Source of the DNA: Natronococcus sp. AD-5
GTDB lineage: Archaea > Halobacteriota > Halobacteria > Halobacteriales > Natrialbaceae
Reading direction: 5' to 3'
Assembly: GCF_030734285.1 (NCBI RefSeq)
Contig: NZ_CP132294.1
Location: forward strand, 4,030,001-4,094,000
DNA length: 64,000 nt
Shown: positions 1 through 64,000 of the stretch, in pieces
Layout of the letters: each line of letters begins with the position of its first letter
Numbering within the stretch: position 1 is the stretch's first letter
Program-made: the position numbers and the translations under genes
Notes under the pieces: model-generated
What the model was told of the DNA's origin: nothing
Databases searched by the model: none
What the model saw: only the letters and a program-made list of their open reading frames with translations

Positions 1-1376
1 CGGGCCGTCCGCGTTCGGACGTAGGCGTCGACCTCGCCCTTGAGTCGCCGGAGGACGGCGCTCGTCCGGGCGATCTCGTCGGGATCGCGCTCGAGACCGA
101 GGGACTCGTCCATCGTCCGCCGGAGGCGAGTGAACTTCTCGGCGGCGAAGCGCTCGGGCAGGGCGGGATCGCTGTCGCGGAGTTCGGGAGTGTCGACGAC
201 CCGTGGTTCCACTTCGGTCTCGGCAGCATCTTCGCCCGCGCGAAGCCCCCAGACGAGCCCCTCGAGCAGGCTCGTGCTCGCGAGCCGGTTCGCGCCGTGG
301 ACGCCCGTCCGGGCGCACTCGCCGACGGCGTAGAGGCGCTCGAGCGACGTCCGTCCGTTCTCGTCGACGTCGATCCCGCCGCACAGGAAGTGCTCGCAGG
401 GTGCGACGGGGATCTCGTCGCCCTCGATACCCCGATCGCGACACGTCGAGGCGATGTTCGGGAACTCCGCCTCGAACTCGAGCGGGCCGACGTCCAACGC
501 GACCTCGCCGGTCGCTTCGCGTTCGGTTGCGACCGCGCGGGCGACGACGTCCCGCGGCGCGAGTTCGGCGTCCGGGTGGTAGTCGGGCATGAATCGCTCG
601 CCGTCGCCGTTGCGTAACACTGCTCCCTCGCCCCGGAGCGCCTCGGACAGCAGGAACGGGTCCTCGCCGTCGTAGGCCGTCGGGTGGAACTGGACGTACT
701 CGAGGTCCGCGACGTCCGCGCCGGCGAGTACGGCCACGGCGATGCCGTCGCCGGTCGCGTCGGCGGGGTTGGTCGAACGACCGTAGAGGGCGCCGATGCC
801 GCCGGTCGCGAGGATCGTCGCGCCGGCGAAGATCGGGTGGCCCGCGGAATCTTCGTCGCTCAGGACGCCGTGAACGCGGCCCTCGTGAGTAATCAGCTTG
901 AGCGCGGCGGTGTCCTGTCGGACCTCGATGCGCTCGTGGTCGTCGACGTGATTGAGAAACGGTCGCAGGATGTGCGTCCCCGTCGCGGCGTCGACGTGGA
1001 GGATGCGGCGCTCGGAGTGGGCCGCCTCGCGCGTGTAGTCGAACTCGCCGTCGTCGCTCCCGTCGAACTCGATTTCCAGGGTACCGAGCAGGGCGTCCTC
1101 GACGGCCGCGTCGGCGTTTTCGACGAGCACATCGACGGCGTCGGGATCGGCGGTGCCGTCGCTGGCCTCGAGGATGTCCGCTTTCAGCGCCTCGGGGTTG
1201 CCGCGAGTGGTCGAGATACCGCCCTGCGCCCAGTCGGTGCTCGCGTCGTCGGGACGTTCGGCTTTCGTCAGCAGGAGTACGTCGGCGCCTTCGCGCGCTG
1301 CTGCGAACGCGGCCGAACAACCCGCGATGCCGCTGCCGACGACGAGTACGTCCGCCGTGTCGTGAGTGGCAGTCAC
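1..1376 (-). CDS. nadB: L-aspartate oxidase NadB (partial, C-terminus outside window)
   Basis: Oxidises L-aspartate to iminoaspartate with FAD, the first step of de novo NAD synthesis. The N-terminus shows the Rossmann FAD motif VVGSGIAGCSAA, then the flavoprotein motifs GGISTTRGNPEA, ATGGIGALYGRSTNP and HPTAYDG, and near the left edge the FAD-contacting block GVHGANRLASTSLLEGLVWG. About 458 residues are visible and the C-terminal helical end is missing. The start is a GTG only 6 bases after the nadA stop, so the two are almost certainly one transcript. nadC would be expected next, beyond the left edge. The family call is secure; oxidase rather than fumarate reductase follows from the nadA neighbour. 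Confidence 0.95.
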   Translation of the reverse strand, partial: MTATHDTADVLVVGSGIAGCSAAFAAAREGADVLLLTKAERPDDASTDWAQGGISTTRGNPEALKADILEASDGTADPDAVDVLVENADAAVEDALLGTLEIEFDGSDDGEFDYTREAAHSERRILHVDAATGTHILRPFLNHVDDHERIEVRQDTAALKLITHEGRVHGVLSDEDSAGHPIFAGATILATGGIGALYGRSTNPADATGDGIAVAVLAGADVADLEYVQFHPTAYDGEDPFLLSEALRGEGAVLRNGDGERFMPDYHPDAELAPRDVVARAVATEREATGEVALDVGPLEFEAEFPNIASTCRDRGIEGDEIPVAPCEHFLCGGIDVDENGRTSLERLYAVGECARTGVHGANRLASTSLLEGLVWGLRAGEDAAETEVEPRVVDTPELRDSDPALPERFAAEKFTRLRRTMDESLGLERDPDEIARTSAVLRRLKGEVDAYVRTRTA

Positions 1377-1382
1377 GGATCG

Positions 1383-2516
1383 CTACACCTCGAGCATGCG
1401 ATCGAGCGCGACGTTCGCGAGTTCCTTCTCCTCGGGCGCGACCTCGATCACGTTGCGTTCGCGGCCCGCGACGAGTTCCTCGAGCACCCACGTCAGGTAG
1501 TTGGGATCGATCTGGCGCATCGCGTTGCAGTCCATGCAGGCGTCGCCGCACAGCGGGAGGACGGTCACTTCGGGGTGCCACCGTTGCAGATGCTCCGTCA
1601 GGTGGATCTCGGTTCCGATCGCCCACGTTTCGCCGCGTTCGGCGTTTTCGACGGTCTCGCAGATCGTCGCCGTCGAACCGACGACGTCGGCGGCCTCGAC
1701 GACCTCGCGGCGACACTCGGGGTGAACGACAACGTTCGCGTCGGGATGGTCCTCGCGGATTTGTTCGATGTGATCTTCGCGGAAGCGCTCGTGGACCTGG
1801 CAGTAGCCGTCCCAGAGAATAACGTCCTTCTCGGCGACCTCCGTCGCGTCTTTCCCTTCCGGATCCCAGGGATCCCACTCGGCGATCTCGGCTTCCATTC
1901 CCAGTCTGTAGGCGGTGTTCTCGCCGAGGTGCTTGTCCGGGAGAAAGAGGACCTTATCCCCGCGCTCGAGGCCCCACTCGAAGGCCCGGTGGGCGTTCGA
2001 CGAGGTGCAGACGAGTCCGCCCTGGCTCGCACAGAAGGCCTTCAGGTCGGCGTAGGAGTTCATGTAGGTGATCGGCACGATGTCGGCGTCGGGCGCGGCC
2101 GCGGTGATCTCCGCCCACGCGCTGTCGACCTGCAGCGCCTCGGCCATCCCGGCCATCGGGCAGGAGGCCTCCATGCTCGGCAGGATGACGGTCTGGTCGT
2201 CGTCCGTGATGATGTCCGCGCTCTCGGCCATGAACGTCACGCCGCCGAAGATCACGTACTCGGCGTCGGCCTCGGCGGCCCGCTTCGAGAGCTGATAGGA
2301 GTCCCCGACGAAGTCGGCGTGTTCGACGATCTCGCGTCGCTGGTAGTTGTGTCCGAGGACGACGACGTCGTCGCCGAGGATTTCGAGCGCAGCCTCGATT
2401 CGCTCCGTTCGCTCGGATTCTTCGAGTTCACGGTATTCGGACGGTAGTTGTTCAAGATTGTCGTACTTGAACAGACTCAGGTCGGTTTCCAGATCTGTGG
2501 TTTGCATCTTTGCCAT
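1383..2516 (-). CDS. nadA: Quinolinate synthase NadA
   Basis: Condenses iminoaspartate with dihydroxyacetone phosphate to quinolinate, using a [4Fe-4S] cluster. The 377-residue protein has the three family cysteines in context: EASCPMAGMA, HPECRREV and CGDACMDCNAM near the C-terminus. GHNYQRREI near the N-terminus and SSNAHRAFEW are also typical. An open frame continues 28 codons upstream, but I take ATG 2516 because AGGTGAG lies 4 bases before it and homologues begin near this point. It is the first gene of a nadA-nadB operon. Regulation is not visible beyond the upstream AT-rich stretch. Confidence 0.96.
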   Translation of the reverse strand: MAKMQTTDLETDLSLFKYDNLEQLPSEYRELEESERTERIEAALEILGDDVVVLGHNYQRREIVEHADFVGDSYQLSKRAAEADAEYVIFGGVTFMAESADIITDDDQTVILPSMEASCPMAGMAEALQVDSAWAEITAAAPDADIVPITYMNSYADLKAFCASQGGLVCTSSNAHRAFEWGLERGDKVLFLPDKHLGENTAYRLGMEAEIAEWDPWDPEGKDATEVAEKDVILWDGYCQVHERFREDHIEQIREDHPDANVVVHPECRREVVEAADVVGSTATICETVENAERGETWAIGTEIHLTEHLQRWHPEVTVLPLCGDACMDCNAMRQIDPNYLTWVLEELVAGRERNVIEVAPEEKELANVALDRMLEV

Positions 2517-2520
2517 TCGG

Positions 2521-2527
2521 CTCACCT
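2521..2527 (-). promoter_or_regulatory. Shine-Dalgarno site of nadA
   Basis: AGGTGAG on the minus strand, four bases before ATG 2516. It decides the nadA start against an in-frame start 84 bases further upstream. nadA is therefore probably a leadered transcript, unlike several leaderless genes in this window. Confidence 0.6.
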
Positions 2528-2718
2528 GTGGTTGATAGCATATCTCCAGGAGGTATTGAATAACTTTTTCCTTCGAACTCCCTCCTTGAGGAGGAACCAT
2601 CGGCTGATGCGACGATAGAACGCTATTCGTCTGTCGTTCCCCGTCGAAAACAGGTTCCGGGACTGGTCATTCCGCGGACAGGCGTTGCGCCCTTCCTTCT
2701 TCGAGCCCTAGAGACCGT

Positions 2719-3786
2719 ATGGCACTCGAGGACGCGTTCGCGGACTACACGCGCCGCGACTGGGAACGCAAATCGATCGACGGGGCGGTCCGGATCGCAG
2801 TCGTCGGTATCGGCGGCTTCGCGCGCAACCGCGCCCTGCCGGCGATCGCGAACGGGGATTACTGCGAGACGACGGTCCTGGTGACGAGCGGGCCCGACCG
2901 CGCGAAGTCGCTCGCCGAGGAGTTCGGCGTCCATCACGTCGTCGACTACGAAACGTTCGTCGCGGGAAAACACGCCGACGCGTACGACGCGGTCTACGTC
3001 GCGACGCCGAACGCCACCCACAGCGAGTACGCTGTCGCCGCGGCCGAGCACGGCAAGCACGTCATCTGCGAGAAACCGCTCGAGACGACGATCGAGCGCG
3101 CTCGCGAGATCGTCGGCGCCTGTGCGGACGCCGACCTGACGCTGATGACGGCGTACCGGCTGCAGGTCGAGCCGACGGTCCGTCGCACCCGGGAACTCAT
3201 CGAGGGCGACGTCCTCGGCGAGATCGTCCAGGTCCACGGGGGGTTTTCGAACCCGTTGCTCGAGTACGCGGGACCCGGCAACTGGCGGCTCGATCCCGCC
3301 CTCGCCGGCGGCGGCGCGCTCATCGATCTCGGCATCTACCCGCTGAACACGATCAGGTATCTGCTCGACTGCGCCCCGACGAGCGTCTACGCGTCGACAC
3401 ACTCGAGCGGCGAGCCGTTCGACGCGGTCGACGAACACGTCGCGTTCCAGCTTGAGTTCCCGACCGGCGCGACGGCCTCGTGTACGGCGAGCTTCGACGC
3501 CCACGCCAGCAGCCGGCTCGACCTGATCGGTACCGGCGGGATGATCTCGATCGCGTCGCCGTTCGGCGGCGTGGTTCCGCACGAGATGGTCATCGAGAGC
3601 GGCGACCTCCGCATGGAGTACACCGGGCCGCCGGTCGACGAGGTCCGCGAGGAGTTCGACTACTTCGGCTACTGCGTGCTCACGGGGACGGATCCGGAGC
3701 CCGACGGCGAGGACGGGCTCGCCGACCTCCGCGCGATCGAGGCGGCCTACGAGTCCGCCGATTCCGGACGACGGGTGGTGCTGTAG
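2719..3786 (+). CDS. gfo6: Gfo/Idh/MocA-family sugar dehydrogenase, Gfo6 / D-xylose 1-dehydrogenase-like
   Basis: NAD(P)-dependent oxidoreductase of 355 residues. The Rossmann motif GIGGFARN (residues 30-37) is followed by VYVATPNATHSEYA, the EKPLE signature at 118-122 with the conserved lysine, and the C-terminal beta domain (GGGALIDLGIYPLN). In haloarchaea the closest characterised relatives oxidise D-xylose to xylonolactone, so a pentose or hexose substrate is likely. No xylose degradation genes lie next to it, so the substrate is an inference. It ends directly against the convergent gene at 3787. No membrane segment or signal is seen, so it should be cytoplasmic. Confidence 0.85.
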   Translation: MALEDAFADYTRRDWERKSIDGAVRIAVVGIGGFARNRALPAIANGDYCETTVLVTSGPDRAKSLAEEFGVHHVVDYETFVAGKHADAYDAVYVATPNATHSEYAVAAAEHGKHVICEKPLETTIERAREIVGACADADLTLMTAYRLQVEPTVRRTRELIEGDVLGEIVQVHGGFSNPLLEYAGPGNWRLDPALAGGGALIDLGIYPLNTIRYLLDCAPTSVYASTHSSGEPFDAVDEHVAFQLEFPTGATASCTASFDAHASSRLDLIGTGGMISIASPFGGVVPHEMVIESGDLRMEYTGPPVDEVREEFDYFGYCVLTGTDPEPDGEDGLADLRAIEAAYESADSGRRVVL

Positions 3787-4767
3787 CTACGGCGTCGCGG
3801 GAGCGAGCGCGTCGATCGTCAGTTCCGCGATCTCGCTCGAGGCCGGGTCCGGGACCACGACGATCGGGTGATCGACGTTCGTTTCGGCGACGAGTCGCTC
3901 GAGTTGCTCGCGCGCCTCCTCGGGCGCGCCCGCAACGCCCAGGTCGGCGACCATCTCGTCGGTGACCGCGCTCGCCGCCGCCGTCCGGTCGCCGTCTCGC
4001 CACGCCTCGGCGACTCGGTCGGCTTCGTCGGGGAAGCGCGTGCCGACCGCCCGGCGGTACCCCTCGCCGCTGCCGACGTAGTAGGCGACGTGTCGACGAA
4101 GGACGTCGCGCGCCTCCTCGGGATCCTCGCCGACGGCCGAGGGCACGTACGGGGCGACGGTGATCTCGTCCGGGTCGCGGTCCCGCTCTCGCGCCGCCGC
4201 GGCGACGTCCTCGAAGGCCTCCTCGAGGCGCGAAAACGGGATGTTGTGGGGGATCCAGCCGTCGCAGAGCCGCCCGACGACCCGGCGGTTCGCCCGGCCG
4301 AGTCCGGCGTGGTAGATCGGCGTCGGCGCGTCGAGCGACGGGAAGTCGGCCACCTCGAGCAGTTCGCCATCGTACGCGACGGGGCCGTCGCCGGCGGTGA
4401 ACGCCCTCACGATCTCGATCGTCTCGTGGGCGCGCCGCACGGGCCGGTCGAACGCCATTCCGTGAAGGTCTTCGATCGCTTTCGGCGTGCTCGTCCCGAG
4501 ACCGAGCGCGAACCGCCCGTCCGAGACGCGCTGGAGCGAGGCCGCCGTCGACGCGAGCACGGCCGGCGAGCGCGAGTAGACGTTCAGGATCGCCGTTCCG
4601 AGGCCGATTTTGTCCGTTCTCGCGGCGATCTCGGTCGCCCGAACGACGCCGCTCTCGCCCCAGAGTTCGCCGATCCAGACCGCGTCGTAGCCCAGTTCTT
4701 CCGCGCGCACGGCGACGTCCGCCTGATCGTCGTCGCCGAGTCCCGTCGCGATGAGTCCAACGTCCAT
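3787..4767 (-). CDS. LLM-class flavin/F420-dependent oxidoreductase
   Basis: A 326-residue TIM-barrel enzyme of the luciferase-like monooxygenase family, in the branch related to methylenetetrahydromethanopterin reductase (Mer). Family blocks include EELGYDAVWIGELWG, TDKIGLGTAILNVYSRSP, RFALGLGTSTP and the C-terminal GAPEEAREQLERL. Haloarchaea make F420, so F420 is the likely cofactor; the substrate cannot be told. Its stop abuts the stop of the plus-strand gene so that TAGCTA serves both. It stands alone on its strand, with about 150 bases to the next minus-strand gene. It could equally use FMN. Confidence 0.85.
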   Translation of the reverse strand: MDVGLIATGLGDDDQADVAVRAEELGYDAVWIGELWGESGVVRATEIAARTDKIGLGTAILNVYSRSPAVLASTAASLQRVSDGRFALGLGTSTPKAIEDLHGMAFDRPVRRAHETIEIVRAFTAGDGPVAYDGELLEVADFPSLDAPTPIYHAGLGRANRRVVGRLCDGWIPHNIPFSRLEEAFEDVAAAARERDRDPDEITVAPYVPSAVGEDPEEARDVLRRHVAYYVGSGEGYRRAVGTRFPDEADRVAEAWRDGDRTAAASAVTDEMVADLGVAGAPEEAREQLERLVAETNVDHPIVVVPDPASSEIAELTIDALAPATP

Positions 4768-4918
4768 GATCTACCATCAATTGGGCGGGACAAAAACTTC
4801 GGTGCCTCTCACGACCCGTTTCGAGCGCTCGAACCAGCGCCGCGGTCAGTCAGCCGCCGAGGAGAAACGGGGTGAGCGCCAGCGCTCGTGTGACGTCGGT
4901 GGACCGTCGGACGGGTCG

Positions 4919-6562
4919 TCACGACTCTCGGCCGTCGAAGACGACCTCGCCGTCGACCAGCGTCATCGAGACGTCGATCTCGTCGATCCGTTCGGGGTGG
5001 TCCCACGGCGACTCCTCGAGCACCACCAGGTCGGCCCGCTTGTCGACCTCGAGCGTCCCGAGCCGATCCTCGTCGAACCCGGCGTAGGCCGCGCCGCGCG
5101 TGTAGGCGCGGATCGCTTCCGTGACGGACAGTCGCTGCGCTTCGGTCGGCGCGTTGACCGCGTGGTGGATCCCCAGCAGCGGGTCGAGCGGCATGCAGTC
5201 GGAGCCGAACGCGAGCGGGATGCCGGCCTCGAGCACCCGTCGGAAGCGGTTCGTTCGTTTCCGGCGTTCCCGACCGAGTCGCTGGTCGTAGAGCCCGCCC
5301 TCGCCGGCCCACTGGTGGAAGTTCGGCTGCATCGAGGCGACGATGCCGGCGTCGGCCATCCGCTCGAGCTGACTGTCGGTCGCGAGCTCGACGTGTTCGA
5401 TCCGGTGGCGCGAGCCGGCGGGATCGTCCGTGGCCTCGAGGGCCGACAGCGCCTCCTCGATCGCCTCGTCGCCGATCGCGTGAGCGGTCACCTGGAATCC
5501 CGCGCCGTCGGCCTGGTCGACGATGTCCCGAAGCTCGTACGGAGCGATGACCCACTCGCCGTCGTCGCCGGAGTCGGGACTCGGCGTCTCACCCTCGCCG
5601 TCGCTCTCGTAGGGCTCGAACAGCTTCGCCGTCCGCGCCCCGATGCTGCCGTCGGTGTAGGTCTTGATCGCGCCCGTCCGGACGCGGTCGCTTCCCGAGT
5701 TCGTCGCGAGTCCGACCTCGATCACGCTGTCGGCGTGGTCGGTCCAGTAGTTGATCCGAACCCGAATCGGGAGCTCGCCCGCCGCCTCGAGGTCGCGGTA
5801 GACCCGCGGCGAGCGGGAGTGACGGACCATGTCGTGGACGGCCGTGACGCCCTTCGAAGCGGCGTGCTCGAGGCCGGCGGTGACGAGTTCCCGGGTTTCG
5901 TCGTAGCCGGGGGCGATCCGGGACCGGACGATCTCGGCGGCGTCCTCGACGACCACCCCGGTCGGTTCGCCGCCGGCCGATCGGCGGACGTCGCCCTCGG
6001 GGAGGTCGTCGGCGAGGCGCTCGAGCGCGACGGAGTTCAGCGACGCGGCGTGCATGTCCACGCGAAGGGCGACGACGAGTCGCTCGTCGCTCACCCGGTC
6101 CAGGTGCTCGCGGGTGAGGTAGGCGCGGTCGTCGCCTTCCCATTCACTCTCGTCGTAGCCGAAGCCCTGGATCCACTCACCGCCGGAGTGAGCCTCCGAC
6201 GGGGATCGCGATCCGGGCGCGGATCGGTCACTGCCCTCGGTCGCGTCGGCGCTGGCGACGAGGCGCTCGACGCACTCCTCGGAGCCGGACGCGCCGGAGA
6301 GATCCGCGTGGACGAGGTACCGCCCCAGGTTCTCGATGTGAGTGTGCGCGTCGACGAACCCGGGGAGGACGACCCGTCCCTCGCAGTCGATCGCGTCGGT
6401 CTCGACGCCCTCGAGGAACGCGATCTCGTAGTCGTCGCCCGTCCGGACGATCTCGCCGTCCCGGACGGCGAGCGCCTCGAGCGGTCCCTCGGTGCGGTCG
6501 TCGGTATCGGCGAGCGGATGGATCCGCGCGTTCGTCAACACCAGATCGGCGGCCTCGGTCAT
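4919..6562 (-). CDS. YtcJ-like metal-dependent amidohydrolase
   Basis: A 547-residue member of the amidohydrolase superfamily (COG1574, YtcJ type). It has the metal motif HTH at residues 73-75, then YTDGSIGARTA, HAIGD, HRIEH, QPNFHQW, GSDCMPLDP and a C-terminal beta-sandwich return (DLVVLEESPWDHP). These enzymes hydrolyse amides or formamides, but no substrate follows from this context. An acidic Ser/Gly-rich insert near residues 340-350 is typical of halophilic loops. I chose the ATG before TEAADLVLTN; a start 21 bases upstream is possible. It is probably cytoplasmic and monocistronic. Confidence 0.9.
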   Translation of the reverse strand: MTEAADLVLTNARIHPLADTDDRTEGPLEALAVRDGEIVRTGDDYEIAFLEGVETDAIDCEGRVVLPGFVDAHTHIENLGRYLVHADLSGASGSEECVERLVASADATEGSDRSAPGSRSPSEAHSGGEWIQGFGYDESEWEGDDRAYLTREHLDRVSDERLVVALRVDMHAASLNSVALERLADDLPEGDVRRSAGGEPTGVVVEDAAEIVRSRIAPGYDETRELVTAGLEHAASKGVTAVHDMVRHSRSPRVYRDLEAAGELPIRVRINYWTDHADSVIEVGLATNSGSDRVRTGAIKTYTDGSIGARTAKLFEPYESDGEGETPSPDSGDDGEWVIAPYELRDIVDQADGAGFQVTAHAIGDEAIEEALSALEATDDPAGSRHRIEHVELATDSQLERMADAGIVASMQPNFHQWAGEGGLYDQRLGRERRKRTNRFRRVLEAGIPLAFGSDCMPLDPLLGIHHAVNAPTEAQRLSVTEAIRAYTRGAAYAGFDEDRLGTLEVDKRADLVVLEESPWDHPERIDEIDVSMTLVDGEVVFDGRES

Positions 6563-6693
6563 TGTTCGTGTACGAACCCCCACGTGCGAAGGGCAAAACG
6601 ATAGTGGTCGCCGGGCCGCATCACCCGGACGTGCGCTACTGAAGACGTGTCACACCGGAAACTATTAGCTGCCGGTGTTCGAACGACCGACCC

Positions 6694-7080
6694 GTGATCT
6701 CCCGCGAAAACGCGGCGATCCTGGGGTCGTTCGCGCTCCTCGTGCTCGTCCTCGCCGGGTTCTCCGCCCTCCAGCGCCTGGGCGTTCCGGTCGGCGACTA
6801 CCCGCTCGTGGGCTTTCTCGTCGCCGTCGGGGTAGCGATCGTCCTCCCGCAGCTGTACCTCGCGAGGACCGACGACGAGGTCGCGCCCCGGACCAGACTG
6901 TGGCTCGCCGCCATCCTCTCGGGACTGTTCGCGATCGCGTTCGTTACGGAGCCGAACGGGTTCAAGGACGCGCTCGTGCTGGGGGTCGCCGGCGGTGCGC
7001 TCCTCGTCGTCTGCTGGTACGAGGCGCGCGCGGCCTATCGCGACGCGATGGCGAACGGCGACTCCGCGTCGAGATCGTAA
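6694..7080 (+). CDS. Small integral membrane protein of unknown function
   Basis: A 128-residue protein with four predicted membrane helices, at about residues 7-26, 35-55, 68-85 and 90-108, linked by short charged loops (ARTDDEVAPRTR). The start is a GTG. The C-terminus is polar and probably cytoplasmic. I do not recognise a named family. It lies 57 bases before hmgA on the same strand and might share its transcript, but nothing else ties it to isoprenoid synthesis. Confidence 0.7.
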   Translation: MISRENAAILGSFALLVLVLAGFSALQRLGVPVGDYPLVGFLVAVGVAIVLPQLYLARTDDEVAPRTRLWLAAILSGLFAIAFVTEPNGFKDALVLGVAGGALLVVCWYEARAAYRDAMANGDSASRS

Positions 7081-7137
7081 TCCCGTCGGTCGGTACGATC
7101 AGCAACCCTTAGGACCGGCCGCTGTCTTGGCTGCACC

Positions 7138-8364
7138 ATGATAGACCCCGCGTCCCTCGCAGACCGGGTCCAGGAAGGGGACCTTCGCATCCACGAACTC
7201 GAGGCGCACGCCGACTACGACGTCGCGGCCGCGGCCCGCCGGCTGCTCGTCGAGCGCGAGACCGACGCCGACCTCGAGACGATCGGCGACTACTCGTTCC
7301 CCGCGGAGCAGGCGGAGCCGAACGTCGAGAACATGATCGGCGCGGCCCAGGTGCCGCTGGGCGTCGTCGGCCCCGTCGCCGTCTCCGGCGGTGCGGCCGA
7401 CGGCGAGCACTACCTGCCGCTCGCGACGACCGAAGGTGCGCTCCTGGCGTCGGTCAACCGCGGGCTCTCGGTGATCCGTTCGGCCGGCGGCGCCGACGCC
7501 CGCGTCACGAAAAACGGGATGACCCGCGCCCCCGTGTTTCGGGTCGACGGCGTCGCCGAGGCGGCCGAGACCGTCGAGTGGGTGGAGGAGAACCTCGGGT
7601 CGCTCCGCGAGGCCGCGGAATCCACCACGAGCCACGGCGAGCTGCTGGGCGTCGAGCCCTACGTCGTCGGCGACTCGGTCTACCTGCGCTTCGCCTACGA
7701 CACCAAGGACGCGATGGGGATGAACATGGCCACGATCGCGACCGAGGCGGCCTGCGAGGTCGTCGAGCGCGAGACGCCGGCGTCGCTCGTCGCGCTCTCC
7801 GGAAACCTCTGTTCGGACAAGAAGCCCGCCGCGATCAACGCCGTCGAGGGCCGCGGACGATCCGTCACGGCGGACGTCGTGATCCCCGGCGAACTCGTCG
7901 AGGATCGGCTCCACACGACCGCCGAGGCGATCGTCGAGGTCAACACGCGCAAGAATCTGGTCGGTAGCGCCAAGGCGGGCAGTCTGGGCTTTAACGCCCA
8001 CGCCGCGAACGTCGTCGGCGCGGCGTTCCTCTCGACGGGTCAGGACGAGGCCCAGGTCGTCGAAGGGGCGAACGCGATCACGACGATGGACGCTCGAGAA
8101 GGCGAGGGCGGAACCGCCGACCTCTACGCCTCCGTCTCGCTGGCTTCGCTCGAGGTCGGCACCGTCGGCGGCGGGACGAAACTGCCGACGCAGGCGGAGG
8201 CGCTCGAGATCCTCGGCCTCCGCGGCGGCGGCGATCCGCCGGGCTCGAACGCGAACGCGTTAGCCGAGATCGTCGCCGTCGGCGCGCTCGCCGGCGAACT
8301 CTCCCTGCTCGCGGCGCTGGCCTCGAACCACCTCGCGAGCGCCCACGAGGATCTCGGACGCTGA
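7138..8364 (+). CDS. hmgA: Hydroxymethylglutaryl-CoA reductase, class I
   Basis: Reduces HMG-CoA to mevalonate with NADPH, the committed step toward archaeal ether-lipid isoprenoids, carotenoids and quinones. All four catalytic positions are present: Glu99 in LATTEGALLAS, Lys228 in CSDKKPAA, Asp303 in STGQDEAQ and His403 in SAHEDLGR. ENMIGAAQVPLGVVGP and the NADP-binding DAMGMNM are also intact. The 408-residue length is normal for the soluble archaeal enzyme, which lacks the eukaryotic membrane anchor. This is the target of statins in haloarchaea and the source of a classical selectable marker. Confidence 0.97.
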   Translation: MIDPASLADRVQEGDLRIHELEAHADYDVAAAARRLLVERETDADLETIGDYSFPAEQAEPNVENMIGAAQVPLGVVGPVAVSGGAADGEHYLPLATTEGALLASVNRGLSVIRSAGGADARVTKNGMTRAPVFRVDGVAEAAETVEWVEENLGSLREAAESTTSHGELLGVEPYVVGDSVYLRFAYDTKDAMGMNMATIATEAACEVVERETPASLVALSGNLCSDKKPAAINAVEGRGRSVTADVVIPGELVEDRLHTTAEAIVEVNTRKNLVGSAKAGSLGFNAHAANVVGAAFLSTGQDEAQVVEGANAITTMDAREGEGGTADLYASVSLASLEVGTVGGGTKLPTQAEALEILGLRGGGDPPGSNANALAEIVAVGALAGELSLLAALASNHLASAHEDLGR

Positions 8365-8578
8365 ATTTTCGCGGTCCACCCGCCTCCGCCTCGATACGGC
8401 GGGACGGCGAACGGAGCTGACGACGCTTTGCACGAACGGCCCCGATATTGACGCCCGAACCGGTCGACGGCGATGAGGTGTCCACCTGACGCTGCTGCGT
8501 AATGGTCGATCGATGAACCCCGCCCGTCCCTCCGATCGGACCGGTGGATCGAGCGAAATACGACGGCCGCGGCAGGTT

Positions 8579-8935
8579 CTACCCGGCGACTTCGCGCTCC
8601 TCGTCTCGAGCGCGAACCGTGACGACCGCGATGTAGGCGCCGCCGACGACGAGCAGGAGGTAGCCGCCGAGCACCTGGAATCCGCTGGCGGCGAGCGCCA
8701 CGAGGGCGAGTCCGACCCCCGCGGCCCCGTGCGCGGCGGCGAGGTCCCGCCGGCCGTACGCGCCGTGGAGCGCCGCGACGGCGAGGAACGTCGCGGCGAA
8801 GGCGCCGGTCGCCAGCGACGTGGTATCGACGCCGAGAATCGATTCGCCGACGAGCGTCCCGTACGCGAGCAGTCCGACCGCGACCGCCGTTCCCGCGCCG
8901 ATCGCCACCGCCTGCACGTCGACCGTCTCGTCCAT
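8579..8935 (-). CDS. Small membrane protein of unknown function
   Basis: A 118-residue protein with four hydrophobic helices, roughly residues 10-28, 38-58, 66-86 and 88-107, and an Arg/Asp/Glu-rich C-terminal tail. The composition is Ala/Val/Gly-rich. Gene-like codon use and acidic termini support it as real, but no family is recognised. It has the same strand as the zinc-ribbon gene at 9035-9559, which lies upstream of it with a gap of about 100 bases. Confidence 0.65.
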   Translation of the reverse strand: MDETVDVQAVAIGAGTAVAVGLLAYGTLVGESILGVDTTSLATGAFAATFLAVAALHGAYGRRDLAAAHGAAGVGLALVALAASGFQVLGGYLLLVVGGAYIAVVTVRARDEEREVAG

Positions 8936-9034
8936 TTGCTCGTCGTTTCGCCGCCGTCCGCAAAGCCCTGACGCTCGCCGTCTCCGTCCGCTCGCACGCC
9001 CGTTTCGCGGGAATACCGCCGTCGGTTCCCGGAC

Positions 9035-9559
9035 TCAGAGCCGCCGGTAGCGCCCGCGACTCTCGCTGACTTCGCCGCGTCTGGCGAGCTTCTCGAGCGC
9101 GTCGCCGACGTACTCGGCGGAGACGCCGTGCTCGCCGGCGTACTCGACGACCTCGTCCTCGGACGGGCGCTCGAGCTCCTCGAGCGCGCGCTCGACGATC
9201 TCCTTTTTGCTGCCGCTCCGGGCCGATCCGCGCGGATCGCGGTCGCCGGCCGCCTCGACCTCGTCGACGTCCAGTCCGGACTCCTCGAGGTACTCTTCGT
9301 CGTCGACGACGCCGTTCGCGACGTCGCCCTCGAGGTCGCCGAACGAGTCCAGCCTGGCGAACGCGTCGCCCTCGCCCTGCCGGTTCGCGAGCATCGAGGC
9401 GCGAACGTCGCGGGCGTGGTCGGCGTCGTCGGTCTCGACGAACTTCTTGCGCTTCTCGTAGGCCTTCCGGGAGCCGCAGCGCGGACACTGGGTCGTCTCC
9501 GAGCGGCCCTCGATGATCCAGAGGTTCGAACACTCGCTGCAGCCGACGACGGCGTACAT
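9035..9559 (-). CDS. DUF5817-type zinc-ribbon protein with C-terminal winged helix
   Basis: A 174-residue protein. The N-terminal zinc ribbon has two Cys pairs (GCSECSNLW and CPRCGSRKAY). A conserved block follows (FVETDDADHARDVRASMLANRQG), then an acidic linker and a C-terminal helix-turn-helix-like region (EDEVVEYAGEHGVSAEYVGDALEKL) that ends in a basic RGRYRRL tail. The layout matches the haloarchaeal DUF5817 family, presumed to bind nucleic acid. No function is known. ATG 9559 is chosen because the zinc ribbon starts immediately after it. Confidence 0.85.
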   Translation of the reverse strand: MYAVVGCSECSNLWIIEGRSETTQCPRCGSRKAYEKRKKFVETDDADHARDVRASMLANRQGEGDAFARLDSFGDLEGDVANGVVDDEEYLEESGLDVDEVEAAGDRDPRGSARSGSKKEIVERALEELERPSEDEVVEYAGEHGVSAEYVGDALEKLARRGEVSESRGRYRRL

Positions 9560-9651
9560 GTCTCGTCTCGAGGTGGGGCGTCGCCGTAGTTCAAGGTTCG
9601 GCAACCGAACCGAAAGTGATCGGCCGACGCCGCGATTCGATCGCCCGCCGA

Positions 9652-10599
9652 TCACGATCCCGCGACGTCGAGCACCACCTTCCCGGTGAGGCCGCTTCCC
9701 TCGACCGTCTCGTGGGCCCGCGCGACCTCCTCCAGCGGGAGTACCGAGTCGATGACCGGCTCGAGCCGTCCCGCCTCGACCAGCCGGCGCAGCGCGTCGA
9801 TCGGCCGCCGATCGCGCTCGAGAAAGAGCATCTCGACCGTGTAGTTGTGCTGGTAGGCGGTTCCCCACTCGCCTTCCGGCTCGAGGATCGTGACCAGCCG
9901 TCCGTGGGGCTTCGTCACGGCGGTGCTCTCGACAAGCGTCTCGCCGCCGACGGTGTCGAAGACGAGGTCGACGCCATCGTCGAACTCCGAATCGATCACG
10001 TCCGCGAACGACTCGGACTCGTAGTCGACGGCGCGAGTCGCACCCAGCTCCTCGGTCTGGTCGACCGTTTCCGGGCTCGTCGTCGCGACGACCGTCGCGC
10101 CGCTCTCGTCGGCGATCTGAACCGCGTGCGCGCCGACGCCGCCGGCGCCGTGAATCAGCACCGTTTCGCCGGCCGTGACCTCGCCGCGAGTGACGATTCC
10201 CTCCCACGCCGTCGCCGCCGCGAGGGGGAGCGCCGCCGCCTCGGTGTGCGAGAGCGGGTCGGGTTTGTGCGCGACGATCGACTCGTCCGCGGCGTGGTAC
10301 TCGGCGTAGCTTCCCTGCTCGCCGAAGATCTCCGGCGTGTAGAAGACCTCGTCGCCGACCTCGAAATCCGTAACCGCCTCGCCGACGTCTTCGACGACGC
10401 CCGAGACGTCGTACCCGATGACCGTCGGCGGGGAGATGCCGGCCCACGAGCCGGCCGCCCGGATCTTGCAGTCGACGGGATTGACCGACGACGCGTGAAC
10501 GCGGACGAGTAGCTCGGTCGGCCCCGGGTCCGGTTTCGCCACGTCACGACGCTCGAAGACGCCGGTATCGCCGAAATCGGTGATGATCATCGCATCCAT
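9652..10599 (-). CDS. qor: NADPH:quinone oxidoreductase / zinc-independent MDR alcohol dehydrogenase
   Basis: A 315-residue medium-chain dehydrogenase/reductase. The GroES-like N-terminal domain includes SSVNPVDCKIRA and PPTVIGYDVSG. The Rossmann domain has GAGGVGAHAVQIA. The structural-zinc cysteines are absent, as in quinone reductases, and the C-terminus has SGLTGKVVLDV. It transfers hydride from NADPH to quinones or enones; the physiological acceptor is unknown. ATG 10599 is chosen over an ATG 18 bases upstream because homologues begin with MDA. It is divergent from the cupin at 10736. Confidence 0.88.
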   Translation of the reverse strand: MDAMIITDFGDTGVFERRDVAKPDPGPTELLVRVHASSVNPVDCKIRAAGSWAGISPPTVIGYDVSGVVEDVGEAVTDFEVGDEVFYTPEIFGEQGSYAEYHAADESIVAHKPDPLSHTEAAALPLAAATAWEGIVTRGEVTAGETVLIHGAGGVGAHAVQIADESGATVVATTSPETVDQTEELGATRAVDYESESFADVIDSEFDDGVDLVFDTVGGETLVESTAVTKPHGRLVTILEPEGEWGTAYQHNYTVEMLFLERDRRPIDALRRLVEAGRLEPVIDSVLPLEEVARAHETVEGSGLTGKVVLDVAGS

Positions 10600-10735
10600 G
10601 GTTCCGGCTGCGCTCACCGCAGGGATATAGGTTCGACCTTCACCTGCTACGCGGCGCGGTTCTCGTCGCTCCCGGTCGTGACCGGACGAACTGGACCCTC
10701 GGAACTATTAGCTCCACCGTCCCTTCTCGAGACGC

Positions 10736-11074
10736 ATGGAACGCGTTTCCCTATCCGACCTCGAGGCGTCGGAAGCCGCCGAGGGCGTCCACCTCGCGCT
10801 GATGGCCGGCGCCGAGGAGATGAACGTCCAGCACTTCGAGATCGAACCCGGCGCGACGGTCGAGGAGCACAGCCACCCCCACGAACAGACGGGGTTCGTC
10901 TACGAGGGCGAGCTGACCTTCCGCACCGACGGCGAAGAGATCGTCTGCGAACCCGGCGACTCCTACGCGATCCCGGGCGACCAGCCCCACGCTGCCGAAA
11001 ACCGCGGCGACGAAACGGTCCGCGGCGTCGACATCTTCAGCCCGCCGCGGGAGAACCCGAGCTGGCAGTCGTAG
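10736..11074 (+). CDS. Single-domain cupin protein
   Basis: A 112-residue beta-barrel protein with both cupin motifs: the metal-binding HSHPHEQTGFVYEGE near residues 42-56, and a second motif PGDSYAIPGDQPHAAEN. All usual metal ligands (three His, one Glu) appear to be present, so it probably binds a divalent metal. Small cupins act as sugar isomerases, dioxygenases or ligand sensors, and nothing here decides among them. It is probably monocistronic. Confidence 0.85.
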   Translation: MERVSLSDLEASEAAEGVHLALMAGAEEMNVQHFEIEPGATVEEHSHPHEQTGFVYEGELTFRTDGEEIVCEPGDSYAIPGDQPHAAENRGDETVRGVDIFSPPRENPSWQS

Positions 11075-11228
11075 CTCCGCACTACCCGTCTCGTCGACGC
11101 TGATTCTGGTGTCGAAACCGCCATCGGCGCGAATATTCGTTCGATCTTCGCGCGAGCCGGCACCCCCTATTCGCGGCTGCTGCTACTGCCGGGTAAGTAA
11201 ACGCAACGAGAACCAGTGGGGAATACCA

Positions 11229-11245
11229 CGGGGTTATATACCCCG
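11229..11245 (+). promoter_or_regulatory. TATA box inside a palindromic candidate operator, Nramp-like gene
   Basis: CGGGGTTATATACCCCG has 6-base inverted arms around a TATAT core. The core lies 25-29 bases before ATG 11263, the distance expected for a leaderless haloarchaeal promoter. A protein bound here would block TBP. A metal-responsive repressor of the MntR/SirR type would suit a transporter gene, but no such gene is adjacent. Confidence 0.5.
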
Positions 11246-11262
11246 GATGGCAAGGGCGACTG

Positions 11263-12651
11263 ATGGCAACCGAAACCCACTCACCGGGGTTCGGACGGGT
11301 GGAGTCGTTCGTGCGACGATTAGGGCCGACGTGGCTCGCCGGTGCGATCGCCGCCGGTCCGGCGACGATGGTCAGTTTGCTCGTCGCGGGCGCGAGTTTC
11401 GGCTACGCGCTGCTGTGGGTCGTCGTCCTCTCGGCGATCCTGGGAACCGTCGGGCAGTACCTCGCGATGCGGCTGGGCCTGCTCACCGAGGCGGGAATCG
11501 TCGCGGTCGTCGAGGAGCACCTCGGCTCGTTCTGGGCCTGGGTGCTCGTGATCGACGTCGTACTCGCCGCGGGGCTCGCACAGCTCGTGATCATGAAGAC
11601 GCTGGCCGACGTCAGCGCGACGATCGGCGGCGGCGCGGGACTCGGCGTCGCCGCCCTGGCCGATCCCCGACTCTGGGGGATCACCTGGGCGCTGGTCCTC
11701 GCGCTGGGGCTCGCGGGCGGCGGGTACCGGCTCGCCGAAGTCGGCGCGAAAGTCCTCGTCTCGCTGGTCGTCCTCGCGTTCGTCGCCTCCGCGTTCGTCG
11801 TTCCGATCGATCCGGCCGCGGCTGCGGCGGGTCTCGCGCCGGAGATGCCGGCCGGCGTCGGCGGTGCGGTCGTCGCCGCGGGCGTCCTCGGCGGCGCGGT
11901 CCACATCACGCTGCTGACGATGCAGAGCTACACGATGCGCGCCCGCGGCTGGACCGAGGGAGATCGGGGTATCGCGACGTTCGACGTCGTGAGCTCGATG
12001 CTGGTCGCCTTCGGAATCTTCAGCCTCGCGGTCTTTCTCGTCGCGGCGAGCGTCCTTCCCGAAGCCGGCGTCGGCGCCGGGACGATCGACGAAATCCGGG
12101 CCGCGCAGGCGCTCGGCCCGGTGGCGGGCGAGCACGCAACGTGGCTGTTCCTGCTCGGGCTCTGGGGGGCCGCGGTCTCGACGCTCGGCGGGAACACGAT
12201 CGTCCCGCCGTACCTGCTCGCGGACAAACTCGGCTGGGAGCAGTCCGTCGATGATTCGCGCTACCGGATCGCGCTCGTCGCGGTCGCGCTCGCGTCCGCG
12301 TTCGGCGCGTTCCTCGAGGGCGCGTTCTTCCAGCTGCTCGTCCTCGTGCTCGCGTTCGGGCTCGTCGGAACGCCGTTCGCGCTGGCGATCATCCTCTCCC
12401 TGCTGAACGATCCCGACGTCGTCGGCGAGACGAACTCCACCCTCGAGAACCTCGGCGGCCTCGTCCTCTTCGCGGTCGCAACCGTCCTCGCAGGCGAGTT
12501 CGTTCTCGAGGAACTCGAGACGGTCACCGAGCCGCTCTCGGCGTTCGTCGTCGCGTTCGCCGCGGCGATGGTCCTCGCGGTCGTCGGACTCGCCGCGACC
12601 GCCGCGCGGGATCGCCTCCGCGCTCGCTCGAGCGACGATGGCACCGTCTGA
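11263..12651 (+). CDS. Nramp-family-like membrane transporter lacking the metal-binding motifs
   Basis: A 462-residue protein with about 11 membrane helices. The Nramp fold is recognisable in the first helices (GPTWLAGAI, ASFGYALLWVVVLSAILGTVGQYLA). The TM1 DPGN motif, which ligates metal with its Asp and Asn, is replaced by GPAT. The TM6 MPH motif is replaced by a segment reading VHITLLTMQS. Annotation pipelines will call this a divalent metal transporter, but the missing ligands argue for another substrate or metal specificity. It starts as a leaderless ATG downstream of a palindromic TATA region. No other transport gene is adjacent. Confidence 0.85.
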   Translation: MATETHSPGFGRVESFVRRLGPTWLAGAIAAGPATMVSLLVAGASFGYALLWVVVLSAILGTVGQYLAMRLGLLTEAGIVAVVEEHLGSFWAWVLVIDVVLAAGLAQLVIMKTLADVSATIGGGAGLGVAALADPRLWGITWALVLALGLAGGGYRLAEVGAKVLVSLVVLAFVASAFVVPIDPAAAAAGLAPEMPAGVGGAVVAAGVLGGAVHITLLTMQSYTMRARGWTEGDRGIATFDVVSSMLVAFGIFSLAVFLVAASVLPEAGVGAGTIDEIRAAQALGPVAGEHATWLFLLGLWGAAVSTLGGNTIVPPYLLADKLGWEQSVDDSRYRIALVAVALASAFGAFLEGAFFQLLVLVLAFGLVGTPFALAIILSLLNDPDVVGETNSTLENLGGLVLFAVATVLAGEFVLEELETVTEPLSAFVVAFAAAMVLAVVGLAATAARDRLRARSSDDGTV

Positions 12652-12714
12652 AACGGCTTCACGCCGATCGAACGGCCGTCGCGCGATCGGGCGCGTGTTG
12701 ACGTTCGGCGGCTG

Positions 12715-13098
12715 TTAGCTGTACTCTTCGAGCGCGTCCCACTCCCGGGCCATCAGTTCGCGGACGCCGTGCCGTAGAATGCCCTCGCCGAGCGAGGTCG
12801 CCCGATAGTAGGAGTAGAGGCCGTCGGCGTCGGGCTCCTTTCGCTTGCGGTTCTCGACGAGGCCGACGTCGACGAGTTCGTCGAGGTGGTAGTGGAGCGC
12901 GTTCGACCGCACGTCCAGCCGGTCCCGCAGTTCGCTCGCGCTTCGCGCCCCCTCCTCGACCAGCGCGTTCAGGACGCGAAACCGCGTCTCGTTGCCGATC
13001 GAGCGCTGCATCGCGAGGTACTCCTCGAGCGAAAGTACGCTGTGCTCCGGAAGCAGTCCGTCCCCCGTTCGCCGCGCCGTCCGTTCGGACTCCGCCAT
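12715..13098 (-). CDS. ArsR-like winged-helix transcriptional regulator
   Basis: A 127-residue DNA-binding protein. The winged helix covers about residues 25-90 (SIGNETRFRVLNALVEEG, SASELRDRLDVRSNALHYHLDELVDVGLVENRK) and has a C-terminal helical tail that may dimerise. It belongs to the haloarchaeal HTH_20/ArsR group. It is transcribed divergently from the DUF7509-like gene across a 95-base region that carries two copies of AGCGWTCGCTGA. Autoregulation and control of its neighbour are likely by inference. Confidence 0.88.
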   Translation of the reverse strand: MAESERTARRTGDGLLPEHSVLSLEEYLAMQRSIGNETRFRVLNALVEEGARSASELRDRLDVRSNALHYHLDELVDVGLVENRKRKEPDADGLYSYYRATSLGEGILRHGVRELMAREWDALEEYS

Positions 13099-13120
13099 AC
13101 GAATTACTTATCGCCTCGAT

Positions 13121-13153
13121 CGCTTAAGCGTTCGCTGAGTCAGCGATCGCTGA
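13121..13153. promoter_or_regulatory. Tandem palindromic candidate operators between divergent genes
   Basis: Two copies of AGCGWTCGCTGA sit at 13127-13138 and 13142-13153, 15 bases apart. The second lies inside the perfect palindrome TCAGCGATCGCTGA (13140-13153), and CGCTTAAGCG (13121-13130) is another perfect palindrome. They lie just upstream of the TATA box at 13165 and 23 bases beyond the ATG of the regulator gene, and would suit a dimeric winged-helix protein. Confidence 0.55.
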
Positions 13154-13164
13154 AATGCCCTATA

Positions 13165-13172
13165 TTTATATA
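13165..13172 (+). promoter_or_regulatory. TATA box of the DUF7509-like gene
   Basis: TTTATATA centred about 25 bases before ATG 13194. It indicates a leaderless transcript starting at that ATG, and rules out an in-frame ATG at 13155 that lies upstream of the box. Confidence 0.65.
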
Positions 13173-13193
13173 CTGGCCGCGAGCAGCGAGCGT

Positions 13194-13814
13194 ATGCGCG
13201 ACCGGATCATCGACGAACTGGGCGACCTCCCGCGCTCACAGTTTCTGGTCTACCTGATGGGTCCGTACGAGGCGTTCGACGTGGAACGAACCCTCGAGGA
13301 CGTCGACCCCGACGCGGTTCCCGAATCGGTGGACTTCGGGACGCTCGTCGGCTCGGATCACGACCTCGAGCGCGACGAGGCGGCGCTCGACCTCCTGCTC
13401 GACGTGCGGGACCGGCTTCGGACGGCGGCCGGCGTCAACGCCTTCCTGGCGATCGACGTCGACGTCCCCCTCGACGAGCTGGACGCGGCCAGCCAGAGCA
13501 TCGCCTTCGCCGAGGCGAGCAACGCGGTCGTCTACGTCGTCCCCGCCGTCGGCGACAACTTCGGCGTCGGCATCGAAGTCGGGACCGTCCTCGAGGCGCT
13601 GTTCGACGCCGAGACGCCGGATCATCGCCGCGAGCGGGTCGCGTTCGTCCACGAGTCCGAGGTTCGAAGCGCGATGATCGCCGCCGTCCGCGATCGGTGG
13701 GAGGCGCGGATCTACTCGTACGCGGATCGGGAGGAACTCGAGCGCCAGCTCCGGCTGTTCGTCCGCGATCTCGTTCGAAAGGAGCGGACCGGTGAACTGC
13801 CGAAGTTGGACTGA
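13194..13814 (+). CDS. DUF7509-like protein
   Basis: A 206-residue soluble haloarchaeal protein. It begins MRDRIIDELGDLPRSQF and continues with a strand-rich core: LVYLMGPYEAFD, GVNAFLAIDVD, QSIAFAEASNAVVYVVPAVG and GVGIEVGTVLEAL. Alternating hydrophobic strands and helices suggest a Rossmann-like or flavodoxin-like fold resembling nucleoside deoxyribosyltransferase or TIR folds; that is inference from pattern only. The start is fixed by the TATA box at 13165. It is divergent from the ArsR-like gene and probably controlled by it. Confidence 0.8.
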   Translation: MRDRIIDELGDLPRSQFLVYLMGPYEAFDVERTLEDVDPDAVPESVDFGTLVGSDHDLERDEAALDLLLDVRDRLRTAAGVNAFLAIDVDVPLDELDAASQSIAFAEASNAVVYVVPAVGDNFGVGIEVGTVLEALFDAETPDHRRERVAFVHESEVRSAMIAAVRDRWEARIYSYADREELERQLRLFVRDLVRKERTGELPKLD

Positions 13815-13861
13815 GCGCCCCGGACGGTACCAGCACGAGTTTCGTACGCCGAAAAGATAGA

Positions 13862-13973
13862 GTCAGTCTAATCGGGACGTACGGGTGCGACCGTGCCGCG
13901 AACGGCCGTCGTATCGAGTTCGCGCTAAACAGGGCGTGATTGTCTATGAGTATCCATTTTCAACTAGACTGAC
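13862..13973. repeat. Inverted repeat GTCAGTCTA/TAGACTGAC in an AT-richer intergenic stretch
   Basis: GTCAGTCTA at 13862-13870 and its exact reverse complement at 13965-13973 bracket about 94 bases. The 300-base gap from 13815 to 14116 is lower in G+C than its surroundings and holds no convincing gene. A promoter-like AATTATAC lies at 13975-13982. The pair could be the ends of a decayed small mobile element or a chance match. Confidence 0.3.
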
Positions 13974-14116
13974 CAATTATACTACAAGTGTTAAGAGCGT
14001 AGCAGGCATATCTCCTGTATGTCGTTAACTTCTCCTATCGGGTTCCGACAAGCAAACATTCCCTGCCTGCCGGCTCAGCGGTGCTCGCCACTACGTTTGG
14101 GAGAGGCCCCCGCGAG

Positions 14117-15103
14117 ATGGTAGAGATACTGTACGCCATCGAGCGGCCGTTCATGCGGAAGACGTTCGAAGCGATCGACCGTCACGTGGACGTCGAGTCG
14201 GCGTTCATCCCGGTCAGAGCGGATGCGATCGGCTGTAGCACCCGCATCGACGAAATCGAGGTGGACGACCCCGGCGCGGTCGACGACAACGTGCGATCGA
14301 TCGATCCCGCCGTCGTCGTCTACAACCACCGGTTCGGCGTAGAGCGGTTCACGTTCCACGAAGAGTACCCGCTCGTTCACGTGCGACACGGGGCCTCGAT
14401 CGGTCGCGACGAGACCGCGGTCACGACGGATACCATTCTCGGGTTCGTCGCCGCCGCGCTCGCACCCGGCGAGCGGTGGGCGAAGGCGTACCGGGCCGCT
14501 GCACCACCCGGCGTGAGGGTCGCCGTCGTGGGAATCCCGGAGGCCGACGCGCTCGTCGGAGCGGCGCCGCCCCGCGATCGCCGGGTGCTGTACGCGCCGA
14601 CCAATTATTTAGTCGGCCGGGGAGCGTACGCGAACACCGCCCGCTCGGTCGTCGAGTGCTTCGCCGACACGGAGTACGAACTGCTCTTTCGCCCCCACCC
14701 GACCGATCGACGCGAGGGTCCGGGCCTGGCCGTCACTCGCGAGTGCAGGGAACGGATCGCCGAGTTACCGAACGTCGTCTTCGATACGACCGCGACGCCC
14801 ACCGAGAGTATGCGTCGATCGGACGTTCTCGTCTCGGACTACTCGGGGTCGATCGCGGAGTGGCTCCACACCGGCCGGCCGCTCGTCCAGCTGACGAACA
14901 TCGACGCGTCGAACCGCGTCGTGCCCCGAATCGGCGTCACGACGGATACGATCGACCTCGCGCTCGTCGACGAACTGTACCGGAACGGCGAGCCCGACTC
15001 CGCGAAACGCCGACGGGCCTCGTGGCTCGAGCGCCTCGGCATCCCGATGGACGGACGAGCGGGCGAGCGCGCCGCCAGGGAGGTGCTCCGATGCAGGGCG
15101 TGA
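14117..15103 (+). CDS. CDP-glycerol glycerophosphotransferase-like (TagB/TagF-type) protein
   Basis: A 328-residue protein. The C-terminal half has GT-B/CDP-glycerophosphotransferase signatures: VLYAPTNYLVGRGAYANT, LLFRPHPTDRREGP, then SDVLVSDYSGSIAEWLHTGRPLVQL. In bacteria this family transfers polyol phosphate from CDP-glycerol or CDP-ribitol onto wall polymers. It overlaps the next gene, a nucleotidyltransferase, by 13 bases, and a glycerophosphodiesterase follows, so a polyol-phosphate cell-surface role is inferred. ATG 14117 is preceded by GGGAGAGG; an in-frame GTG at 14081 would add 12 residues. TTA codons are more frequent than in neighbouring genes, which hints at transfer. Confidence 0.75.
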   Translation: MVEILYAIERPFMRKTFEAIDRHVDVESAFIPVRADAIGCSTRIDEIEVDDPGAVDDNVRSIDPAVVVYNHRFGVERFTFHEEYPLVHVRHGASIGRDETAVTTDTILGFVAAALAPGERWAKAYRAAAPPGVRVAVVGIPEADALVGAAPPRDRRVLYAPTNYLVGRGAYANTARSVVECFADTEYELLFRPHPTDRREGPGLAVTRECRERIAELPNVVFDTTATPTESMRRSDVLVSDYSGSIAEWLHTGRPLVQLTNIDASNRVVPRIGVTTDTIDLALVDELYRNGEPDSAKRRRASWLERLGIPMDGRAGERAAREVLRCRA

Positions 15104-15771
15104 TCCTGGCCGCGGGCCGAGGCCGACGAATGGGCCACCACACGGACGACGCCCCGAAGGCGTTCCTCGAGTTCGACGGCCGGACGCTGTACGATCGACA
15201 GCGCGCCTTGCTCGAACCGCACGTCGACGGAACGAACGTCGTACTGGGATATCACCACGAAACCGTTCTCGACAGGTACGATCCCGAGAATCCGCTCGTC
15301 CTGACGGACTGGGAGCGACACGAGAACGCCGCGTCGTTACTGCTCGCGCTGAGCCGCATCGACGACGATCTGCTGATCATTAACGGAGACGTGCTCGTCG
15401 ACGCGCGCGAAATCAGGCGGCTGGCAGATCAGTTCGACGCTCTCGGGGGCCGTTTCAACCTCGTCGGCTGTATCCCGGGGTTACAGGGCTCTGAGACGGC
15501 GATTCGCTGGGACGAGTCCGGACGCGTGACGGCGTACGGGCTCATCGAAGGCCACAAGCACGCCGGGGTCGGAATCGTGAGCCGCGACCACCGGGACGCG
15601 GCGTTACGGATCCTGCGCGAGCGACTGGACGACTGGTACCCCTGCGTGTATCCCCGGACGCCGTCCCGACCGCTACTGATGCCGGCCGGCCGACACGTGG
15701 AGATCAATCGACCGGCGGACCTCGACCGGGCGCGACAGTGGATTAGATCCGAGCGGATCCGCTGCGCGTGA
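15091..15771 (+). CDS. Sugar/choline-phosphate nucleotidyltransferase-like protein (NTP_transferase)
   Basis: A 226-residue nucleotidyltransferase. The N-terminal pyrophosphorylase loop LAAGRGRRMG and the PKAFLEFDG block are clear. INGDVLVD carries the metal-binding aspartate, and NRPADLDRAR lies near the C-terminus. The small size and fold fit LicC/TagD-like cytidylyltransferases or hexose-1-phosphate nucleotidyltransferases. Its start overlaps the preceding phosphotransferase gene, so the two are co-translated. I infer that it supplies the CDP-activated donor for that enzyme. The nucleotide and the alcohol are not determined. Confidence 0.8.
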   Translation: MQGVILAAGRGRRMGHHTDDAPKAFLEFDGRTLYDRQRALLEPHVDGTNVVLGYHHETVLDRYDPENPLVLTDWERHENAASLLLALSRIDDDLLIINGDVLVDAREIRRLADQFDALGGRFNLVGCIPGLQGSETAIRWDESGRVTAYGLIEGHKHAGVGIVSRDHRDAALRILRERLDDWYPCVYPRTPSRPLLMPAGRHVEINRPADLDRARQWIRSERIRCA

Positions 15772-15952
15772 TCGACGACCGGACGGCGACGGGAGCGGCA
15801 GGTGTTGCACACCCGCGAGGCCGGTCTCGGAGATCCGTCGACACCAGTCCGCGAACGCGACACTCCGCGTTCGGTCACATTCCGACCGCTTGATCGGAAT
15901 AGTGCGCGGAAATCACAATATTGATGTGCGCTCGCTGTTGGTTGCCCGGTAG

Positions 15953-16654
15953 ATGGAGATTATCGGCCATCGTGGCTGTGCGGAACAGTATCCGGAAAAC
16001 ACACTCCTCGCTATTCGCGAAGCCGCCCGTCGACTGCCCGCGGTCGAACTCGACGTGCGACGGTGCGGATCGGGTGAACTGGTCGTGTTTCACGACGCGA
16101 CGCTCGAGCGCGTCACCGACGCCGACGGCCGAGTCGCGGAGACGCCGTGGTCGGACCTCCGCGAGCTAACCGTGTTCGAGTCGGACCAGTCGATTCCCCG
16201 TCTCAAGACCGCGCTGCGGGCCGTGCCGGACGACGTAACCGTTCAGCTCGAGTTGAAAGAAACGGGGATCGCTTCGGATGTGCTGCGGCTGGCGGTGGCG
16301 GCCGAGGCCGACGTCCGCGTGTCCACGTTTCTCCCCGAAGCGCTCGCGGAAGTGGATGCGCACCCTCTCGAGGTGCCGAGCGGACTGCTGTTCGAAGCGG
16401 AACCCGACGCGAATCTCTCGCGAGCGCTCGACCTGGGGGCGACGCACGTGTTCCCCCACTACCAGCTCTGCATCGAAACCGACGTCGTCTCCGTCGCTCG
16501 CGAGCACGGGGTCGACGTTATCGCCTGGAAGGCGGCACGGACGGCCGACGACGTTCGGACCCTGCGCGAGGCCGGCGTCGACGGAGTCACCGCGGACCGG
16601 CACGATATCGCTACTCCTCGGATCTCCGCGGATGGCGGGTCACGACGGCTGTAG
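15953..16654 (+). CDS. Glycerophosphodiester phosphodiesterase
   Basis: A 233-residue GDPD-family TIM barrel. It has IGHRGCAEQYPENT at the N-terminus (catalytic His-Arg and the Glu of PENT), VELDVRRCGSGELVVFHDATLERVT with the second His and metal acids, LELKETG, and IAWKAARTADDVRTLREAGVDGVTADR near the end. There is no signal peptide, so it is probably cytoplasmic. It hydrolyses glycerophosphodiesters to glycerol-3-phosphate and an alcohol. It follows the putative polyol-phosphate transfer pair after 181 bases, which suggests turnover or lipid recycling. Confidence 0.9.
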   Translation: MEIIGHRGCAEQYPENTLLAIREAARRLPAVELDVRRCGSGELVVFHDATLERVTDADGRVAETPWSDLRELTVFESDQSIPRLKTALRAVPDDVTVQLELKETGIASDVLRLAVAAEADVRVSTFLPEALAEVDAHPLEVPSGLLFEAEPDANLSRALDLGATHVFPHYQLCIETDVVSVAREHGVDVIAWKAARTADDVRTLREAGVDGVTADRHDIATPRISADGGSRRL

Positions 16655-16711
16655 CTGGCGATCTGCAAAGCGACCTCCGCGAAGCGTACGGCTTCGCTTT
16701 TCGGACGCCTG

Positions 16712-17167
16712 TCACTCTCGCGACGGAGTATCCGACTCGTTCAGCCGTTTTCGCATCTCGACGTGGGGGATCCCCGCTTCGTCGAACTCCTCGCCGCGTC
16801 GGTCGTAATCGAGATCGCGGTAGAAGTCGGCCGCGTGGGTCTGCGAGTGAAGTTTGAGCGTCCCGAGCGCCAGCTCTCGAGCCCGGCTCTCGACCGCTGT
16901 CATCAGCTCCCGGCCGATCCCTTCCTCCCGCCGCGGCTCGAGCACCGCGACGCGTTCGACCTTGGCGGCCCCGCCCTCGAGTTCCCGGAGTCGCGCGGCG
17001 CCGACCGCCTCGCCGCCGTCGTACGCGACGAAGTGGACTGCGTCGGGATCGTGCTCGTCGTACTCGAGTTCCTCGTCGACGCCCTGTTCCTCGACGAACA
17101 CCTCGTGGCGGACGCCGAAGGCGTCCTCGCGTTCGGCTTTCGACTCGGCGACGCGTACTTCGACCAT
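16712..17167 (-). CDS. GNAT-family N-acetyltransferase
   Basis: A 151-residue ElaA-like GNAT protein: VRHEVFVEEQGVDEELEYDEHD, then the acetyl-CoA pyrophosphate loop EPRREEGIGRELM and the C-terminal HSQTHAADFYRDLDYDRRG block. The target amine is unknown. It is convergent with the phosphodiesterase, about 60 bases apart, and lies on the same strand as icd upstream. Confidence 0.9.
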   Translation of the reverse strand: MVEVRVAESKAEREDAFGVRHEVFVEEQGVDEELEYDEHDPDAVHFVAYDGGEAVGAARLRELEGGAAKVERVAVLEPRREEGIGRELMTAVESRARELALGTLKLHSQTHAADFYRDLDYDRRGEEFDEAGIPHVEMRKRLNESDTPSRE

Positions 17168-17293
17168 TTGCGAGCGAGTACGGCCGTCGCTGTCGAGAGC
17201 GTTACGACATCGGCTGTCGGCCCGCCGGTTCGCTCCGAAAAATCGAGATCCGATCGCCGGGACGCGACGCGTTCCGGCTGCTCGAGAAGCGCT

Positions 17294-18556
17294 CTACGAA
17301 AGCTTCTCGATGTTGGCGACGACTTCCTCGGCGTACTCGCTGGTGGCGAGCTTCTCGGCGTCGTCGAGCTGGCGCTCGAGGTCGTAGGTGACCTTGCCCG
17401 AGGAGATCGTCTCTTCGACGGCGTCGCGGACGAGGTCGGCGGCGTCGTCCCAGCCGAGGTACTCGAGCATGATGCGGCCCGAGAGGATCATCGCGGTCGG
17501 GTTGACCTTGTCCTGGCCCTCGTACTTGGGCGCGGAGCCGTGGACGGGTTCGGCGAGCAGGCGGCCGTCGCCGAAGTTGGCGCCGGGCGCGATGCCAAGG
17601 CCGCCGATCTGGGCGCCGGCGGCGTCGGACATGTAGTCGCCGTTCAGGTTCATCGTGGCGATGACGTCGTACTGGTCGGTCCGCGTGAGAAGCTGCTGGA
17701 GCATGTTGTCCGCGATGCGGTCGTTGACGACCACGGCGTCTTCCGGCGCTTCGCCGTCGCGTTCCTCCCAGAGGGTGTCCTCGGTGATGACCTCGTCACC
17801 GTACTCCGCTTCGGCGACTTCGTAGCCCCAGTCGCGGAACTGCCCCTCGGTGAACTTCATGATGTTGCCCTTGTGGACGAGCGTGACCGAGTCGCGGTCG
17901 TGCTCTAAGGCATAGTCGATGGCGCGGCGGACCAGCCGTTTGGTGCCGAACTCCGTGATCGGCTTGACGCCGATGCCGACGGGGCCGTCGTGGATGGTGT
18001 TGTCGAAGCCCATTTCGTCCTCGACGAACTCCTTGACCTCTTCGACCTCGTCGGTGCCGGCTTCCCACTCGATGCCGGCGTAGACGTCCTCCGTGTTCTC
18101 GCGGAAGGTGATCATGTCCATCTGCTCGGGCTCGGAGACGGGCGACGGGACGCCCTCGAGGTGGTAGGTCGGGCGGACGTTCGCGTAGAGATCGAGCAGC
18201 TTGCGGAGACCGACGTTCAGCGAGCGGAAGCCGGCGCCGACGGGCGTCGTCAGCGGACCCTTGATCGCGACGCGGTGTTCCTTGATGGCTTCGACGGTTT
18301 CGTCCGGCAGGTTCTCGTCGTACTTCTCGCGGGCGGACTCGCCGGCGTAGACGCGCATCCAGTTGATCTCGCGGCCGGTCGCCTCGGCGGCGGCCTCGAG
18401 AACCTTCTGGGCGGCGGGACCGACGTCGCTTCCGACGCCGTCACCGTAGATAATCGGGATGATCGGGTTGTCGGGGACCTCGAGCTCGTCGTCGGTGCCC
18501 TCTTTCAGCGTGATCTTTTCCCCCTCTTCGGGGACCTCGATCGTGTCGTAGCTCAT
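17294..18556 (-). CDS. icd: Isocitrate dehydrogenase (NADP-dependent)
   Basis: Oxidative decarboxylation of isocitrate to 2-oxoglutarate in the citric acid cycle. The 420-residue protein shows the substrate loop LTTPVGAGFRSLNVGLRK, RENTEDVYAG, HKGNIMKFTEGQF with the catalytic Lys, and MNLNGDYMSDAAGAQIGG. The C-terminal PVHGSAPKYEGQDKVNPTA carries cofactor-binding residues; Lys and Tyr in place of an acidic residue after GSAP fit NADP preference. ATG 18556 before SYDTIEVPEEG is chosen; the open frame extends 14 codons further. It is monocistronic with a long upstream intergenic region. Confidence 0.95.
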   Translation of the reverse strand: MSYDTIEVPEEGEKITLKEGTDDELEVPDNPIIPIIYGDGVGSDVGPAAQKVLEAAAEATGREINWMRVYAGESAREKYDENLPDETVEAIKEHRVAIKGPLTTPVGAGFRSLNVGLRKLLDLYANVRPTYHLEGVPSPVSEPEQMDMITFRENTEDVYAGIEWEAGTDEVEEVKEFVEDEMGFDNTIHDGPVGIGVKPITEFGTKRLVRRAIDYALEHDRDSVTLVHKGNIMKFTEGQFRDWGYEVAEAEYGDEVITEDTLWEERDGEAPEDAVVVNDRIADNMLQQLLTRTDQYDVIATMNLNGDYMSDAAGAQIGGLGIAPGANFGDGRLLAEPVHGSAPKYEGQDKVNPTAMILSGRIMLEYLGWDDAADLVRDAVEETISSGKVTYDLERQLDDAEKLATSEYAEEVVANIEKLS

Positions 18557-18813
18557 CTCGTCTATACGGTGCCTCGATGGGGGTAAAAGGTCTCTCATTT
18601 CCGTCGATGTTGCGTTCCATTGTCCGCGGTCAGTCGGTTGCTTACCCCCGATCGTGTAAAAATCCGGCCGCAGAATCCGCGGACAGCCAAAACGCCGTTT
18701 CGATCGTTAGAAATGGGTTCGTCGAACGTCGAATTCCATCGCGACGAACGGCGATGGGCCCGTTGCGCGCGATCACCGCCGCCACCGGCGTCCTCGTCGT
18801 CCGTCTGCCGCGT

Positions 18814-19095
18814 CTACGATTTCCCGGCGTCGGCAGCGGTTTCCCAGTGTCGACCGATCACGAGCGCTCCGATCCCGATGGCGCCGAGACCGACCGTCGC
18901 CAGGAGAAGCTGACCCGGCGGCGACAGCCACGCCTCCTCGAGCGCGCCCCACAGCGCGGACAACAGAGTGATTCCGAGAACGATCAGTGCCGTCCCGACG
19001 TCGACCGGGTTGCGCTCGCCCTTGAGGGCCAGTCGGCCGATCGCGATCGCGGTCATCGCGGCGCAGAATCCGACGAGCAGGACGGCCGGGGTCAT
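18814..19095 (-). CDS. Small membrane protein of unknown function
   Basis: A 93-residue protein with three hydrophobic helices, about residues 2-20, 33-50 and 62-81, and a short polar tail. The loops are charged (LALKGERNP). It begins 104 bases from the divergent asparaginase-like gene. No family is recognised. The 257 bases between it and icd hold no gene that I can support, only promoter-like AT-rich sequence. Confidence 0.65.
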   Translation of the reverse strand: MTPAVLLVGFCAAMTAIAIGRLALKGERNPVDVGTALIVLGITLLSALWGALEEAWLSPPGQLLLATVGLGAIGIGALVIGRHWETAADAGKS

Positions 19096-19198
19096 CGTCG
19101 CCGTCGATACTCAGGCTGCACTGGTAAGTGTGTGGGGTTTCCCGCTGGCGGCGACCCGTCGCGAAAGCGTTACCGTGATCGCCTCGACAGGAGATCGT

Positions 19199-20158
19199 AT
19201 GCAGGTACTCGTACACGGCGGTGCCGGCAGCACGCCGGAGGAACCCGAACCGCGGCAGGCGGTGCTCGACGAGGCCGCGGCGACCGGCGCGGACCGAACG
19301 GATCCGGTCGACGCGGTCGAGGACGCGATCGGCGTCCTCGAGTCTTCGCCGCGGTTCAACGCGGGCGTCGGCAGCGCGGTCCAGAGCGACGGCGAAATTC
19401 GAACCGACGCGGGGATCATGACGGACGACCGGGCGGTCGGCGCGGCCTGTTCGATGCCGGACGTCGAACGCGCGGTCAGCGTCGCCCGGATCGTGATGGA
19501 GGAAACGCCGCACGGCTTCGTCTCCGGCGACCACGCGGTCTCGCTGGCCGAGGCTTACGGCGTCGAGACGGGCGTCGACCTCTGGTCGGAGCGCACCCGC
19601 GAGAAGTGGGCGGACCTCGAGCCGCCGGGCGGCGGTCCGCGGAGCGAACTCGAGTGGATCCGCGAGCGGTACGGGCGAACGGATCCCGACGGACGCGACG
19701 AGGGGACGGCCCGGGACGCGAGCGATTTGGACCGCGACAACGTCGGTCGAAGCCCGACGAGCGGTGATCAGTGGGATCACGATACGGTCGGCGCGGTCGC
19801 CTTCGACGGCGAACGCCTCGCGGCGGCGACGTCGACGGGCGGCCGCTGGCTCGCACTGGCCGGCCGCGTCGGGGACGTCCCGCAGGTCGGCTCCGGCTTC
19901 TACTGCTGTCCGTCCGCCGCGGTGAGCGCGACCGGCGCCGGGGAGGACATCGCTCGCGTCACGCTCTCGCGACGGGTCGCCGGTCACGTCGAGCGCGGAC
20001 TCGACGCCGACGCGGCGACGACGCTCGCGATCGAAGAATTCGCCGAACTCACCGGCTCGACGGCCGGCGTCATCGCGATCGACGCGCGCGGGACTCTCGG
20101 CTCGGCGTACAACAGCGACGGAATGCAGATCGCGCGGTCTACGGATCGCTCGCCGTGA
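19199..20158 (+). CDS. Isoaspartyl peptidase / plant-type L-asparaginase (Ntn hydrolase)
   Basis: A 319-residue Ntn hydrolase made as a precursor that cleaves itself before the nucleophile, Thr196 in HDTVGAVAFD. N-terminal blocks VHGGAG and FNAGVGSAVQSDGEI, and the C-terminal GRVGDVPQVGSGFYC and SATGAGEDIAR, match the family. It hydrolyses beta-aspartyl dipeptides or asparagine. The linker before the nucleophile (about residues 145-195) is long and very acidic, a probable halophilic insertion. The start is ATG 19199 because the family begins with the beta strand just before HGGAG. Confidence 0.92.
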   Translation: MQVLVHGGAGSTPEEPEPRQAVLDEAAATGADRTDPVDAVEDAIGVLESSPRFNAGVGSAVQSDGEIRTDAGIMTDDRAVGAACSMPDVERAVSVARIVMEETPHGFVSGDHAVSLAEAYGVETGVDLWSERTREKWADLEPPGGGPRSELEWIRERYGRTDPDGRDEGTARDASDLDRDNVGRSPTSGDQWDHDTVGAVAFDGERLAAATSTGGRWLALAGRVGDVPQVGSGFYCCPSAAVSATGAGEDIARVTLSRRVAGHVERGLDADAATTLAIEEFAELTGSTAGVIAIDARGTLGSAYNSDGMQIARSTDRSP

Positions 20159-20427
20159 ACGCTCGAGGCCGACCGCTCTCCCCGCCGGGTACGCTCGTCG
20201 ATAGTCGGCCTCGAGGGTTCACGTCCACGTCGTCCGTCCGGTGTCTGCGCGGATTGCTCGGGCGTGGCGTCTCTCACGCCGGCCGATCAGAGGCGGTCGA
20301 CCGGCAAAACCCCGATGACCGTTTCAGCCGTTTCTCGGCCGTTTCGTCGATAAACAATCGACCGGAGCCCGCTCCTCCGACGCGTTCGATGGTCGACCGG
20401 CGGGATTCGACGATCGTCGTGAGCCAG

Positions 20428-20435
20428 TTTTATTA
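20428..20435 (+). promoter_or_regulatory. TATA box of the zinc-ribbon microprotein gene
   Basis: TTTTATTA centred about 28 bases before ATG 20460, in a 300-base gap (20159-20459) with no other gene that I can see. It supports a leaderless transcript for the 39-codon gene. Confidence 0.55.
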
Positions 20436-20459
20436 TCGTCGTGATCCACGGCTCGGGTA

Positions 20460-20579
20460 ATGCTTCACTTCCCGCACCACGGTTCGCAACGCTGTCCGCG
20501 CTGTGAGACGACGCTCTCGAACGTGCAGGGCGTCGAGACCTGTCCGGCGTGTCGGTGGGTCGCGTCGTCCACGCCGTGA
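20460..20579 (+). CDS. Zinc-ribbon microprotein of 39 residues
   Basis: A very short open frame. It encodes an acid-neutral protein with two knuckles, CPRC (residues 12-15) and CPAC (28-31), spaced as in a single-zinc ribbon, followed by RWVASSTP. The ATG follows a TATA box at the leaderless distance. Haloarchaea encode many such small CPxC proteins, some of which affect motility, biofilm or stress. No specific role can be assigned. It lies 146 bases before map on the same strand. Confidence 0.7.
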   Translation: MLHFPHHGSQRCPRCETTLSNVQGVETCPACRWVASSTP

Positions 20580-20695
20580 GCTATCGCCCCGCTGAAAGTC
20601 GGCGCACGTCCGATCGAACGGGCGTCGTACGGTCGGCGTGAACCGTTTCGGGTGTGACGGTAATTCGCACCTGTCACTCGGCGAGAGACGGAACC

Positions 20696-20702
20696 TCTTT
20701 TT
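20696..20702 (+). promoter_or_regulatory. TATA-like element of map
   Basis: TCTTTTT centred 27 bases before ATG 20726. It fixes that ATG as a leaderless start, although the frame is open further upstream. Confidence 0.45.
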
Positions 20703-20725
20703 GTCGACCCATCCAACCCCGTTGC

Positions 20726-21622
20726 ATGGCTGAGTCCGAGGTGGATCTGGAGTCCGAGAAGTACGAGAAACACCGCGAAGCGGGCGAAATTCTCTCGCAG
20801 GTGCGCGCGGAGACGGTCGAACGCGTCGAGGTCGGTGCGAGCCACCTCGAGGTCGCCGAGTACGCCGAGGATCGCATCCGGGAACTCGGCGGCAAACCGG
20901 CGTTTCCGGTTAACATCTCGATCGACGAGGAGGCTGCCCACGCGACGCCGTCGATCGACGACGACGCGACCTTCGGCGAGGAGATGATCAACCTGGACAT
21001 CGGCGTCCACGTCGACGGCTGGCTCGCCGACACCGCGATCACCGTCGACCTCTCGGGCAATCCCGAACTCGCCGAGGCGCCGGAACAGGCGCTCGAGGCC
21101 GCGCTCGAGATGATCGAACCGGGCGTCGAGACCGGCGAGATCGGCGCGGAGATCGAGGACGTCATCGACGGCTACGGCTTCAATCCGGTCGTCAACCTCA
21201 CCGGCCACGGGCTGGGCCACTGGGAGCAACACACCAGTCCGACCATCCCGAACCGCGCGGTCTCGCAGGGGACGACGCTCGAGGTCGGCGACGTCGTCGC
21301 GATCGAACCGTTCGCGACCGACGGCGGCGGCAAGGTCACCGAGGGGGCGAGCGAGGAGATCTTCGCGCTCGAGCGCGAGGGAACGGTCCGAAACCGACAG
21401 GCCCGCGAGGCCCTAGACCAGATCTCCGAGGAGTTCCGCACCCTGCCGTTCGCGACGCGCTGGCTCGAGACGGATCGCGCGGAGATGGCGCTGCGTCGAC
21501 TCAAGCGCAACGACGTCGTCCACGGCTACCCGGTGCTCAAAGAGGACGACGGATATCTCGTCAGTCAGAAAGAACACACGATCATCGTCACCGAAGACGG
21601 CTGTGAAGTGACGACGAAATAG
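20726..21622 (+). CDS. map: Methionine aminopeptidase, type II
   Basis: Removes the initiator methionine from nascent proteins. The 298-residue archaeal enzyme has pita-bread fold metal ligands in order: NLDIGVHVDGWLADTAITVD with both aspartates, NLTGHGLGHWEQH with the histidine, VAIEPFATDG with a glutamate, and SQKEHTIIV at the C-terminus with the last glutamate. The insert between the His and Glu motifs is of type II. It is transcribed alone, with a convergent small gene 18 bases away. Confidence 0.97.
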   Translation: MAESEVDLESEKYEKHREAGEILSQVRAETVERVEVGASHLEVAEYAEDRIRELGGKPAFPVNISIDEEAAHATPSIDDDATFGEEMINLDIGVHVDGWLADTAITVDLSGNPELAEAPEQALEAALEMIEPGVETGEIGAEIEDVIDGYGFNPVVNLTGHGLGHWEQHTSPTIPNRAVSQGTTLEVGDVVAIEPFATDGGGKVTEGASEEIFALEREGTVRNRQAREALDQISEEFRTLPFATRWLETDRAEMALRRLKRNDVVHGYPVLKEDDGYLVSQKEHTIIVTEDGCEVTTK

Positions 21623-21640
21623 GCGGCCGGGTCGAGTCGC

Positions 21641-21841
21641 TCACGCGTTGTTCATTCGCTGGCTGGAACGGCTCCCGCAGCGCTGACACTCGGCGACGCG
21701 GTACGGTTCGCGGGAGAACTGCGCGTTTTCCTCTTTGCGGCTCTCGGTTCGAATCTGAACCGACACCTCGTGCAGCGTTTCGAGTCCGCAGTCGTCGCAG
21801 TGTTCGGTCAGCCCGTTAAATGAATCGTCGGTTGTTGCCAT
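21641..21841 (-). CDS. DUF7835-like zinc beta-ribbon protein
   Basis: A 66-residue protein with two Cys pairs: CDDCGLETLHEVSVQIRTES, then VAECQRCGSRSSQRMNNA at the C-terminus. The pattern fits a zinc beta-ribbon of the haloarchaeal DUF7835 type. A nucleic-acid or protein-binding role is likely but unproven. It is convergent with map. The 256 bases from 21842 to 22097 upstream are AT-richer and hold no gene that I can support. Confidence 0.8.
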   Translation of the reverse strand: MATTDDSFNGLTEHCDDCGLETLHEVSVQIRTESRKEENAQFSREPYRVAECQRCGSRSSQRMNNA

Positions 21842-22097
21842 TACTGATCCTTTGTCATACCACCGTCTTAAACCCCTCCATCATTTCGAGCGATGAGACA
21901 CTCTCTCCCAAAGAGGTATTACCGATATCCGGAGAGGGATCGAGATCGGATGAGGCCGTTTATCGGGGCTTTAGAACGCGTTTCTCCCGATTAATAGTCG
22001 GCCGTTCAGAAGGGGCGAGCCGACGCCGGCGGTACGGACGAGCTTCGATGCGTGCGCAGATTGAAACGCTTTAGGCGTCGCTCGAGTGGGCTGGGGT

Positions 22098-22637
22098 ATG
22101 GAACAGGTGTTCGCACCGTGGCGGATCGAGTGGATCAGACGCGACAAGGAGAACGCGGATATCGAATCGTGCGTGTTCTGTGAGCTCCCCGAACGGGAAA
22201 CGGACCGGGAGAACCTGCTCGTCGCGCGCAGCGAACACGCGTTCGTTCTGCTGAATAACTACCCGTACAACCCCGGCCACGCGATGGTCGTTCCGCACGC
22301 CCACACCGGCGATTACGGCGATCTCACGGACGAACAGCTGCTCGATCACGCCCGGCTGAAACAGCGAACCTTCGACGCGCTCGAGGTCGCCCTGCAGCCG
22401 GACGGCTTCAACGCCGGCCTGAACCTCGGCGACGGCGCCGGCGGTTCGATCGACGACCACCTCCACACGCACGTCGTGCCGCGATGGGAGGGCGACACCA
22501 ACTTCATGCCCGTCATCGGCGACACGTCGGTGATCGTCGAGGCGCTCGAGGACACGTACCAGCGCCTCCACGAAGCGTTCGCCGACCAGGACGGGGCGAC
22601 GGTACCCGACGCCGACAGCGCCGTCGTCTTCGAGTGA
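22098..22637 (+). CDS. HIT-family nucleotide-binding protein
   Basis: A 179-residue HIT protein of the Ap4A phosphorylase-like branch. FCELPERETDRENLLVARSEHAFVLLNNYPYNPGHAMVVP precedes the histidine triad HLHTHVVPRW. A single Cys in SCVFCEL suggests half of a zinc site. It hydrolyses or transfers nucleotides from dinucleoside polyphosphates or adenylated compounds; the substrate is unknown. ATG 22098 is chosen because the family begins with the aromatic PWRxEW block. Confidence 0.92.
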   Translation: MEQVFAPWRIEWIRRDKENADIESCVFCELPERETDRENLLVARSEHAFVLLNNYPYNPGHAMVVPHAHTGDYGDLTDEQLLDHARLKQRTFDALEVALQPDGFNAGLNLGDGAGGSIDDHLHTHVVPRWEGDTNFMPVIGDTSVIVEALEDTYQRLHEAFADQDGATVPDADSAVVFE

Positions 22638-22717
22638 GCGGTCCCGGCGGTTCGGTTCCAGCAATCACGGCCACCGTCCGTAGGCTTTTGAGTCGCTGCC
22701 CCGTGTTCTCGAGCGCC

Positions 22718-23122
22718 ATGGAATACGAGGTGGTGCACACCGACGAGGTTCCGCTGACGGATCTCTCGGAGATCGACGAGGTGCCTCCGGACCTGCAGAT
22801 CCGAGCCGTCGACGACTTTCTCCCGTCCGAGCACATCCAGCTCAAGCTCTGGTACTTCGAACCCGGCGAGGAGATCAGCTATCACGCCCACGCCGAACAG
22901 GAAGAGCTGTACTACGTCCTCGAGGGCGAGTTCTCGTTGAAGCTCGGCCGCTCCGGCGAGGAGGAGTACGTCGAGGCCGGACCGGGAACGTTCTGGATGG
23001 CCCGACCGGAGGTCGGCCACGGTCACCGTAACGTCGGGGACGAGGAAGGTGTCATCCTCGCGATCGGCGCGCCGGCCGTCGAAGACCCCGGCCTCGACCC
23101 GCACGCGCTCGACGAGGAGTGA
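22718..23122 (+). CDS. Cupin-domain protein
   Basis: A 134-residue single-domain cupin with motif 1 SYHAHAEQEELYYVLEGE and motif 2 PGTFWMARPEVGHGHRN. The His/His/Glu/His metal set is present. It is 80 bases after the HIT gene on the same strand, so they may be co-transcribed. The function may be a small-molecule isomerase or a binding protein; nothing visible decides. Confidence 0.85.
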   Translation: MEYEVVHTDEVPLTDLSEIDEVPPDLQIRAVDDFLPSEHIQLKLWYFEPGEEISYHAHAEQEELYYVLEGEFSLKLGRSGEEEYVEAGPGTFWMARPEVGHGHRNVGDEEGVILAIGAPAVEDPGLDPHALDEE

Positions 23123-23155
23123 GCCGTCGCTGACGGACCGATAGAAGCCGCACCT

Positions 23156-23392
23156 TCAGGCGTACGTCGACTCGAGGTAGTCGAGAATCCGTTCCGACTC
23201 GGGCATCGTCACGCCGTGCTCGTCGTCGACGATGACGGGAACGCCCCGCTGTCCCGAGACGCGCTTCACCTCGTCGCGCTTCGAGTGGAGTCCCTCCACC
23301 CAGACGCTCTCGTACTCGACCTCGCACTCCTCGAGGCGATCGACGACGATTTCGCAGTACGGACAGCCCTCGAGTCGGTACAGCGTGACCAT
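23156..23392 (-). CDS. Glutaredoxin-like protein
   Basis: A 78-residue thioredoxin-fold protein with the CPYC active site at residues 10-13 (LEGCPYCEIVVDRL), the cis-proline in GVPVIVDD and a C-terminal PESERILDYLES helix as in GST-N/glutaredoxin domains. It is a thiol-disulfide oxidoreductase; haloarchaea use gamma-glutamylcysteine, so that is the likely partner thiol. It is divergent from the redoxin-like gene at 23501, 108 bases away. Confidence 0.9.
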   Translation of the reverse strand: MVTLYRLEGCPYCEIVVDRLEECEVEYESVWVEGLHSKRDEVKRVSGQRGVPVIVDDEHGVTMPESERILDYLESTYA

Positions 23393-23500
23393 ACACGGGC
23401 GTTTATCCGCGTCCGGTAAAAGCGTACGTGCTCCGTTTCGTCCCCTCGGTCGCGGTTCCGGCGTGCGGAGGTTTTTGGTGGTCGCGCGAGAGTCCCGGAT

Positions 23501-23980
23501 ATGCCACCGACCGCGGGCGAGACGCTGCCCGACTTCGAGGCGCCGCTGTGCGACGGCGAGACCTTTCGATCGACCCGCCTCTCCGACGCGCTCGGCGCTC
23601 GAGGCGGCGTCGTCGTCTGCACCGGTCTCGCGTTCAGCGCGATCGCACAGAACTGGTGGAAACGGTTCGTCCGGGCCGGCTGGGAGGAGTTCGAGGGCGT
23701 CGCCGTACTGGGAGCGAGTCGGGACGGCCCCTACGCCCAGAACGAGTTCCTCCGGTGGCTGGATCGCCCCGAATTCCGCTTCTTCGCGGACGTCGACGGC
23801 GAGGTGAGCGAATCGCTCGATCTGTCGGCGGACCGTTCGCAGATGGCGAACGTCTCGACGCCCTGGCGGTCCGCGTTCGTTCTCGATCCCGACCGCGAGG
23901 TGCGGTACGCCTTCGTCGCCGACGACTGGATCTCGCCGCTACCTCGCGAGGAGATCGAGGCGGCGATCGCGGATCTCTGA
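23501..23980 (+). CDS. Peroxiredoxin-like protein without the usual peroxidatic cysteine
   Basis: A 159-residue thioredoxin-fold protein of the AhpC/TSA type, from TLPDFEAPLCDGETFRST to a C-terminal REEIEAAIADL helix. The segment that should read PxxxTxxC reads CTGLAFSAIAQNWW, so the peroxidatic Cys position is Ala or Ile. Cysteines remain only at residues near 17 and 40. It is either non-catalytic or uses a different residue. The ATRP-like arginine region (VSTPWRSAFVLDPD) is kept. It faces a glutaredoxin gene and may function with it. Confidence 0.75.
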   Translation: MPPTAGETLPDFEAPLCDGETFRSTRLSDALGARGGVVVCTGLAFSAIAQNWWKRFVRAGWEEFEGVAVLGASRDGPYAQNEFLRWLDRPEFRFFADVDGEVSESLDLSADRSQMANVSTPWRSAFVLDPDREVRYAFVADDWISPLPREEIEAAIADL

Positions 23981-23995
23981 GCGATCCGCCGTTCG

Positions 23996-25249
23996 CTACA
24001 CCGGCTCGCCGAAGGCGTACATCGTCTCGTGGGCCGTCACCTCGAGGTCGACGAAGTCGCCGGGCTCGAGGCCGTGCTCGCTGGCGTTCCGGACGATGAT
24101 CTGCCTGTACGCGGAGTCGCGACACTTCACGGAGTCGGCGGTGCCCTCCTCGACGACGAGGACGTCCTCGCGGGTCTCGCCGACCATCGATTCGTACGCG
24201 TCGCCGACGATTTCTCGCTTGACCGCGCTCATCTCCTTCGAGCGCTCCTTCTTGATCGTGCCGCCGAGGCCCTTCATCTCGGCGGCGTCGGTTCCCGGCC
24301 GCTTCGAGAACCGCGTGACGTTGATCTTCTCCGGACGGGTCTCCCGGAGCAGCGCCATCGACTGCGCGTGGTCGCGGTCGGTCTCGGTCGGGAAGCCGAC
24401 GATGAAGTCCGTCGAGAGCGTCCAGTACTCGAGGCGGTCGTCGAACGTCTCGACGACCTCGAGGTACTCCTCGACTTGGTGCTGGCGGCGCATGTCGCCG
24501 AGGACGTCGTCGCTGCCGGACTGGACGGGCGCGTGCAGGAAGTCGTAGAGTTCGTCGTTCGCCGCGAAGACCTCGGCTAACTCCTCGCGGATGCCGTGGA
24601 CGCCCTTCGGGTTCGCCATCCCCACGCGGACCCGGAAGTCGCCCTCGATCTCGCAGATCTCGGAGAGCAGCCGGTGGAGCTTTCGATCGCCCTCGTCCCA
24701 GCCGTAGACGCCGGTGTCCTGGCCGGTGATGCGGATCTCCTTCGCGCCGGCGTGGATCAGCGCTCGGGCTTTCCGAACGTTCTCCTCGATCGACGGCGAG
24801 TCGATCTTTCCCGTCGCGTGCTTGGTGATGCAGTACGAGCAGTCGGACATGCAGCCCCGCGCGATCGGAAGGATGCCGACGACGCCGTCGAGGACGGGTT
24901 CGGCGTCGGGGGTCGTCGTCGGGCACTCGCCGTTGGTGACGGCTTCCGGCACTTCGTCCCAGTGAAGCACCCGGCCGTCGATCTCGGCGTCGGCGAACTC
25001 CTCGCCCTGCGCGAGGGCCATACAGCCCGTGATGAAGAGGTCGGCGGTCTCGTCGGCCAGTTCCTCGGCCCGCCGGAGCATGTTGCGCTCGGTCTTCTCG
25101 ACGACGGTGCATGTGTTGAGGATGGCGACGTCGGCCTCGTCGGGACCGTCGACCCGGTAGTGGCCCGCGTCGCGGAGCCGTCGCTCGATCTCGCGACTCT
25201 CTCCGCGGTTGGACGTGCAACCGTACGTTTCGATGTGATACCGGGCCAT
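23996..25249 (-). CDS. tRNA t6A37 methylthiotransferase (e-MtaB/CDKAL1 type)
   Basis: Radical-SAM enzyme that converts t6A37 of tRNA to ms2t6A37. The 417-residue protein has the N-terminal UPF0004 domain with cluster cysteines (TYGCTSNRGES, NTCTVVEKTE, GCMALAQ), the radical-SAM triad GCMSDCSYC, and a C-terminal TRAM domain (GDFVDLEVTAHETMYAFGEPV). These are the MiaB/MtaB-family parts, and the archaeal type is e-MtaB. ATG 25249 (MARYHIETYGC) is chosen over one 12 bases upstream. It is convergent with the redoxin-like gene, 15 bases apart. Confidence 0.93.
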   Translation of the reverse strand: MARYHIETYGCTSNRGESREIERRLRDAGHYRVDGPDEADVAILNTCTVVEKTERNMLRRAEELADETADLFITGCMALAQGEEFADAEIDGRVLHWDEVPEAVTNGECPTTTPDAEPVLDGVVGILPIARGCMSDCSYCITKHATGKIDSPSIEENVRKARALIHAGAKEIRITGQDTGVYGWDEGDRKLHRLLSEICEIEGDFRVRVGMANPKGVHGIREELAEVFAANDELYDFLHAPVQSGSDDVLGDMRRQHQVEEYLEVVETFDDRLEYWTLSTDFIVGFPTETDRDHAQSMALLRETRPEKINVTRFSKRPGTDAAEMKGLGGTIKKERSKEMSAVKREIVGDAYESMVGETREDVLVVEEGTADSVKCRDSAYRQIIVRNASEHGLEPGDFVDLEVTAHETMYAFGEPV

Positions 25250-25668
25250 CGTCGTTGTCACACCGTCGGGGCCCGCCGGTCAAAAGCCCGACGGATCAGG
25301 ACCGCTCGCACGACGGCGTGCGGCTCGTTCCCACCGTCTTCGCCTAGCGCTCGAGGATCGCTACGCTCGGAAAGGCCTTCTGTCTCTCACCCGGCGAAGA
25401 GACCGCGTGATTCGTCGGCTGGTACATCGATAGTCGCCGCGCTCCACGGACGACGAAATGGCCGGGGTAATCGGTGGCGGGTGGCGCTCCCGTTCGTGAC
25501 TGTCAACGGAGCCCCGACCGATTCGAACTACGGCCGCCGCTCGGAAGTACTCGCCCTCCAGCACATGTTCCACACCGTGAACGGACGACCGCAGCCCGGG
25601 CGACAGCGAGAGTCTCCGGCTTCGTCTGTACCCTCCTCGCGGTTTTCGCCGGGCGAACGCCCCGTTCG

Positions 25669-25845
25669 TTCTGGCGCTTCGGCGGCGCGCGATCGATCTC
25701 GTCGGCCGGAACGACGTTCGCGAACACCGGGCCGGGCGTGAAGCGGAACTCGCCGGTCTCCTCCCCAGAAGTTGTCGGAGCCGGTGACGTCGGTCGGCGC
25801 GAGATCGGGCGCGAACCGGGTACGGGCGAACTCGACTCGCCGACC
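25669..25845 (-). pseudogene. Fragment of a MoxR-type AAA+ ATPase
   Basis: On the minus strand 25842-25765 reads VEFARTRFAPDLAPTDVTGSDNF, but after that the frame shifts by one base (an extra G near 25764). From 25764 to 25671 it continues EETGEFRFTPGPVFANV then ADEIDRAPPKRQ. These are consecutive MoxR motifs, including Walker B. The match stops abruptly after PPKRQ, so the rest of the ATPase is missing on both sides. The surrounding 25250-25945 region holds no intact gene. This is a decayed remnant, and no complete moxR is in the window. Confidence 0.75.
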
Positions 25846-25945
25846 GTTCTGCAGCGGGCGAACGCGCTTCGGACTGCCGGTCGCTCGCGCGGGACGATAT
25901 CGGGGGAAAACTGTTGCCCTTTTGACTATCCGGATCGAGTCCGGC

Positions 25946-26965
25946 TCACGTCGTTCCGGCCTCTCGCTCGAGTCGGTCGTAGTTGTCGTCGACGACCTCG
26001 AGGATCGCGATCAGCGCGCCGAGAACGACCGGGCCGAAGAACAGGCCCATGATTCCGAACGCGTAGATGCCGCCGAGTACGCCGACGATGATGACGGCGG
26101 GACTGATCTCGGCGTACCGGTCGACGACGATCGGGCGGAGGTAGTCGTCGGCGACCCCGACGACGATCGCGCTGTAGACGGTGAGCGCTACGGCGAGCAC
26201 CGGTTGGCCGGTCAGAAAGAGGTACACCGCGGCTGGGCCCCACACCAGCGGCGCACCCACGAGCGGCACGAGCGCGAGGATCACCATGACGACCGTCCAG
26301 AACGCGGCGTTCGGAATGCCGACCGCGACTAGCCCCAGACCGGCGATGACGCCCTGAACGATCGCGATCAGGACGTGACCGGCCAGGACGGCCCACAGGA
26401 CCTCGTCCAGTTCGTCGTAGAGTTCGTCCTGCACGTCCCCCGGCAGCGGCGTGATATCGCGGATCCAGGCCAGCAGCTCGGATCCGTCCTTGAGCAGGTA
26501 ATAGAGGAGAAAGAGCGCTACCCCGAAACCGATCAGGGCGTGCGTCACCGCGCTGAACCACGTGGTCGCCTGCTCGAGCGCGACCGTGCCGATCTGCTGC
26601 GTGGAGTCGGCCACGGTGCCCGCCAGGTCGATGTCCATCCCGGTCTGCTCTCCGATGGTCCGTTCGAGTTCGTCTAGCCGGGCCGCGTCGGCGTCGAGCT
26701 GCTGGACGATGGCGGCGGCGTCTTCCACGACCACCGCGGCGACGAGTACGAACGGAAGTATGAACCCGACGATCGCGAGGAAGACGAGCGAGAACGCGGC
26801 GATCGACGGCGAGATGCGCCCCTCGAGTCGCTCCTGGAGCGGAAAGAGCACGAACGCGAGCAACAGCGCCAGGAGGACGTACTGGAAAAACGGGACGACG
26901 AGTTGCCAGGAGAGGTACGCGAAAACCGTGACGAGTGCGAGGAGATAGCCCTTGCTGAGGTTCAC
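25946..26965 (-). CDS. AI-2E family transporter (permease-like membrane protein)
   Basis: A 339-residue protein of the UPF0118/AI-2E exporter family. It has two to three N-terminal membrane helices (YLLALVTVFAYLSWQLVVPFFQYVLLALLLAFVLFP), a soluble middle segment rich in Asp and Ala (about residues 85-130), then five helices with the family blocks YYLLKDGSELLAWI and GPAAVYLFLTGQ. Members export signalling molecules or exchange Na+ for H+; the substrate is unknown. I chose GTG 26965 because a TTTTAT box lies 26-31 bases before it; an in-frame ATG at 27019 is the alternative. Confidence 0.88.
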   Translation of the reverse strand: MNLSKGYLLALVTVFAYLSWQLVVPFFQYVLLALLLAFVLFPLQERLEGRISPSIAAFSLVFLAIVGFILPFVLVAAVVVEDAAAIVQQLDADAARLDELERTIGEQTGMDIDLAGTVADSTQQIGTVALEQATTWFSAVTHALIGFGVALFLLYYLLKDGSELLAWIRDITPLPGDVQDELYDELDEVLWAVLAGHVLIAIVQGVIAGLGLVAVGIPNAAFWTVVMVILALVPLVGAPLVWGPAAVYLFLTGQPVLAVALTVYSAIVVGVADDYLRPIVVDRYAEISPAVIIVGVLGGIYAFGIMGLFFGPVVLGALIAILEVVDDNYDRLEREAGTT

Positions 26966-26990
26966 GAGTCGGGTATCTACGGTCGTGTGG

Positions 26991-26996
26991 ATAAAA
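26991..26996 (-). promoter_or_regulatory. TATA-like box of the AI-2E transporter gene
   Basis: TTTTAT on the minus strand, centred about 28 bases before GTG 26965. Position and sequence fit a leaderless haloarchaeal promoter and favour the GTG over the ATG at 27019. Confidence 0.4.
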
Positions 26997-27080
26997 CCGC
27001 GCCCGACATATTCCGCCACAAGAGTGTCGTAAACAGTCGCAACACGGCTTCAAGGACTTGGTACGCCAACAACAGCACGG

Positions 27081-27794
27081 ATGTCTACCCAGCTCGATCC
27101 CCTCTCTCTTTCGGCGGATCTCCTGTACACGGTCAAGACCGAGGGGGATCCCGACTGGCTGCGATCGAACCTGGCGACGCTCGAGAAATCCCGGCTGGAT
27201 CGGTCCCTCGCCAGCCGCGAGCGGCGGCTCTCGTTCTGGCTCAACTGTTACAACGCCTACGCCCAGCTGCTTCTCGAGGAGACGCCGGAGCTGCTCGAGG
27301 GGGGCGTCGTCGACCGCTGGAAGTTCTTCGTCCGGGATCGGATCCCCATCGGCGGCGTCTGGCTGAGTCTCAACGATATCCAGCACGGGATGCTCCGGCA
27401 TTCGAAACACCCCTGGGGATTCGGGTACGTGCCACGGCCGTTTCCCTCCTCGTTCGAGCGCCGGTTCCGCCTCGAGACGTGCGATCCGCGGATTCACTTC
27501 GCGGTCAGTCGGGGCGGCGAACCCTGTCCGCCGATCGCGGTCTACTCGGCGACCGACGTCGACGAGGAACTGGACATCGCGATCCGGTGGTACTTAGAGG
27601 AGACCGTCGGGTACGATCCCCACGACGACGTCGCGACGATCCCGCGGCTCTTCCGGCGGTATCGCGGGGACTTCGGCGGTAAACGCGGCATCCGAGAGTT
27701 CCTCCGGGAGTACGACGCGATTCCGCCCGACGCAACGCCGTCGCTCGCGTACGAGCGACTCGACGGTTTCGACCTCGACTTCGTCGACCGGTGA
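27081..27794 (+). CDS. DUF547-domain protein
   Basis: A 237-residue soluble protein with the DUF547 core: RRLSFWLNCYNAYAQLLLEE, then WLSLNDIQHGMLRHSKHPWGFGYVPRPF, then DPRIHFAVSRGGEPCPPIAVY with a conserved Cys. The W-N-Y-N-A-Y, His and Cys set resembles a papain-like or transglutaminase-like catalytic arrangement, but activity is unproven. It is divergent from the AI-2E transporter, 115 bases apart. It has no signal peptide. Confidence 0.9.
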   Translation: MSTQLDPLSLSADLLYTVKTEGDPDWLRSNLATLEKSRLDRSLASRERRLSFWLNCYNAYAQLLLEETPELLEGGVVDRWKFFVRDRIPIGGVWLSLNDIQHGMLRHSKHPWGFGYVPRPFPSSFERRFRLETCDPRIHFAVSRGGEPCPPIAVYSATDVDEELDIAIRWYLEETVGYDPHDDVATIPRLFRRYRGDFGGKRGIREFLREYDAIPPDATPSLAYERLDGFDLDFVDR

Positions 27795-27827
27795 GCCCGA
27801 CGGGGTCTCGCGGTCGGTCGCCCGCCC

Positions 27828-28418
27828 CTACACGTCGCGGCGTTCGATGCGCGCGGTCGGCGCGTTTCGCATGACGCCGCGCGCGGCGCGCTCGGCGTTC
27901 GACTGCGAGCTGTACCCCTCGCCGCTGTCGGCGATGATGTTTCCGTTCCAGTGGACGAGCCGCCAGCGCCACTCGTCGGCTCGATCCCGGTACACCTCGA
28001 AGCGGCTCCGTCGACCGTCCTCCCGGCTCGCCTCGGGCGTTCCCGCCGCGCCTTTGGCGATCGCTTCCGGCGGTATCGACGCCGTCGCCGGATCCGCCAC
28101 CGACTCCGTTCGCTCGCCGGTCGAATCGTCGGTTCCGGCGTCACCGGTCGGTTCCGCGTCGCGGACTCGGACGCTCGTTCCGTCGGGGTCGTCCCACTCG
28201 AGTTCGAACTCGAGTTCGGTTACCGGCGGCTCTCCGTCCTCGCGTTCGGCCTCGAGTTCGGCGACGACCCGCGGGGGAACGTCGACGCTGAGGAGGGTGT
28301 CCGCCGTGTGCAGTTCGACGGTGGTCCCCGCTTCGAGTGCGTCCGCGAATTCGCGGAAGACGGCGGCCAGGTCGGCTCGATCGTAGGCGTGCTCGAGTTC
28401 GAACAGCGTTTCTGCCAT
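27828..28418 (-). CDS. amphi-Trp domain protein fused to a HVO_2922/DUF1508-type domain
   Basis: A 196-residue two-domain protein. The N-terminus (MAETLFELEHAYDRADLAAVFREFADALEAG) is the haloarchaeal amphi-Trp domain. After an acidic Gly/Thr-rich linker (about residues 85-135), the C-terminus has FEVYRDRADEWRWRLVHWNGNIIADSGEGYSS, the YegP/DUF1508 fold known from HVO_2922. Its function is unknown. It lies alone, 33 bases convergent to the DUF547 gene. Confidence 0.85.
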   Translation of the reverse strand: MAETLFELEHAYDRADLAAVFREFADALEAGTTVELHTADTLLSVDVPPRVVAELEAEREDGEPPVTELEFELEWDDPDGTSVRVRDAEPTGDAGTDDSTGERTESVADPATASIPPEAIAKGAAGTPEASREDGRRSRFEVYRDRADEWRWRLVHWNGNIIADSGEGYSSQSNAERAARGVMRNAPTARIERRDV

Positions 28419-28554
28419 ACGTTCTCTAGAGGATGCGTCGAGTTAGCACTTTCACCGGCGGCCGTCGCTCCCGGGCCGGTTTCGGAGCGGAAACAGACGA
28501 CGTAACGCGCGGCGACGGCGGCGCCGTTCGCCCGCCGACCGCAAGCACGGCCGG

Positions 28555-29283
28555 CTACAGTTGCGTCGCGGCCTCGAGCGCGATGTCGATCGCACGGCCG
28601 ACGTTGTTCTTCGCCTTCTCGGGGAGTTCGTCGTCCTCGGTGGCGGTGCCCTTCTGCGTGCCTTCGACGAGGTTGCCGTCGACGGTGCAGATCGCGCCCG
28701 CGCGGAGTCCGCGCCGGCGCGCCAGCGTGAAGACCGCGGCGGCCTCCATCTCGACCGAGAGCAGGCCGGCGGCCTCCCAGTCGGCGACGTACGCGTCGGT
28801 CTCGGCGTAGTAGGCGTCGTCGGAGGCGATCGGGCCGACGTGGACGTCTTCGTCGTTAGCTTCGGCGGAGTCGACGAGCGACGTGAGCACCTCGTAATCG
28901 GGGGCGGCTGGGTACTCGACGGCCTCGTACCGCTTCGAGGTCCCCTCGTTCTTCGCGGCGCCGGTCGCGACGATCATGTCGCCGATCTCGATCTCCGACT
29001 GGAGGGCGCCGGTCGTCCCGACGCGGATGAACGTCTCGACGCCGACGTTCGCCATCTCCTCGAGCGCGATGGCCGCGGAGGGACAGCCGATTCCCGTCGA
29101 GCAGATCGTCAGCTCCCGGTCGCCGTACGTCGCGTTGACGACCTTGTACTCGCGGTTCTGGGCGACGGTCTCCGCCTCGTCGCAGTGGTCGGCGATGCGA
29201 TCGACGCGGCCCGGATCGCCCGGAATGAGTGCGGTATCCGCCAGTTCTCCCTCGTCGACCAACAGGTGTGGTTGCGTTACCAT
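28555..29283 (-). CDS. udp: Nucleoside phosphorylase (uridine phosphorylase type)
   Basis: A 242-residue PNP/UDP-family phosphorylase that splits nucleosides into base and (deoxy)ribose-1-phosphate. Motifs are PGDPGRVDRIADHCD, STGIGCPSAAIALEEM, FIRVGTTGALQ (phosphate site) and LLSVEMEAAAVFTLA, with the Glu-Met-Glu that contacts ribose. Purine or pyrimidine specificity cannot be read. It belongs to a local group with PfkB kinase, ribose-1,5-bisphosphate isomerase and deoC, which would use its product. Confidence 0.93.
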   Translation of the reverse strand: MVTQPHLLVDEGELADTALIPGDPGRVDRIADHCDEAETVAQNREYKVVNATYGDRELTICSTGIGCPSAAIALEEMANVGVETFIRVGTTGALQSEIEIGDMIVATGAAKNEGTSKRYEAVEYPAAPDYEVLTSLVDSAEANDEDVHVGPIASDDAYYAETDAYVADWEAAGLLSVEMEAAAVFTLARRRGLRAGAICTVDGNLVEGTQKGTATEDDELPEKAKNNVGRAIDIALEAATQL

Positions 29284-29406
29284 ACGCCCGCGTTCCGCGG
29301 GCGGCGAGAAAAAAGGTTCGAGGACGAGCCCCGCCCCGCTATCGGTCGGCAGTCCTCGACGCCGCCCTCGGGCCCCGTTTGCGCGTCGATCGACCGATCC
29401 GAGCGG

Positions 29407-29709
29407 TTATCTGGTCGGATACACCTCGACCCGATCGGACCTGACAACGACCGCGAGATCGTCGACCTCGAACGCGACCTTGCCGGCCGACCGCCCGCGA
29501 CCGTCGTGGGTGCTCGCGAAGAGCGCGTCGAGGGCTTCGGGATCGATGTAGTCGTACAGTCGGACGCTGGAAGCGGTGACGTCCTCGTCGTGGTACGCTG
29601 CCAGTGCCGTTACGACGGCGATACTCGGCGGTTCGTTCTCGTTTCGATCGTACTGGACGCGCTGACCGAATCCACATCCAGGGGACTCTCCTCTCGTTCG
29701 TTCCTTCAT
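29407..29709 (-). CDS. HalOD1 output-domain protein
   Basis: A 100-residue protein. VQYDRNENEPPSIAVVTALAAYHDEDVT, then LYDYIDPEALDALFAST and VAFEVDDLAVVVRSD, match the haloarchaeal HalOD1 domain, usually found as an output module of signalling proteins. Stand-alone copies are common in haloarchaea and their role is unknown. A 7+7 base hairpin (29717-29734) lies immediately before its ATG. Confidence 0.88.
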   Translation of the reverse strand: MKERTRGESPGCGFGQRVQYDRNENEPPSIAVVTALAAYHDEDVTASSVRLYDYIDPEALDALFASTHDGRGRSAGKVAFEVDDLAVVVRSDRVEVYPTR

Positions 29710-29716
29710 GTCTCTC

Positions 29717-29734
29717 AGTCACGTCTCCGTGACT
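29717..29734 (-). promoter_or_regulatory. Inverted repeat immediately upstream of the HalOD1 gene
   Basis: AGTCACGTCTCCGTGACT: 7-base arms and a 4-base loop, 7 bases before ATG 29709. It would form a hairpin in the leader or serve as an operator. A TATA-like CCTATTTG lies about 55 bases before the ATG, so the repeat may be transcribed. Confidence 0.45.
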
Positions 29735-29894
29735 ACCCGTGCGACTGGCCAACGCCGCTCGACAAATAGGTACCGCTACCTAACACCGGCTGAGAATCGT
29801 CAGACGTGTGTCACCCCTTTGTCACCCGATCGTCGTTCGTGCGTCAGACGTTTGCACCTTTCCTGTCATACGGACGCGTATAAAGCAGTACCGT

Positions 29895-30797
29895 TCAGTA
29901 CCGTTCCGTGAGAAACGACTCGACCTCCGCCGCGGACGGGACGCTGCGTGCGCCCTCGCGGCTCGCCGTGAGCGCGCCGCAGGCGTTCGCGTACTCGAGC
30001 GCCCGTTCCACGTCGAATCCGCCGTCGTCCGGCCACGCGCCCGTTATCGCCGTCGCGATGAATCCGGCGGCGAAGGCGTCGCCCGCTCCGGCCGTATCGA
30101 CCGAGTCGATCTCGAATCCCGGGTGGACGTACGATCCGTTCGGCGTGTGCACCTCCGCGCCGTCGGCGCCGTGTTTGACGACGACGATCCGGTCGTTGAA
30201 ATCCGATCCGATGTACTCGTCCTCGAGCACCGTTTCGGCCTCGCGATCGTTCACGAAGATGACGTCGGAACGCGAGAGCGCCTCGCCGTAGTCGCGGTCG
30301 CCGAGCCGGCGGCCGGGATCGAAACTGACGGTGAGGTCGCCCGCGCTCGCGATCGACGCGATTTCCGCGGCGGTGTCCGGCCGCTGGCTCGTCAGGTGGA
30401 CGTGGTTCGCCGCCCGAATGCAGTCCGGTTCGAGGTCCGCCGGCGTCACGGCTTCGTTGACGCCGTCGTTGCCGAGCACCGCGACCTCGCCGCCGTCCTC
30501 GACCAGCAGGTACTTGACCGCCGTGTTCGCCCCGTCGACGATCCGCACGCCGTCCAAGGAGACGCCGGCCTCCTCGAGTTCGTGGCGAGCGAGCAGTCCG
30601 CTGTCGTCGTCGCCGACGCTCCCGATGAGCCCGGTGTCGACCTCGAGTCCGGCGAGGGTCGCGGCGACGTTCGCGGCGCTCCCGCCGCCGGACTGACGCT
30701 GCGAGCGGATCGTCGCTTCGCCGTCGGCGACGGGAAGTCGATCGATACGTAGCGTCACGTCCCAGTTAACGTGACCGGCAGTGAGGACCGTGACCAT
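29895..30797 (-). CDS. PfkB-family carbohydrate kinase (candidate ribose-1-phosphate kinase or ribokinase)
   Basis: A 300-residue ribokinase-family enzyme with the N-terminal GHVNWDVTLRIDRLP, the GGGSAANVAATLAGL signature, VKHGADGAEV and the C-terminal ATP/anion-hole motif DTAGAGDAFAAGF with the catalytic Asp. The sugar substrate is not decided by sequence alone. In haloarchaea a PfkB enzyme acts as ATP-dependent ribose-1-phosphate kinase in a pentose bisphosphate pathway. The phosphorylase and isomerase nearby make that attractive, but ribokinase or fructokinase remain possible. ATG 30797 starts MVTVLTAGHVNWD. Confidence 0.9.
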   Translation of the reverse strand: MVTVLTAGHVNWDVTLRIDRLPVADGEATIRSQRQSGGGSAANVAATLAGLEVDTGLIGSVGDDDSGLLARHELEEAGVSLDGVRIVDGANTAVKYLLVEDGGEVAVLGNDGVNEAVTPADLEPDCIRAANHVHLTSQRPDTAAEIASIASAGDLTVSFDPGRRLGDRDYGEALSRSDVIFVNDREAETVLEDEYIGSDFNDRIVVVKHGADGAEVHTPNGSYVHPGFEIDSVDTAGAGDAFAAGFIATAITGAWPDDGGFDVERALEYANACGALTASREGARSVPSAAEVESFLTERY

Positions 30798-30841
30798 GGT
30801 AGATCGGAGATGTCGAGGAGACGGCGTCGGGGGCAAAAAGT

Positions 30842-31663
30842 CTAGGTGACGAGAAACAGCAACACGTTGTGGATGCCCGGTCCGAGCCCGATCGCGGCGA
30901 CCAACGCGAGGAGCGTCCGCGCCTGCCGCGGCGCGTCCTCGACGTAGTCTTTGAACAGGCCGACGATCGCCAGCGCCAGCGCGACCTTCACGAGGACGAA
31001 CAGCCAGCCGCCGCCGACGTACTCGGCGGTCGGGAGGGAGCTACCCGCCTCGAGGATCACCCGCGAGAGGGGGACGTCCTCGCCGGCACCGAGGAGGTCG
31101 TAGCCGATGGCGGTCGAGACGCCGTCCAAGGCGTGGCCGAAAACGACCAGCGCGCCCGTCGCACCCGTGACGGCCGCGACGTCGGTGAACCAAAGACTGA
31201 GCGCGATCCAGGCCAGCGCCGTCACGATCCCGGTGACGACGACGGCGATGACGGGCCAGAACGGCTCGAAGACCCCCTCTTCCCACCGGACGAAGATCGT
31301 GACCATCGCGAAGGTGACGAAGAAGCCGGTGCCGACGACGCCGACGAGTCGCTCGATGGTCGACTGGAGGCCGCCCGCGTGGAGGAAGATCCCGATCAGC
31401 CAGACGACGCCGGCGACCAGCGCCGTCACCGCGTAGACGCTCGGCGTACTGAACAGCACGGCGATGCTGTCGGGATACGCCTCGAGCTGGTAGAGGACGT
31501 GTAACGTCGAGCCGAACATCATCCACGGCGCGAACGCGAGCACCGTCCGATCGGTCACCGGCGGACCGATCGCCCACAGCAATGCGACGACACCCACCAG
31601 CACCACGACGAGCGGCACGAGTAACTGCCACGGTGGAACCGTAAACCCCTCTGGAAGCACCAT
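30842..31663 (-). CDS. DUF63 family membrane protein
   Basis: A 273-residue protein with seven or eight membrane helices, starting MVLPEGFTVPPW. Typical DUF63 blocks are APWMMFGSTLHVLYQLEAYPD, FGHALDGVSTAIGYDLLG and the last helix GLGPGIHNVLLF. The family is confined to archaea and has no known function. It lies 45 bases upstream of the PfkB gene on the same strand and may be co-transcribed with it. Confidence 0.9.
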   Translation of the reverse strand: MVLPEGFTVPPWQLLVPLVVVLVGVVALLWAIGPPVTDRTVLAFAPWMMFGSTLHVLYQLEAYPDSIAVLFSTPSVYAVTALVAGVVWLIGIFLHAGGLQSTIERLVGVVGTGFFVTFAMVTIFVRWEEGVFEPFWPVIAVVVTGIVTALAWIALSLWFTDVAAVTGATGALVVFGHALDGVSTAIGYDLLGAGEDVPLSRVILEAGSSLPTAEYVGGGWLFVLVKVALALAIVGLFKDYVEDAPRQARTLLALVAAIGLGPGIHNVLLFLVT

Positions 31664-31744
31664 ACGTGCACACTGCCACACAGCAGTGACTAACACTTTC
31701 CGATTAAGTATCGGACGCGAAACCGAACGCCTTCGCCGCTACCG

Positions 31745-32476
31745 CTACGCCGGCCCGTCGACGTTCACGACCCACGGCTCCTCGCCGCAGAGCCAGATGA
31801 TTCCGGTGTGGGTCTCGTCGGTCGGGTTCGTATCGCGGTGAACCAGCTTCGGCGGGACGTGGAAACACTCGCCGATTTCGATCCGCGCGACCCGCTCGCC
31901 CGCCGGTCCGTACTCGGTTTCGCTCGGACCGTCGACGGCGTAGCCGAAGTAGACGTTGTCACCGTGGTGGTGCCAGCCGGCGGCGGCACCGCCCGCGGCC
32001 CGGACGCGCATCAGCAGGACGTCGTCGTCGGGAAAGGGCGTCTTCCGAACGAGATCCGGGCTCTCGACCGTCGGGACGAGTCCGTCCGGTCCGACGACGT
32101 CCGCCGCCGCGTCCCCGACGACGCCGACCGGCGGATCGACCGCCGTGGCGGCCGCGTCGCCGTCGACGACCGCGAGGAGCTCGAGCGGACCGTTCTCGGC
32201 GGCGTACTTGCGGGGCGCCTCAGCGGAGATACGGAGGAAATCGCCCGCCGTCAGCTCCGTCGGACGCTCGTCCGCGCTGCAGGCGACGCCGCCGCGCCCC
32301 GCGCGAACCCACCCGTAGACCGCGCCTCCGCGGCGGAACCACGACGACTCGTCGTCGACGCGAAGCTCGATCAACCGTCGGTCGTCGACTCGAACGAGGG
32401 TCCGCTCGACGAGACCCGCGACCGGCTCCGCCGGTTCGACCGTCGTCGGATCGACGACCTCGATCTCGTCGCTCAT
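31745..32476 (-). CDS. Bicupin-like protein
   Basis: A 243-residue protein with two beta-barrel halves. The first (residues about 40-105) lacks metal histidines. The second carries the cupin motif GWHHHGDNVYFGYAVDG and GECFHVPPKLVHRDTN, a full metal set. It binds a metal and an unknown small ligand. The degenerate N-terminal barrel is probably structural. It is on the same strand as the neighbouring isomerase, with 129 bases between. Confidence 0.8.
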   Translation of the reverse strand: MSDEIEVVDPTTVEPAEPVAGLVERTLVRVDDRRLIELRVDDESSWFRRGGAVYGWVRAGRGGVACSADERPTELTAGDFLRISAEAPRKYAAENGPLELLAVVDGDAAATAVDPPVGVVGDAAADVVGPDGLVPTVESPDLVRKTPFPDDDVLLMRVRAAGGAAAGWHHHGDNVYFGYAVDGPSETEYGPAGERVARIEIGECFHVPPKLVHRDTNPTDETHTGIIWLCGEEPWVVNVDGPA

Positions 32477-32605
32477 GGTGTGCGGTAGCGTCGGGATCGC
32501 ATTACCGCTGTCGGAGCTCACAGCCCGATCGGCGGTCCGGTTTGTCGCAGCCGAGGGCGGTGACGCGGCTCGAGAGGATAGTGGCGCGGCCGACTCGGTC
32601 TCCGG

Positions 32606-33586
32606 CTACGCCTCCCAGGGTTCGGCCGTCGTGTCGCCGAACAGCTCCCGCATGAGCGTGACGATGCTCTCGGGCGGGAACTGGCCGCGCTCGGTCACGA
32701 TCGCGTCGACGTAGCGCGGCGGCGTGACGTCGAACCCGGGGTTCTCGACGACGAGCCCCTCGTCGGCGGAGTTTCCGCCGGTGATGTCCGCCCGTTCGTC
32801 TTCGGAGAGCACCTCGGTCTCGTCGCGCATCTCGATCGCGACGGTGTGGCCGGTCATCGTGTCGGGGTGGAGCTTGATCGTCTGGGCGGCGACCATCACC
32901 GGCACGCCGCGTTCCCGGGCGTTGACCGCCAGTCCGCTGGTTCCGACCTTGTTGATGACGCTGCCGTCGGCGGCGATGCTGTCCGCCCCGACCAGAACGT
33001 GATCGGCGTCGTCTAGGTACCGCCGGGCCGCGTTGTCGACGACCAGCGTGACCGGGACGTCCCACTCCCGGAGCTGCCGCGCCGTGATGTGGCCCTGTTT
33101 GCGCGGGCGGGTCTCCTTGACGATCGCCTCCACGCGCTTGCCGGCGTCCAGCGCCGCCTCGACGCAGGAGAGCGCGTCCGTCGAGTGACAGTGGGTCATA
33201 ACCACGTCGCCGTCGCGCAGGCGGTTCGCCCCGACCTCGCCGAGTCGCTCCTGGGCCTGCTCGAGTTCGGCCTGAAACTCCTCGGCGCGGTCGATCGTCG
33301 TTCTCCGCAGCTCCGAGACGGTCTCGCCGCTCGTTCCCTGGAGCACGTACCGGAGCGCGTTCGGCAGGCTCACGGCGGTCGGGCGCGTCTCGTAGAGCGC
33401 CCTGGCGGCGGCGCGCAGCTGGGCGCGAAACGCCGCAGGCGTCGCGGCGTCCGAACGGTCGGCCTGGACGGCGAGCGCCTCCGCGGCCGCGTCGGCGATC
33501 GTCGCCGCGCCCCGAATCTCCATCTCCGCGATGTCCTCGGCGGTGTCTTCGACGATCGCGTCGACGCCGGGATGTTCGTCTACCAT
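32606..33586 (-). CDS. Ribose-1,5-bisphosphate isomerase
   Basis: A 326-residue member of the eIF2B-alpha/methylthioribose-1-phosphate isomerase superfamily. MEIRGAATIADAAAEAL is followed by MTHCHSTDALSCVEAAL with the catalytic Cys, KETRPRKQGHITARQL, DHVLVGADSIAADGSVINKVGTSGLAVNA with the catalytic Asp, and FDVTPPRYVDAIVTERG. R15P isomerases make ribulose-1,5-bisphosphate for AMP or nucleoside degradation; no RuBisCO is in this window. It starts as a leaderless ATG 33586, divergent from deoC. Confidence 0.88.
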   Translation of the reverse strand: MVDEHPGVDAIVEDTAEDIAEMEIRGAATIADAAAEALAVQADRSDAATPAAFRAQLRAAARALYETRPTAVSLPNALRYVLQGTSGETVSELRRTTIDRAEEFQAELEQAQERLGEVGANRLRDGDVVMTHCHSTDALSCVEAALDAGKRVEAIVKETRPRKQGHITARQLREWDVPVTLVVDNAARRYLDDADHVLVGADSIAADGSVINKVGTSGLAVNARERGVPVMVAAQTIKLHPDTMTGHTVAIEMRDETEVLSEDERADITGGNSADEGLVVENPGFDVTPPRYVDAIVTERGQFPPESIVTLMRELFGDTTAEPWEA

Positions 33587-33609
33587 ACCGGTCGTAGCAG
33601 GCCGGGACC

Positions 33610-33616
33610 AATAAGG
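33610..33616 (-). promoter_or_regulatory. TATA-like box of the ribose-1,5-bisphosphate isomerase gene
   Basis: CCTTATT on the minus strand, centred 27 bases before ATG 33586, in a 70-base divergent region shared with deoC. Confidence 0.45.
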
Positions 33617-33626
33617 AATCGGGCGG

Positions 33627-33634
33627 GTTTTTGA
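33627..33634 (+). promoter_or_regulatory. TATA-like box of deoC
   Basis: GTTTTTGA centred about 27 bases before ATG 33657, back to back with the box of the isomerase gene. The two promoters probably compete for or share one regulator. Confidence 0.45.
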
Positions 33635-33656
33635 TGATTCGCCGAGTCGGTCCGCT

Positions 33657-34292
33657 ATGGACCGCACCGATCTCGCGCCGCTGATCGACCACACCGTCCT
33701 CGGTCCCAAGACGACGCTCGCCGACGTCGAGGCGGTGCTCGACGAGGCGTCCGACCACGGGATGAACGCCTGTATTCCTCCGTACGCGCTCGAGCACGCC
33801 GTCGAGTACGCGCCCGACGTGACGCTCGCGACCGTCGTCGGGTTTCCCCACGGCCAGAACGCGCGCCAGGCGAAACGCCGCGAAGGCGTCCTCGCCTGGA
33901 AGGCCGGCGCGGACGAACTCGACGTCGTGATCAACGTCGCCCGGCTGCAAGCGGGACACCTCGAGGCGGTCGAGGCCGAACTCGCCGAACTCGTCGCGGC
34001 CGTCCCGATCCCGGTGAAGGTGATCATCGAGACGGCGCTGCTGACCGACGAGGAGAAACGCCGGGCCTGCGAGGCCGCCCGCGAGGCCGACGCCGCGATG
34101 GTGAAGACGTCGACCGGCTTCGCCGAAGGCGGCGCGACGGTCGAGGACGTCGAACTGATGAGCGAGTACCTCCCCGTGAAAGCCAGCGGCGGCGTCGGCA
34201 GCTACGACGAGGCAGTGGCGATGCTCGAGGCCGGCGCCGAGCGGATCGGCGCCTCGAGCGGGGTCGAGATTCTCGAGGGCGCACCGGAGTAA
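33657..34292 (+). CDS. deoC: Deoxyribose-phosphate aldolase
   Basis: Cleaves 2-deoxyribose-5-phosphate to glyceraldehyde-3-phosphate and acetaldehyde. The 211-residue TIM barrel has [67 protein letters not shown] with the Schiff-base Lys, and [13 protein letters not shown]. Its partner is nucleoside phosphorylase, which feeds deoxyribose-1-phosphate after mutase action. It is divergent from the ribose-1,5-bisphosphate isomerase gene. Confidence 0.96.
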
Positions 34293-34382
34293 CGACGCTC
34301 ACGGTCGCGATGTCGGCCCGAGTCACCTCGCTCGACTGCGGCGACCCGAACGGCTTTCGCCGAGCCGCGAGCAACGAAACCT

Positions 34383-34505
34383 ATGCTCGAGAGGCTGTGA
34401 ACGCGAATCCGTACGCTCGCGAACCGGCTTCGGCGGCTGGAGCGGCGCGAACTCGACGCGTTTCTGCGGTGGATTGAACGCACCGGGAACCTCCTGCACC
34501 TCTCC
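34383..34505 (+). pseudogene. Conserved N-terminal codons cut off by an in-frame TGA
   Basis: ATG 34383 reads five codons (MLERL), then TGA at 34398-34400, and the same frame continues TRIRTLANRLRRLERRELDA and FLRWIERTGNLLHL directly into the HPP gene. Homologues have this basic amphipathic segment at the N-terminus. A CGA (Arg) to TGA change in a CpG would explain it. Translation may instead begin at GTG 34506. A sequencing or assembly error is possible. Confidence 0.55.
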
Positions 34506-35813
34506 GTGGTCGTGTTCGTGCCCGTGTTGATCGCCGTAGTGACGTGGCTATCGAACGCGACGGCCGCCGTCTCCTTCCTCCTGTTTCCGCCCCTGGCTTC
34601 CGGAACGTACACGCTCTTTGCCGATCCCGAGGGGCGGTACTCCACGCCGGGAACGTTCGTCGGCGGGATGACCGTCGGCGCGCTCTGCGGCTGGTTCGCC
34701 CTCGAACTGGTCGCGACGACGGGAGTGCACGGCGGCGCCGTCAGCGCGACGAGCGCGGCGCTCGGCGTCTTCTTTACCGGGACCGCCACCTGGGCGCTCG
34801 ACCTCGAGGAGCCGACGGCGTTTTCGACCGCGCTCCTCGTGTTGGTCATCGGGAACGCGCAACTGGCCTACGTGCTCGGCATCGTCGTCTCGAGTTCGTT
34901 CGTCGCGGCCGCGTTCGTCGTCTGGCGCGACCGCGTCTACGAGGCGCGCGCCCGGTACCTCTACCAGACGACGAAGGGCGACGATCACGTGCTCGTTCCG
35001 GTGCACGACGGGGACGCGGAGTCGATCGCGCGCTTTGCCGCCACGCTCGCCGGCGCCCACGAGGCCGGGAAAGTCGTCCTCTTCGACGTCGTTCCGGAGG
35101 CGGCCGAGCGAAGCGACGGCGGATCCGTCGACGGAGGCGACGGCGACCGAGCCGGCGCGGAGGTCCTCGAGCGCGGAACGGACGACGCGGTTCGGACGGT
35201 CGAATCCCTCGCTGCCGACCTCGAAGCCGAGTACGACGTCCCCTGCGAGGTCGTCGTCGCGGCCGGCGACCGCCGCTCGTCGGGGCTCGTCCTTCGAACC
35301 GCCCGCCGGAACAACTGCGATCTCATCGTCGCCCCCTACGCCGAACACGACCGGGGCGGGCTCTCGCAGTTCATCAAGGGACTGTTCGACAGCGAGATCG
35401 ACGTCATCGCGTTCCGGTCGAGTGACGGGCACCACCGGTGGCGTCGTGGCTTCGTCGCGGTTCGGGGCGCCGGCGACACCGCTCGCGCGATGATCGACTT
35501 CGCGTTGCGGGTCACCGGCTCTCGTCGGCCCACCAGCGTCTGTACCTGCATCGACCGCGAGTCACACCGGCGGACGGCCGAGACGACGCTCGCGAACCTC
35601 GTCGACGCCTTCTCCGGTCCCTTCGAGACGCACGTCGTCACGGAGTCGGTCGAGGCGCACCTCTCGCGCGTGGCACCGCGGTACGACGTGGTTTTCGTCG
35701 GCTCCAGCACCGATCGATCGGCCGCCTCGCGGTTCGTCTCGCCGCCGACGTTCCAGAAGCTCCGCGATGTCGAGACCGACGTCGCGATCGTTCACCGCGG
35801 TCGTCGCCGGTAG
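34506..35813 (+). CDS. HPP-domain membrane protein with C-terminal universal stress protein-like domains
   Basis: 435 residues from GTG 34506. About five membrane helices of the HPP family (LSNATAAVSFLLFPPLASGTYTLF, FVGGMTVGALCGWFALEL, FFTGTATWALDLEEPTAFSTALLVL) are followed by two USP-like alpha/beta domains, from residue about 155 (DDHVLVPVHDGDAESIARFA) and from about 310. USP domains bind nucleotides; HPP proteins are linked to nitrite or anion transport in other organisms. An in-frame TGA removes the usual N-terminus. It converges on the K+ channel gene, which lies on the opposite strand 54 bases away. Confidence 0.8.
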   Translation: MVVFVPVLIAVVTWLSNATAAVSFLLFPPLASGTYTLFADPEGRYSTPGTFVGGMTVGALCGWFALELVATTGVHGGAVSATSAALGVFFTGTATWALDLEEPTAFSTALLVLVIGNAQLAYVLGIVVSSSFVAAAFVVWRDRVYEARARYLYQTTKGDDHVLVPVHDGDAESIARFAATLAGAHEAGKVVLFDVVPEAAERSDGGSVDGGDGDRAGAEVLERGTDDAVRTVESLAADLEAEYDVPCEVVVAAGDRRSSGLVLRTARRNNCDLIVAPYAEHDRGGLSQFIKGLFDSEIDVIAFRSSDGHHRWRRGFVAVRGAGDTARAMIDFALRVTGSRRPTSVCTCIDRESHRRTAETTLANLVDAFSGPFETHVVTESVEAHLSRVAPRYDVVFVGSSTDRSAASRFVSPPTFQKLRDVETDVAIVHRGRRR

Positions 35814-35867
35814 CCGGGCGCGCGGATAGCGCTCCCTTCGGGTACGTCGCTTCGATCGATCCCGCGT

Positions 35868-37046
35868 TCACTCCGTCTCGAGCAGCCGCGAGACGACCGG
35901 CGACTCGTCTTTCCCGAGCGCCGAGCGCACGAGCAGGTGGCCGCCGAGTTCGGCGAGGCTGATGACGTCGTCCGCGCCGGCGCGCTCGAGTTTGCGAGTG
36001 TTCTCGCGATCCGTCGCGGCGGTGACGATGCGGACGTCGGGCCGAAGCTGACGCGCGGTCAGCACCGCCAGCGCGTCCTCGGCGTCGTCGTTCGTCGCGA
36101 CGAGGACGGCCCGTGCAGCGTCGATCTTCGCCCGCTCGAGCGGCTCCTCGTCGCTCGGGTTCGCCGTGAGAACCCGCACGTCGCGATCCGATAGTTCGCT
36201 CGCGACGGTCTGATCCTGGGTTACGACCAGAAACTGTCGGTCGGACTCGCGGAGTTCGGTTACGATCGGTTCCGTCAGGTCCCCGTACCCGAGCACGAGG
36301 ATGTGGTTGTCGAGGAGTTCGAGTTCGGAGTCTGTCATTATTCCGAGCGTCTTCGAGATGCGCGCCTGAATCGCGGGGCCGACGAGCGCCCCGACGGCGA
36401 TACCGAAACTGGCGACGCCGAGGACGACGACGGACATCGTAAAGAGGATCGCGACCTCCGTCTCGGGCGCTATGTCGCCGTAGCCGACCGTGCTCGAGGT
36501 GATCAGCGTGAAGTAGAACGCGTCGAGCAGGTGCTCGATCCCGTCGAAGTTCTCGCGCAGCGCGTACGCGCCGAACGTTCCGTACGCCTGGACGCCGACG
36601 AGCGCGGCGCCGGCGGCGAGCTGGGTCGTCGTCAGCGAGAGCGACCTGTTGAAGCGCTTGCGCGTGATCAGCAGAATCGGTATCGTGACGGCCGAGAGGA
36701 CGACCAGCGGAAACGAGTACCGACTCGCCTGCAACAGGCCCTGTGCCGCGGTCAGCGGCATCAGTAACAGCGTCGCCCACCAGCCGACGCGAAGCCCGCG
36801 CCGCAGCGCGAGCGCGCTGCCGACCATCAGAAAGCCGGTGAGCGCGCCGGTGAAGCCGGCGGCGTCCTGAACGGTTTCGGGAACGTGCGTCGCGAGCGGG
36901 CCGGAGACGTACTCGCTGTCGATGTGGACGATTCCGGTCGCGACCGAGAGCAGCGCGACGAGGAGGGCGAGACCGACGGCTGCCCGCGTCGTCACGATCC
37001 AGCGCCAGTTGTCCGGCAACCGATCTACGGCGCGCTCGCCGACCAT
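35868..37046 (-). CDS. Potassium channel with RCK (TrkA-N/TrkA-C) domains
   Basis: A 392-residue protein. Four N-terminal helices (about residues 20-130) precede a two-helix pore module with the K+ selectivity filter TVGYGD at 186-191. The RCK domain follows with the nucleotide-binding loop NHILVLGYGDLTEPIV and the acidic VVTQDQ; TrkA-C lies at the end. The extra N-terminal helices are a haloarchaeal variant. It probably gates K+ flux in response to NAD(H) or ATP. Two further RCK-C proteins lie within 5 kb. Confidence 0.9.
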   Translation of the reverse strand: MVGERAVDRLPDNWRWIVTTRAAVGLALLVALLSVATGIVHIDSEYVSGPLATHVPETVQDAAGFTGALTGFLMVGSALALRRGLRVGWWATLLLMPLTAAQGLLQASRYSFPLVVLSAVTIPILLITRKRFNRSLSLTTTQLAAGAALVGVQAYGTFGAYALRENFDGIEHLLDAFYFTLITSSTVGYGDIAPETEVAILFTMSVVVLGVASFGIAVGALVGPAIQARISKTLGIMTDSELELLDNHILVLGYGDLTEPIVTELRESDRQFLVVTQDQTVASELSDRDVRVLTANPSDEEPLERAKIDAARAVLVATNDDAEDALAVLTARQLRPDVRIVTAATDRENTRKLERAGADDVISLAELGGHLLVRSALGKDESPVVSRLLETE

Positions 37047-37265
37047 ACACACCGGTCCAGCCCGGTCGCAGTTATACTGTTCGCTGTCCCGGCCGCAGCC
37101 GTACGAGAACCCGTCTCCCTCCGGAACGGCGATTACCTCCTCGAGAGGCGCTCTTCCTCGAACCCCTCGCAGAGAAACTGGAGGGCGATTCGGCTACCGT
37201 ATAAGCTTCTCTATTTCATTCGATTCGCAACAATTCGCTCAAAACGAACGATCGACTACTGGTCG

Positions 37266-37275
37266 AATAATAATA
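37266..37275 (+). promoter_or_regulatory. TATA region of the beta-propeller gene
   Basis: AATAATAATA centred 30 bases before ATG 37300, in a 253-base AT-rich divergent intergenic region. It marks ATG 37300 as a leaderless start. Confidence 0.5.
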
Positions 37276-37299
37276 CGATCCATTTCGCCAAGCAAACCT

Positions 37300-38874
37300 A
37301 TGTCCACGTGGAAACGACGGTCGGTACTGACCGCCTGTGCAGCGCTTTCGACGACTGGAGCACTCGCTTCGATCGGTTCGACGACGGCCGACGAAACGAC
37401 GCCCGATTCGTTTGCGGCCGGTCACCCGGACGGCTGGTCCTCGTCTCTCGGCAACCCTGCGAACTCTCGCTACCTCCCGCTCGAGGACGGCTTTCCGGAG
37501 CCGGACTCCGCCGCCTGGCGATACGACGAAACCGGAGCCGTCGCGGTCGTCGACGGCCGGGTCTACGTCCACACGGAGTCAGAACTGCGGGCGCTCGACG
37601 CCGAGGGCGGCGAACTCGAGTGGGACGTCGAGGTTCCCAGCGCCGACGGCCGCCCGGCGGTGTCCGAAGACGGAATCTACGTCGGCGACGAGAACCACGT
37701 GACGGCGCTCGACACCGCGGACGGATCGACCCGGTGGGCGCAGAAGTTCGACACCGACGCCCCGGTTCCGGAGCCGACGGTCGCGTTCGAGACCGTCTAC
37801 GTCGTCGCCGACGGAACGCTCCACGCGCTCGACGCTGCCGACGGGTCGACCCGGTGGACGCTCGACACCGTTTACGCTCGCCCGGCGGACGACGAAACCG
37901 GGGATCCGATGCCGGCTTCGTTCCGCCCGGAGACGGTCGCCGTCGCGAACGGGACCGTCTACGCCGCACTGGAGGGTGGGACGTACAGCGACGGGAGCAC
38001 CCTCGAGTGGGCGTTCAGTGCGATCGACGCGACGACCGGCGAGGACCGGTGGAGCGTCGCGGTCAACGCCACGCAATCGAGTCCCGTAACCGGACCGATC
38101 ATCGCGACGGGTCACGCCGTCTACGCGAACCATCCGGGAGAGGGCGGCCTCGAGTTCGATCTCGAAACCGGCGAGGTCCGCGAACTCGATCGCATAGTGT
38201 GGACCGGAACGAACGACGCCCGCCTCGAGGTCGACCACTCGGGCAGCGAAATCGTCGCGTACGACCGGGGAACCGGGGAGAACTGGGGCGCCGAAACCGA
38301 ACTCGACGCGTGGCACGGATTCGTCGTCGCCGGCGAGACGATAATCGCACGTCACGACCCGCACGAGCGCGAAGAAGCGGCGTACCCCTACAACTCGGTC
38401 GTCGGTCTCAGCCTCGAGGACGGGTCCGTGGAGTGGACGCTCGAGTTCGACGACGAGCTGCCCGCTATCGCCGCCGTCGACGAGAACACCCTCTACCTCG
38501 AGGCGGACGGCGAACTCGTCGCGTTCCGTCCGTCCGAAGACGAACCGGACGAGGGTGGCGAGGGGTCGGACGACGCCGACGATACGGACTCCGACGGGGA
38601 CGACGGAAACGAGTACGAGCCGGGCGAAGACGAGTCGACCGACGACGATACCGAAGGAGCCGATGACGACACCGAGTCGGACGGACGGGACGATACCGGC
38701 GAGTCGGCTGACGACGCGACCGAGCCGGACGAGGACGACAGCGTGCCGGGCTTCACCACCGGCGCGGGACTTCTGGGCGGTGCAGCGACCCTCGAGTGGC
38801 TGCGTCGCCGAGCCGGAACGCCCGAACCGGCCGAATCAGCCGGATCGCTCGGGACGGACGAACCGGCCGAGTAG
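37300..38874 (+). CDS. Secreted PQQ-type beta-propeller protein with PGF-CTERM-like C-terminus
   Basis: A 524-residue exported protein. The N-terminus MSTWKRRSVLTACAALSTTG has a twin-arginine motif (KRRSVL) and a hydrophobic segment. Several PQQ-like propeller repeats follow (ALDAEGGELEWDVEVP, ALDTADGSTRWAQKF, ALDAADGSTRWTLDT, GLSLEDGSVEWTLEFD). A highly acidic, Ser/Thr-rich stalk (about 405-475) precedes VPGFTTGAGLLGGAATLEWLRRR, which resembles an archaeosortase PGF-CTERM tripartite sorting signal. Unusually the protein continues about 23 residues past it. A scaffolding or cell-surface role is likely. Confidence 0.85.
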   Translation: MSTWKRRSVLTACAALSTTGALASIGSTTADETTPDSFAAGHPDGWSSSLGNPANSRYLPLEDGFPEPDSAAWRYDETGAVAVVDGRVYVHTESELRALDAEGGELEWDVEVPSADGRPAVSEDGIYVGDENHVTALDTADGSTRWAQKFDTDAPVPEPTVAFETVYVVADGTLHALDAADGSTRWTLDTVYARPADDETGDPMPASFRPETVAVANGTVYAALEGGTYSDGSTLEWAFSAIDATTGEDRWSVAVNATQSSPVTGPIIATGHAVYANHPGEGGLEFDLETGEVRELDRIVWTGTNDARLEVDHSGSEIVAYDRGTGENWGAETELDAWHGFVVAGETIIARHDPHEREEAAYPYNSVVGLSLEDGSVEWTLEFDDELPAIAAVDENTLYLEADGELVAFRPSEDEPDEGGEGSDDADDTDSDGDDGNEYEPGEDESTDDDTEGADDDTESDGRDDTGESADDATEPDEDDSVPGFTTGAGLLGGAATLEWLRRRAGTPEPAESAGSLGTDEPAE

Positions 38875-38980
38875 CCGACGTCGTCCGGTCTACGCGGTTC
38901 GCCGACGGCCACCGGGTTCGTCCCGGCTGTAGCCGGATCAGCCGGTACCTGTTTAACGATTCCGGCCCACCGACCGAGCA

Positions 38981-40195
38981 ATGACGCTCCCGGTCGAAAT
39001 ACTGCTCGGCCTCTATCTCGGCCTCCTCACCGGCATCGTTCCCGCGTTCGTCGCCGGCTCGCTCGGCTTTCTCGTCCGGTACGTGACCGGCGTCACGCTC
39101 CCGGGCTTCGGGGTCGTCGTCCTGGCGCTGTCGATCGCCAGCGTCCAGGGCGGGCTGCTCGGCCTCGTCGAGCCCGACATCGCCCAGTCACCTCGGCTGT
39201 TGGTCGCCGTGCTGGTCGTCCTGATGCTCGCGCTGTACGCGCACAACCAGGGTGATACGCTCGGCGCCGAAATGCCGCGACGGCTCTCGCTCACCCAGCT
39301 GCGCCACCGGACCCTCTCGGCCGACGTGATCGAGTTCGTCGGCACGGTCGGACGGGTCACGATTCGTCCGACCGGCGAGATCCGCGATATGGAGGGGTAC
39401 CCGCCGCTACCGTCCGACCTCCGCGCGACGCTCAGAACCGGCTCCTGGCGACTCCCCGCCGATCTGCCGCTTTCGGAACTCGAGCGCCGGCTCGAGGAAC
39501 GGCTGCGAACCGAACACGACCTCGCCGACGTCGCCGTCTCGATCGACGAACGAGGTCGCGCGTCGATCACCGCCGCGCCGCCCGCCGGCGGTCTCTCGCG
39601 ACGCGTGTCGGACGGGAAGCGCGCGATTTCGATCGCGACGCTGGTTCCGACCGGGTTGGCTCGCGGGGACGAGGTGTCCGTTCGGACGGGCGATCGATCG
39701 ATCGTCGGGACGGTCCTGAGCGTCAGGACCGAACTCGACGACGAACGCGAGGCGGAAGCGGCGGAGATCGATTCGGATCGAATCGAGACGGCGCTGTCCG
39801 ACGGCGGAGCCAGCGTCGCGAGCGCCGGCGGCGTCGGTCGCGTCACCGTCGCCGTCGGCCGCGAGAACGTGAAACCGGTGCTCGAGGCCGAGACGCCGCG
39901 TCTCATCGTCCGGTCGCGCGGCACGAACCGCGACTTCGAGGCCCTCGCGCTGGTCAAACGCGCCGGGCGGGTGATCCGGCGGATCACCGTCGATTCGGTC
40001 GAAGCGGGCGAAACGGTGGCCGCGTCGACGCCCGTGACCGTACTCGCGGTGCGCCGTCAGGACGAGACGGCCGGCCGCCGACAGGGGTGGCGGTTCGTTC
40101 CCGACCGCGAGGCGACGATCGAGCCCGGCGACGAGGCGTTCGTCGTCGGTCCGGAGGGAGAGGTAGACGCGCTCGCGGAGGCGATCGGCGGATGA
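38981..40195 (+). CDS. RCK_C (TrkA-C) domain membrane protein, first of pair
   Basis: A 404-residue protein. The N-terminus has three helices (about residues 5-30, 42-62, 72-88), then a long soluble region with TrkA-C-like beta/alpha units (GDEVSVRTGDRSIVGTVLSV and TIEPGDEAFVVGPEGEVDALAE). No TrkA-N Rossmann motif is present, so it is not a complete Trk regulator. It precedes a related gene after 40 bases; both probably sense ligands for K+ transport. The domain call comes from the C-terminal motif pattern. Confidence 0.8.
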   Translation: MTLPVEILLGLYLGLLTGIVPAFVAGSLGFLVRYVTGVTLPGFGVVVLALSIASVQGGLLGLVEPDIAQSPRLLVAVLVVLMLALYAHNQGDTLGAEMPRRLSLTQLRHRTLSADVIEFVGTVGRVTIRPTGEIRDMEGYPPLPSDLRATLRTGSWRLPADLPLSELERRLEERLRTEHDLADVAVSIDERGRASITAAPPAGGLSRRVSDGKRAISIATLVPTGLARGDEVSVRTGDRSIVGTVLSVRTELDDEREAEAAEIDSDRIETALSDGGASVASAGGVGRVTVAVGRENVKPVLEAETPRLIVRSRGTNRDFEALALVKRAGRVIRRITVDSVEAGETVAASTPVTVLAVRRQDETAGRRQGWRFVPDREATIEPGDEAFVVGPEGEVDALAEAIGG

Positions 40196-40235
40196 GCGCG
40201 TCCGCGTTCGGCGGACCGAACGGCGGTGATCGCGC

Positions 40236-41378
40236 GTGATCGGCGTCGTCGCGCAGACGGATCCCGCTCTCGAGGCGCTGCTGGACGCGTTCGTCCGGAT
40301 CCTCGGCTTCTGCATCCTCGCGGCCGGCACGGCGGCGGCCGCGGCGTTCGTCTTCCGGTGGTACAGCGCCGACGAACTGGCCGAGGGCGTCGGTATTCTG
40401 GTCGGTATCACGACGGTCGCGATCTGGCTGAACACGAAGACGGCCTTACAGGACGCGATCATCGGGACGTCGCGGCTGCTCGAGACCGAAACCGCGGTTT
40501 ACACGGTGATCGCGTTCGTCGCGAGCGCGATCGCCGCCGACGCCGGCCGTCGACTCGGCGACCACCTCGCACGGGACGCGTTCGCGCTCGCCGCACCGCG
40601 GACGATCGACGACGTGGGCGAACTCGTCCGCTCGGCCGGTCGCGTGATCGCGGTCGAACTGCCGGAGACGATCGAGGACGTAGACGGCTACGACCCCGTC
40701 GACGCGGGGATAAAAGCGGATCTCGCGGGCGAGACGCTTCTCTTCCCGCGACGCCTGACCGCCGGGCAGTTGCGCGAACGGCTGATCGCCCGTCTCGAGC
40801 GCGACTACGGGATCGGTCACGTCGACGTCGAACTCGCGACCGACGGCGAGATCGAGTACCTCGCGCTGGGAAGTCGGCCGGCGGGAATCGGGCCGACCCT
40901 GGCTCCAGGGACCGTCGCCGTCGCGATCCGCGCCGACCCCGCGGCCGACGCCAGCCCGGGCGACGCGGTCCGGATCTGGACCCGAAACGGCGACGGTGAC
41001 GCGTTCCGGTGCGCCGCCGGCGGCGAACTGCGGGGCACCGCCGACGACGTGGCGACGGTCGCGATCGACGCCGACGAAGTGCGGGCGCTCGAGGCCGACG
41101 CTGCGCACCGGCTCGTCACGCTCCCGGGAACGCCCGACGCGGAGCGGGAACTGGTCTCCGCGCTCCGCGCGGCGGACGAGACCGTCACCGCGTTGACCGT
41201 CGCCGCCGGCGGTTCGCTCGAGGGCGCGACGATCGACTCGCTGCCGACTCTGGTGCTCGCGGTCGACCGGGAGGACGACGCCGTCGCGCTGCCGTCCGGA
41301 GAGACCCGTCTCGTCGCCGGCGACGTCGCGTACGTGCTCGGCCGCCCGGACGCCCTTCGCCGGATCCCGGAGCGGTAG
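40236..41378 (+). CDS. RCK_C (TrkA-C) domain membrane protein, second of pair
   Basis: A 380-residue protein starting at GTG. Three helices (about 19-40, 50-65, 86-102) are followed by TrkA-C-like units (GDAVRIWTRNGDGDAFRC; the last ends VAGDVAYVLGRPDALRRI). It resembles the previous gene in architecture but not closely in sequence. It probably forms an operon with 38981-40195, and the pair may make one hetero-oligomeric membrane complex. No pore filter is visible in either. Confidence 0.78.
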   Translation: MIGVVAQTDPALEALLDAFVRILGFCILAAGTAAAAAFVFRWYSADELAEGVGILVGITTVAIWLNTKTALQDAIIGTSRLLETETAVYTVIAFVASAIAADAGRRLGDHLARDAFALAAPRTIDDVGELVRSAGRVIAVELPETIEDVDGYDPVDAGIKADLAGETLLFPRRLTAGQLRERLIARLERDYGIGHVDVELATDGEIEYLALGSRPAGIGPTLAPGTVAVAIRADPAADASPGDAVRIWTRNGDGDAFRCAAGGELRGTADDVATVAIDADEVRALEADAAHRLVTLPGTPDAERELVSALRAADETVTALTVAAGGSLEGATIDSLPTLVLAVDREDDAVALPSGETRLVAGDVAYVLGRPDALRRIPER

Positions 41379-41409
41379 CTACTTGCCGCCGGCACGGATA
41401 GCGCCATCT

Positions 41410-41691
41410 ATGTCCACGGAGTGGAAGCTGTTCGCGGACCTCGCCGAACGCGCGGGCGACAAACACGTCGCGGTCGACGCCGCGGCCGGCGACACCGTCG
41501 GCGACGCGCTCGAGGACCTCCTCGCGGACCGGCCCGACCTGGAGGCCCGCGTGCTCGACGACGGCGAACTGCGCTCGCAGATTAACGTACTGCGCAACGG
41601 AACGAACGTGCTCGTCGAGGAAGAGGGACTCGAGACGGAACTCGAGGAGGGGGACGAACTGGCGCTGTTCCCGCCGGTCAGCGGCGGATAG
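41410..41691 (+). CDS. samp1: Ubiquitin-like small archaeal modifier protein (SAMP/MoaD family)
   Basis: A 93-residue beta-grasp protein that begins TEWKLFADLAERAG and ends PPVSGG. The C-terminal Gly-Gly is the site of adenylation by UbaA and of conjugation or thiocarboxylation. It may modify lysines (sampylation) or deliver sulfur for molybdopterin; in haloarchaea SAMP1 does both. The acidic DELALFPPVSGG end matches MoaD-like members. It lies alone, convergent with an acetyltransferase 9 bases away. Confidence 0.88.
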   Translation: MSTEWKLFADLAERAGDKHVAVDAAAGDTVGDALEDLLADRPDLEARVLDDGELRSQINVLRNGTNVLVEEEGLETELEEGDELALFPPVSGG

Positions 41692-41700
41692 TGCGCGATC

Positions 41701-42618
41701 TCAGTCGCCGTTGGCGAGATCGATCCCGAACGCGAAGTCCGGTTCCTCCGAAATCTCCGCGCCCGCGTAAGAGGCGTCGCTGACGTACGCAGCCGTCTCG
41801 GGGATCAGGACGCGGGTCCGATCGGCGCCGACGGCGGCGGCGTCCCGCGCGATCGCGGCGAGCAGCGACCGGGCGGCGTCGACGTCGTCCCAGGCGCCGA
41901 CGCCGTACTCGGCCCAGGTCACCGTCCCGCCGTCGTCGTTCTCGCGGTCGTACGTTCGGACGCGGTACGACGCGGCCGCCGTCCCGTTCTCGCGCTCGAC
42001 GGCGAACACCGCCGTCTCGTCGGCGAACGCCGCGAAGTCGTCGCGGGTGAGTTCGCGTACTGCCCACGTCTCTTCGGGGGCGAACCCGAGTCCGTTCAAG
42101 TGTTCGCGCGCGTCGCTGTGGGTCCAGTAGCGCCAGGCGGTCGCGGGATCGCTCGAGACCGCATCCGGACCCGCGACGCCCGAATCGGGTTCCGGGTGTG
42201 CGAACCGGAACTCCGTGGCCGGTTCGAATCCGCCCTTCCGCGCCGCACCGAGGGAGGCGGCGTTCCACGAGAAGATCATGATGCGACCGACGGTCGCGCC
42301 CCGCTCGCGCGCCCAGTCGAAGCAGGCCTCGTTCAGCCGACCGCTCAGTCCCTGGCGCTGGTAGTCGGGATTAATGCGCATTCCCTGAAACCAGGCTTCG
42401 TCGGGCGAGAGCATGACGGCCTGGACGATCCCCGCGACGTCGTCGCCGGCGTCGGCGAGGAACGTTTTCTTGTGGTCATCGTCCTCGTCCTCGAGCCAGT
42501 CGTGGTAGATCTCCGGGATGTAGTCGCCGCCGCGGTCCTCCCAGAGCGTCTCGGTGAAGGCCTTCACGCCCTCGTAATCGTCGTGCGTCGCTCGACGGAT
42601 CTCGATGCCCACCGACAT
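41701..42618 (-). CDS. GNAT-family N-acetyltransferase (two-domain)
   Basis: A 305-residue protein. The N-terminal GNAT domain has MRINPDYQRQGLSGRLNEACFDWARERG (acetyl-CoA loop) and SWNAASLGAARKGGF. A second, degenerate GNAT-like domain follows (RVRTYDRENDDGGTVTWAEYGVGAWDDVDAARSLLAAIARDA). Its start is 5 bases after the gatD stop, so it is probably co-transcribed with gatD. The substrate is unknown. Confidence 0.87.
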   Translation of the reverse strand: MSVGIEIRRATHDDYEGVKAFTETLWEDRGGDYIPEIYHDWLEDEDDDHKKTFLADAGDDVAGIVQAVMLSPDEAWFQGMRINPDYQRQGLSGRLNEACFDWARERGATVGRIMIFSWNAASLGAARKGGFEPATEFRFAHPEPDSGVAGPDAVSSDPATAWRYWTHSDAREHLNGLGFAPEETWAVRELTRDDFAAFADETAVFAVERENGTAAASYRVRTYDRENDDGGTVTWAEYGVGAWDDVDAARSLLAAIARDAAAVGADRTRVLIPETAAYVSDASYAGAEISEEPDFAFGIDLANGD

Positions 42619-42623
42619 CGCGA

Positions 42624-43871
42624 TCACTCCCAGGGGGTCGACCGCTCCTGGAGTTCGCCGGTCAGCGACGTCTCCATCGCCTCCGGGACGTGCTCGGCGT
42701 TTTCGAGCGCCCACATCAGCTTGACCTTCGCCGTCCCCGGCAGGGTGTCGCCGGCCTCGACGACGCCCGCCTCGAGCAGGTCGCGACCCGTGTCGTAGAC
42801 TCGATCGCAGACCCGACCCTCGAGACACTGGCTGGTCATGACGACCGTCGTCCCGTCATCGATTAGGTCTTCGATCCGCGGGATGAGGTCGGTGTGGACG
42901 TGTCCGAGTCCGGTGCCCTCGAGGACGAGCCCCTCGCTCCCCTCGGCGACGTCGAGGAAGGCGGGGTTCATCCCGGGCGTGAACTTCAGCAGTTCGACGT
43001 CCTCCTCGAGGCCGGCCTCGAGGGCGAGGTCGGTTTCGCCCCGCCGCTGGTAGTCGCGTCGGAATTCGACGTTCTCGGTCTCGTAGTCGACCTCGCCGAG
43101 CGGTTCGGCGCCGATCGTCTCGAAGGCGTCGCGCCGGGAGGTGTGGTTCTTGCGGACGCGAGTGCCCCGGTGGAGCGCGCAGGCGTCGTCGCTCTCGGAG
43201 GCGTGCATACAGACCAGCACCTCCGCGCAGTCGCTCTTGGCGGCCTCGACGGCGCAGACGGCGTTCATCACGTTGTCCGACGACGGCCGGTCGGCCGAGC
43301 GCTGGCTGCCCGTAAAGACGATCGGAACGGGCGTCTCGAGCATGAACGCGAGCGCAGACGCGGAGTACTGCATCGTGTCGGTGCCGTGCATGACGACGAC
43401 GCCGTCGGCGCCGTTTTCGATCTCGTCGCGGACGGCCTCGGCGAGGTCCCGCCAGATCGGCGGTTCCATGTTCTCGGAGAGAATGTTGGCGACGACCCGC
43501 CCGCGGTAGTTCGCGCGGCCGGCGAGGTCCGGAACCGCGCGGAGGACGTCCTCGGCGTCAAACTGGGCCGTGACGGCGCCGGTACGGTAGTCGACCGTCG
43601 AGGCGATAGTGCCGCCGGTCGAGATCAGCGAAATCGTCGGCAGGTCCTCGTCGAACTCGACCTCGGAGTCGCCGTCGTCGTCGGTTCCCGACCCGTCGAT
43701 CTCGTAGACGTCCTCGGCGAGGACCTCGACGTCGGCGGCGTCGCGGTCGATACCGACGTTGTAGCCGCCCTCGAGTTTCACCACGAGCTGGTCGTCCGTG
43801 CTGGAGGGGAGCAACACACCCTCGTAGGTGCGGTCCGCGCGATCGACGCGAACGCGGTCGCCTGGATTCAT
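42624..43871 (-). CDS. gatD: Glu-tRNA(Gln) amidotransferase subunit GatD
   Basis: Asparaginase-type subunit of the archaeal GatDE enzyme, which makes Gln-tRNA(Gln) from Glu-tRNA(Gln). The 415-residue protein has an N-terminal SH3-like domain (MNPGDRVRVDRADRTYEGVLL), an acidic linker, and the asparaginase core with STGGTIAS (nucleophile Thr at 88) and MHGTDTMQYSASAL. The Gly-rich NPAFLDVAEGSEGLVLEGTG continues the fold. gatE is not in the window. The next gene downstream is an acetyltransferase, 5 bases away. Confidence 0.97.
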   Translation of the reverse strand: MNPGDRVRVDRADRTYEGVLLPSSTDDQLVVKLEGGYNVGIDRDAADVEVLAEDVYEIDGSGTDDDGDSEVEFDEDLPTISLISTGGTIASTVDYRTGAVTAQFDAEDVLRAVPDLAGRANYRGRVVANILSENMEPPIWRDLAEAVRDEIENGADGVVVMHGTDTMQYSASALAFMLETPVPIVFTGSQRSADRPSSDNVMNAVCAVEAAKSDCAEVLVCMHASESDDACALHRGTRVRKNHTSRRDAFETIGAEPLGEVDYETENVEFRRDYQRRGETDLALEAGLEEDVELLKFTPGMNPAFLDVAEGSEGLVLEGTGLGHVHTDLIPRIEDLIDDGTTVVMTSQCLEGRVCDRVYDTGRDLLEAGVVEAGDTLPGTAKVKLMWALENAEHVPEAMETSLTGELQERSTPWE

Positions 43872-43928
43872 ACCCCTTCGTTGCGCGGCGGCGGACTTGA
43901 AGGCACGCTTTCGCCCCGAGCCCGCGGG

Positions 43929-44126
43929 CTACGTGAGCAGCCCGACGGCGACGAGCCCGAGCCCCGTCAACAGGAGCACGCCGGCGATGACCGCCGTCAA
44001 GAGCCGGACGGTACTCAACGCGTCGCGGGTGAGATCGAGCCGCGGGTACAGGTGTCGACCGACGTAAAGCAGCCCTCCCCCGAGAGCGATCGCCATCACC
44101 CCGAAGATGATCAACTCGGTGCTCAC
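43929..44126 (-). CDS. Small two-helix membrane protein
   Basis: A 65-residue protein starting at GTG, MSTELIIFGVMAIALGGG, with two membrane helices separated by a basic loop (YVGRHLYPRLDLTRD). The C-terminus is hydrophobic. No family is recognised, but the arrangement is common for haloarchaeal small membrane proteins. It is divergent from the gene at 44211. Confidence 0.6.
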   Translation of the reverse strand: MSTELIIFGVMAIALGGGLLYVGRHLYPRLDLTRDALSTVRLLTAVIAGVLLLTGLGLVAVGLLT

Positions 44127-44210
44127 TGCGTACCGATACGACGGCGGGCGTAAAAAGAGCGACCGTCGGTGGAGGAAACACACTTGGTCTCGGCGCACCT
44201 GTCGAAACGT

Positions 44211-44795
44211 ATGGGAAACCGTTCGGACGAGGTCACCGAAACGAGCGAGCGGTCCCCGAACTCGACCGACGACCTGCTTTCGGAGACGGAGCAGCTGCTT
44301 TCGGGATCCGATCCCCGAACCGGTGAGCCGTCCGCCCGATCGGCGACGGAGCGCGAGCCGGAATCGACCGACCCGGAGTCGTCGACCTCGAGGTCGTCTC
44401 GCCTCCCGTCGCTTTCGTCGGTTCTCTCGCTGCCGTCCATCCCCTCGCCGTACCGATACTTCTCGCCGAAGGCGTTTCTCGCGCTCGTGCTCGTCGTCGG
44501 TGCCGGGCTGCTCGCCGGCGGGATGGCGATCCCGTTCGCCGGCCGCATCGGCGGAATGTTCGCCGTCGCGTTCGCCGCCGGCCTGCTCGCGTCGAAACGG
44601 CGGTACCTCGAGATGACCGCGGCCGGCGCCTCGGTCGGCGGAATCGCCGCGCTGGCCAATTACGCGGTTCTGGCGGTCGCCGGCCCCTGGCAGGCCGTCA
44701 CCGCCGTCGGCGTCAGCGCCGGTCTGATCGCCTGCGTCGGCGGCTACTACTTCGGTCGCGACCTCCGGGACGGACTGGTCCGCGATATCGAGTGA
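44211..44795 (+). CDS. Membrane protein with long Ser/Thr/Glu-rich N-terminal tail
   Basis: A 194-residue protein. Residues 1-85 are polar and rich in Ser, Glu, Thr and Pro (LSETEQLLSGSDPRTGEPS), probably disordered. Four helices follow (about 88-108, 112-128, 136-155, 163-180) with Gly/Ala-rich packing (AGRIGGMFAVAFAAGLLAS). The family is not recognised. It starts after a TAAAAAG AT-rich patch in a divergent region. Confidence 0.7.
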   Translation: MGNRSDEVTETSERSPNSTDDLLSETEQLLSGSDPRTGEPSARSATEREPESTDPESSTSRSSRLPSLSSVLSLPSIPSPYRYFSPKAFLALVLVVGAGLLAGGMAIPFAGRIGGMFAVAFAAGLLASKRRYLEMTAAGASVGGIAALANYAVLAVAGPWQAVTAVGVSAGLIACVGGYYFGRDLRDGLVRDIE

Positions 44796-44852
44796 TACGG
44801 CCTCACGTGCCGATTTACGGGGTTTCGACGGCTTCCGCCCGGCAGTACGGGG

Positions 44853-45515
44853 CTACGGCTCGTTCGAAACCAGCTCCCAGCCGCGCTCGGTCCGCCGGAC
44901 CATCCCTTCGTCGGCCAGCAACTCGAGTAGCTCGGCGACGACCTCGCGAGGTGCCTCGACGTCGCTGCTGAGTTCGGCGACCGACTTCGGCTCCGTCCGA
45001 ACGCTCGCGAGCACGTCGGCGTAGATCCGGCTCTCGGGGCCGGCGCCGACGGTCTCGGAAATCCGGTCGAGGACGTCGCAGACGTGTCGCTGGACCCACC
45101 GCTGGGCGAGCGACAGCTCGTTTTCGAGCTGTTCTAGCTTCTCGAGCGTGGCGAGTAACTCGTCGAGTTCGTCGGTGTCGTCCCAGGAAACGTCGAGTTC
45201 GAGGTAGCGACAGGTGGTGATGTCGAAGCTGCTGTTGGCCGGATAGGCGCTCTTGCTCGCGTAGCCGTACGGCGAGAGGCTCACCTCGAGTCGGAGGTTC
45301 CGAGCGATGTGAAAGTACTTCCGCCGCTGGTCGTCGACCCGGCTCTCGATCAGTCCCGCCTCCTCGAGTTTGCGGAGGTGTTCGATGACCGCCTTGGGGC
45401 TCACGCCGAGGTACTCCGAGATCTCGGTTACGTAGCAGGGCTTGCGCGCGAGCAGCCGAAGGATTCGTCTCCGGTTTTCGTTCCCGAGAAGATCCAACAG
45501 GGCGGCGGAGTCCAT
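44853..45515 (-). CDS. ArsR-type transcriptional regulator with extended C-terminal domain
   Basis: A 220-residue DNA-binding protein. The N-terminal winged helix (LLGNENRRRILRLLARKPCYVTEISEYLGVSPKAVIEHLRKLEEAGLIESRVDDQRRKYF) is followed by a middle domain with a probable coiled coil (DELDELLATLEKLEQLENELSLAQRW) and a second winged helix (PKSVAELSSDVEAPREVVAELLELLADEGMV). The middle part may bind a ligand. It is transcribed toward a membrane-protein gene on the other strand. Confidence 0.9.
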   Translation of the reverse strand: MDSAALLDLLGNENRRRILRLLARKPCYVTEISEYLGVSPKAVIEHLRKLEEAGLIESRVDDQRRKYFHIARNLRLEVSLSPYGYASKSAYPANSSFDITTCRYLELDVSWDDTDELDELLATLEKLEQLENELSLAQRWVQRHVCDVLDRISETVGAGPESRIYADVLASVRTEPKSVAELSSDVEAPREVVAELLELLADEGMVRRTERGWELVSNEP

Positions 45516-45607
45516 CGTGTGATCGTTGGAAGCCGTCGCTGAAAAGCGTGTCTTCTCACTGGAGCAAAACGCAGCGACCCGGCCCGGATCCTCGGTCGAA
45601 TGGTTCG

Positions 45608-46432
45608 TTACTCGTCGTCATCGTCCGCGTCGCCATCGTCGGGGCCGTCCTCGGCGGACCCCGACTCGTCACCCTCGCGGGTCGGCATTTCGGTGCCTCC
45701 GCCGGACGTGTTGTTCCCCTCGTTCACCGATTCGTTTCCGCCATCGTCCTCGTCGGATGCGGTGCGTTCGCTATCGTTTTCGGGTTCTCCAGGGGCGGTT
45801 CGTTCGCTGTCTTCCCCGTCGTCGTCTTCCCCGTCGTCGCTTCCGGATAGTTGATCGCTAAACGGCCCGTCGTCGAGGTATTTGTCGAATCCGACCAGCT
45901 TCTTCGCGATGTCCGCGATCTGGTCGCCGCTGAGTTCGGCGGCGCTCTCCCGGATGGACTCGAGTCGGTCGAGGCCGACGTTGGTATCGACCGCGAACGG
46001 CCTGGTTCGGTCGATCGACCGCTCGAGCGCGGTGATCTCGACGGTCAGACGGGTCATTCGCGCCTGGTACTGCGGCTCCGAGAGTTCGTCTTCCCGCTCG
46101 CGAAGTTCGTCGCGTTCGTTTTCGAGCGACTCGAGCTTTGCCGCCAGTCCGTCGGCCCGGTCGTCGACGAGGGCTTTCTGGGTTTCGTTATCGGCGTTCT
46201 CGTACTCCGCTTCGAACATCTCGTATTCGATGGTGTTCGACGTGTCCGCCGTGCTCGATTGCATGAACGTGGAGACGCTCTGTCCCGGCTCCATTTCGTC
46301 CTCTTCGTCCGACTGTCCGGTAGTGCCGTCGACGCCCATCGCGCTCGTGAAGGTGCCACTCGCGACGGGCGCCACCGTCAGACCGACGAGAGCGACAACC
46401 ACGAGGAGCACGACCGGCCGAGTAGCTGTCAT
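45608..46432 (-). CDS. Secreted DUF7096-like protein with coiled coil and acidic C-terminus
   Basis: A 274-residue exported protein. The signal peptide is about residues 1-26 (MTATRPVVLLVVVALVGLTVAPVASG). A helical middle (about 70-160) has heptad-like repeats (LESLENERDELREREDELSEPQYQARMTRL), and the final 80 residues are almost all Asp, Glu, Ser, Gly and Asn. The pattern fits haloarchaeal DUF7096-like proteins. ATG 46432 is preferred over a TTG at 46444. The 400 bases upstream hold no convincing gene. Confidence 0.72.
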   Translation of the reverse strand: MTATRPVVLLVVVALVGLTVAPVASGTFTSAMGVDGTTGQSDEEDEMEPGQSVSTFMQSSTADTSNTIEYEMFEAEYENADNETQKALVDDRADGLAAKLESLENERDELREREDELSEPQYQARMTRLTVEITALERSIDRTRPFAVDTNVGLDRLESIRESAAELSGDQIADIAKKLVGFDKYLDDGPFSDQLSGSDDGEDDDGEDSERTAPGEPENDSERTASDEDDGGNESVNEGNNTSGGGTEMPTREGDESGSAEDGPDDGDADDDDE

Positions 46433-46444
46433 TACCGCCTTCAA

Positions 46445-46845
46445 CCGACGAATATCCTAAAAAGTCAGACCTTCGTTCGGATCGTTCAATCGATCCCCCT
46501 CGTGGCCTGAGAATCGTCCGGAGTGTTTAAGCTGCCCTCAAATTCCGCTATGGGGTACTTGTAGGCACCGACGTCGGTTCCACTCGGGGATCGATCTCGT
46601 CCGATAACTCCGACTGTTTCGCGCCGTTTAAACCGTTCATCAGCACCTTCAGCGACTGACTACCGCTCTTCTGGCCCGGGTTTCGAGACCGTCCTCGAGG
46701 CCGCGCTGAACTGTTGTGCTCGTGCGATGGTCGGTTCGGGAGCGATCGTCGATCGAAACGATCGTGAAACGACGGCACTGATAGCACGTCGGTTTAAACC
46801 TCTCGCCGAACAGTTATGTTGCTCCGAGACGTGGTATAGATTGTC
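46445..46845. other. Intergenic stretch with two GTTTAAACC palindromes, no supported gene
   Basis: This 401-base region between the secreted protein and the DUF5802 gene has lower G+C and no convincing gene. It holds CGTTTAAACCG near 46625-46635 and the perfect palindrome GGTTTAAACC at 46791-46800. A weak minus-strand frame (46548-46787) is basic and unlike its neighbours. A promoter-like TTATG lies about 30 bases before ATG 46846. Confidence 0.4.
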
Positions 46846-47232
46846 ATGTTCGAGGTGTTTTCGCGGAGCTACTACCTCGGCCGACTCTACGTGACCCCGA
46901 CCGACGGGGATCGCGCACTCATGCACGACGAGCAACACGAGCGCATCAACGAGGAGGTGTACACGACCGGCGAGGGCATAGAGCGACTCGACGCCCCGCT
47001 GGTGATGAAACTCGAATCCCAGCACTTCCCGGTTCACGGCGACGAGACCGTCCCGACGAACACGCTCGCCCTCCCGCAGTCGATGCTCGAGAACACGGAC
47101 GTTCGGAACCCGCCCTCTCTTCGCGAGGTGTTGCTCGCGCGCCGGGAGCGCGCCGAACAGTTACTCGCGTTCGCCGGCGGCTGGGAGGTTCCCGGCCCCG
47201 ATCTCGACGGCCATCCCGGCGCCGGAACCTAG
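46846..47232 (+). CDS. DUF5802 family protein
   Basis: A 128-residue soluble haloarchaeal protein. SYYLGRLYVTPTDGDRA, then GEGIERLDAPLVMKLESQHFPVHGDE, and the C-terminal VRNPPSLREVLLARRERAEQLL match DUF5802. The function is unknown. It is 17 bases before the release-factor-like gene and probably shares a transcript with it. Confidence 0.9.
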   Translation: MFEVFSRSYYLGRLYVTPTDGDRALMHDEQHERINEEVYTTGEGIERLDAPLVMKLESQHFPVHGDETVPTNTLALPQSMLENTDVRNPPSLREVLLARRERAEQLLAFAGGWEVPGPDLDGHPGAGT

Positions 47233-47249
47233 AAGTAGTCCCGCTTCCC

Positions 47250-48173
47250 GTGTTCGGTCAGATGCTCGACGAGTTGCTCGGCCGCGCCTCCCTGAAGGAG
47301 CGCATCGACGACCTCGAGGAGGAAAACGAGCGGCTGCGAGCGCGCTACGAGGCCGAATCCGAGCGCCGGGCCGACGCGGTCACGGCCAGACAGGACGCCG
47401 AAGAGACGCAGAATCGGCTCGAAGACCGCATCGCCCAGCTCGAGGGCGAACTCGAGCGCCGCGACGGCGACGAGAGCGGTCCCAGCGTTCGCCGCCGCGC
47501 GAAGCTGCGCGGTGCGCGCCTCGCCGAGGTCCTCGACCGGTTGCAGTCGATTCGAACCGGCCCGGAGGGCGCGCTAACCGCCTGTCTCGACGACGAGGTT
47601 CCCGAGACGGTCCGAGACGACCTCGAAGACGTGCTGGGCGACCGATTCGCCCTGCTCGACGACGTCGCACCCTGCGTCTGCTGCGCGGACGACGCCGGGC
47701 TCGTCTCGGTCGCGCTCGAGTCGCCCGTTCGGCCCGCGCTCGAGCCGACCTGGGACGATCGGTTCGGGCTCGAGCGCGAGTGGTTCCTGCCGACCGGCCG
47801 GTACGCGCTCGCGCTCGTCCGCGCCGATCTGTTCGCCCTCGGGACCTACGAGGACGACGAGCGCGTCTCCTACCGCGGCTTCGAGAGCGACGTGAAGGGG
47901 AACCACTCGAAAGGCGGCTTCTCGCAGGCCCGCTTCGAGCGCATCCGCGACGACCAGATCGACGACCACCTCGAGCGCTGTCGCGAGGCCCTCGACGAAC
48001 GCGACGCCGACCGCCTCTACGTGGTCGGTCAGCGCGGCGTCATCGACGCGCTCGTCGAGGACGGATCCCTCGAGCCCGAGGCGACCGCCGCCGTCGACGC
48101 GACCGGGGACCCGAAACCGGCGCTCGAGGACGCTCACCGCTCGTTCTGGACGACGACGCTGACGGTGATCTGA
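47250..48173 (+). CDS. Vms1/Ankzf1-type peptidyl-tRNA hydrolase (release-factor-like)
   Basis: A 307-residue protein. A coiled coil (about residues 10-85: ERIDDLEEENERLRARYEAESERR) precedes an eRF1-related domain with SYRGFESDVKGNHSKGGFSQARFERIRDDQ; the KGGFSQ loop replaces the GGQ of release factors and fits the Vms1/VLRF1 class that frees nascent chains from stalled ribosomes. The DADRLYVVGQRG strand follows. GTG 47250 is used; ATG 47262 is possible. It probably acts in ribosome quality control. Confidence 0.82.
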   Translation: MFGQMLDELLGRASLKERIDDLEEENERLRARYEAESERRADAVTARQDAEETQNRLEDRIAQLEGELERRDGDESGPSVRRRAKLRGARLAEVLDRLQSIRTGPEGALTACLDDEVPETVRDDLEDVLGDRFALLDDVAPCVCCADDAGLVSVALESPVRPALEPTWDDRFGLEREWFLPTGRYALALVRADLFALGTYEDDERVSYRGFESDVKGNHSKGGFSQARFERIRDDQIDDHLERCREALDERDADRLYVVGQRGVIDALVEDGSLEPEATAAVDATGDPKPALEDAHRSFWTTTLTVI

Positions 48174-48248
48174 ACCGCGGCCGCGTCATCGGCCGCCCGG
48201 TCGAGCCGTATCAGGGGATTCATTAGCGAGCCATTCGTGATTCAGATA

Positions 48249-48965
48249 ATGAGTATCCCGTCGTTCGTCATCGGCATCGCCGGCGGCACGGGAGCCGGAA
48301 AGACGACGGTCTCGCGCACCGTCGCCGAGACGGTCGGCGAGGCCGTCACGCGGATCCCGCTCGACAACTACTACGAGGACCTCTCTCACCTCGACTACGA
48401 GGAACGGGCCGAGGCCAACTACGACCACCCCTCGGCCTTCGAGTGGGAACTGCTCCGCGAGCAACTCGACGCGCTCCTCATGGGCCAACCGATCGAGATG
48501 CCCCGGTACGACTTCGAGATCCACAACCGGAAGGACGAGCGCGTCACGGTCGAGCCGACGGACGTGATCGTCCTCGAGGGGATCTTCTCGCTGTTCGACG
48601 AGCAGATCCTCGAGATGCTCGACCTCAAGGTGTACGTGATGACCGACGCCGACGTGCGCATTCTTCGGCGGATCGAGCGCGACGTCGTCGACCGCGGTCG
48701 CGACCTCGAGGGGGTCATCGACCAGTACCTCGAGACGGTCAAACCGATGCACGAGCAGTTCGTCGCGCCGACGAAGAAGAACGCGGACGTGATCATCCCC
48801 GAGGGTGCAAACCGGATGGCGGTCGATCTGCTGGTCGAGAAGGTCGAGGCGGAGCTCGTTCCCGGAGACGCGGATGGCGACGCCGAGCGCGCGTTTCCGC
48901 TCGACGTCGGCGAGGACCGACCGACGCGCGTCGAACTCGAGTCCGCGAACCGATCCGACGACTGA
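48249..48965 (+). CDS. udk: Uridine kinase
   Basis: Phosphorylates uridine and cytidine in pyrimidine salvage. The 238-residue protein has the P-loop GIAGGTGAGKTTVSRT near residues 8-23, YDHPSAFEWELL, PRYDFEIHNRKDE (nucleoside pocket) and VIVLEGIFSLFDEQI (Walker B). The acidic C-terminal tail after residue 200 (GDADGDAERAF) is halophilic. It is transcribed 75 bases after the release-factor-like gene. Confidence 0.95.
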   Translation: MSIPSFVIGIAGGTGAGKTTVSRTVAETVGEAVTRIPLDNYYEDLSHLDYEERAEANYDHPSAFEWELLREQLDALLMGQPIEMPRYDFEIHNRKDERVTVEPTDVIVLEGIFSLFDEQILEMLDLKVYVMTDADVRILRRIERDVVDRGRDLEGVIDQYLETVKPMHEQFVAPTKKNADVIIPEGANRMAVDLLVEKVEAELVPGDADGDAERAFPLDVGEDRPTRVELESANRSDD

Positions 48966-49071
48966 CGGTCGACCGCCGGTTCCGACGGTCGTCCGATTGC
49001 TGCTGTCACCGGCCTGTAACTCCGTCGCCGAGATGTCTAGCGTTAAGTAGCCGCTCGCCCGATGGCCCGGT

Positions 49072-50091
49072 ATGCAGATCGCGATTCTCGCCCACGAGAA
49101 GTTTCCGGGCCGGGCCAAGACGGCCCTGGGAGTGCTGCGGTACGGCGACTACGACGTCGAAGCGGTCCTCGACCGCGACAGCGCCGGCAGCCGGGTCTCC
49201 GAGTTCGTCCCCGACGTCCAGGACGCGCCGATCGTCGACGGCATGGCCGACGTCGAGGCCGACGTCGACGCCCTGCTGATCGGGATCGCACCTATCGGCG
49301 GCGGCTTCGACGAGAGCTGGCGCGACGACGTGCGAACGGCCCTCGAGAACGGCTGCGACGTCATCTCGGGACTCCACTACTTCCTGGCCGAGGACGAGGA
49401 GTTCGCCGAGTTGGCCGCCGAGAACGACTGCGAACTCTGGGACGTTCGCAAGCCGCCCGAGGATCTGACGGTGAGCCAGGGCATCGCCGGCGAGGTCGAC
49501 GCCGAGATCGTACTCACCGTCGGCACCGACTGCTCGGTCGGCAAGATGACCGTCTCGATGGAACTGGCCCGCGCCGCTCAGGAGGCCGGCTACGACGCCG
49601 CCGTCGTTCCGACGGGACAGACCGGCATCATGATCGAGGGCTGGGGCAATCCGATCGACCGCGTCGTCTCCGACTTCACCGCGGGCGCGGTCGAGGAGAT
49701 GATCGTAGAGAAGGGCGACGAGCACGACTACCTCTTCGTCGAGGGCCAGGGCAGCATCGTTCACCCGGCCTACTCGGCGGTCACCTGCGGCATCCTCCAC
49801 GGATCGATGGCCGACCAGCTGATCCTCTGTCACGAAGCGGGCAAGAAGGCGATCCACGAGTACGAATCGTTCGAACTGCCGTCGATCCAGCACTACGTCG
49901 ACCTCTACGAGGACCTCGCCGAGCCGGTCTCGGACGCCACCGTCACCGCCGGGGCGCTCAACACGTCCGGCCTCGAGGACGACGAGGAGGCGCGTCGGGC
50001 GGTCGAGGAGTACGCCGACTCGCTCGACGCGCCGGCGGCGGACGTCATCCGCTTCGGAACCGACGAACTGCTGGAGGAACTGCTCGAATGA
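49072..50091 (+). CDS. dgcN: DUF1611 family protein, DgcN-like D-glutamate N-acetyltransferase
   Basis: A 339-residue protein with an N-terminal Rossmann-like region (AILAHEKFPGRAKTALGVLRYG) and a P-loop-type C-terminal half (TVGTDCSVGKMTVSMELARAA, then VPTGQTGIMIEGWG and VEGQGSIVHPAYS). DUF1611 proteins named DgcN make N-acetyl-D-glutamate in marine bacteria. The adjacent epimerase overlaps its stop by ATGA, as in that pathway. The haloarchaeal substrate has not been shown and could be a related N-acyl amino acid. Confidence 0.8.
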   Translation: MQIAILAHEKFPGRAKTALGVLRYGDYDVEAVLDRDSAGSRVSEFVPDVQDAPIVDGMADVEADVDALLIGIAPIGGGFDESWRDDVRTALENGCDVISGLHYFLAEDEEFAELAAENDCELWDVRKPPEDLTVSQGIAGEVDAEIVLTVGTDCSVGKMTVSMELARAAQEAGYDAAVVPTGQTGIMIEGWGNPIDRVVSDFTAGAVEEMIVEKGDEHDYLFVEGQGSIVHPAYSAVTCGILHGSMADQLILCHEAGKKAIHEYESFELPSIQHYVDLYEDLAEPVSDATVTAGALNTSGLEDDEEARRAVEEYADSLDAPAADVIRFGTDELLEELLE

Positions 50092-51128
50092 CGCTCGAAA
50101 CCGAGTTCGAACGGCGAACGCTCCCGCTCGAGTTCCCGTTCGGGATCTCCCGGGGGACGTCGACCGAGGCCGAGGTCGTCTTCGTCACGATCGAGGACGC
50201 CGAGGGCGCCGTCGGCGTCGGCGGCGCCGGGCCGTCCGCCCACTACGGCGAGACGCCCGAAACCGTCGCGGCCGTCCTCCCCGACCTGCTCGCGGTCGTC
50301 GAGGAGGTCGGCGACCCGTTCCAGCTCGAGCGGATCGAACGCCGGATGCGCGAGACGGTTCGACGGAACCCGGCGGCCCGCTGCGCCGTCAGCATCGCCG
50401 TCCACGACCTCGTCGCGAAGCGACTCGACGAGCCGCTGTACCGCTACTGGGGGCTCGACCCCGCCGAGACGATCGAGACCTCGTACACCATCGGCCTCGA
50501 CGACGTCGAGACGATGCGCGAGAAGACCGAAACCGCGCTGGAGCGCGGGTACGGCACGCTGAAGGTCAAGCTCGGCACGGATCGCGACGTCGAGATCGTC
50601 CGGACGATCCGGTCGGTCGCGCCCGACGTCCGCTTGTTCGTCGACGCGAACGAGGCCTGGACGCCCCGCGAGGCCGTCGAGAAAATCGACCGCCTCGCCG
50701 AGTTCGACCTCGAATTCGTCGAACAGCCCGTCTCCGCGGAGGATCCGGAGGGGCTGCGGTTCGTCTACGAGCGCTCGCCGCTGCCGATCGCCGCCGACGA
50801 GTCCTGCATCACGCTCGAGGATATTCCGCGGATCGCCGACCGGTGCGACATCGCGAACCTGAAGCTGATGAAGTGCGGCGGCCTCCGGGAGGCAAAACGG
50901 ATGATTCACGCGGCTCGCGCCCACGGCCTCGAGGTGATGTGCGGCTGCATGAACGAGTCCAACGCCTCGATCGCGGCGGCCTGTCACCTCGCGCCGCTGA
51001 TCGACTACGCCGATCTCGACGGCTCCTTGCTGCTCGACGAGGACCCCTACGCCGGCGTGCCGATGCCGGACGGCGAGATCGATCTCGCGGGGCTCGAGCG
51101 GACGGGCACCGGCGCGGCGCTCGAGTAA
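50088..51128 (+). CDS. dgcA: Dipeptide epimerase-like enolase-superfamily enzyme (DgcA-like)
   Basis: A 346-residue member of the mandelate racemase/muconate-lactonising branch. The barrel has LKVKLGTDRDVEIV with the catalytic Lys-x-Lys, RLFVDANEAW (metal Asp), EFVEQPV (metal Glu), ADESCITLED (metal Asp) and NLKLMKCGGLREA with the second catalytic Lys. It epimerises Ala-Glu-type dipeptides or N-acetylglutamate. It starts at ATG 50088 within the dgcN stop codon (ATGA), so the two are translationally coupled. Confidence 0.88.
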   Translation: MTLETEFERRTLPLEFPFGISRGTSTEAEVVFVTIEDAEGAVGVGGAGPSAHYGETPETVAAVLPDLLAVVEEVGDPFQLERIERRMRETVRRNPAARCAVSIAVHDLVAKRLDEPLYRYWGLDPAETIETSYTIGLDDVETMREKTETALERGYGTLKVKLGTDRDVEIVRTIRSVAPDVRLFVDANEAWTPREAVEKIDRLAEFDLEFVEQPVSAEDPEGLRFVYERSPLPIAADESCITLEDIPRIADRCDIANLKLMKCGGLREAKRMIHAARAHGLEVMCGCMNESNASIAAACHLAPLIDYADLDGSLLLDEDPYAGVPMPDGEIDLAGLERTGTGAALE

Positions 51129-51231
51129 CTCGAGCCGCGCGCTTCGATCCGACGGTGCGCGAGAACGCCCGGCCGGCCGGTGTCCCGAGGCGACGGTTCG
51201 ACCGAGCACGGACCACTGCGAGGGGGCGAGT

Positions 51232-51370
51232 ATGGAGGGTTGCGCGGACGATCACCCCGTCACGGGCGCGCTCCGGGAGGACGTTCGGGAGACGCTCGAG
51301 AGTCGGTACCCTGACGCAGGCACGCTGGTCGAGGCGGGGTTCGAGCCGTACTTCGACACCCTCACCGGGT
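51232..51370 (+). pseudogene. Possible truncated gene remnant
   Basis: ATG 51232 opens a frame whose first 46 residues look like real acidic haloarchaeal protein (MEGCADDHPVTGALREDVRE, then EAGFEPYFDTLTG). Beyond this the frame runs antisense to the kinase gene and becomes Arg/Pro-rich noise up to a stop at 51630. It is preceded by GAGGGGGCGAG. It may be a gene truncated when the kinase gene was placed beside it. No family is recognised. Confidence 0.3.
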
Positions 51371-51802
51371 CTCGAGTGCGCCTACGACCCGCGCCGTCGC
51401 CTCCGCGGCCGACGCCTCGTCCGTGTCGATCTCGAGGTCGGCGTCGGGTTCGTCGAACTCCCGGTAGACGACGTGGACGCCCTGCTCGTCGATCGACTCC
51501 TCGCGGCTCCGGTTTCGCTCGAGACATGTCTCGAGGCTCGCGGTCACGAGGACGAGCCGGACGTCGCCGAGCGTGCGAAACTGCTCCTGCCACTCGCGCC
51601 GGTAGAAGGTACCGTCTACGATCCGGGTGACGTCGTCCGGGCCCTCGGCGACCCGTTCGTACAGTCGCTCGTAGGTGCGACTCGAGAAGTCGTCGGAGTG
51701 GAGCAGTCGCGTCGGCTCGTCGCGCGCCTCGAGCCGACGAGCGACGCGGGTCGCGACGGTCGTCTTGCCCGCACCGGGCGGCCCGCAGATAACGACGATC
51801 AC
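51362..51802 (-). CDS. Small P-loop kinase
   Basis: A 146-residue AAA/zeta-type kinase that starts at GTG with VICGPPGAGKTTVATRVARRL (Walker A). It has LHSDDFSSRTYERL, IVDGTFYRREWQEQF and VTASLETCLERNRSRE (lid with arginines). It resembles adenylylsulfate or gluconate kinase-like and tRNA-Sec kinase-like families. The substrate is unknown. It lies alone next to the membrane-protein triplet. Confidence 0.85.
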   Translation of the reverse strand: MIVVICGPPGAGKTTVATRVARRLEARDEPTRLLHSDDFSSRTYERLYERVAEGPDDVTRIVDGTFYRREWQEQFRTLGDVRLVLVTASLETCLERNRSREESIDEQGVHVVYREFDEPDADLEIDTDEASAAEATARVVGALETR

Positions 51803-51880
51803 GGCCTCGAGTAGGGGCCGGTCGGAGTAACGTGCTCGGATTCGTGCTGGACGGAGACGAAGGGTCGCGTTTCGGTGGGC

Positions 51881-52918
51881 TCAGTCCCAGTCGATCTCCT
51901 CGTCGCGGCTCGAGTCCCGGAGGATGAACGGTCCGATCGCGAGCGTCCGCTTCGCCATCGTTCCGATCCGCAGGACGAACGCGACCAGCAGGAGAAACGG
52001 AACCACGCCGATCGTCGCCGCCGTGGCGGTGATCCAGACGAGGGTATCGATCCCGAGCACCGTCCCGGCGACGGCGTCCGCGTCGAAAAAGAGCAGCATC
52101 GAAATCGCCACGACCAGCGCGGGGACCGAGACGTACATCATCGCCCGCGAGAGGTTGATCAGCTCCCACTGGAAGTACAGCGTCTTGAAGTGCTCGCGGG
52201 CGAGTCCGAACAGTTTCAGCGCCTGGAGCAACTCGTCGTGGGCCTCGCTGGCCTCGTCGTCGAAGGAGTCGGCGTGGGCGTTCCGGATCCGGCGAGCGCG
52301 GAAGATCTTCCAGGAGTAGTTGTAATCAAGCGCCGTCTTGACGACGTCGTAGGTGCCGAACTGGGCGTCGTCTAGGTCGTCGCGGATCGAACCGGCGTGG
52401 GTCGTGAGGTTGTCGACGAAGTCGTCGACCCGTTCTTGGAACTCCTCGTCGCGGCTGTCGGCGACGGCGTCGCGAAACTCGACCGCCCGGCTCTGGGAGG
52501 CGGCGATGATCGCCTGCATGAACGACGCCGGCTCCGGCGGGCTGATCGGCGCGTCGATCACGTCCTCGACGTCGTCGTGGAACTGGAGCGACCCGTCCAG
52601 GCGATCGCGCTGGTCGTTGACGGCTCCCAGTTCCTGGGAGAGCACGAGCTGATTGATCGTCAGGACGAGCGTGACGCCGGTGATGATGGCGGTCACGAGC
52701 GCCTGGAAGAGGAAGTGGACCGGCTCCTTCACGGCCATGAGCCCTCGCAGCGAGACGGGGCTCAGTTCGCTGACGAGCAGCAGGCCGACGAAGACGAACG
52801 CTACGAGGAGCGCGGTGACGAGCCACCGGTTCGCGTTGAGGAGGAACCACAGCTTCCACCCCGGATCTTTGCTCCGCTCGGCCATCGTGTCGTCGGGCTG
52901 CGAACCGTCGCTGCTCAT
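51881..52918 (-). CDS. Four-helix membrane protein of a haloarchaeal triplet family, copy A
   Basis: A 345-residue protein. Two helices (about 30-50 and 72-95) end in the motif TINQLVLSQELGAVNDQRDRL. A long helical soluble part (about 100-245) has SPPEPASF and AQFGTYDVVKTALDYNYSWKI. Then come AREHFKTLYFQWELINLSRA and two more helices (about 258-278 and 290-312) with a basic end RTLAIGPFILR. The family is not recognised. Copy B (53140) and copy C (54195) follow next to it, and A and B are divergent. Confidence 0.85.
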   Translation of the reverse strand: MSSDGSQPDDTMAERSKDPGWKLWFLLNANRWLVTALLVAFVFVGLLLVSELSPVSLRGLMAVKEPVHFLFQALVTAIITGVTLVLTINQLVLSQELGAVNDQRDRLDGSLQFHDDVEDVIDAPISPPEPASFMQAIIAASQSRAVEFRDAVADSRDEEFQERVDDFVDNLTTHAGSIRDDLDDAQFGTYDVVKTALDYNYSWKIFRARRIRNAHADSFDDEASEAHDELLQALKLFGLAREHFKTLYFQWELINLSRAMMYVSVPALVVAISMLLFFDADAVAGTVLGIDTLVWITATAATIGVVPFLLLVAFVLRIGTMAKRTLAIGPFILRDSSRDEEIDWD

Positions 52919-53139
52919 CGGTCGTTGCGGTACGGTGTCGACCCGGAAATAGCCACGGCTGGCGGTCGCTCCCGGACGGTATCCGATCGGGACGGATCGG
53001 CGGCCCCGTTCTTCGGCTCCTCGTCCCGATTCCCGTTCTCGGGGTCGCGACCGACGATAGACTCGTCGGCGAGGATTCAGCGGATCAGTGATTCGCAAAC
53101 GAAAACCCTTGTACGGGTGCTCTGGTAGAGTATCGCTGT

Positions 53140-54186
53140 ATGACCGAGTCCGGTTGGAGCGACGAGACGGCTAACACCATCGAAGACCGCGTTCGCGGCG
53201 GTCGTCTGGCGGTGTGGTTCCTGGTTCGAGGGAACCGGCTGACCGTCGCCGGTGCGATGGTGGTGGTTGCGTACGCGATACTGATCGCCCTCGGCGAGTT
53301 CGGTCCGGGGTCCATCTCGAAACTCTTCGAACCCGATCCGGTCTTCGCGCTGTTCACGCCGATCATCATCGGCATCATCATGGGCGTCAGTCTGGTCCTG
53401 ACGTTCAACCAGCTCGTACTCTCCCAGGAACTGGGACCCGTCGGCGACCAGCGCGAGCGGATGGGCGATGCGATGGACTTCCGCCGGGACGTCGAGGAGG
53501 CCGTCGGCAGAGAAACCAGCCCGCCGGAGCCGTCGACGTTTCTGCACGGTCTCGTCGAGAAGACCGGCGAGCACGCTACCGAGATCCTCGAGCGACTCGA
53601 AACCGAGTCCGACCTCGACGACGCCGCTCGATCGGACGTGACCGCGTACGCCGAAGGGATCCGCGACGACGCCCGGCGGGTCGCCGACGACCTCGAAGGA
53701 AAGCAGTTCGGAACGTTCGACGTCGTGTCGGCGGCCCTCGAGTACAACTACTCCTGGAAGATCTACACCGGACGGCGCGTTCGAAACCGCCACGCGGACG
53801 TCCTCTCGGAGGGGACCGTCGGGGCGATCAACAGACTGCTCGAGGACCTCGAGTTCTTCGGGCCGGCTCGCGAGCACTTCAAGACGCTGTACTTCCGCTG
53901 GGAGATCATCAACATCTCGCGGGCGCTAGTGCTCGTCTCCCTGCCCGCGCTGGCGGTCGCCGCCTACATGATCCTGGTCTTCGAGACGGGCGACGTCGCC
54001 GGTTCGGTCGCCGGAATCGACAGCGGGTTGCTCGTCGTCGGCCTCGCGTTCGCGATCGGCGTGACGCCGTTTTCGATCTTCCTCTCGTACATCCTCCGGA
54101 TCGTCACCGTCGCGAAGTGGACGCTCGCGATCGGGCCGTTCATCCTGCGGGAGACCGACCGCGGCTCCGATATCGAGTGGGAGTAA
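53140..54186 (+). CDS. Four-helix membrane protein of the triplet family, copy B
   Basis: A 348-residue protein, closest to copy A. It has the same TFNQLVLSQELGPVGDQRERM after helix 2, SPPEPSTF, KQFGTFDVVSAALEYNYSWKI, AREHFKTLYFRWEIINISRA and WTLAIGPFILR at the end. The segments most alike between A and B are those next to membranes, while the middle helices differ. It is divergent from A (221 bases between) and convergent with C (8 bases between). No enzyme motif is visible. Confidence 0.85.
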   Translation: MTESGWSDETANTIEDRVRGGRLAVWFLVRGNRLTVAGAMVVVAYAILIALGEFGPGSISKLFEPDPVFALFTPIIIGIIMGVSLVLTFNQLVLSQELGPVGDQRERMGDAMDFRRDVEEAVGRETSPPEPSTFLHGLVEKTGEHATEILERLETESDLDDAARSDVTAYAEGIRDDARRVADDLEGKQFGTFDVVSAALEYNYSWKIYTGRRVRNRHADVLSEGTVGAINRLLEDLEFFGPAREHFKTLYFRWEIINISRALVLVSLPALAVAAYMILVFETGDVAGSVAGIDSGLLVVGLAFAIGVTPFSIFLSYILRIVTVAKWTLAIGPFILRETDRGSDIEWE

Positions 54187-54194
54187 CGCGACCG

Positions 54195-55250
54195 TTACTC
54201 GTCGCCCTCGTCGTACGAGACGTCGAACGGTCCGGCTTCGGGATCCTTCTGCGGTAACATCGGACCGACCGAGGCCGTCCGCCGGGCTACGGTCGCGGTT
54301 CGGAGGATGTAGGCCGCGAGCAGCGCGAGAGGCGAGACGACGACGGCGACGAGCGCGCTAACGACGTAGGGCAAGAGCGCGACGCTGATGTTCGGCCCGC
54401 CGAAATCCGCGTAGATGAACCCGATGAGCATCGCCGAGATGATCGCCGGGACGCCCGCGTAGATCGTCAGCTGGGAGAACTGCGTCAGCTCGCGCTGCAG
54501 GTACGTCGTCTTGAAGTGTTCGCGAGCGACGTTGAACAGCTGCAACGCGTCGATCAACTCGTCGAACGCTGCGAGCGTCTCGTCGGAGAGGGAGTCGCGC
54601 CGACTCCCCCGGAGGTGTCTGGCGGCGTACACCTGCCAGGCGTCGTCGTACCCGATCGCCGCCGAAAGGGCCGTGAACGTGCCGAACCTCGTGCGTTCTA
54701 GGGTATCTTCGACCCGTCCGGTGCTCTCGCCGACGGTGTTTGCGTACTTCGCTACCAGTTCGGCGAACTCGCCGCCCTCGTTGTCCGCGACGGTCTCGGC
54801 GAGGGCGTGGGCCCGGTAGTGAATCGTCTCGACGAGGAGTTCGAGCAATCCCGTCGGCGACGCCGGGGCCGCCGGAACGGTCGCCTCCCCCTCGACGTCT
54901 CGGCGAAACTCCATGACGCCCTCGAGTTGATCGCGGGCTTCGCCGGCCGCGGCGAACTCGCGGGAGAGGATGAGCTGGTTGATCGACACAACGAGGGTGA
55001 CGAGCGAGAAGGTGCCCGCGATCATCCCGCCGGCCAGACGGGTGGTCGAGTCGTCGTTCACGAAGGCGATGATGCCGACCTCGTTCAGGAAGAGAAAGAG
55101 AACGAAGACGGCGACAGACAGGAGGGTAGCGATGAGGACGCGATTTCCGTCGACCAGCACCCACTCCCAGAGCCGGGTCAACGAGTTCGTTCGCTGTCCG
55201 ATTTCGGTTCCGTGTGATTCGAGCGTCTCGTCGACCTCGGACGGTTCCAT
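54195..55250 (-). CDS. Four-helix membrane protein of the triplet family, copy C
   Basis: A 351-residue protein, the most divergent of the three. It keeps SINQLILSREFAAAGEARDQL, MEFRRDVEGE, TRFGTFTALSAAIGYDDAW, AREHFKTTYLQRELTQFS and the terminal ILRTATVARRTASVGPML. The YNYSWK block is reduced to YDDAWQ. The order of two helices, a large middle domain and two helices is unchanged, so all three probably have the same fold and came from duplication. Confidence 0.83.
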   Translation of the reverse strand: MEPSEVDETLESHGTEIGQRTNSLTRLWEWVLVDGNRVLIATLLSVAVFVLFLFLNEVGIIAFVNDDSTTRLAGGMIAGTFSLVTLVVSINQLILSREFAAAGEARDQLEGVMEFRRDVEGEATVPAAPASPTGLLELLVETIHYRAHALAETVADNEGGEFAELVAKYANTVGESTGRVEDTLERTRFGTFTALSAAIGYDDAWQVYAARHLRGSRRDSLSDETLAAFDELIDALQLFNVAREHFKTTYLQRELTQFSQLTIYAGVPAIISAMLIGFIYADFGGPNISVALLPYVVSALVAVVVSPLALLAAYILRTATVARRTASVGPMLPQKDPEAGPFDVSYDEGDE

Positions 55251-55522
55251 GGGGTCACGTTTGCCGGAGGTGACAATAAGAGACTGCGTTGCATATCTCG
55301 CTTCGCCGGCGTCGCCAACGGCGACTCGAGTCTCGTCCTCGACGGACGTTCACCTCGTACTAGATCCGTGACGGCTGATACGCGATTCACCCGCGGGCTC
55401 GTCGGCTCGGCCGGTTCGGAATCTGACGGTTCATGGCTCACACTGAAATACGTCCGCGTCGTCGAGTCGACCATGATCGGCTCCAGCGAATATTCTCGAG
55501 AACGTCCGCACGAGGAGTAGCT

Positions 55523-56017
55523 ATGACTCAGTCACCACTGAGTCGTCGTCGCGTGCTCGGCGCGCTCGGCGCCGGCGGCGCGGGCCTGTTCGCAGGTTGT
55601 AACGACGTCAGCGACGGCGGCGAACCCAAGTACGAAGCGGGCGAGGTCACCGATCTCGAGGCGAGCAACCGATCGGCCGAAAACGTGACCGCGGCGGAAG
55701 CGCTCGCCGAGCAAGAGGCAAACGAGGGGGTTACCGCGCTCGACACGCTCACGATCCGGAACCACGAGTTCGTGCTCGAGGATAGCTTCCACGGACCGAC
55801 GGTCCAGGGTACCGTAGCGAACACGGGCGAGGATCGGATCGAACTCGTCGAGGTTCGGGTTCGCGTCTTCAACGAAAGCGGGAATCAGATCGGCCGTTAC
55901 CTCGACGTAACCGGCGACTTACCACCGAATTCGACCTGGGAGTTCCAGGTCGTCCTCCTCGAATTGACGACCGACATCGCCGAGTACGACATCGCCGTCC
56001 TCGGTACGCCGTCGTGA
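55523..56017 (+). CDS. Tat-exported lipoprotein with FxLYD-like domain
   Basis: A 164-residue lipoprotein. SRRRVLGALGAGGAGLFAGC gives a twin-arginine signal and a lipobox (LFAGC), so it is anchored by lipid after Tat export. The mature part has GTVANTGEDRIELVEVRVRVFNESGNQIG and PPNSTWEFQVVL, the FxLYD beta-sandwich. A ligand or partner is unknown. Upstream bases 55251-55522 hold no supported gene. Confidence 0.85.
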   Translation: MTQSPLSRRRVLGALGAGGAGLFAGCNDVSDGGEPKYEAGEVTDLEASNRSAENVTAAEALAEQEANEGVTALDTLTIRNHEFVLEDSFHGPTVQGTVANTGEDRIELVEVRVRVFNESGNQIGRYLDVTGDLPPNSTWEFQVVLLELTTDIAEYDIAVLGTPS

Positions 56018-56044
56018 CGGCGGTTCTCCTCGTTCGGCCCGTCC

Positions 56045-56392
56045 TTACGAGCCACCCCCGTCGACGAGTTCGTCCGAGACCGCGTCGTAGACCGCTTCGA
56101 TATCTCCGTTCACGGTGTAGGCCGGCCGTCCCTTTCCCGTCGGTGAGCGTTCGTCCGGCTGATACTCATCGACGATCCCCTCGGCCTCGAGACGGTAGAG
56201 CGAACGCATGACGTCGGCTTCGGTGATCGTCCCGACAACCTCCGCGTCGACGTCGGCCAACTGTGCTCGGCACGCACGCCGAATCTCGTGCGTCTGGGCC
56301 GGGAGTTCCTTCTCGCGATCCGCCTCGGCCACGGCACACAGCACCACCTGTTCGGTCAACGAAAGCGATTCGATGTCTGACTCGGCCACCAT
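56045..56392 (-). CDS. Orphan winged-helix protein resembling the Orc1/Cdc6 C-terminal domain
   Basis: A 115-residue protein: LSLTEQVVLCAVAEADREKE, then THEIRRACRAQL, then ADVMRSLYRLEAEGIVDEYQPDERSPTGKGRP and YTV. The helix-turn-helix with a wing, and an order like the DNA-binding tail of Orc1/Cdc6, suggest a duplex-DNA-binding role. No AAA+ domain is attached. It could also be a MarR/PadR-like regulator. ATG 56392 (MVAESDIES) is used. Confidence 0.75.
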   Translation of the reverse strand: MVAESDIESLSLTEQVVLCAVAEADREKELPAQTHEIRRACRAQLADVDAEVVGTITEADVMRSLYRLEAEGIVDEYQPDERSPTGKGRPAYTVNGDIEAVYDAVSDELVDGGGS

Positions 56393-56507
56393 AGGTAACC
56401 GTACCACGCCCTAGGTGGTAGCCGTTCCCCTCGGTTGATTCTCGTGAAAATTCGGATCGGGAACCGATGTAACGGCGGCGCGGCGTCCGGCCCGTCGACG
56501 CGTCGCG

Positions 56508-57320
56508 CTACGCGTTTTCCTCTTCCTGGAGCTCCTCGAGTTCGGCGTCGATCTCGTCGTCGTCGACCTCGGCCTCGAGCTCCTCGATCTCGGACTCGTC
56601 GACCTCCTCTTCCGGCTCGGCGCCGCCGCCGACCTCCGATTTGAGCGTCTCGAGTTCGGCCTCGACGCCGCTGTCGGTCGAGATCTCCTCGAGTTCGCGG
56701 TCGATCTGGTCCTTGTCGGAGATGACGTCCTCGAAGGCGCCCGTCTCGTGTAGTTCGTCGAGCGCGGCGGCGCGGGCCTCCATGTCCTCGGTCTGCTCTT
56801 CGGCGCGTTCGATGGCGCGGCCGACGTCCTCGAACTCCTCGCCGGTGGCCGTCATCGCCTCCGACACCGTCGAACTCGCCTCGGCGGCCTCGTAGCGGGC
56901 CTTCATCGTCTCCTTCTTGGTGCGGAACTCCTCGATCCGGTTTTGCAGTTCGTCTTTCTGCTCGATGAGCCGGTCCTGCTGGCTCTGGAGCTCCGAAACC
57001 TGGCGCTCTAGGTCCTCGATCTGGTTCATCTTCGTCTTCTTCTTTTCGAGGGCGCGTCGCGCCAGGTCCTCCCGGTCCTGCTGGACGGCCGTGCGGGCCT
57101 GCTCGTTGTGTTTCTCGACGTTCTCCTCGAGGCGCTTTTTCTGCATCTCGAGGCGCTTCTTCTGGGTGGTGAGGTCGGCGATCCCGCGTTTGACCTGCTG
57201 CAGCTGGTCGCGCATCTGCTCGTAGGAGTAATCCAGCGTCTCGGTCGGGTCCTCGGCCCGGTTGAGCAGCGAGTTGATTTTCGATCGGATGACGTAGGAG
57301 GTCCGAGAGAGGATGCCCAT
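56508..57320 (-). CDS. pspA: PspA/IM30 family protein
   Basis: A 270-residue ESCRT-III-like protein. MGILSRTSYVIRSKINSLLN is the amphipathic membrane-binding start, followed by YSYEQMRDQLQQVKRGIADL and a very long helical coiled coil to about residue 205. A C-terminal tail rich in Glu and Asp follows. PspA-type proteins support membrane integrity under stress; in haloarchaea they respond to salt or membrane damage. It is monocistronic on this strand. Confidence 0.93.
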   Translation of the reverse strand: MGILSRTSYVIRSKINSLLNRAEDPTETLDYSYEQMRDQLQQVKRGIADLTTQKKRLEMQKKRLEENVEKHNEQARTAVQQDREDLARRALEKKKTKMNQIEDLERQVSELQSQQDRLIEQKDELQNRIEEFRTKKETMKARYEAAEASSTVSEAMTATGEEFEDVGRAIERAEEQTEDMEARAAALDELHETGAFEDVISDKDQIDRELEEISTDSGVEAELETLKSEVGGGAEPEEEVDESEIEELEAEVDDDEIDAELEELQEEENA

Positions 57321-57604
57321 ATGCCTACGTATCGTTCGCCGCCCTTAAAAACATCACATCGACGACAGTCGACGGACGAACCGGGGCCGAGAGCGCGTCT
57401 ACGTCGGCGTTTCGACCGGTTCGCTACACGGCCGTTCTCGGCCGATCTTTGTTCCTGATCGCTGTGCTCGGCCCTCGAACGCGCGTCGATGGGAAACCGG
57501 CGATTCGGTCGACAGACGGTAGCTGCCGATCCCGGTGGAGCGAGACCGGAACCCAGGCCGCCGTATTCACAACACCTGTTATCTTGCTCGAGTAACGGCC
57601 AGCC

Positions 57605-58219
57605 ATGGCCGACGTTCTGATACCCGGCGGACGCGACGTTCGCGCTACGCTAGACGAACCCGAGATCGGGGTGACGGACGCCGTCGTGATCGCCTGTCCG
57701 CCCCATCCCCAGCACGGCGGCTCGCGCACGGACCAACGGTTGGTCGCCGTGAGCGAGGCCCTCTGCGAGGCCGGCATCGCCTGTCTCCGGTTCGACTACG
57801 GCGAGTGGGACGACGGCTACGGCGAGCGCGAAGACGTCCGGAACGCGATCCGATGGGCAGCCGACCGGGACGGTACGGAAACGGTCGGCGTCTTCGGCTA
57901 CAGCTTCGGGGCGTCGCAGGCGCTGCTCGCGTCGGCGACCGCCGATCGGCCGGTCGCGGGCGTCGCCGCCCTCGCACCGACGGCGAGACTCGGAGAGGAT
58001 CTGGACGCCGTCGCGGCGCTCTCGCGACTCGAATCGCCGGCGTTGATACTCCACGGCGAGCGCGATACGACCGTCGACTGGGAAGCGGTCGTCGAACGCG
58101 CGCGCGAGCGAGGCGACGACGTGGTGTCGCTGCCGGCCGATCACTTCTTCCTCGGGACGCGCGACGAGATCGCGACGGCCGTCGTCGATTTCTTCGAGCA
58201 ACTGTTCGTGCGACCGTAA
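57605..58219 (+). CDS. Alpha/beta hydrolase (dienelactone hydrolase-like)
   Basis: A 204-residue hydrolase. CPPHPQHGGSRTDQRLVAVSEAL marks the oxyanion region, GVFGYSFGASQALLAS holds the nucleophile Ser, LILHGERDTTVDW the Asp and LPADHFFLGTRDE the His, a complete catalytic triad. It has no signal peptide. The ester or thioester substrate is unknown. The 391 bases after it (58220-58610) are AT-richer and contain no gene that I accept. Confidence 0.88.
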   Translation: MADVLIPGGRDVRATLDEPEIGVTDAVVIACPPHPQHGGSRTDQRLVAVSEALCEAGIACLRFDYGEWDDGYGEREDVRNAIRWAADRDGTETVGVFGYSFGASQALLASATADRPVAGVAALAPTARLGEDLDAVAALSRLESPALILHGERDTTVDWEAVVERARERGDDVVSLPADHFFLGTRDEIATAVVDFFEQLFVRP

Positions 58220-58610
58220 GCACCCCCTACGCCCGGAACGACGCCGAATTCGCGGTTTTCGAAGCGGTGTAGCGACGCTCGGTCCGTTCGAAAATATCCG
58301 ATCGATAAATTCAGTACGTTATGATATTCCGCACAGTACGCGGTCACATCTACCGTCCGACGGTTATTCCTCGAGTGCTTAACAATAGTTCTGGGACAGT
58401 TCTTCCCGCGTGGAGTATCAATGAGAGTGAAGGAGTTGCGAACTTGTCAGCGGACGGAACGTGGGGCGACCGGCACCGGTCGTTCCGCTGCAGATCGCGC
58501 ACTTCGAGGGGTGACGGGTGGAACGGAGCCTCCGTGCGACGCGACGTACCAGCACCGCCGCTCGAGCGACGCGTCTCGCTCGTGCAGAACCGCCGCCGGG
58601 GTGACCGACG

Positions 58611-59405
58611 ATGGATGAGTTGGCGGAGCAGGAACCGGGAGGCGCCGGAAGCGTCGGTCGCGCATCGTCTGGACCGGTCGATTCGACCGCCGGGTCGCCG
58701 ATTTCGGCCGGAAGCGAGCGGACCGTCGCGATCCACCAGCCGAACTATCTCCCCTGGCTCGGCTACTTCCAGAAGATATACCGGAGCGACGTCTTCGTCC
58801 TCCTCGACGACGTCGAGTACTCGTCGAACTCCTGGATCAACCGGAACAAGATCAAGACGCCCGACGGCTGGACGTGGCTCACCGTTCCGGTCCACGGCTC
58901 CGACGAACCGATCGCGGCCGTCGAAATCGCGGACGACAGGTGGCGGGACAAACACCGCAAGAGCCTCCAGGCGAGCTACGGCGGCGCGGCCCACTACGAC
59001 GAGTTCGCCGACTTCTTCGCGGAGACGTACGCGCGCTCGTGGGACTCGCTGTGCGAGTTGAACGTGTATCTGATCCGGGAACTCGCCGACCGGATCGGAC
59101 TCGAATGCGAGTTCGTTCGCGCGTCGGCGCTCGAGATCGACGCCGCCAACAGCGAGCGCATCGTCCGGATCTGTGACGAACTCGACGCCGATCGGTACTT
59201 TTCCGGAGAGGGCGCCCGCTCGTACAACGATCACGACCGGTTCGAGGCGGCCGACATCGCCCTCGAGTACCAGTCCATCGAGCACCCGCAGTACGAACAA
59301 CGGTTCGACGACTTCGTTCCGAACTTGTCCATCGTCGACGTGCTGATGAACGTCGGCGCCGACGGCGCGTACGACCTTCTGCGGTCGGTGACCGGCGATG
59401 AGTAG
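58611..59405 (+). CDS. WbqC-like family protein
   Basis: A 264-residue protein. VAIHQPNYLPWLGYFQKIYRSDVFVLLDDVEYSSNSW is the diagnostic start of WbqC-like proteins, followed by KTPDGWTWLTVPVHG and GEGARSYNDHDRF near the end. Family members sit in polysaccharide gene clusters and may transfer or activate sugars; the activity is not established. Residues 1-36 are polar and may be an extension. It overlaps the next gene by 8 bases. Confidence 0.88.
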   Translation: MDELAEQEPGGAGSVGRASSGPVDSTAGSPISAGSERTVAIHQPNYLPWLGYFQKIYRSDVFVLLDDVEYSSNSWINRNKIKTPDGWTWLTVPVHGSDEPIAAVEIADDRWRDKHRKSLQASYGGAAHYDEFADFFAETYARSWDSLCELNVYLIRELADRIGLECEFVRASALEIDAANSERIVRICDELDADRYFSGEGARSYNDHDRFEAADIALEYQSIEHPQYEQRFDDFVPNLSIVDVLMNVGADGAYDLLRSVTGDE

Positions 59406-60201
59406 TACCGACCGGACTCGCGCCGACGGGTGGGCGAAAGACTTCAGCTACGACTACTACCGGAAACTGCTCCGAACGCTTCGGACGAACTTCGATCTCC
59501 GGACGCTCTCGGAGTACCGATCTCGCCGACCGACCGACGAGCGCGTGGCGTTCGTGCGCCACGACGTCGACGTCTGCCTCGAGCGCGCGGTCGAGCTGGC
59601 CCGCATCGAACACGAACTCGGCGTCCGATCGACGTACATGGTGATCCCCGACACGCCGCTGTACGACGTCGAAGCGGAGCGCGACCTCCTGCACCTAATT
59701 CACGAGTTCGGACACGAGATCGCCCTGCACTGCGATCTGAATCCCTCGAGCGGGGAGGATGCGGACGCGACGGCCGACGGTGGCCTGTCTCCCGCGGAGT
59801 TGCGACGGATCGAAGACGCCAGGCGTCGGCTGGAGTCGATCGACATCCAGCCGGTCGCGTCGGTCTCGTTTCACCGTCCGTCGGAACGGGTCCTCGAGGG
59901 GCCGCGGACGATCGCGGGGATGGTCAACGCCTACAATTCGGACCTGCTGTCGGCGTACATCTCGGACTCGAGCGGTCGGTGGCGGGAGGGGGATCCGATC
60001 AGATCGATCGCGGCGAACGCCACCGCCGATCGCCTGCAGGTGCTGACGCATCCGGTCTGGTGGGGACAGCGTCACGCGCCGCCGCTCGAGCGGTTCATCT
60101 CGGTCGCGGACGAGTTCGAAACCCTGGACGAACGGATGTACGACGAACTCGTCTCGATCTACGCTCCCTACGGCGAGCGGACCGATCGCGTCGTCGCCTG
60201 A
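59398..60201 (+). CDS. Polysaccharide deacetylase-like protein
   Basis: A 267-residue NodB-fold protein. VAFVRHDVDVCLERAVELARIEHELG carries the metal-binding His-Asp and the family's first motif, GHEIALHCDLN gives the second, and SVSFHRPSERVL the third with its arginine. WWGQRHAPP may close the active site. It lacks a signal peptide. It overlaps the WbqC-like gene by 8 bases, so the two should be translated together and act on one surface sugar. Confidence 0.85.
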   Translation: MSSTDRTRADGWAKDFSYDYYRKLLRTLRTNFDLRTLSEYRSRRPTDERVAFVRHDVDVCLERAVELARIEHELGVRSTYMVIPDTPLYDVEAERDLLHLIHEFGHEIALHCDLNPSSGEDADATADGGLSPAELRRIEDARRRLESIDIQPVASVSFHRPSERVLEGPRTIAGMVNAYNSDLLSAYISDSSGRWREGDPIRSIAANATADRLQVLTHPVWWGQRHAPPLERFISVADEFETLDERMYDELVSIYAPYGERTDRVVA

Positions 60202-60235
60202 CCGCGCGTCTCGGAACGTCGTCTCCGCGGGGTCG

Positions 60236-62101
60236 TCAGTCCCGGCCGTGCCGGGTCAGACACTTCGACAGGCCGATCAACTCGACGGGCTCGGAGTTGT
60301 CCGGCGAGTAGACCACCATCTGGCCCTTCTCCATGTAGGGCACTTTCGACTCGAGGTTGCTCGGGATGTTGACGCTCTTGATGGCGTCCTCGTCGCCCAA
60401 ATTGAGGACGACGGTCGTGTTGATCTGCTTGAAGACGGCGTCGTCGATGTCCTGGGGATCCTGCGTGATGAGGAAGAGGCCGAGCCGCTCCTTTCGGCCC
60501 TGTTTGGCGGCTTCGGTGAACTTGGTGATCACCTTCCGGGCCTGGACGCTGTCGGCGTCGGTGAGGAAGTTGTGGGCCTCGTCCATCCCGAGGACGAGCG
60601 GCGTCTCCTTGATCCGGCCGTGGGTCGGATCGTTCGAGAGCTTCTCGTCGATCAGCAGCGAGGAGAGCGCGAGGACGACGGCTTCGGTGGCCCGCGTATT
60701 GGAAATGTGATAGGTCGGGACGACGGTGAGCCCGCCCGGGCGGACGAACTCGTGGATCAGGTCGGTGATCGGCCGCGCGTCCTGGTCGAAGACGTCGTCG
60801 AAGCCGAACACCCGGCGTCGGACGGCGTCGTAGGTGGCCTCGTGGACGCGTCCGGACTCGTCGAGTTCCTCGCGCAGGGCGGGATCGTCGAGGAAGGACT
60901 TGAACTCGGCGTAGCTGCCGCCGTCGCCGTACTCCCTGAAGAAGCGGTCGATCAGGTACGTGAGCGCGCCGTACTGGTTGTCGTTGAGCGAGCCGCCGGA
61001 GACGAGCCACGGCCGGGTGCGACACATCGAGAACGGGATCGTGAACTCGACCTGCTCCGCGCGGTGGTGGCCCGCCGCGTACGAGGCCGTGCCGACCTTC
61101 GGCACGAACGCGGTCGCGTCCGAAACGCCGCCGTAGGCGACTCCCTCGCGCTCGAGTCGGCGCGCGTACTCGTCGTCCAGGTCGGGGTTGTCGTCGTGCA
61201 TCTGGGCGTACTCGTCCTGGGGGTCGAACTGGACGACGGCCGGCCCGACCTCGCGGCCGTCTTCCATCGGATAGCGGCGTTCCTCGGCGAGATATTGCCG
61301 GAGGATGTTCTTCGCGCCGTGGGTCTTGCCCGACCCGGTTCCGCCGGCGATCAGCGTGTGTCGAAAGACGAGCGGATCGCCGGCCTCGTAGTCGTCTTTC
61401 AGCCGGTAGTCGATCGTCGGCGGAGTGGCGGCGGTTCGGACCTTCTCGCCGCCGACCGAGAGGTGCCCCAGGAAGACGCCGTCCTCGGGTATCTTCAACC
61501 CCGTCTTGATCTCGGTGGTGTCGTTCGCCCGCCGGATCACCGTCTGCGGTTTGGGGACGCGGTCGGTCATCCGCCGTTTGAGTTCCCTGTCGTCTCCGGA
61601 CTGCGTCCGGCCGCTCGCGGAGCGTTGCTCCGCGCTGTCGTCGTATAGGACGGCCACCGGCTCGAGCGACGCGACGAACTTGTAATCGGCCTCGTCGACC
61701 TCGTCGCGGCGCATCGCGCGGCGGGCGTGGATCTCGGTCGCGTCGTCGGCGCGGTACTGCTGGGCGTACTCGAGGCCGGTGATCCGGCAGAACAGGGTCT
61801 CGCCGTCGGGGTACGGTGCGATCACGTAACTGCCGATGCGGATCGACGAGCGGTTGCCGCGAGTGACGTACGCGCGCAGCGAGGTGTCGTCCTCGTCTTC
61901 GGCGATGCGGAGCCCCTGCGAGACGCAGATCGTCCCGATGCCGACGTCCTCGCCGTCGGGTTCGACCCCCGTGGGTTCGAAGTCGGCCGGTCCCGTCGTC
62001 CGCTCCGCGTTCGCCGCTCGCGACCCCGTTCCGTCCGCCTCGGCTGCCGACTCCGAGGTCGAGTCGGTGTCGAACTCGCTGAAATCACCCAGATCCGTCA
62101 T
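60236..62101 (-). CDS. herA: HerA-type DNA translocase ATPase
   Basis: A 621-residue hexameric ATPase that works with NurA nuclease to resect DNA double-strand ends. An acidic disordered start (residues 1-50) leads to a HAS-barrel-like domain (GSYVIAPYPDGETLFCRITGLEYA), Walker A GGTGSGKTHGAKNI at 253-266 and Walker B LVLGMDEAHNFL. Conserved NTTVVLNLGDEDAIKSV and ITQDPQDIDDAVFKQI follow. nurA lies about 1.4 kb upstream on the same strand, with two genes between. Confidence 0.92.
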   Translation of the reverse strand: MTDLGDFSEFDTDSTSESAAEADGTGSRAANAERTTGPADFEPTGVEPDGEDVGIGTICVSQGLRIAEDEDDTSLRAYVTRGNRSSIRIGSYVIAPYPDGETLFCRITGLEYAQQYRADDATEIHARRAMRRDEVDEADYKFVASLEPVAVLYDDSAEQRSASGRTQSGDDRELKRRMTDRVPKPQTVIRRANDTTEIKTGLKIPEDGVFLGHLSVGGEKVRTAATPPTIDYRLKDDYEAGDPLVFRHTLIAGGTGSGKTHGAKNILRQYLAEERRYPMEDGREVGPAVVQFDPQDEYAQMHDDNPDLDDEYARRLEREGVAYGGVSDATAFVPKVGTASYAAGHHRAEQVEFTIPFSMCRTRPWLVSGGSLNDNQYGALTYLIDRFFREYGDGGSYAEFKSFLDDPALREELDESGRVHEATYDAVRRRVFGFDDVFDQDARPITDLIHEFVRPGGLTVVPTYHISNTRATEAVVLALSSLLIDEKLSNDPTHGRIKETPLVLGMDEAHNFLTDADSVQARKVITKFTEAAKQGRKERLGLFLITQDPQDIDDAVFKQINTTVVLNLGDEDAIKSVNIPSNLESKVPYMEKGQMVVYSPDNSEPVELIGLSKCLTRHGRD

Positions 62102-62284
62102 ATCACGTCAATGAGGGCCGGACCTCAAACGCGTTTCCCTCCGGATCCGGCGACTGTCACGAGCGGGCGACGATCACCGACGAGTAAGCGTCGCGCTCCA
62201 CGGTCGCGATTCTCGCGAAAACGTCTCGGCTGGGGGCGTCCGAGGCGAAAATCGGGGGTGAAGGGTATCGTTCGATCGGCGGTT

Positions 62285-62911
62285 TCAGCTCGTCATCGAC
62301 GGCGTCGATCGATCCGAGCGCCGGACCGTGCCGGCCTCGCGATCGAACTCGAGCGCGCCCACGTCGTCCATCGCGGGGAGGTGAACGTGGTGGAGGGCGA
62401 TCGCCGCCTCCTCGGGAGTCGACAGCGATCCCGCCTCGCGCGCGGCGAGTTCGGACGCGAGTCGGTCGACCGAGATCGGACGGGGCCGTTCGCGGACGAT
62501 CGAATAGAGCTGCGTCCGGACCGGGTGGACGAATACCTCGAGCAGGCGGCCCTGGGCGTCACGAGCCTCGAGGAGGCCCGAGAGGTCGCTCAGCGGTAGC
62601 GGCGTGTCGTCCGCGAGGGCCGCGGTCTCGCCGTCCCACTCGACCATCCCGCACTCCGCCAGCCGCGGCAGGTGGTTGTGGACGAGGCTGATCCGGACCT
62701 CGTGGTACAGTCGACCGTCCGACCCGCCGTCCGTTTCCCGATCGGCGACCGCTCCCGTGAGCTCTGCTAGCGTGACCGGCGACTCTTTGGCGTGGAGCAC
62801 CTCCAGTAGCCGGATCCGGCGCGGGTGGCGAAGGGTCTCGTACCACTCCGTCGGGATCTCGTTCAGTGGCCCCCGCGTCCCGTCACCGCCGATCTGAGCG
62901 TCGGAACTCAT
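62285..62911 (-). CDS. Double DUF7344 winged-helix protein
   Basis: A 208-residue regulator with two similar winged helices: the first around residues 20-90 (LRHPRRIRLLEVLHAKESPVTLAELTGAVADRE, VRISLVHNHLPRLAECGMVEWD), the second around 125-195 (VRTQLYSIVRERPRPISVDRLASELAARE, IALHHVHLPAMDDVGALEFD). Both end in the same HxHLPxxxxxGxxxxD pattern as haloarchaeal DUF7344. It probably binds DNA. It lies 183 bases from herA on the same strand. Confidence 0.85.
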   Translation of the reverse strand: MSSDAQIGGDGTRGPLNEIPTEWYETLRHPRRIRLLEVLHAKESPVTLAELTGAVADRETDGGSDGRLYHEVRISLVHNHLPRLAECGMVEWDGETAALADDTPLPLSDLSGLLEARDAQGRLLEVFVHPVRTQLYSIVRERPRPISVDRLASELAAREAGSLSTPEEAAIALHHVHLPAMDDVGALEFDREAGTVRRSDRSTPSMTS

Positions 62912-63176
62912 CAGTTCCACACAGCGGTGCAATAGGAATAAACACGCTTCCAAAACGATTTGGGCTAGTCGTCCGACAGAAATGCCGGATCCGGATGATG
63001 ACGACCACTGCGGCCCGGAATCGTCTACCCTGGGATCGACGAAGGCCCTGGCAGGCCGAGTCACGGTATCGATCACCGCGCCGGCGGTCGAGTACGAACG
63101 GGTATCCGCGTCGACGCGAACGAAATCGCCAGCCTCGCACCGGTGATACCGTCGTTGGGCGAGGGTACCGCCCCGT

Positions 63177-63183
63177 CCTTTTT
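63177..63183 (+). promoter_or_regulatory. TATA-like box of the DUF7113-like gene
   Basis: CCTTTTT centred 29 bases before ATG 63209, compatible with a leaderless start. The 297-base gap 62912-63208 has no confirmed gene, though its minus strand contains a coding-like stretch. Confidence 0.4.
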
Positions 63184-63208
63184 GCGTCTCCGAGCCGTAC
63201 ACTAGCGC

Positions 63209-63538
63209 ATGCTTATCGTACGCGGTCGTGCGGGCGGAACCGAACTCACCGGCACGGTGTACGAGCGCGGGGAGCAGCCTCCCCCGTTTCGGGGTGCACC
63301 CGACGAAGACGCCGCGTACGTTTGGATCTGCGACGAGTTCTACGAGGTCAACAGCGGCGGCAGCGTCCAGGTCATCGACGGCCGGGAGGTCCACCTCGCG
63401 TTCGAATCGCCGATGCCGCGCGGGTTCGACACCCGCGAACAGGCGATCGTAGGGGCGAAAGAACACGTCCGCACCCAGTTCGCCAGGATCGGCGTCGACC
63501 CCGCCGACGTCGAACTCGAGGTCGAGACGGAGACCTAG
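63209..63538 (+). CDS. DUF7113-like family protein
   Basis: A 109-residue acidic protein: MLIVRGRAGGTELTGTVYERG, then YVWICDEFYEVNSGGSVQVIDGREVHLAFESPMPRG and a helical end (REQAIVGAKEHVRTQFARIGVD). The predicted fold is mostly beta. No role is known. Its stop overlaps that of nurA on the other strand (CTAG shared at 63535-63538). Confidence 0.75.
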   Translation: MLIVRGRAGGTELTGTVYERGEQPPPFRGAPDEDAAYVWICDEFYEVNSGGSVQVIDGREVHLAFESPMPRGFDTREQAIVGAKEHVRTQFARIGVDPADVELEVETET

Positions 63539-64000
63539 TCGAACTCCTCGGACCAGCGGTGGTCGTCGTAGTTGCGGTCCTGGCTCGTCTCGAACCGCGT
63601 CTCGAGCGTCTCGCGGAGCGACCGCTTCTCCGAACTGCTGATCCGGGCGAGTTCGTCGGCCTTTCCGACGATCGTCGGCGGGCCGTGGGCGACGGCGACG
63701 TCCTGAAGCAGTTGCAACGTCAATCGCTCGCGCGTCTCCGGATCGCGCGTGAACGCGTAGGGGGCTTCGATCCGGTAGACGAGGTCGTCCCGCGGATCGT
63801 AGACGACGAAGAACGTCACCTCGTACTCCTCGAACGGCCGGTCGCGCTCGACGCCGAGCGCGTCGCCCTCGGCCGAGAGCGGCCGGTCGACGCCGCCCCG
63901 AGAGCGGAACCAGTTCGTGTACGTCAGCGCCGACGTGTCCCGTTCCCAGCGGTCGCCGTCGACGTCCGGAACGTAGTCGCCGCGCTCGAGGAGCCGGGTG
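63535..64000 (-). CDS. nurA: DNA double-strand-break repair nuclease NurA (partial, N-terminus outside window)
   Basis: 155 C-terminal residues of a minus-strand gene that enters from the right edge. They include GDYVPDVDGDRWERDTSAL, then YTNWFRSRGGVDRPLSAEG, FFVVYDPRDDLVYRIEAPYAFT, RLTLQLLQDVAVAHGPPTIVGKADELARIS and a terminal RNYDDHRWSEEFD. This matches the end of haloarchaeal NurA, a 5'-3' exonuclease with an RNase H-like fold that pairs with HerA. The gene for HerA follows nearby. Confidence 0.8.
   Translation of the reverse strand, partial: TRLLERGDYVPDVDGDRWERDTSALTYTNWFRSRGGVDRPLSAEGDALGVERDRPFEEYEVTFFVVYDPRDDLVYRIEAPYAFTRDPETRERLTLQLLQDVAVAHGPPTIVGKADELARISSSEKRSLRETLETRFETSQDRNYDDHRWSEEFD

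Follow-up and report, generated by a model that had tools for sequence, protein, structure and literature searches.

The window, that is, the whole 64,000-nucleotide stretch of the Natronococcus sp. AD-5 genome (Natrialbaceae) that was analyzed, encodes an array of three adjacent, related membrane proteins (A, B, and C) close to a homolog of PspA, a cytoplasmic, membrane-binding, ESCRT-III-like protein of membrane maintenance and stress. The features of the locus are as follows.

49072..51128, plus strand: DUF1611 protein and enolase-superfamily epimerase, a conserved flank of the pspA block
51362..51802, minus strand: gene for a P-loop kinase-like protein, flanking the array on its other side (AAA_33, E 1e-14)
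51881..52918, minus strand: copy A, ORF of a 345-aa four-helix membrane protein, ATG at 52918
52919..53139, between A and B: 221-base divergent region by coordinates, presumed to hold promoters
53140..54186, plus strand: copy B, ORF of 348 aa
54195..55250, minus strand: copy C, ORF of 351 aa, convergent with B
55523..56017, plus strand: predicted lipoprotein, FxLYD-like from its sequence, divergent from C; here mainly in Natrialbaceae
56045..56407, minus strand: winged-helix protein with a weak Cdc6_C match, in Natrialbaceae loci only (cluster 23)
56508..57320, minus strand: PspA/IM30 homolog of 270 aa, the conserved neighbor of the family (PF04012, E 2e-31)
57605..58219, plus strand: alpha/beta hydrolase, divergent from pspA, in the conserved block

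All three copies are intact open reading frames, with 8 bases between B and C, and re-derivation of the coordinates confirmed the positions, strands, and 221- and 8-base gaps given in the initial annotation. Nearly full-length BLASTP alignments connect A with B (44% identity, E 1e-101), A with C (32%, E 1e-62), and B with C (34%, E 1e-49); with a similarity so far above chance, the sequences are beyond doubt those of paralogs, as had been proposed. The motifs reported as common to the three hold in part: AREHFKT is present in A, B, and C, but INQLxLSxE reads FNQLVLSQE in B, and QFGT(Y/F) reads RFGTF in C. The adjacency of three paralogs is likewise real, but the genome holds eight copies of the family rather than three, and pspA, 1.3 kb past C with the lipoprotein and winged-helix genes in between, had been overlooked. 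This pspA, the only PF04012 match in the genome, is the most informative neighbor of the array. Lipoproteins of the same cluster (cluster 7) adjoin the family in nine loci from two GTDB families. The DUF1611 and epimerase genes (49072-51128) overlap by 4 bases, a pair that resembles DgcN/DgcA.

Family Assignment and Predicted Topology

No fitting profile was found for A, B, or C in Pfam, NCBIfam, PADLOC, or PDB, nor did a sequence search of PHROGs give any matches above chance level, in agreement with the earlier statement that these proteins belong to no known family. The Foldseek comparison of AlphaFold models proposed in the initial annotation was run for B and C and returned nothing at E ≤ 0.001. 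Each of A, B, and C is predicted to have four hydrophobic segments, two on either side of a middle of ~150 residues, and the models of B (pLDDT 72, pTM 0.60) and C (pLDDT 76, pTM 0.69), both of middling confidence, are all-helical; this bears out the previously described plan, in which two pairs of helices flank a large helical middle. This ~150-residue helical domain is conserved in the family, and helices 2 and 3 of the C model continue as single helices of ~60 residues, far past the membrane.

Basic residues across 100 members number, per protein, 2.7 before helix 1, 1.9 after helix 2, 2.3 before helix 3, and 2.8 after helix 4, compared with at most 0.7 at the remaining four helix ends, which lie in the two short loops. 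Because basic residues are dense at the inner helix ends, both termini and the middle helical domain are predicted to be cytoplasmic, and we treat this placement as supporting evidence. Strongly conserved residues are mostly found at the inner face and in the helical domain, with no obvious pore motif; Pro269, Pro310, and Arg320, in or adjoining helices 3 and 4, are invariant or nearly so.

Bestrophins likewise have two pairs of helices and a large helical domain between them, and a resemblance to them had been suggested. However, their profile (PF01062) gave no hmmscan match to A, B, or C at E ≤ 10 or to 47 family members at E ≤ 0.1; a search for it among relatives matched neither these nor the controls and so says nothing about absence. 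A weak Foldseek match of a family model to 6ivm, which may be a bestrophin structure, had an E value of 0.73 and an rmsd of 15.6 and is not meaningful. Membership of the bestrophins is thus unsupported by the profile, over 47 members, and the two models of middling confidence (pLDDT 72 and 76) gave no significant fold match.

Distribution of the Family and Age of the Array

The family is present in 126 of 146 genomes of the order to which Natronococcus belongs, or 111 of the 122 of good quality, with up to 13 copies per genome. In a sample of the phylum it was limited to this order, apart from a single copy that the low-GC genome G020 most likely received through horizontal transfer. Copies occur on 65-66 of 72,556 plasmids, every record among the matches listed being haloarchaeal and nearly all of them annotated as hypothetical proteins. 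The phage collections contain no record with a family member and none was confirmed on IMG/VR viral contigs, and nothing thus points to a viral gene; the best reading is that the family is specific to haloarchaea. The low-GC copy outside the order (L030:9037-10086, minus strand) is situated among IS200/IS605-type transposon genes, with no pspA nearby.

A synteny survey, also proposed in the initial annotation, revealed a conserved array in the Natrialbaceae: the same place is mostly occupied by three to five paralogs, arranged A(-), [D(-)], [E(-)], B(+), C(-), although a given genome may lack some of them. Orthologs of A, B, and C in other genera share ~60-82% identity and are arranged identically, strands included. 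A tree built from 100 members separates A, B, C, D, and E into clades of their own, common to several genera of one family; the A clade includes orthologs at L009, L011, L014, L015, L037, L040, and L041, B forms its own clade (orthologs at 70-82% identity), and the C clade, supported at 0.999, extends to a gene of another GTDB family, L050, also at the pspA locus. As orthologs are ~60-82% identical but paralogs only 32-44%, the array is older than these genera, and since its layout is kept across them with separate A-E clades, the alternating orientation is old; the suggested local duplication with inversion, if understood as a recent event, does not agree with this.

Linkage to pspA

The main new result of this analysis is the context of the family at the pspA locus, and the array in the window is the same locus as that of the pspA-linked family genes elsewhere. 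Among ~60 loci surveyed, for which genes were predicted with a simple gene caller that missed some (e.g., one in L097, later recovered), pspA is directly upstream of a family gene on the same strand in 17, with gaps of 25-147 bases. It adjoins a family gene in five GTDB families and lies at most five genes away in seven of eight. Of 131 genomes bearing pspA, at least 71 carry a family gene no more than 8 kb from it, a proximity that random placement would give in ~2%, and of 30 family genes at most 250 bases from pspA, 25 are downstream on the same strand. Of 15 Haloferax-like genomes (genus assigned by plasmid similarity), 14 have a family gene, in all 14 directly downstream of pspA with a gap of 121-207 bases. 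The neighbor on the far side varies (epimerase, ThrRS, USP, HPP) and pspA is constant, the pair being kept even where one or both flanks have changed (L042, L044, L057, and L065).

The linkage is not absolute. Many copies are located away from pspA, and among the 122 good-quality genomes of the order 10 encode pspA but no family member and 4 show the opposite pattern; presence is loosely correlated, and strict co-occurrence is rejected. Since other genes separate the array from pspA in the Natrialbaceae, including the window, the two do not share an operon there. The pspA locus also lies inside a block (hydrolase, PyrG, epimerase) that is conserved in many genomes over its whole length from pyrG to the epimerase, so that the linkage may in part reflect inherited synteny.

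LiaI/LiaF-like membrane proteins were observed beside pspA in two Haloferax-like genomes (L113:6052-6489 and L119:1498-1935, both minus strand). In the one Haloferax-like genome without a family gene, the slot is occupied by such a protein (PF18917, E 4e-5, below the cut-off), a single case and on the opposite strand; in a related genome the LiaI/LiaF-like protein and a family gene stand side by side. The LiaI/LiaF family has been linked to Psp systems (PMC11237479).

A second, operon-like context involves DUF4177. Genes for it occur beside the family (L028, L032, L050, L070-L073, L076, L087, and L089), mostly directly upstream and overlapping; in 11 cases, in which the family copies form one clade, the DUF4177 gene immediately precedes the family gene on the same strand with an overlap of 4-11 bases, which suggests translational coupling and possibly a second membrane module. 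TM_HPP, universal stress protein, and DUF389 (TIGR00341) genes also recur near the family (L027, L033, L047, L101, and L102), possibly as a wider stress island.

Candidate Functions and Comparison with Known Systems

Two properties of a Psp partner are found in this family: a conserved neighborhood shared with pspA and, by prediction, integration into the membrane with part of the protein in the cytoplasm. We give an even chance to the proposal that the family is a haloarchaea-specific integral membrane partner of PspA. As PspA is cytoplasmic and membrane-binding, and the middle domain is predicted to face inward, the two could be in contact; the domain, carried on rigid continuations of helices 2 and 3, would then recruit, dock, or regulate PspA when ion or osmotic stress harms the membrane. 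The paralogs A-E here, and others elsewhere, may be versions for different conditions or partners, and perhaps form mixed complexes. Tentatively, and with rather more doubt than belief, one might go on to propose that haloarchaea evolved their own PspA receptor, unrelated to PspB, PspC, or LiaF, which multiplied, some copies together with DUF4177, into a modular, salt-tuned system of membrane repair. A family without a profile match in the libraries searched, found in about nine-tenths of haloarchaeal genomes and often beside pspA, is a concrete candidate for such a partner, and in Haloferax, for which genetic methods are established, the gene is mostly present as a single copy.

We consider it unlikely that the proteins are instead ion or osmolyte channels or osmotic-release valves, similar to bestrophin, MotA, or Tweety in shape only and adjacent to pspA because both serve salt stress; the two-plus-two plan with its large helical middle in the models, the conserved prolines and arginine of helices 3 and 4, and the TM_HPP and SLC13 genes among recurrent neighbors are consistent with this, but no Pfam channel family scored above its cut-off in 47 members, Foldseek found no significant match for either model, and conservation centers on the inner face and the helical domain rather than a pore. 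The 11 cases with an overlapping DUF4177 gene, and several plasmid copies situated among regulators, would suit a sensor of membrane stress for which the partner gene is the signaling route, be it PspA in one clade, the DUF4177 protein in another, or others elsewhere, but as no signaling domain was detected in family members we find this quite improbable. We are equally disinclined to see general membrane proteins that have no relation to PspA and are linked to it through an old gene block only, for which the conserved block and loosely correlated presence might speak, in view of the closely spaced same-strand pairs in several GTDB families and all 14 Haloferax-like genomes, and of the survival of the pair where flanks change.

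Among known systems, MotA/TolQ/ExbB (PF01618) likewise arrange two plus two helices about a cytoplasmic domain, and prolines in the third and fourth helices of MotA are conserved, as in this family; they differ in that the family gave no profile or significant fold match to them and no MotB-like neighbor was seen. The bacterial Psp partners PspB, PspC, LiaI/LiaF, and PspM are also small integral membrane proteins encoded with PspA; these families and Toastrack had no sequence match in 47 family members. LiaI-LiaF-TM has four helices too (PMC11237479), and haloarchaeal neighbors do not figure in the passages of that paper that were examined (Ravi et al. 2024). Prior art consists of a short mention of Hvo2637, a transmembrane protein encoded downstream of pspA in Hfx. 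volcanii, with weak domain guesses of bPH_4 and EphA2_TM (Popp et al. 2022, PMC9239133); the passages on Hvo2637 in that paper concern one species and do not describe a family, paralogs, distribution, or synteny, and a literature search returned no further paper naming it. In the same species PspA responds to salinity (cited in PMC9239133 and PMC3235422), and Hvo2637, a putative family member by its position, occupies the same place downstream of pspA as the family gene in the 14 Haloferax-like genomes.
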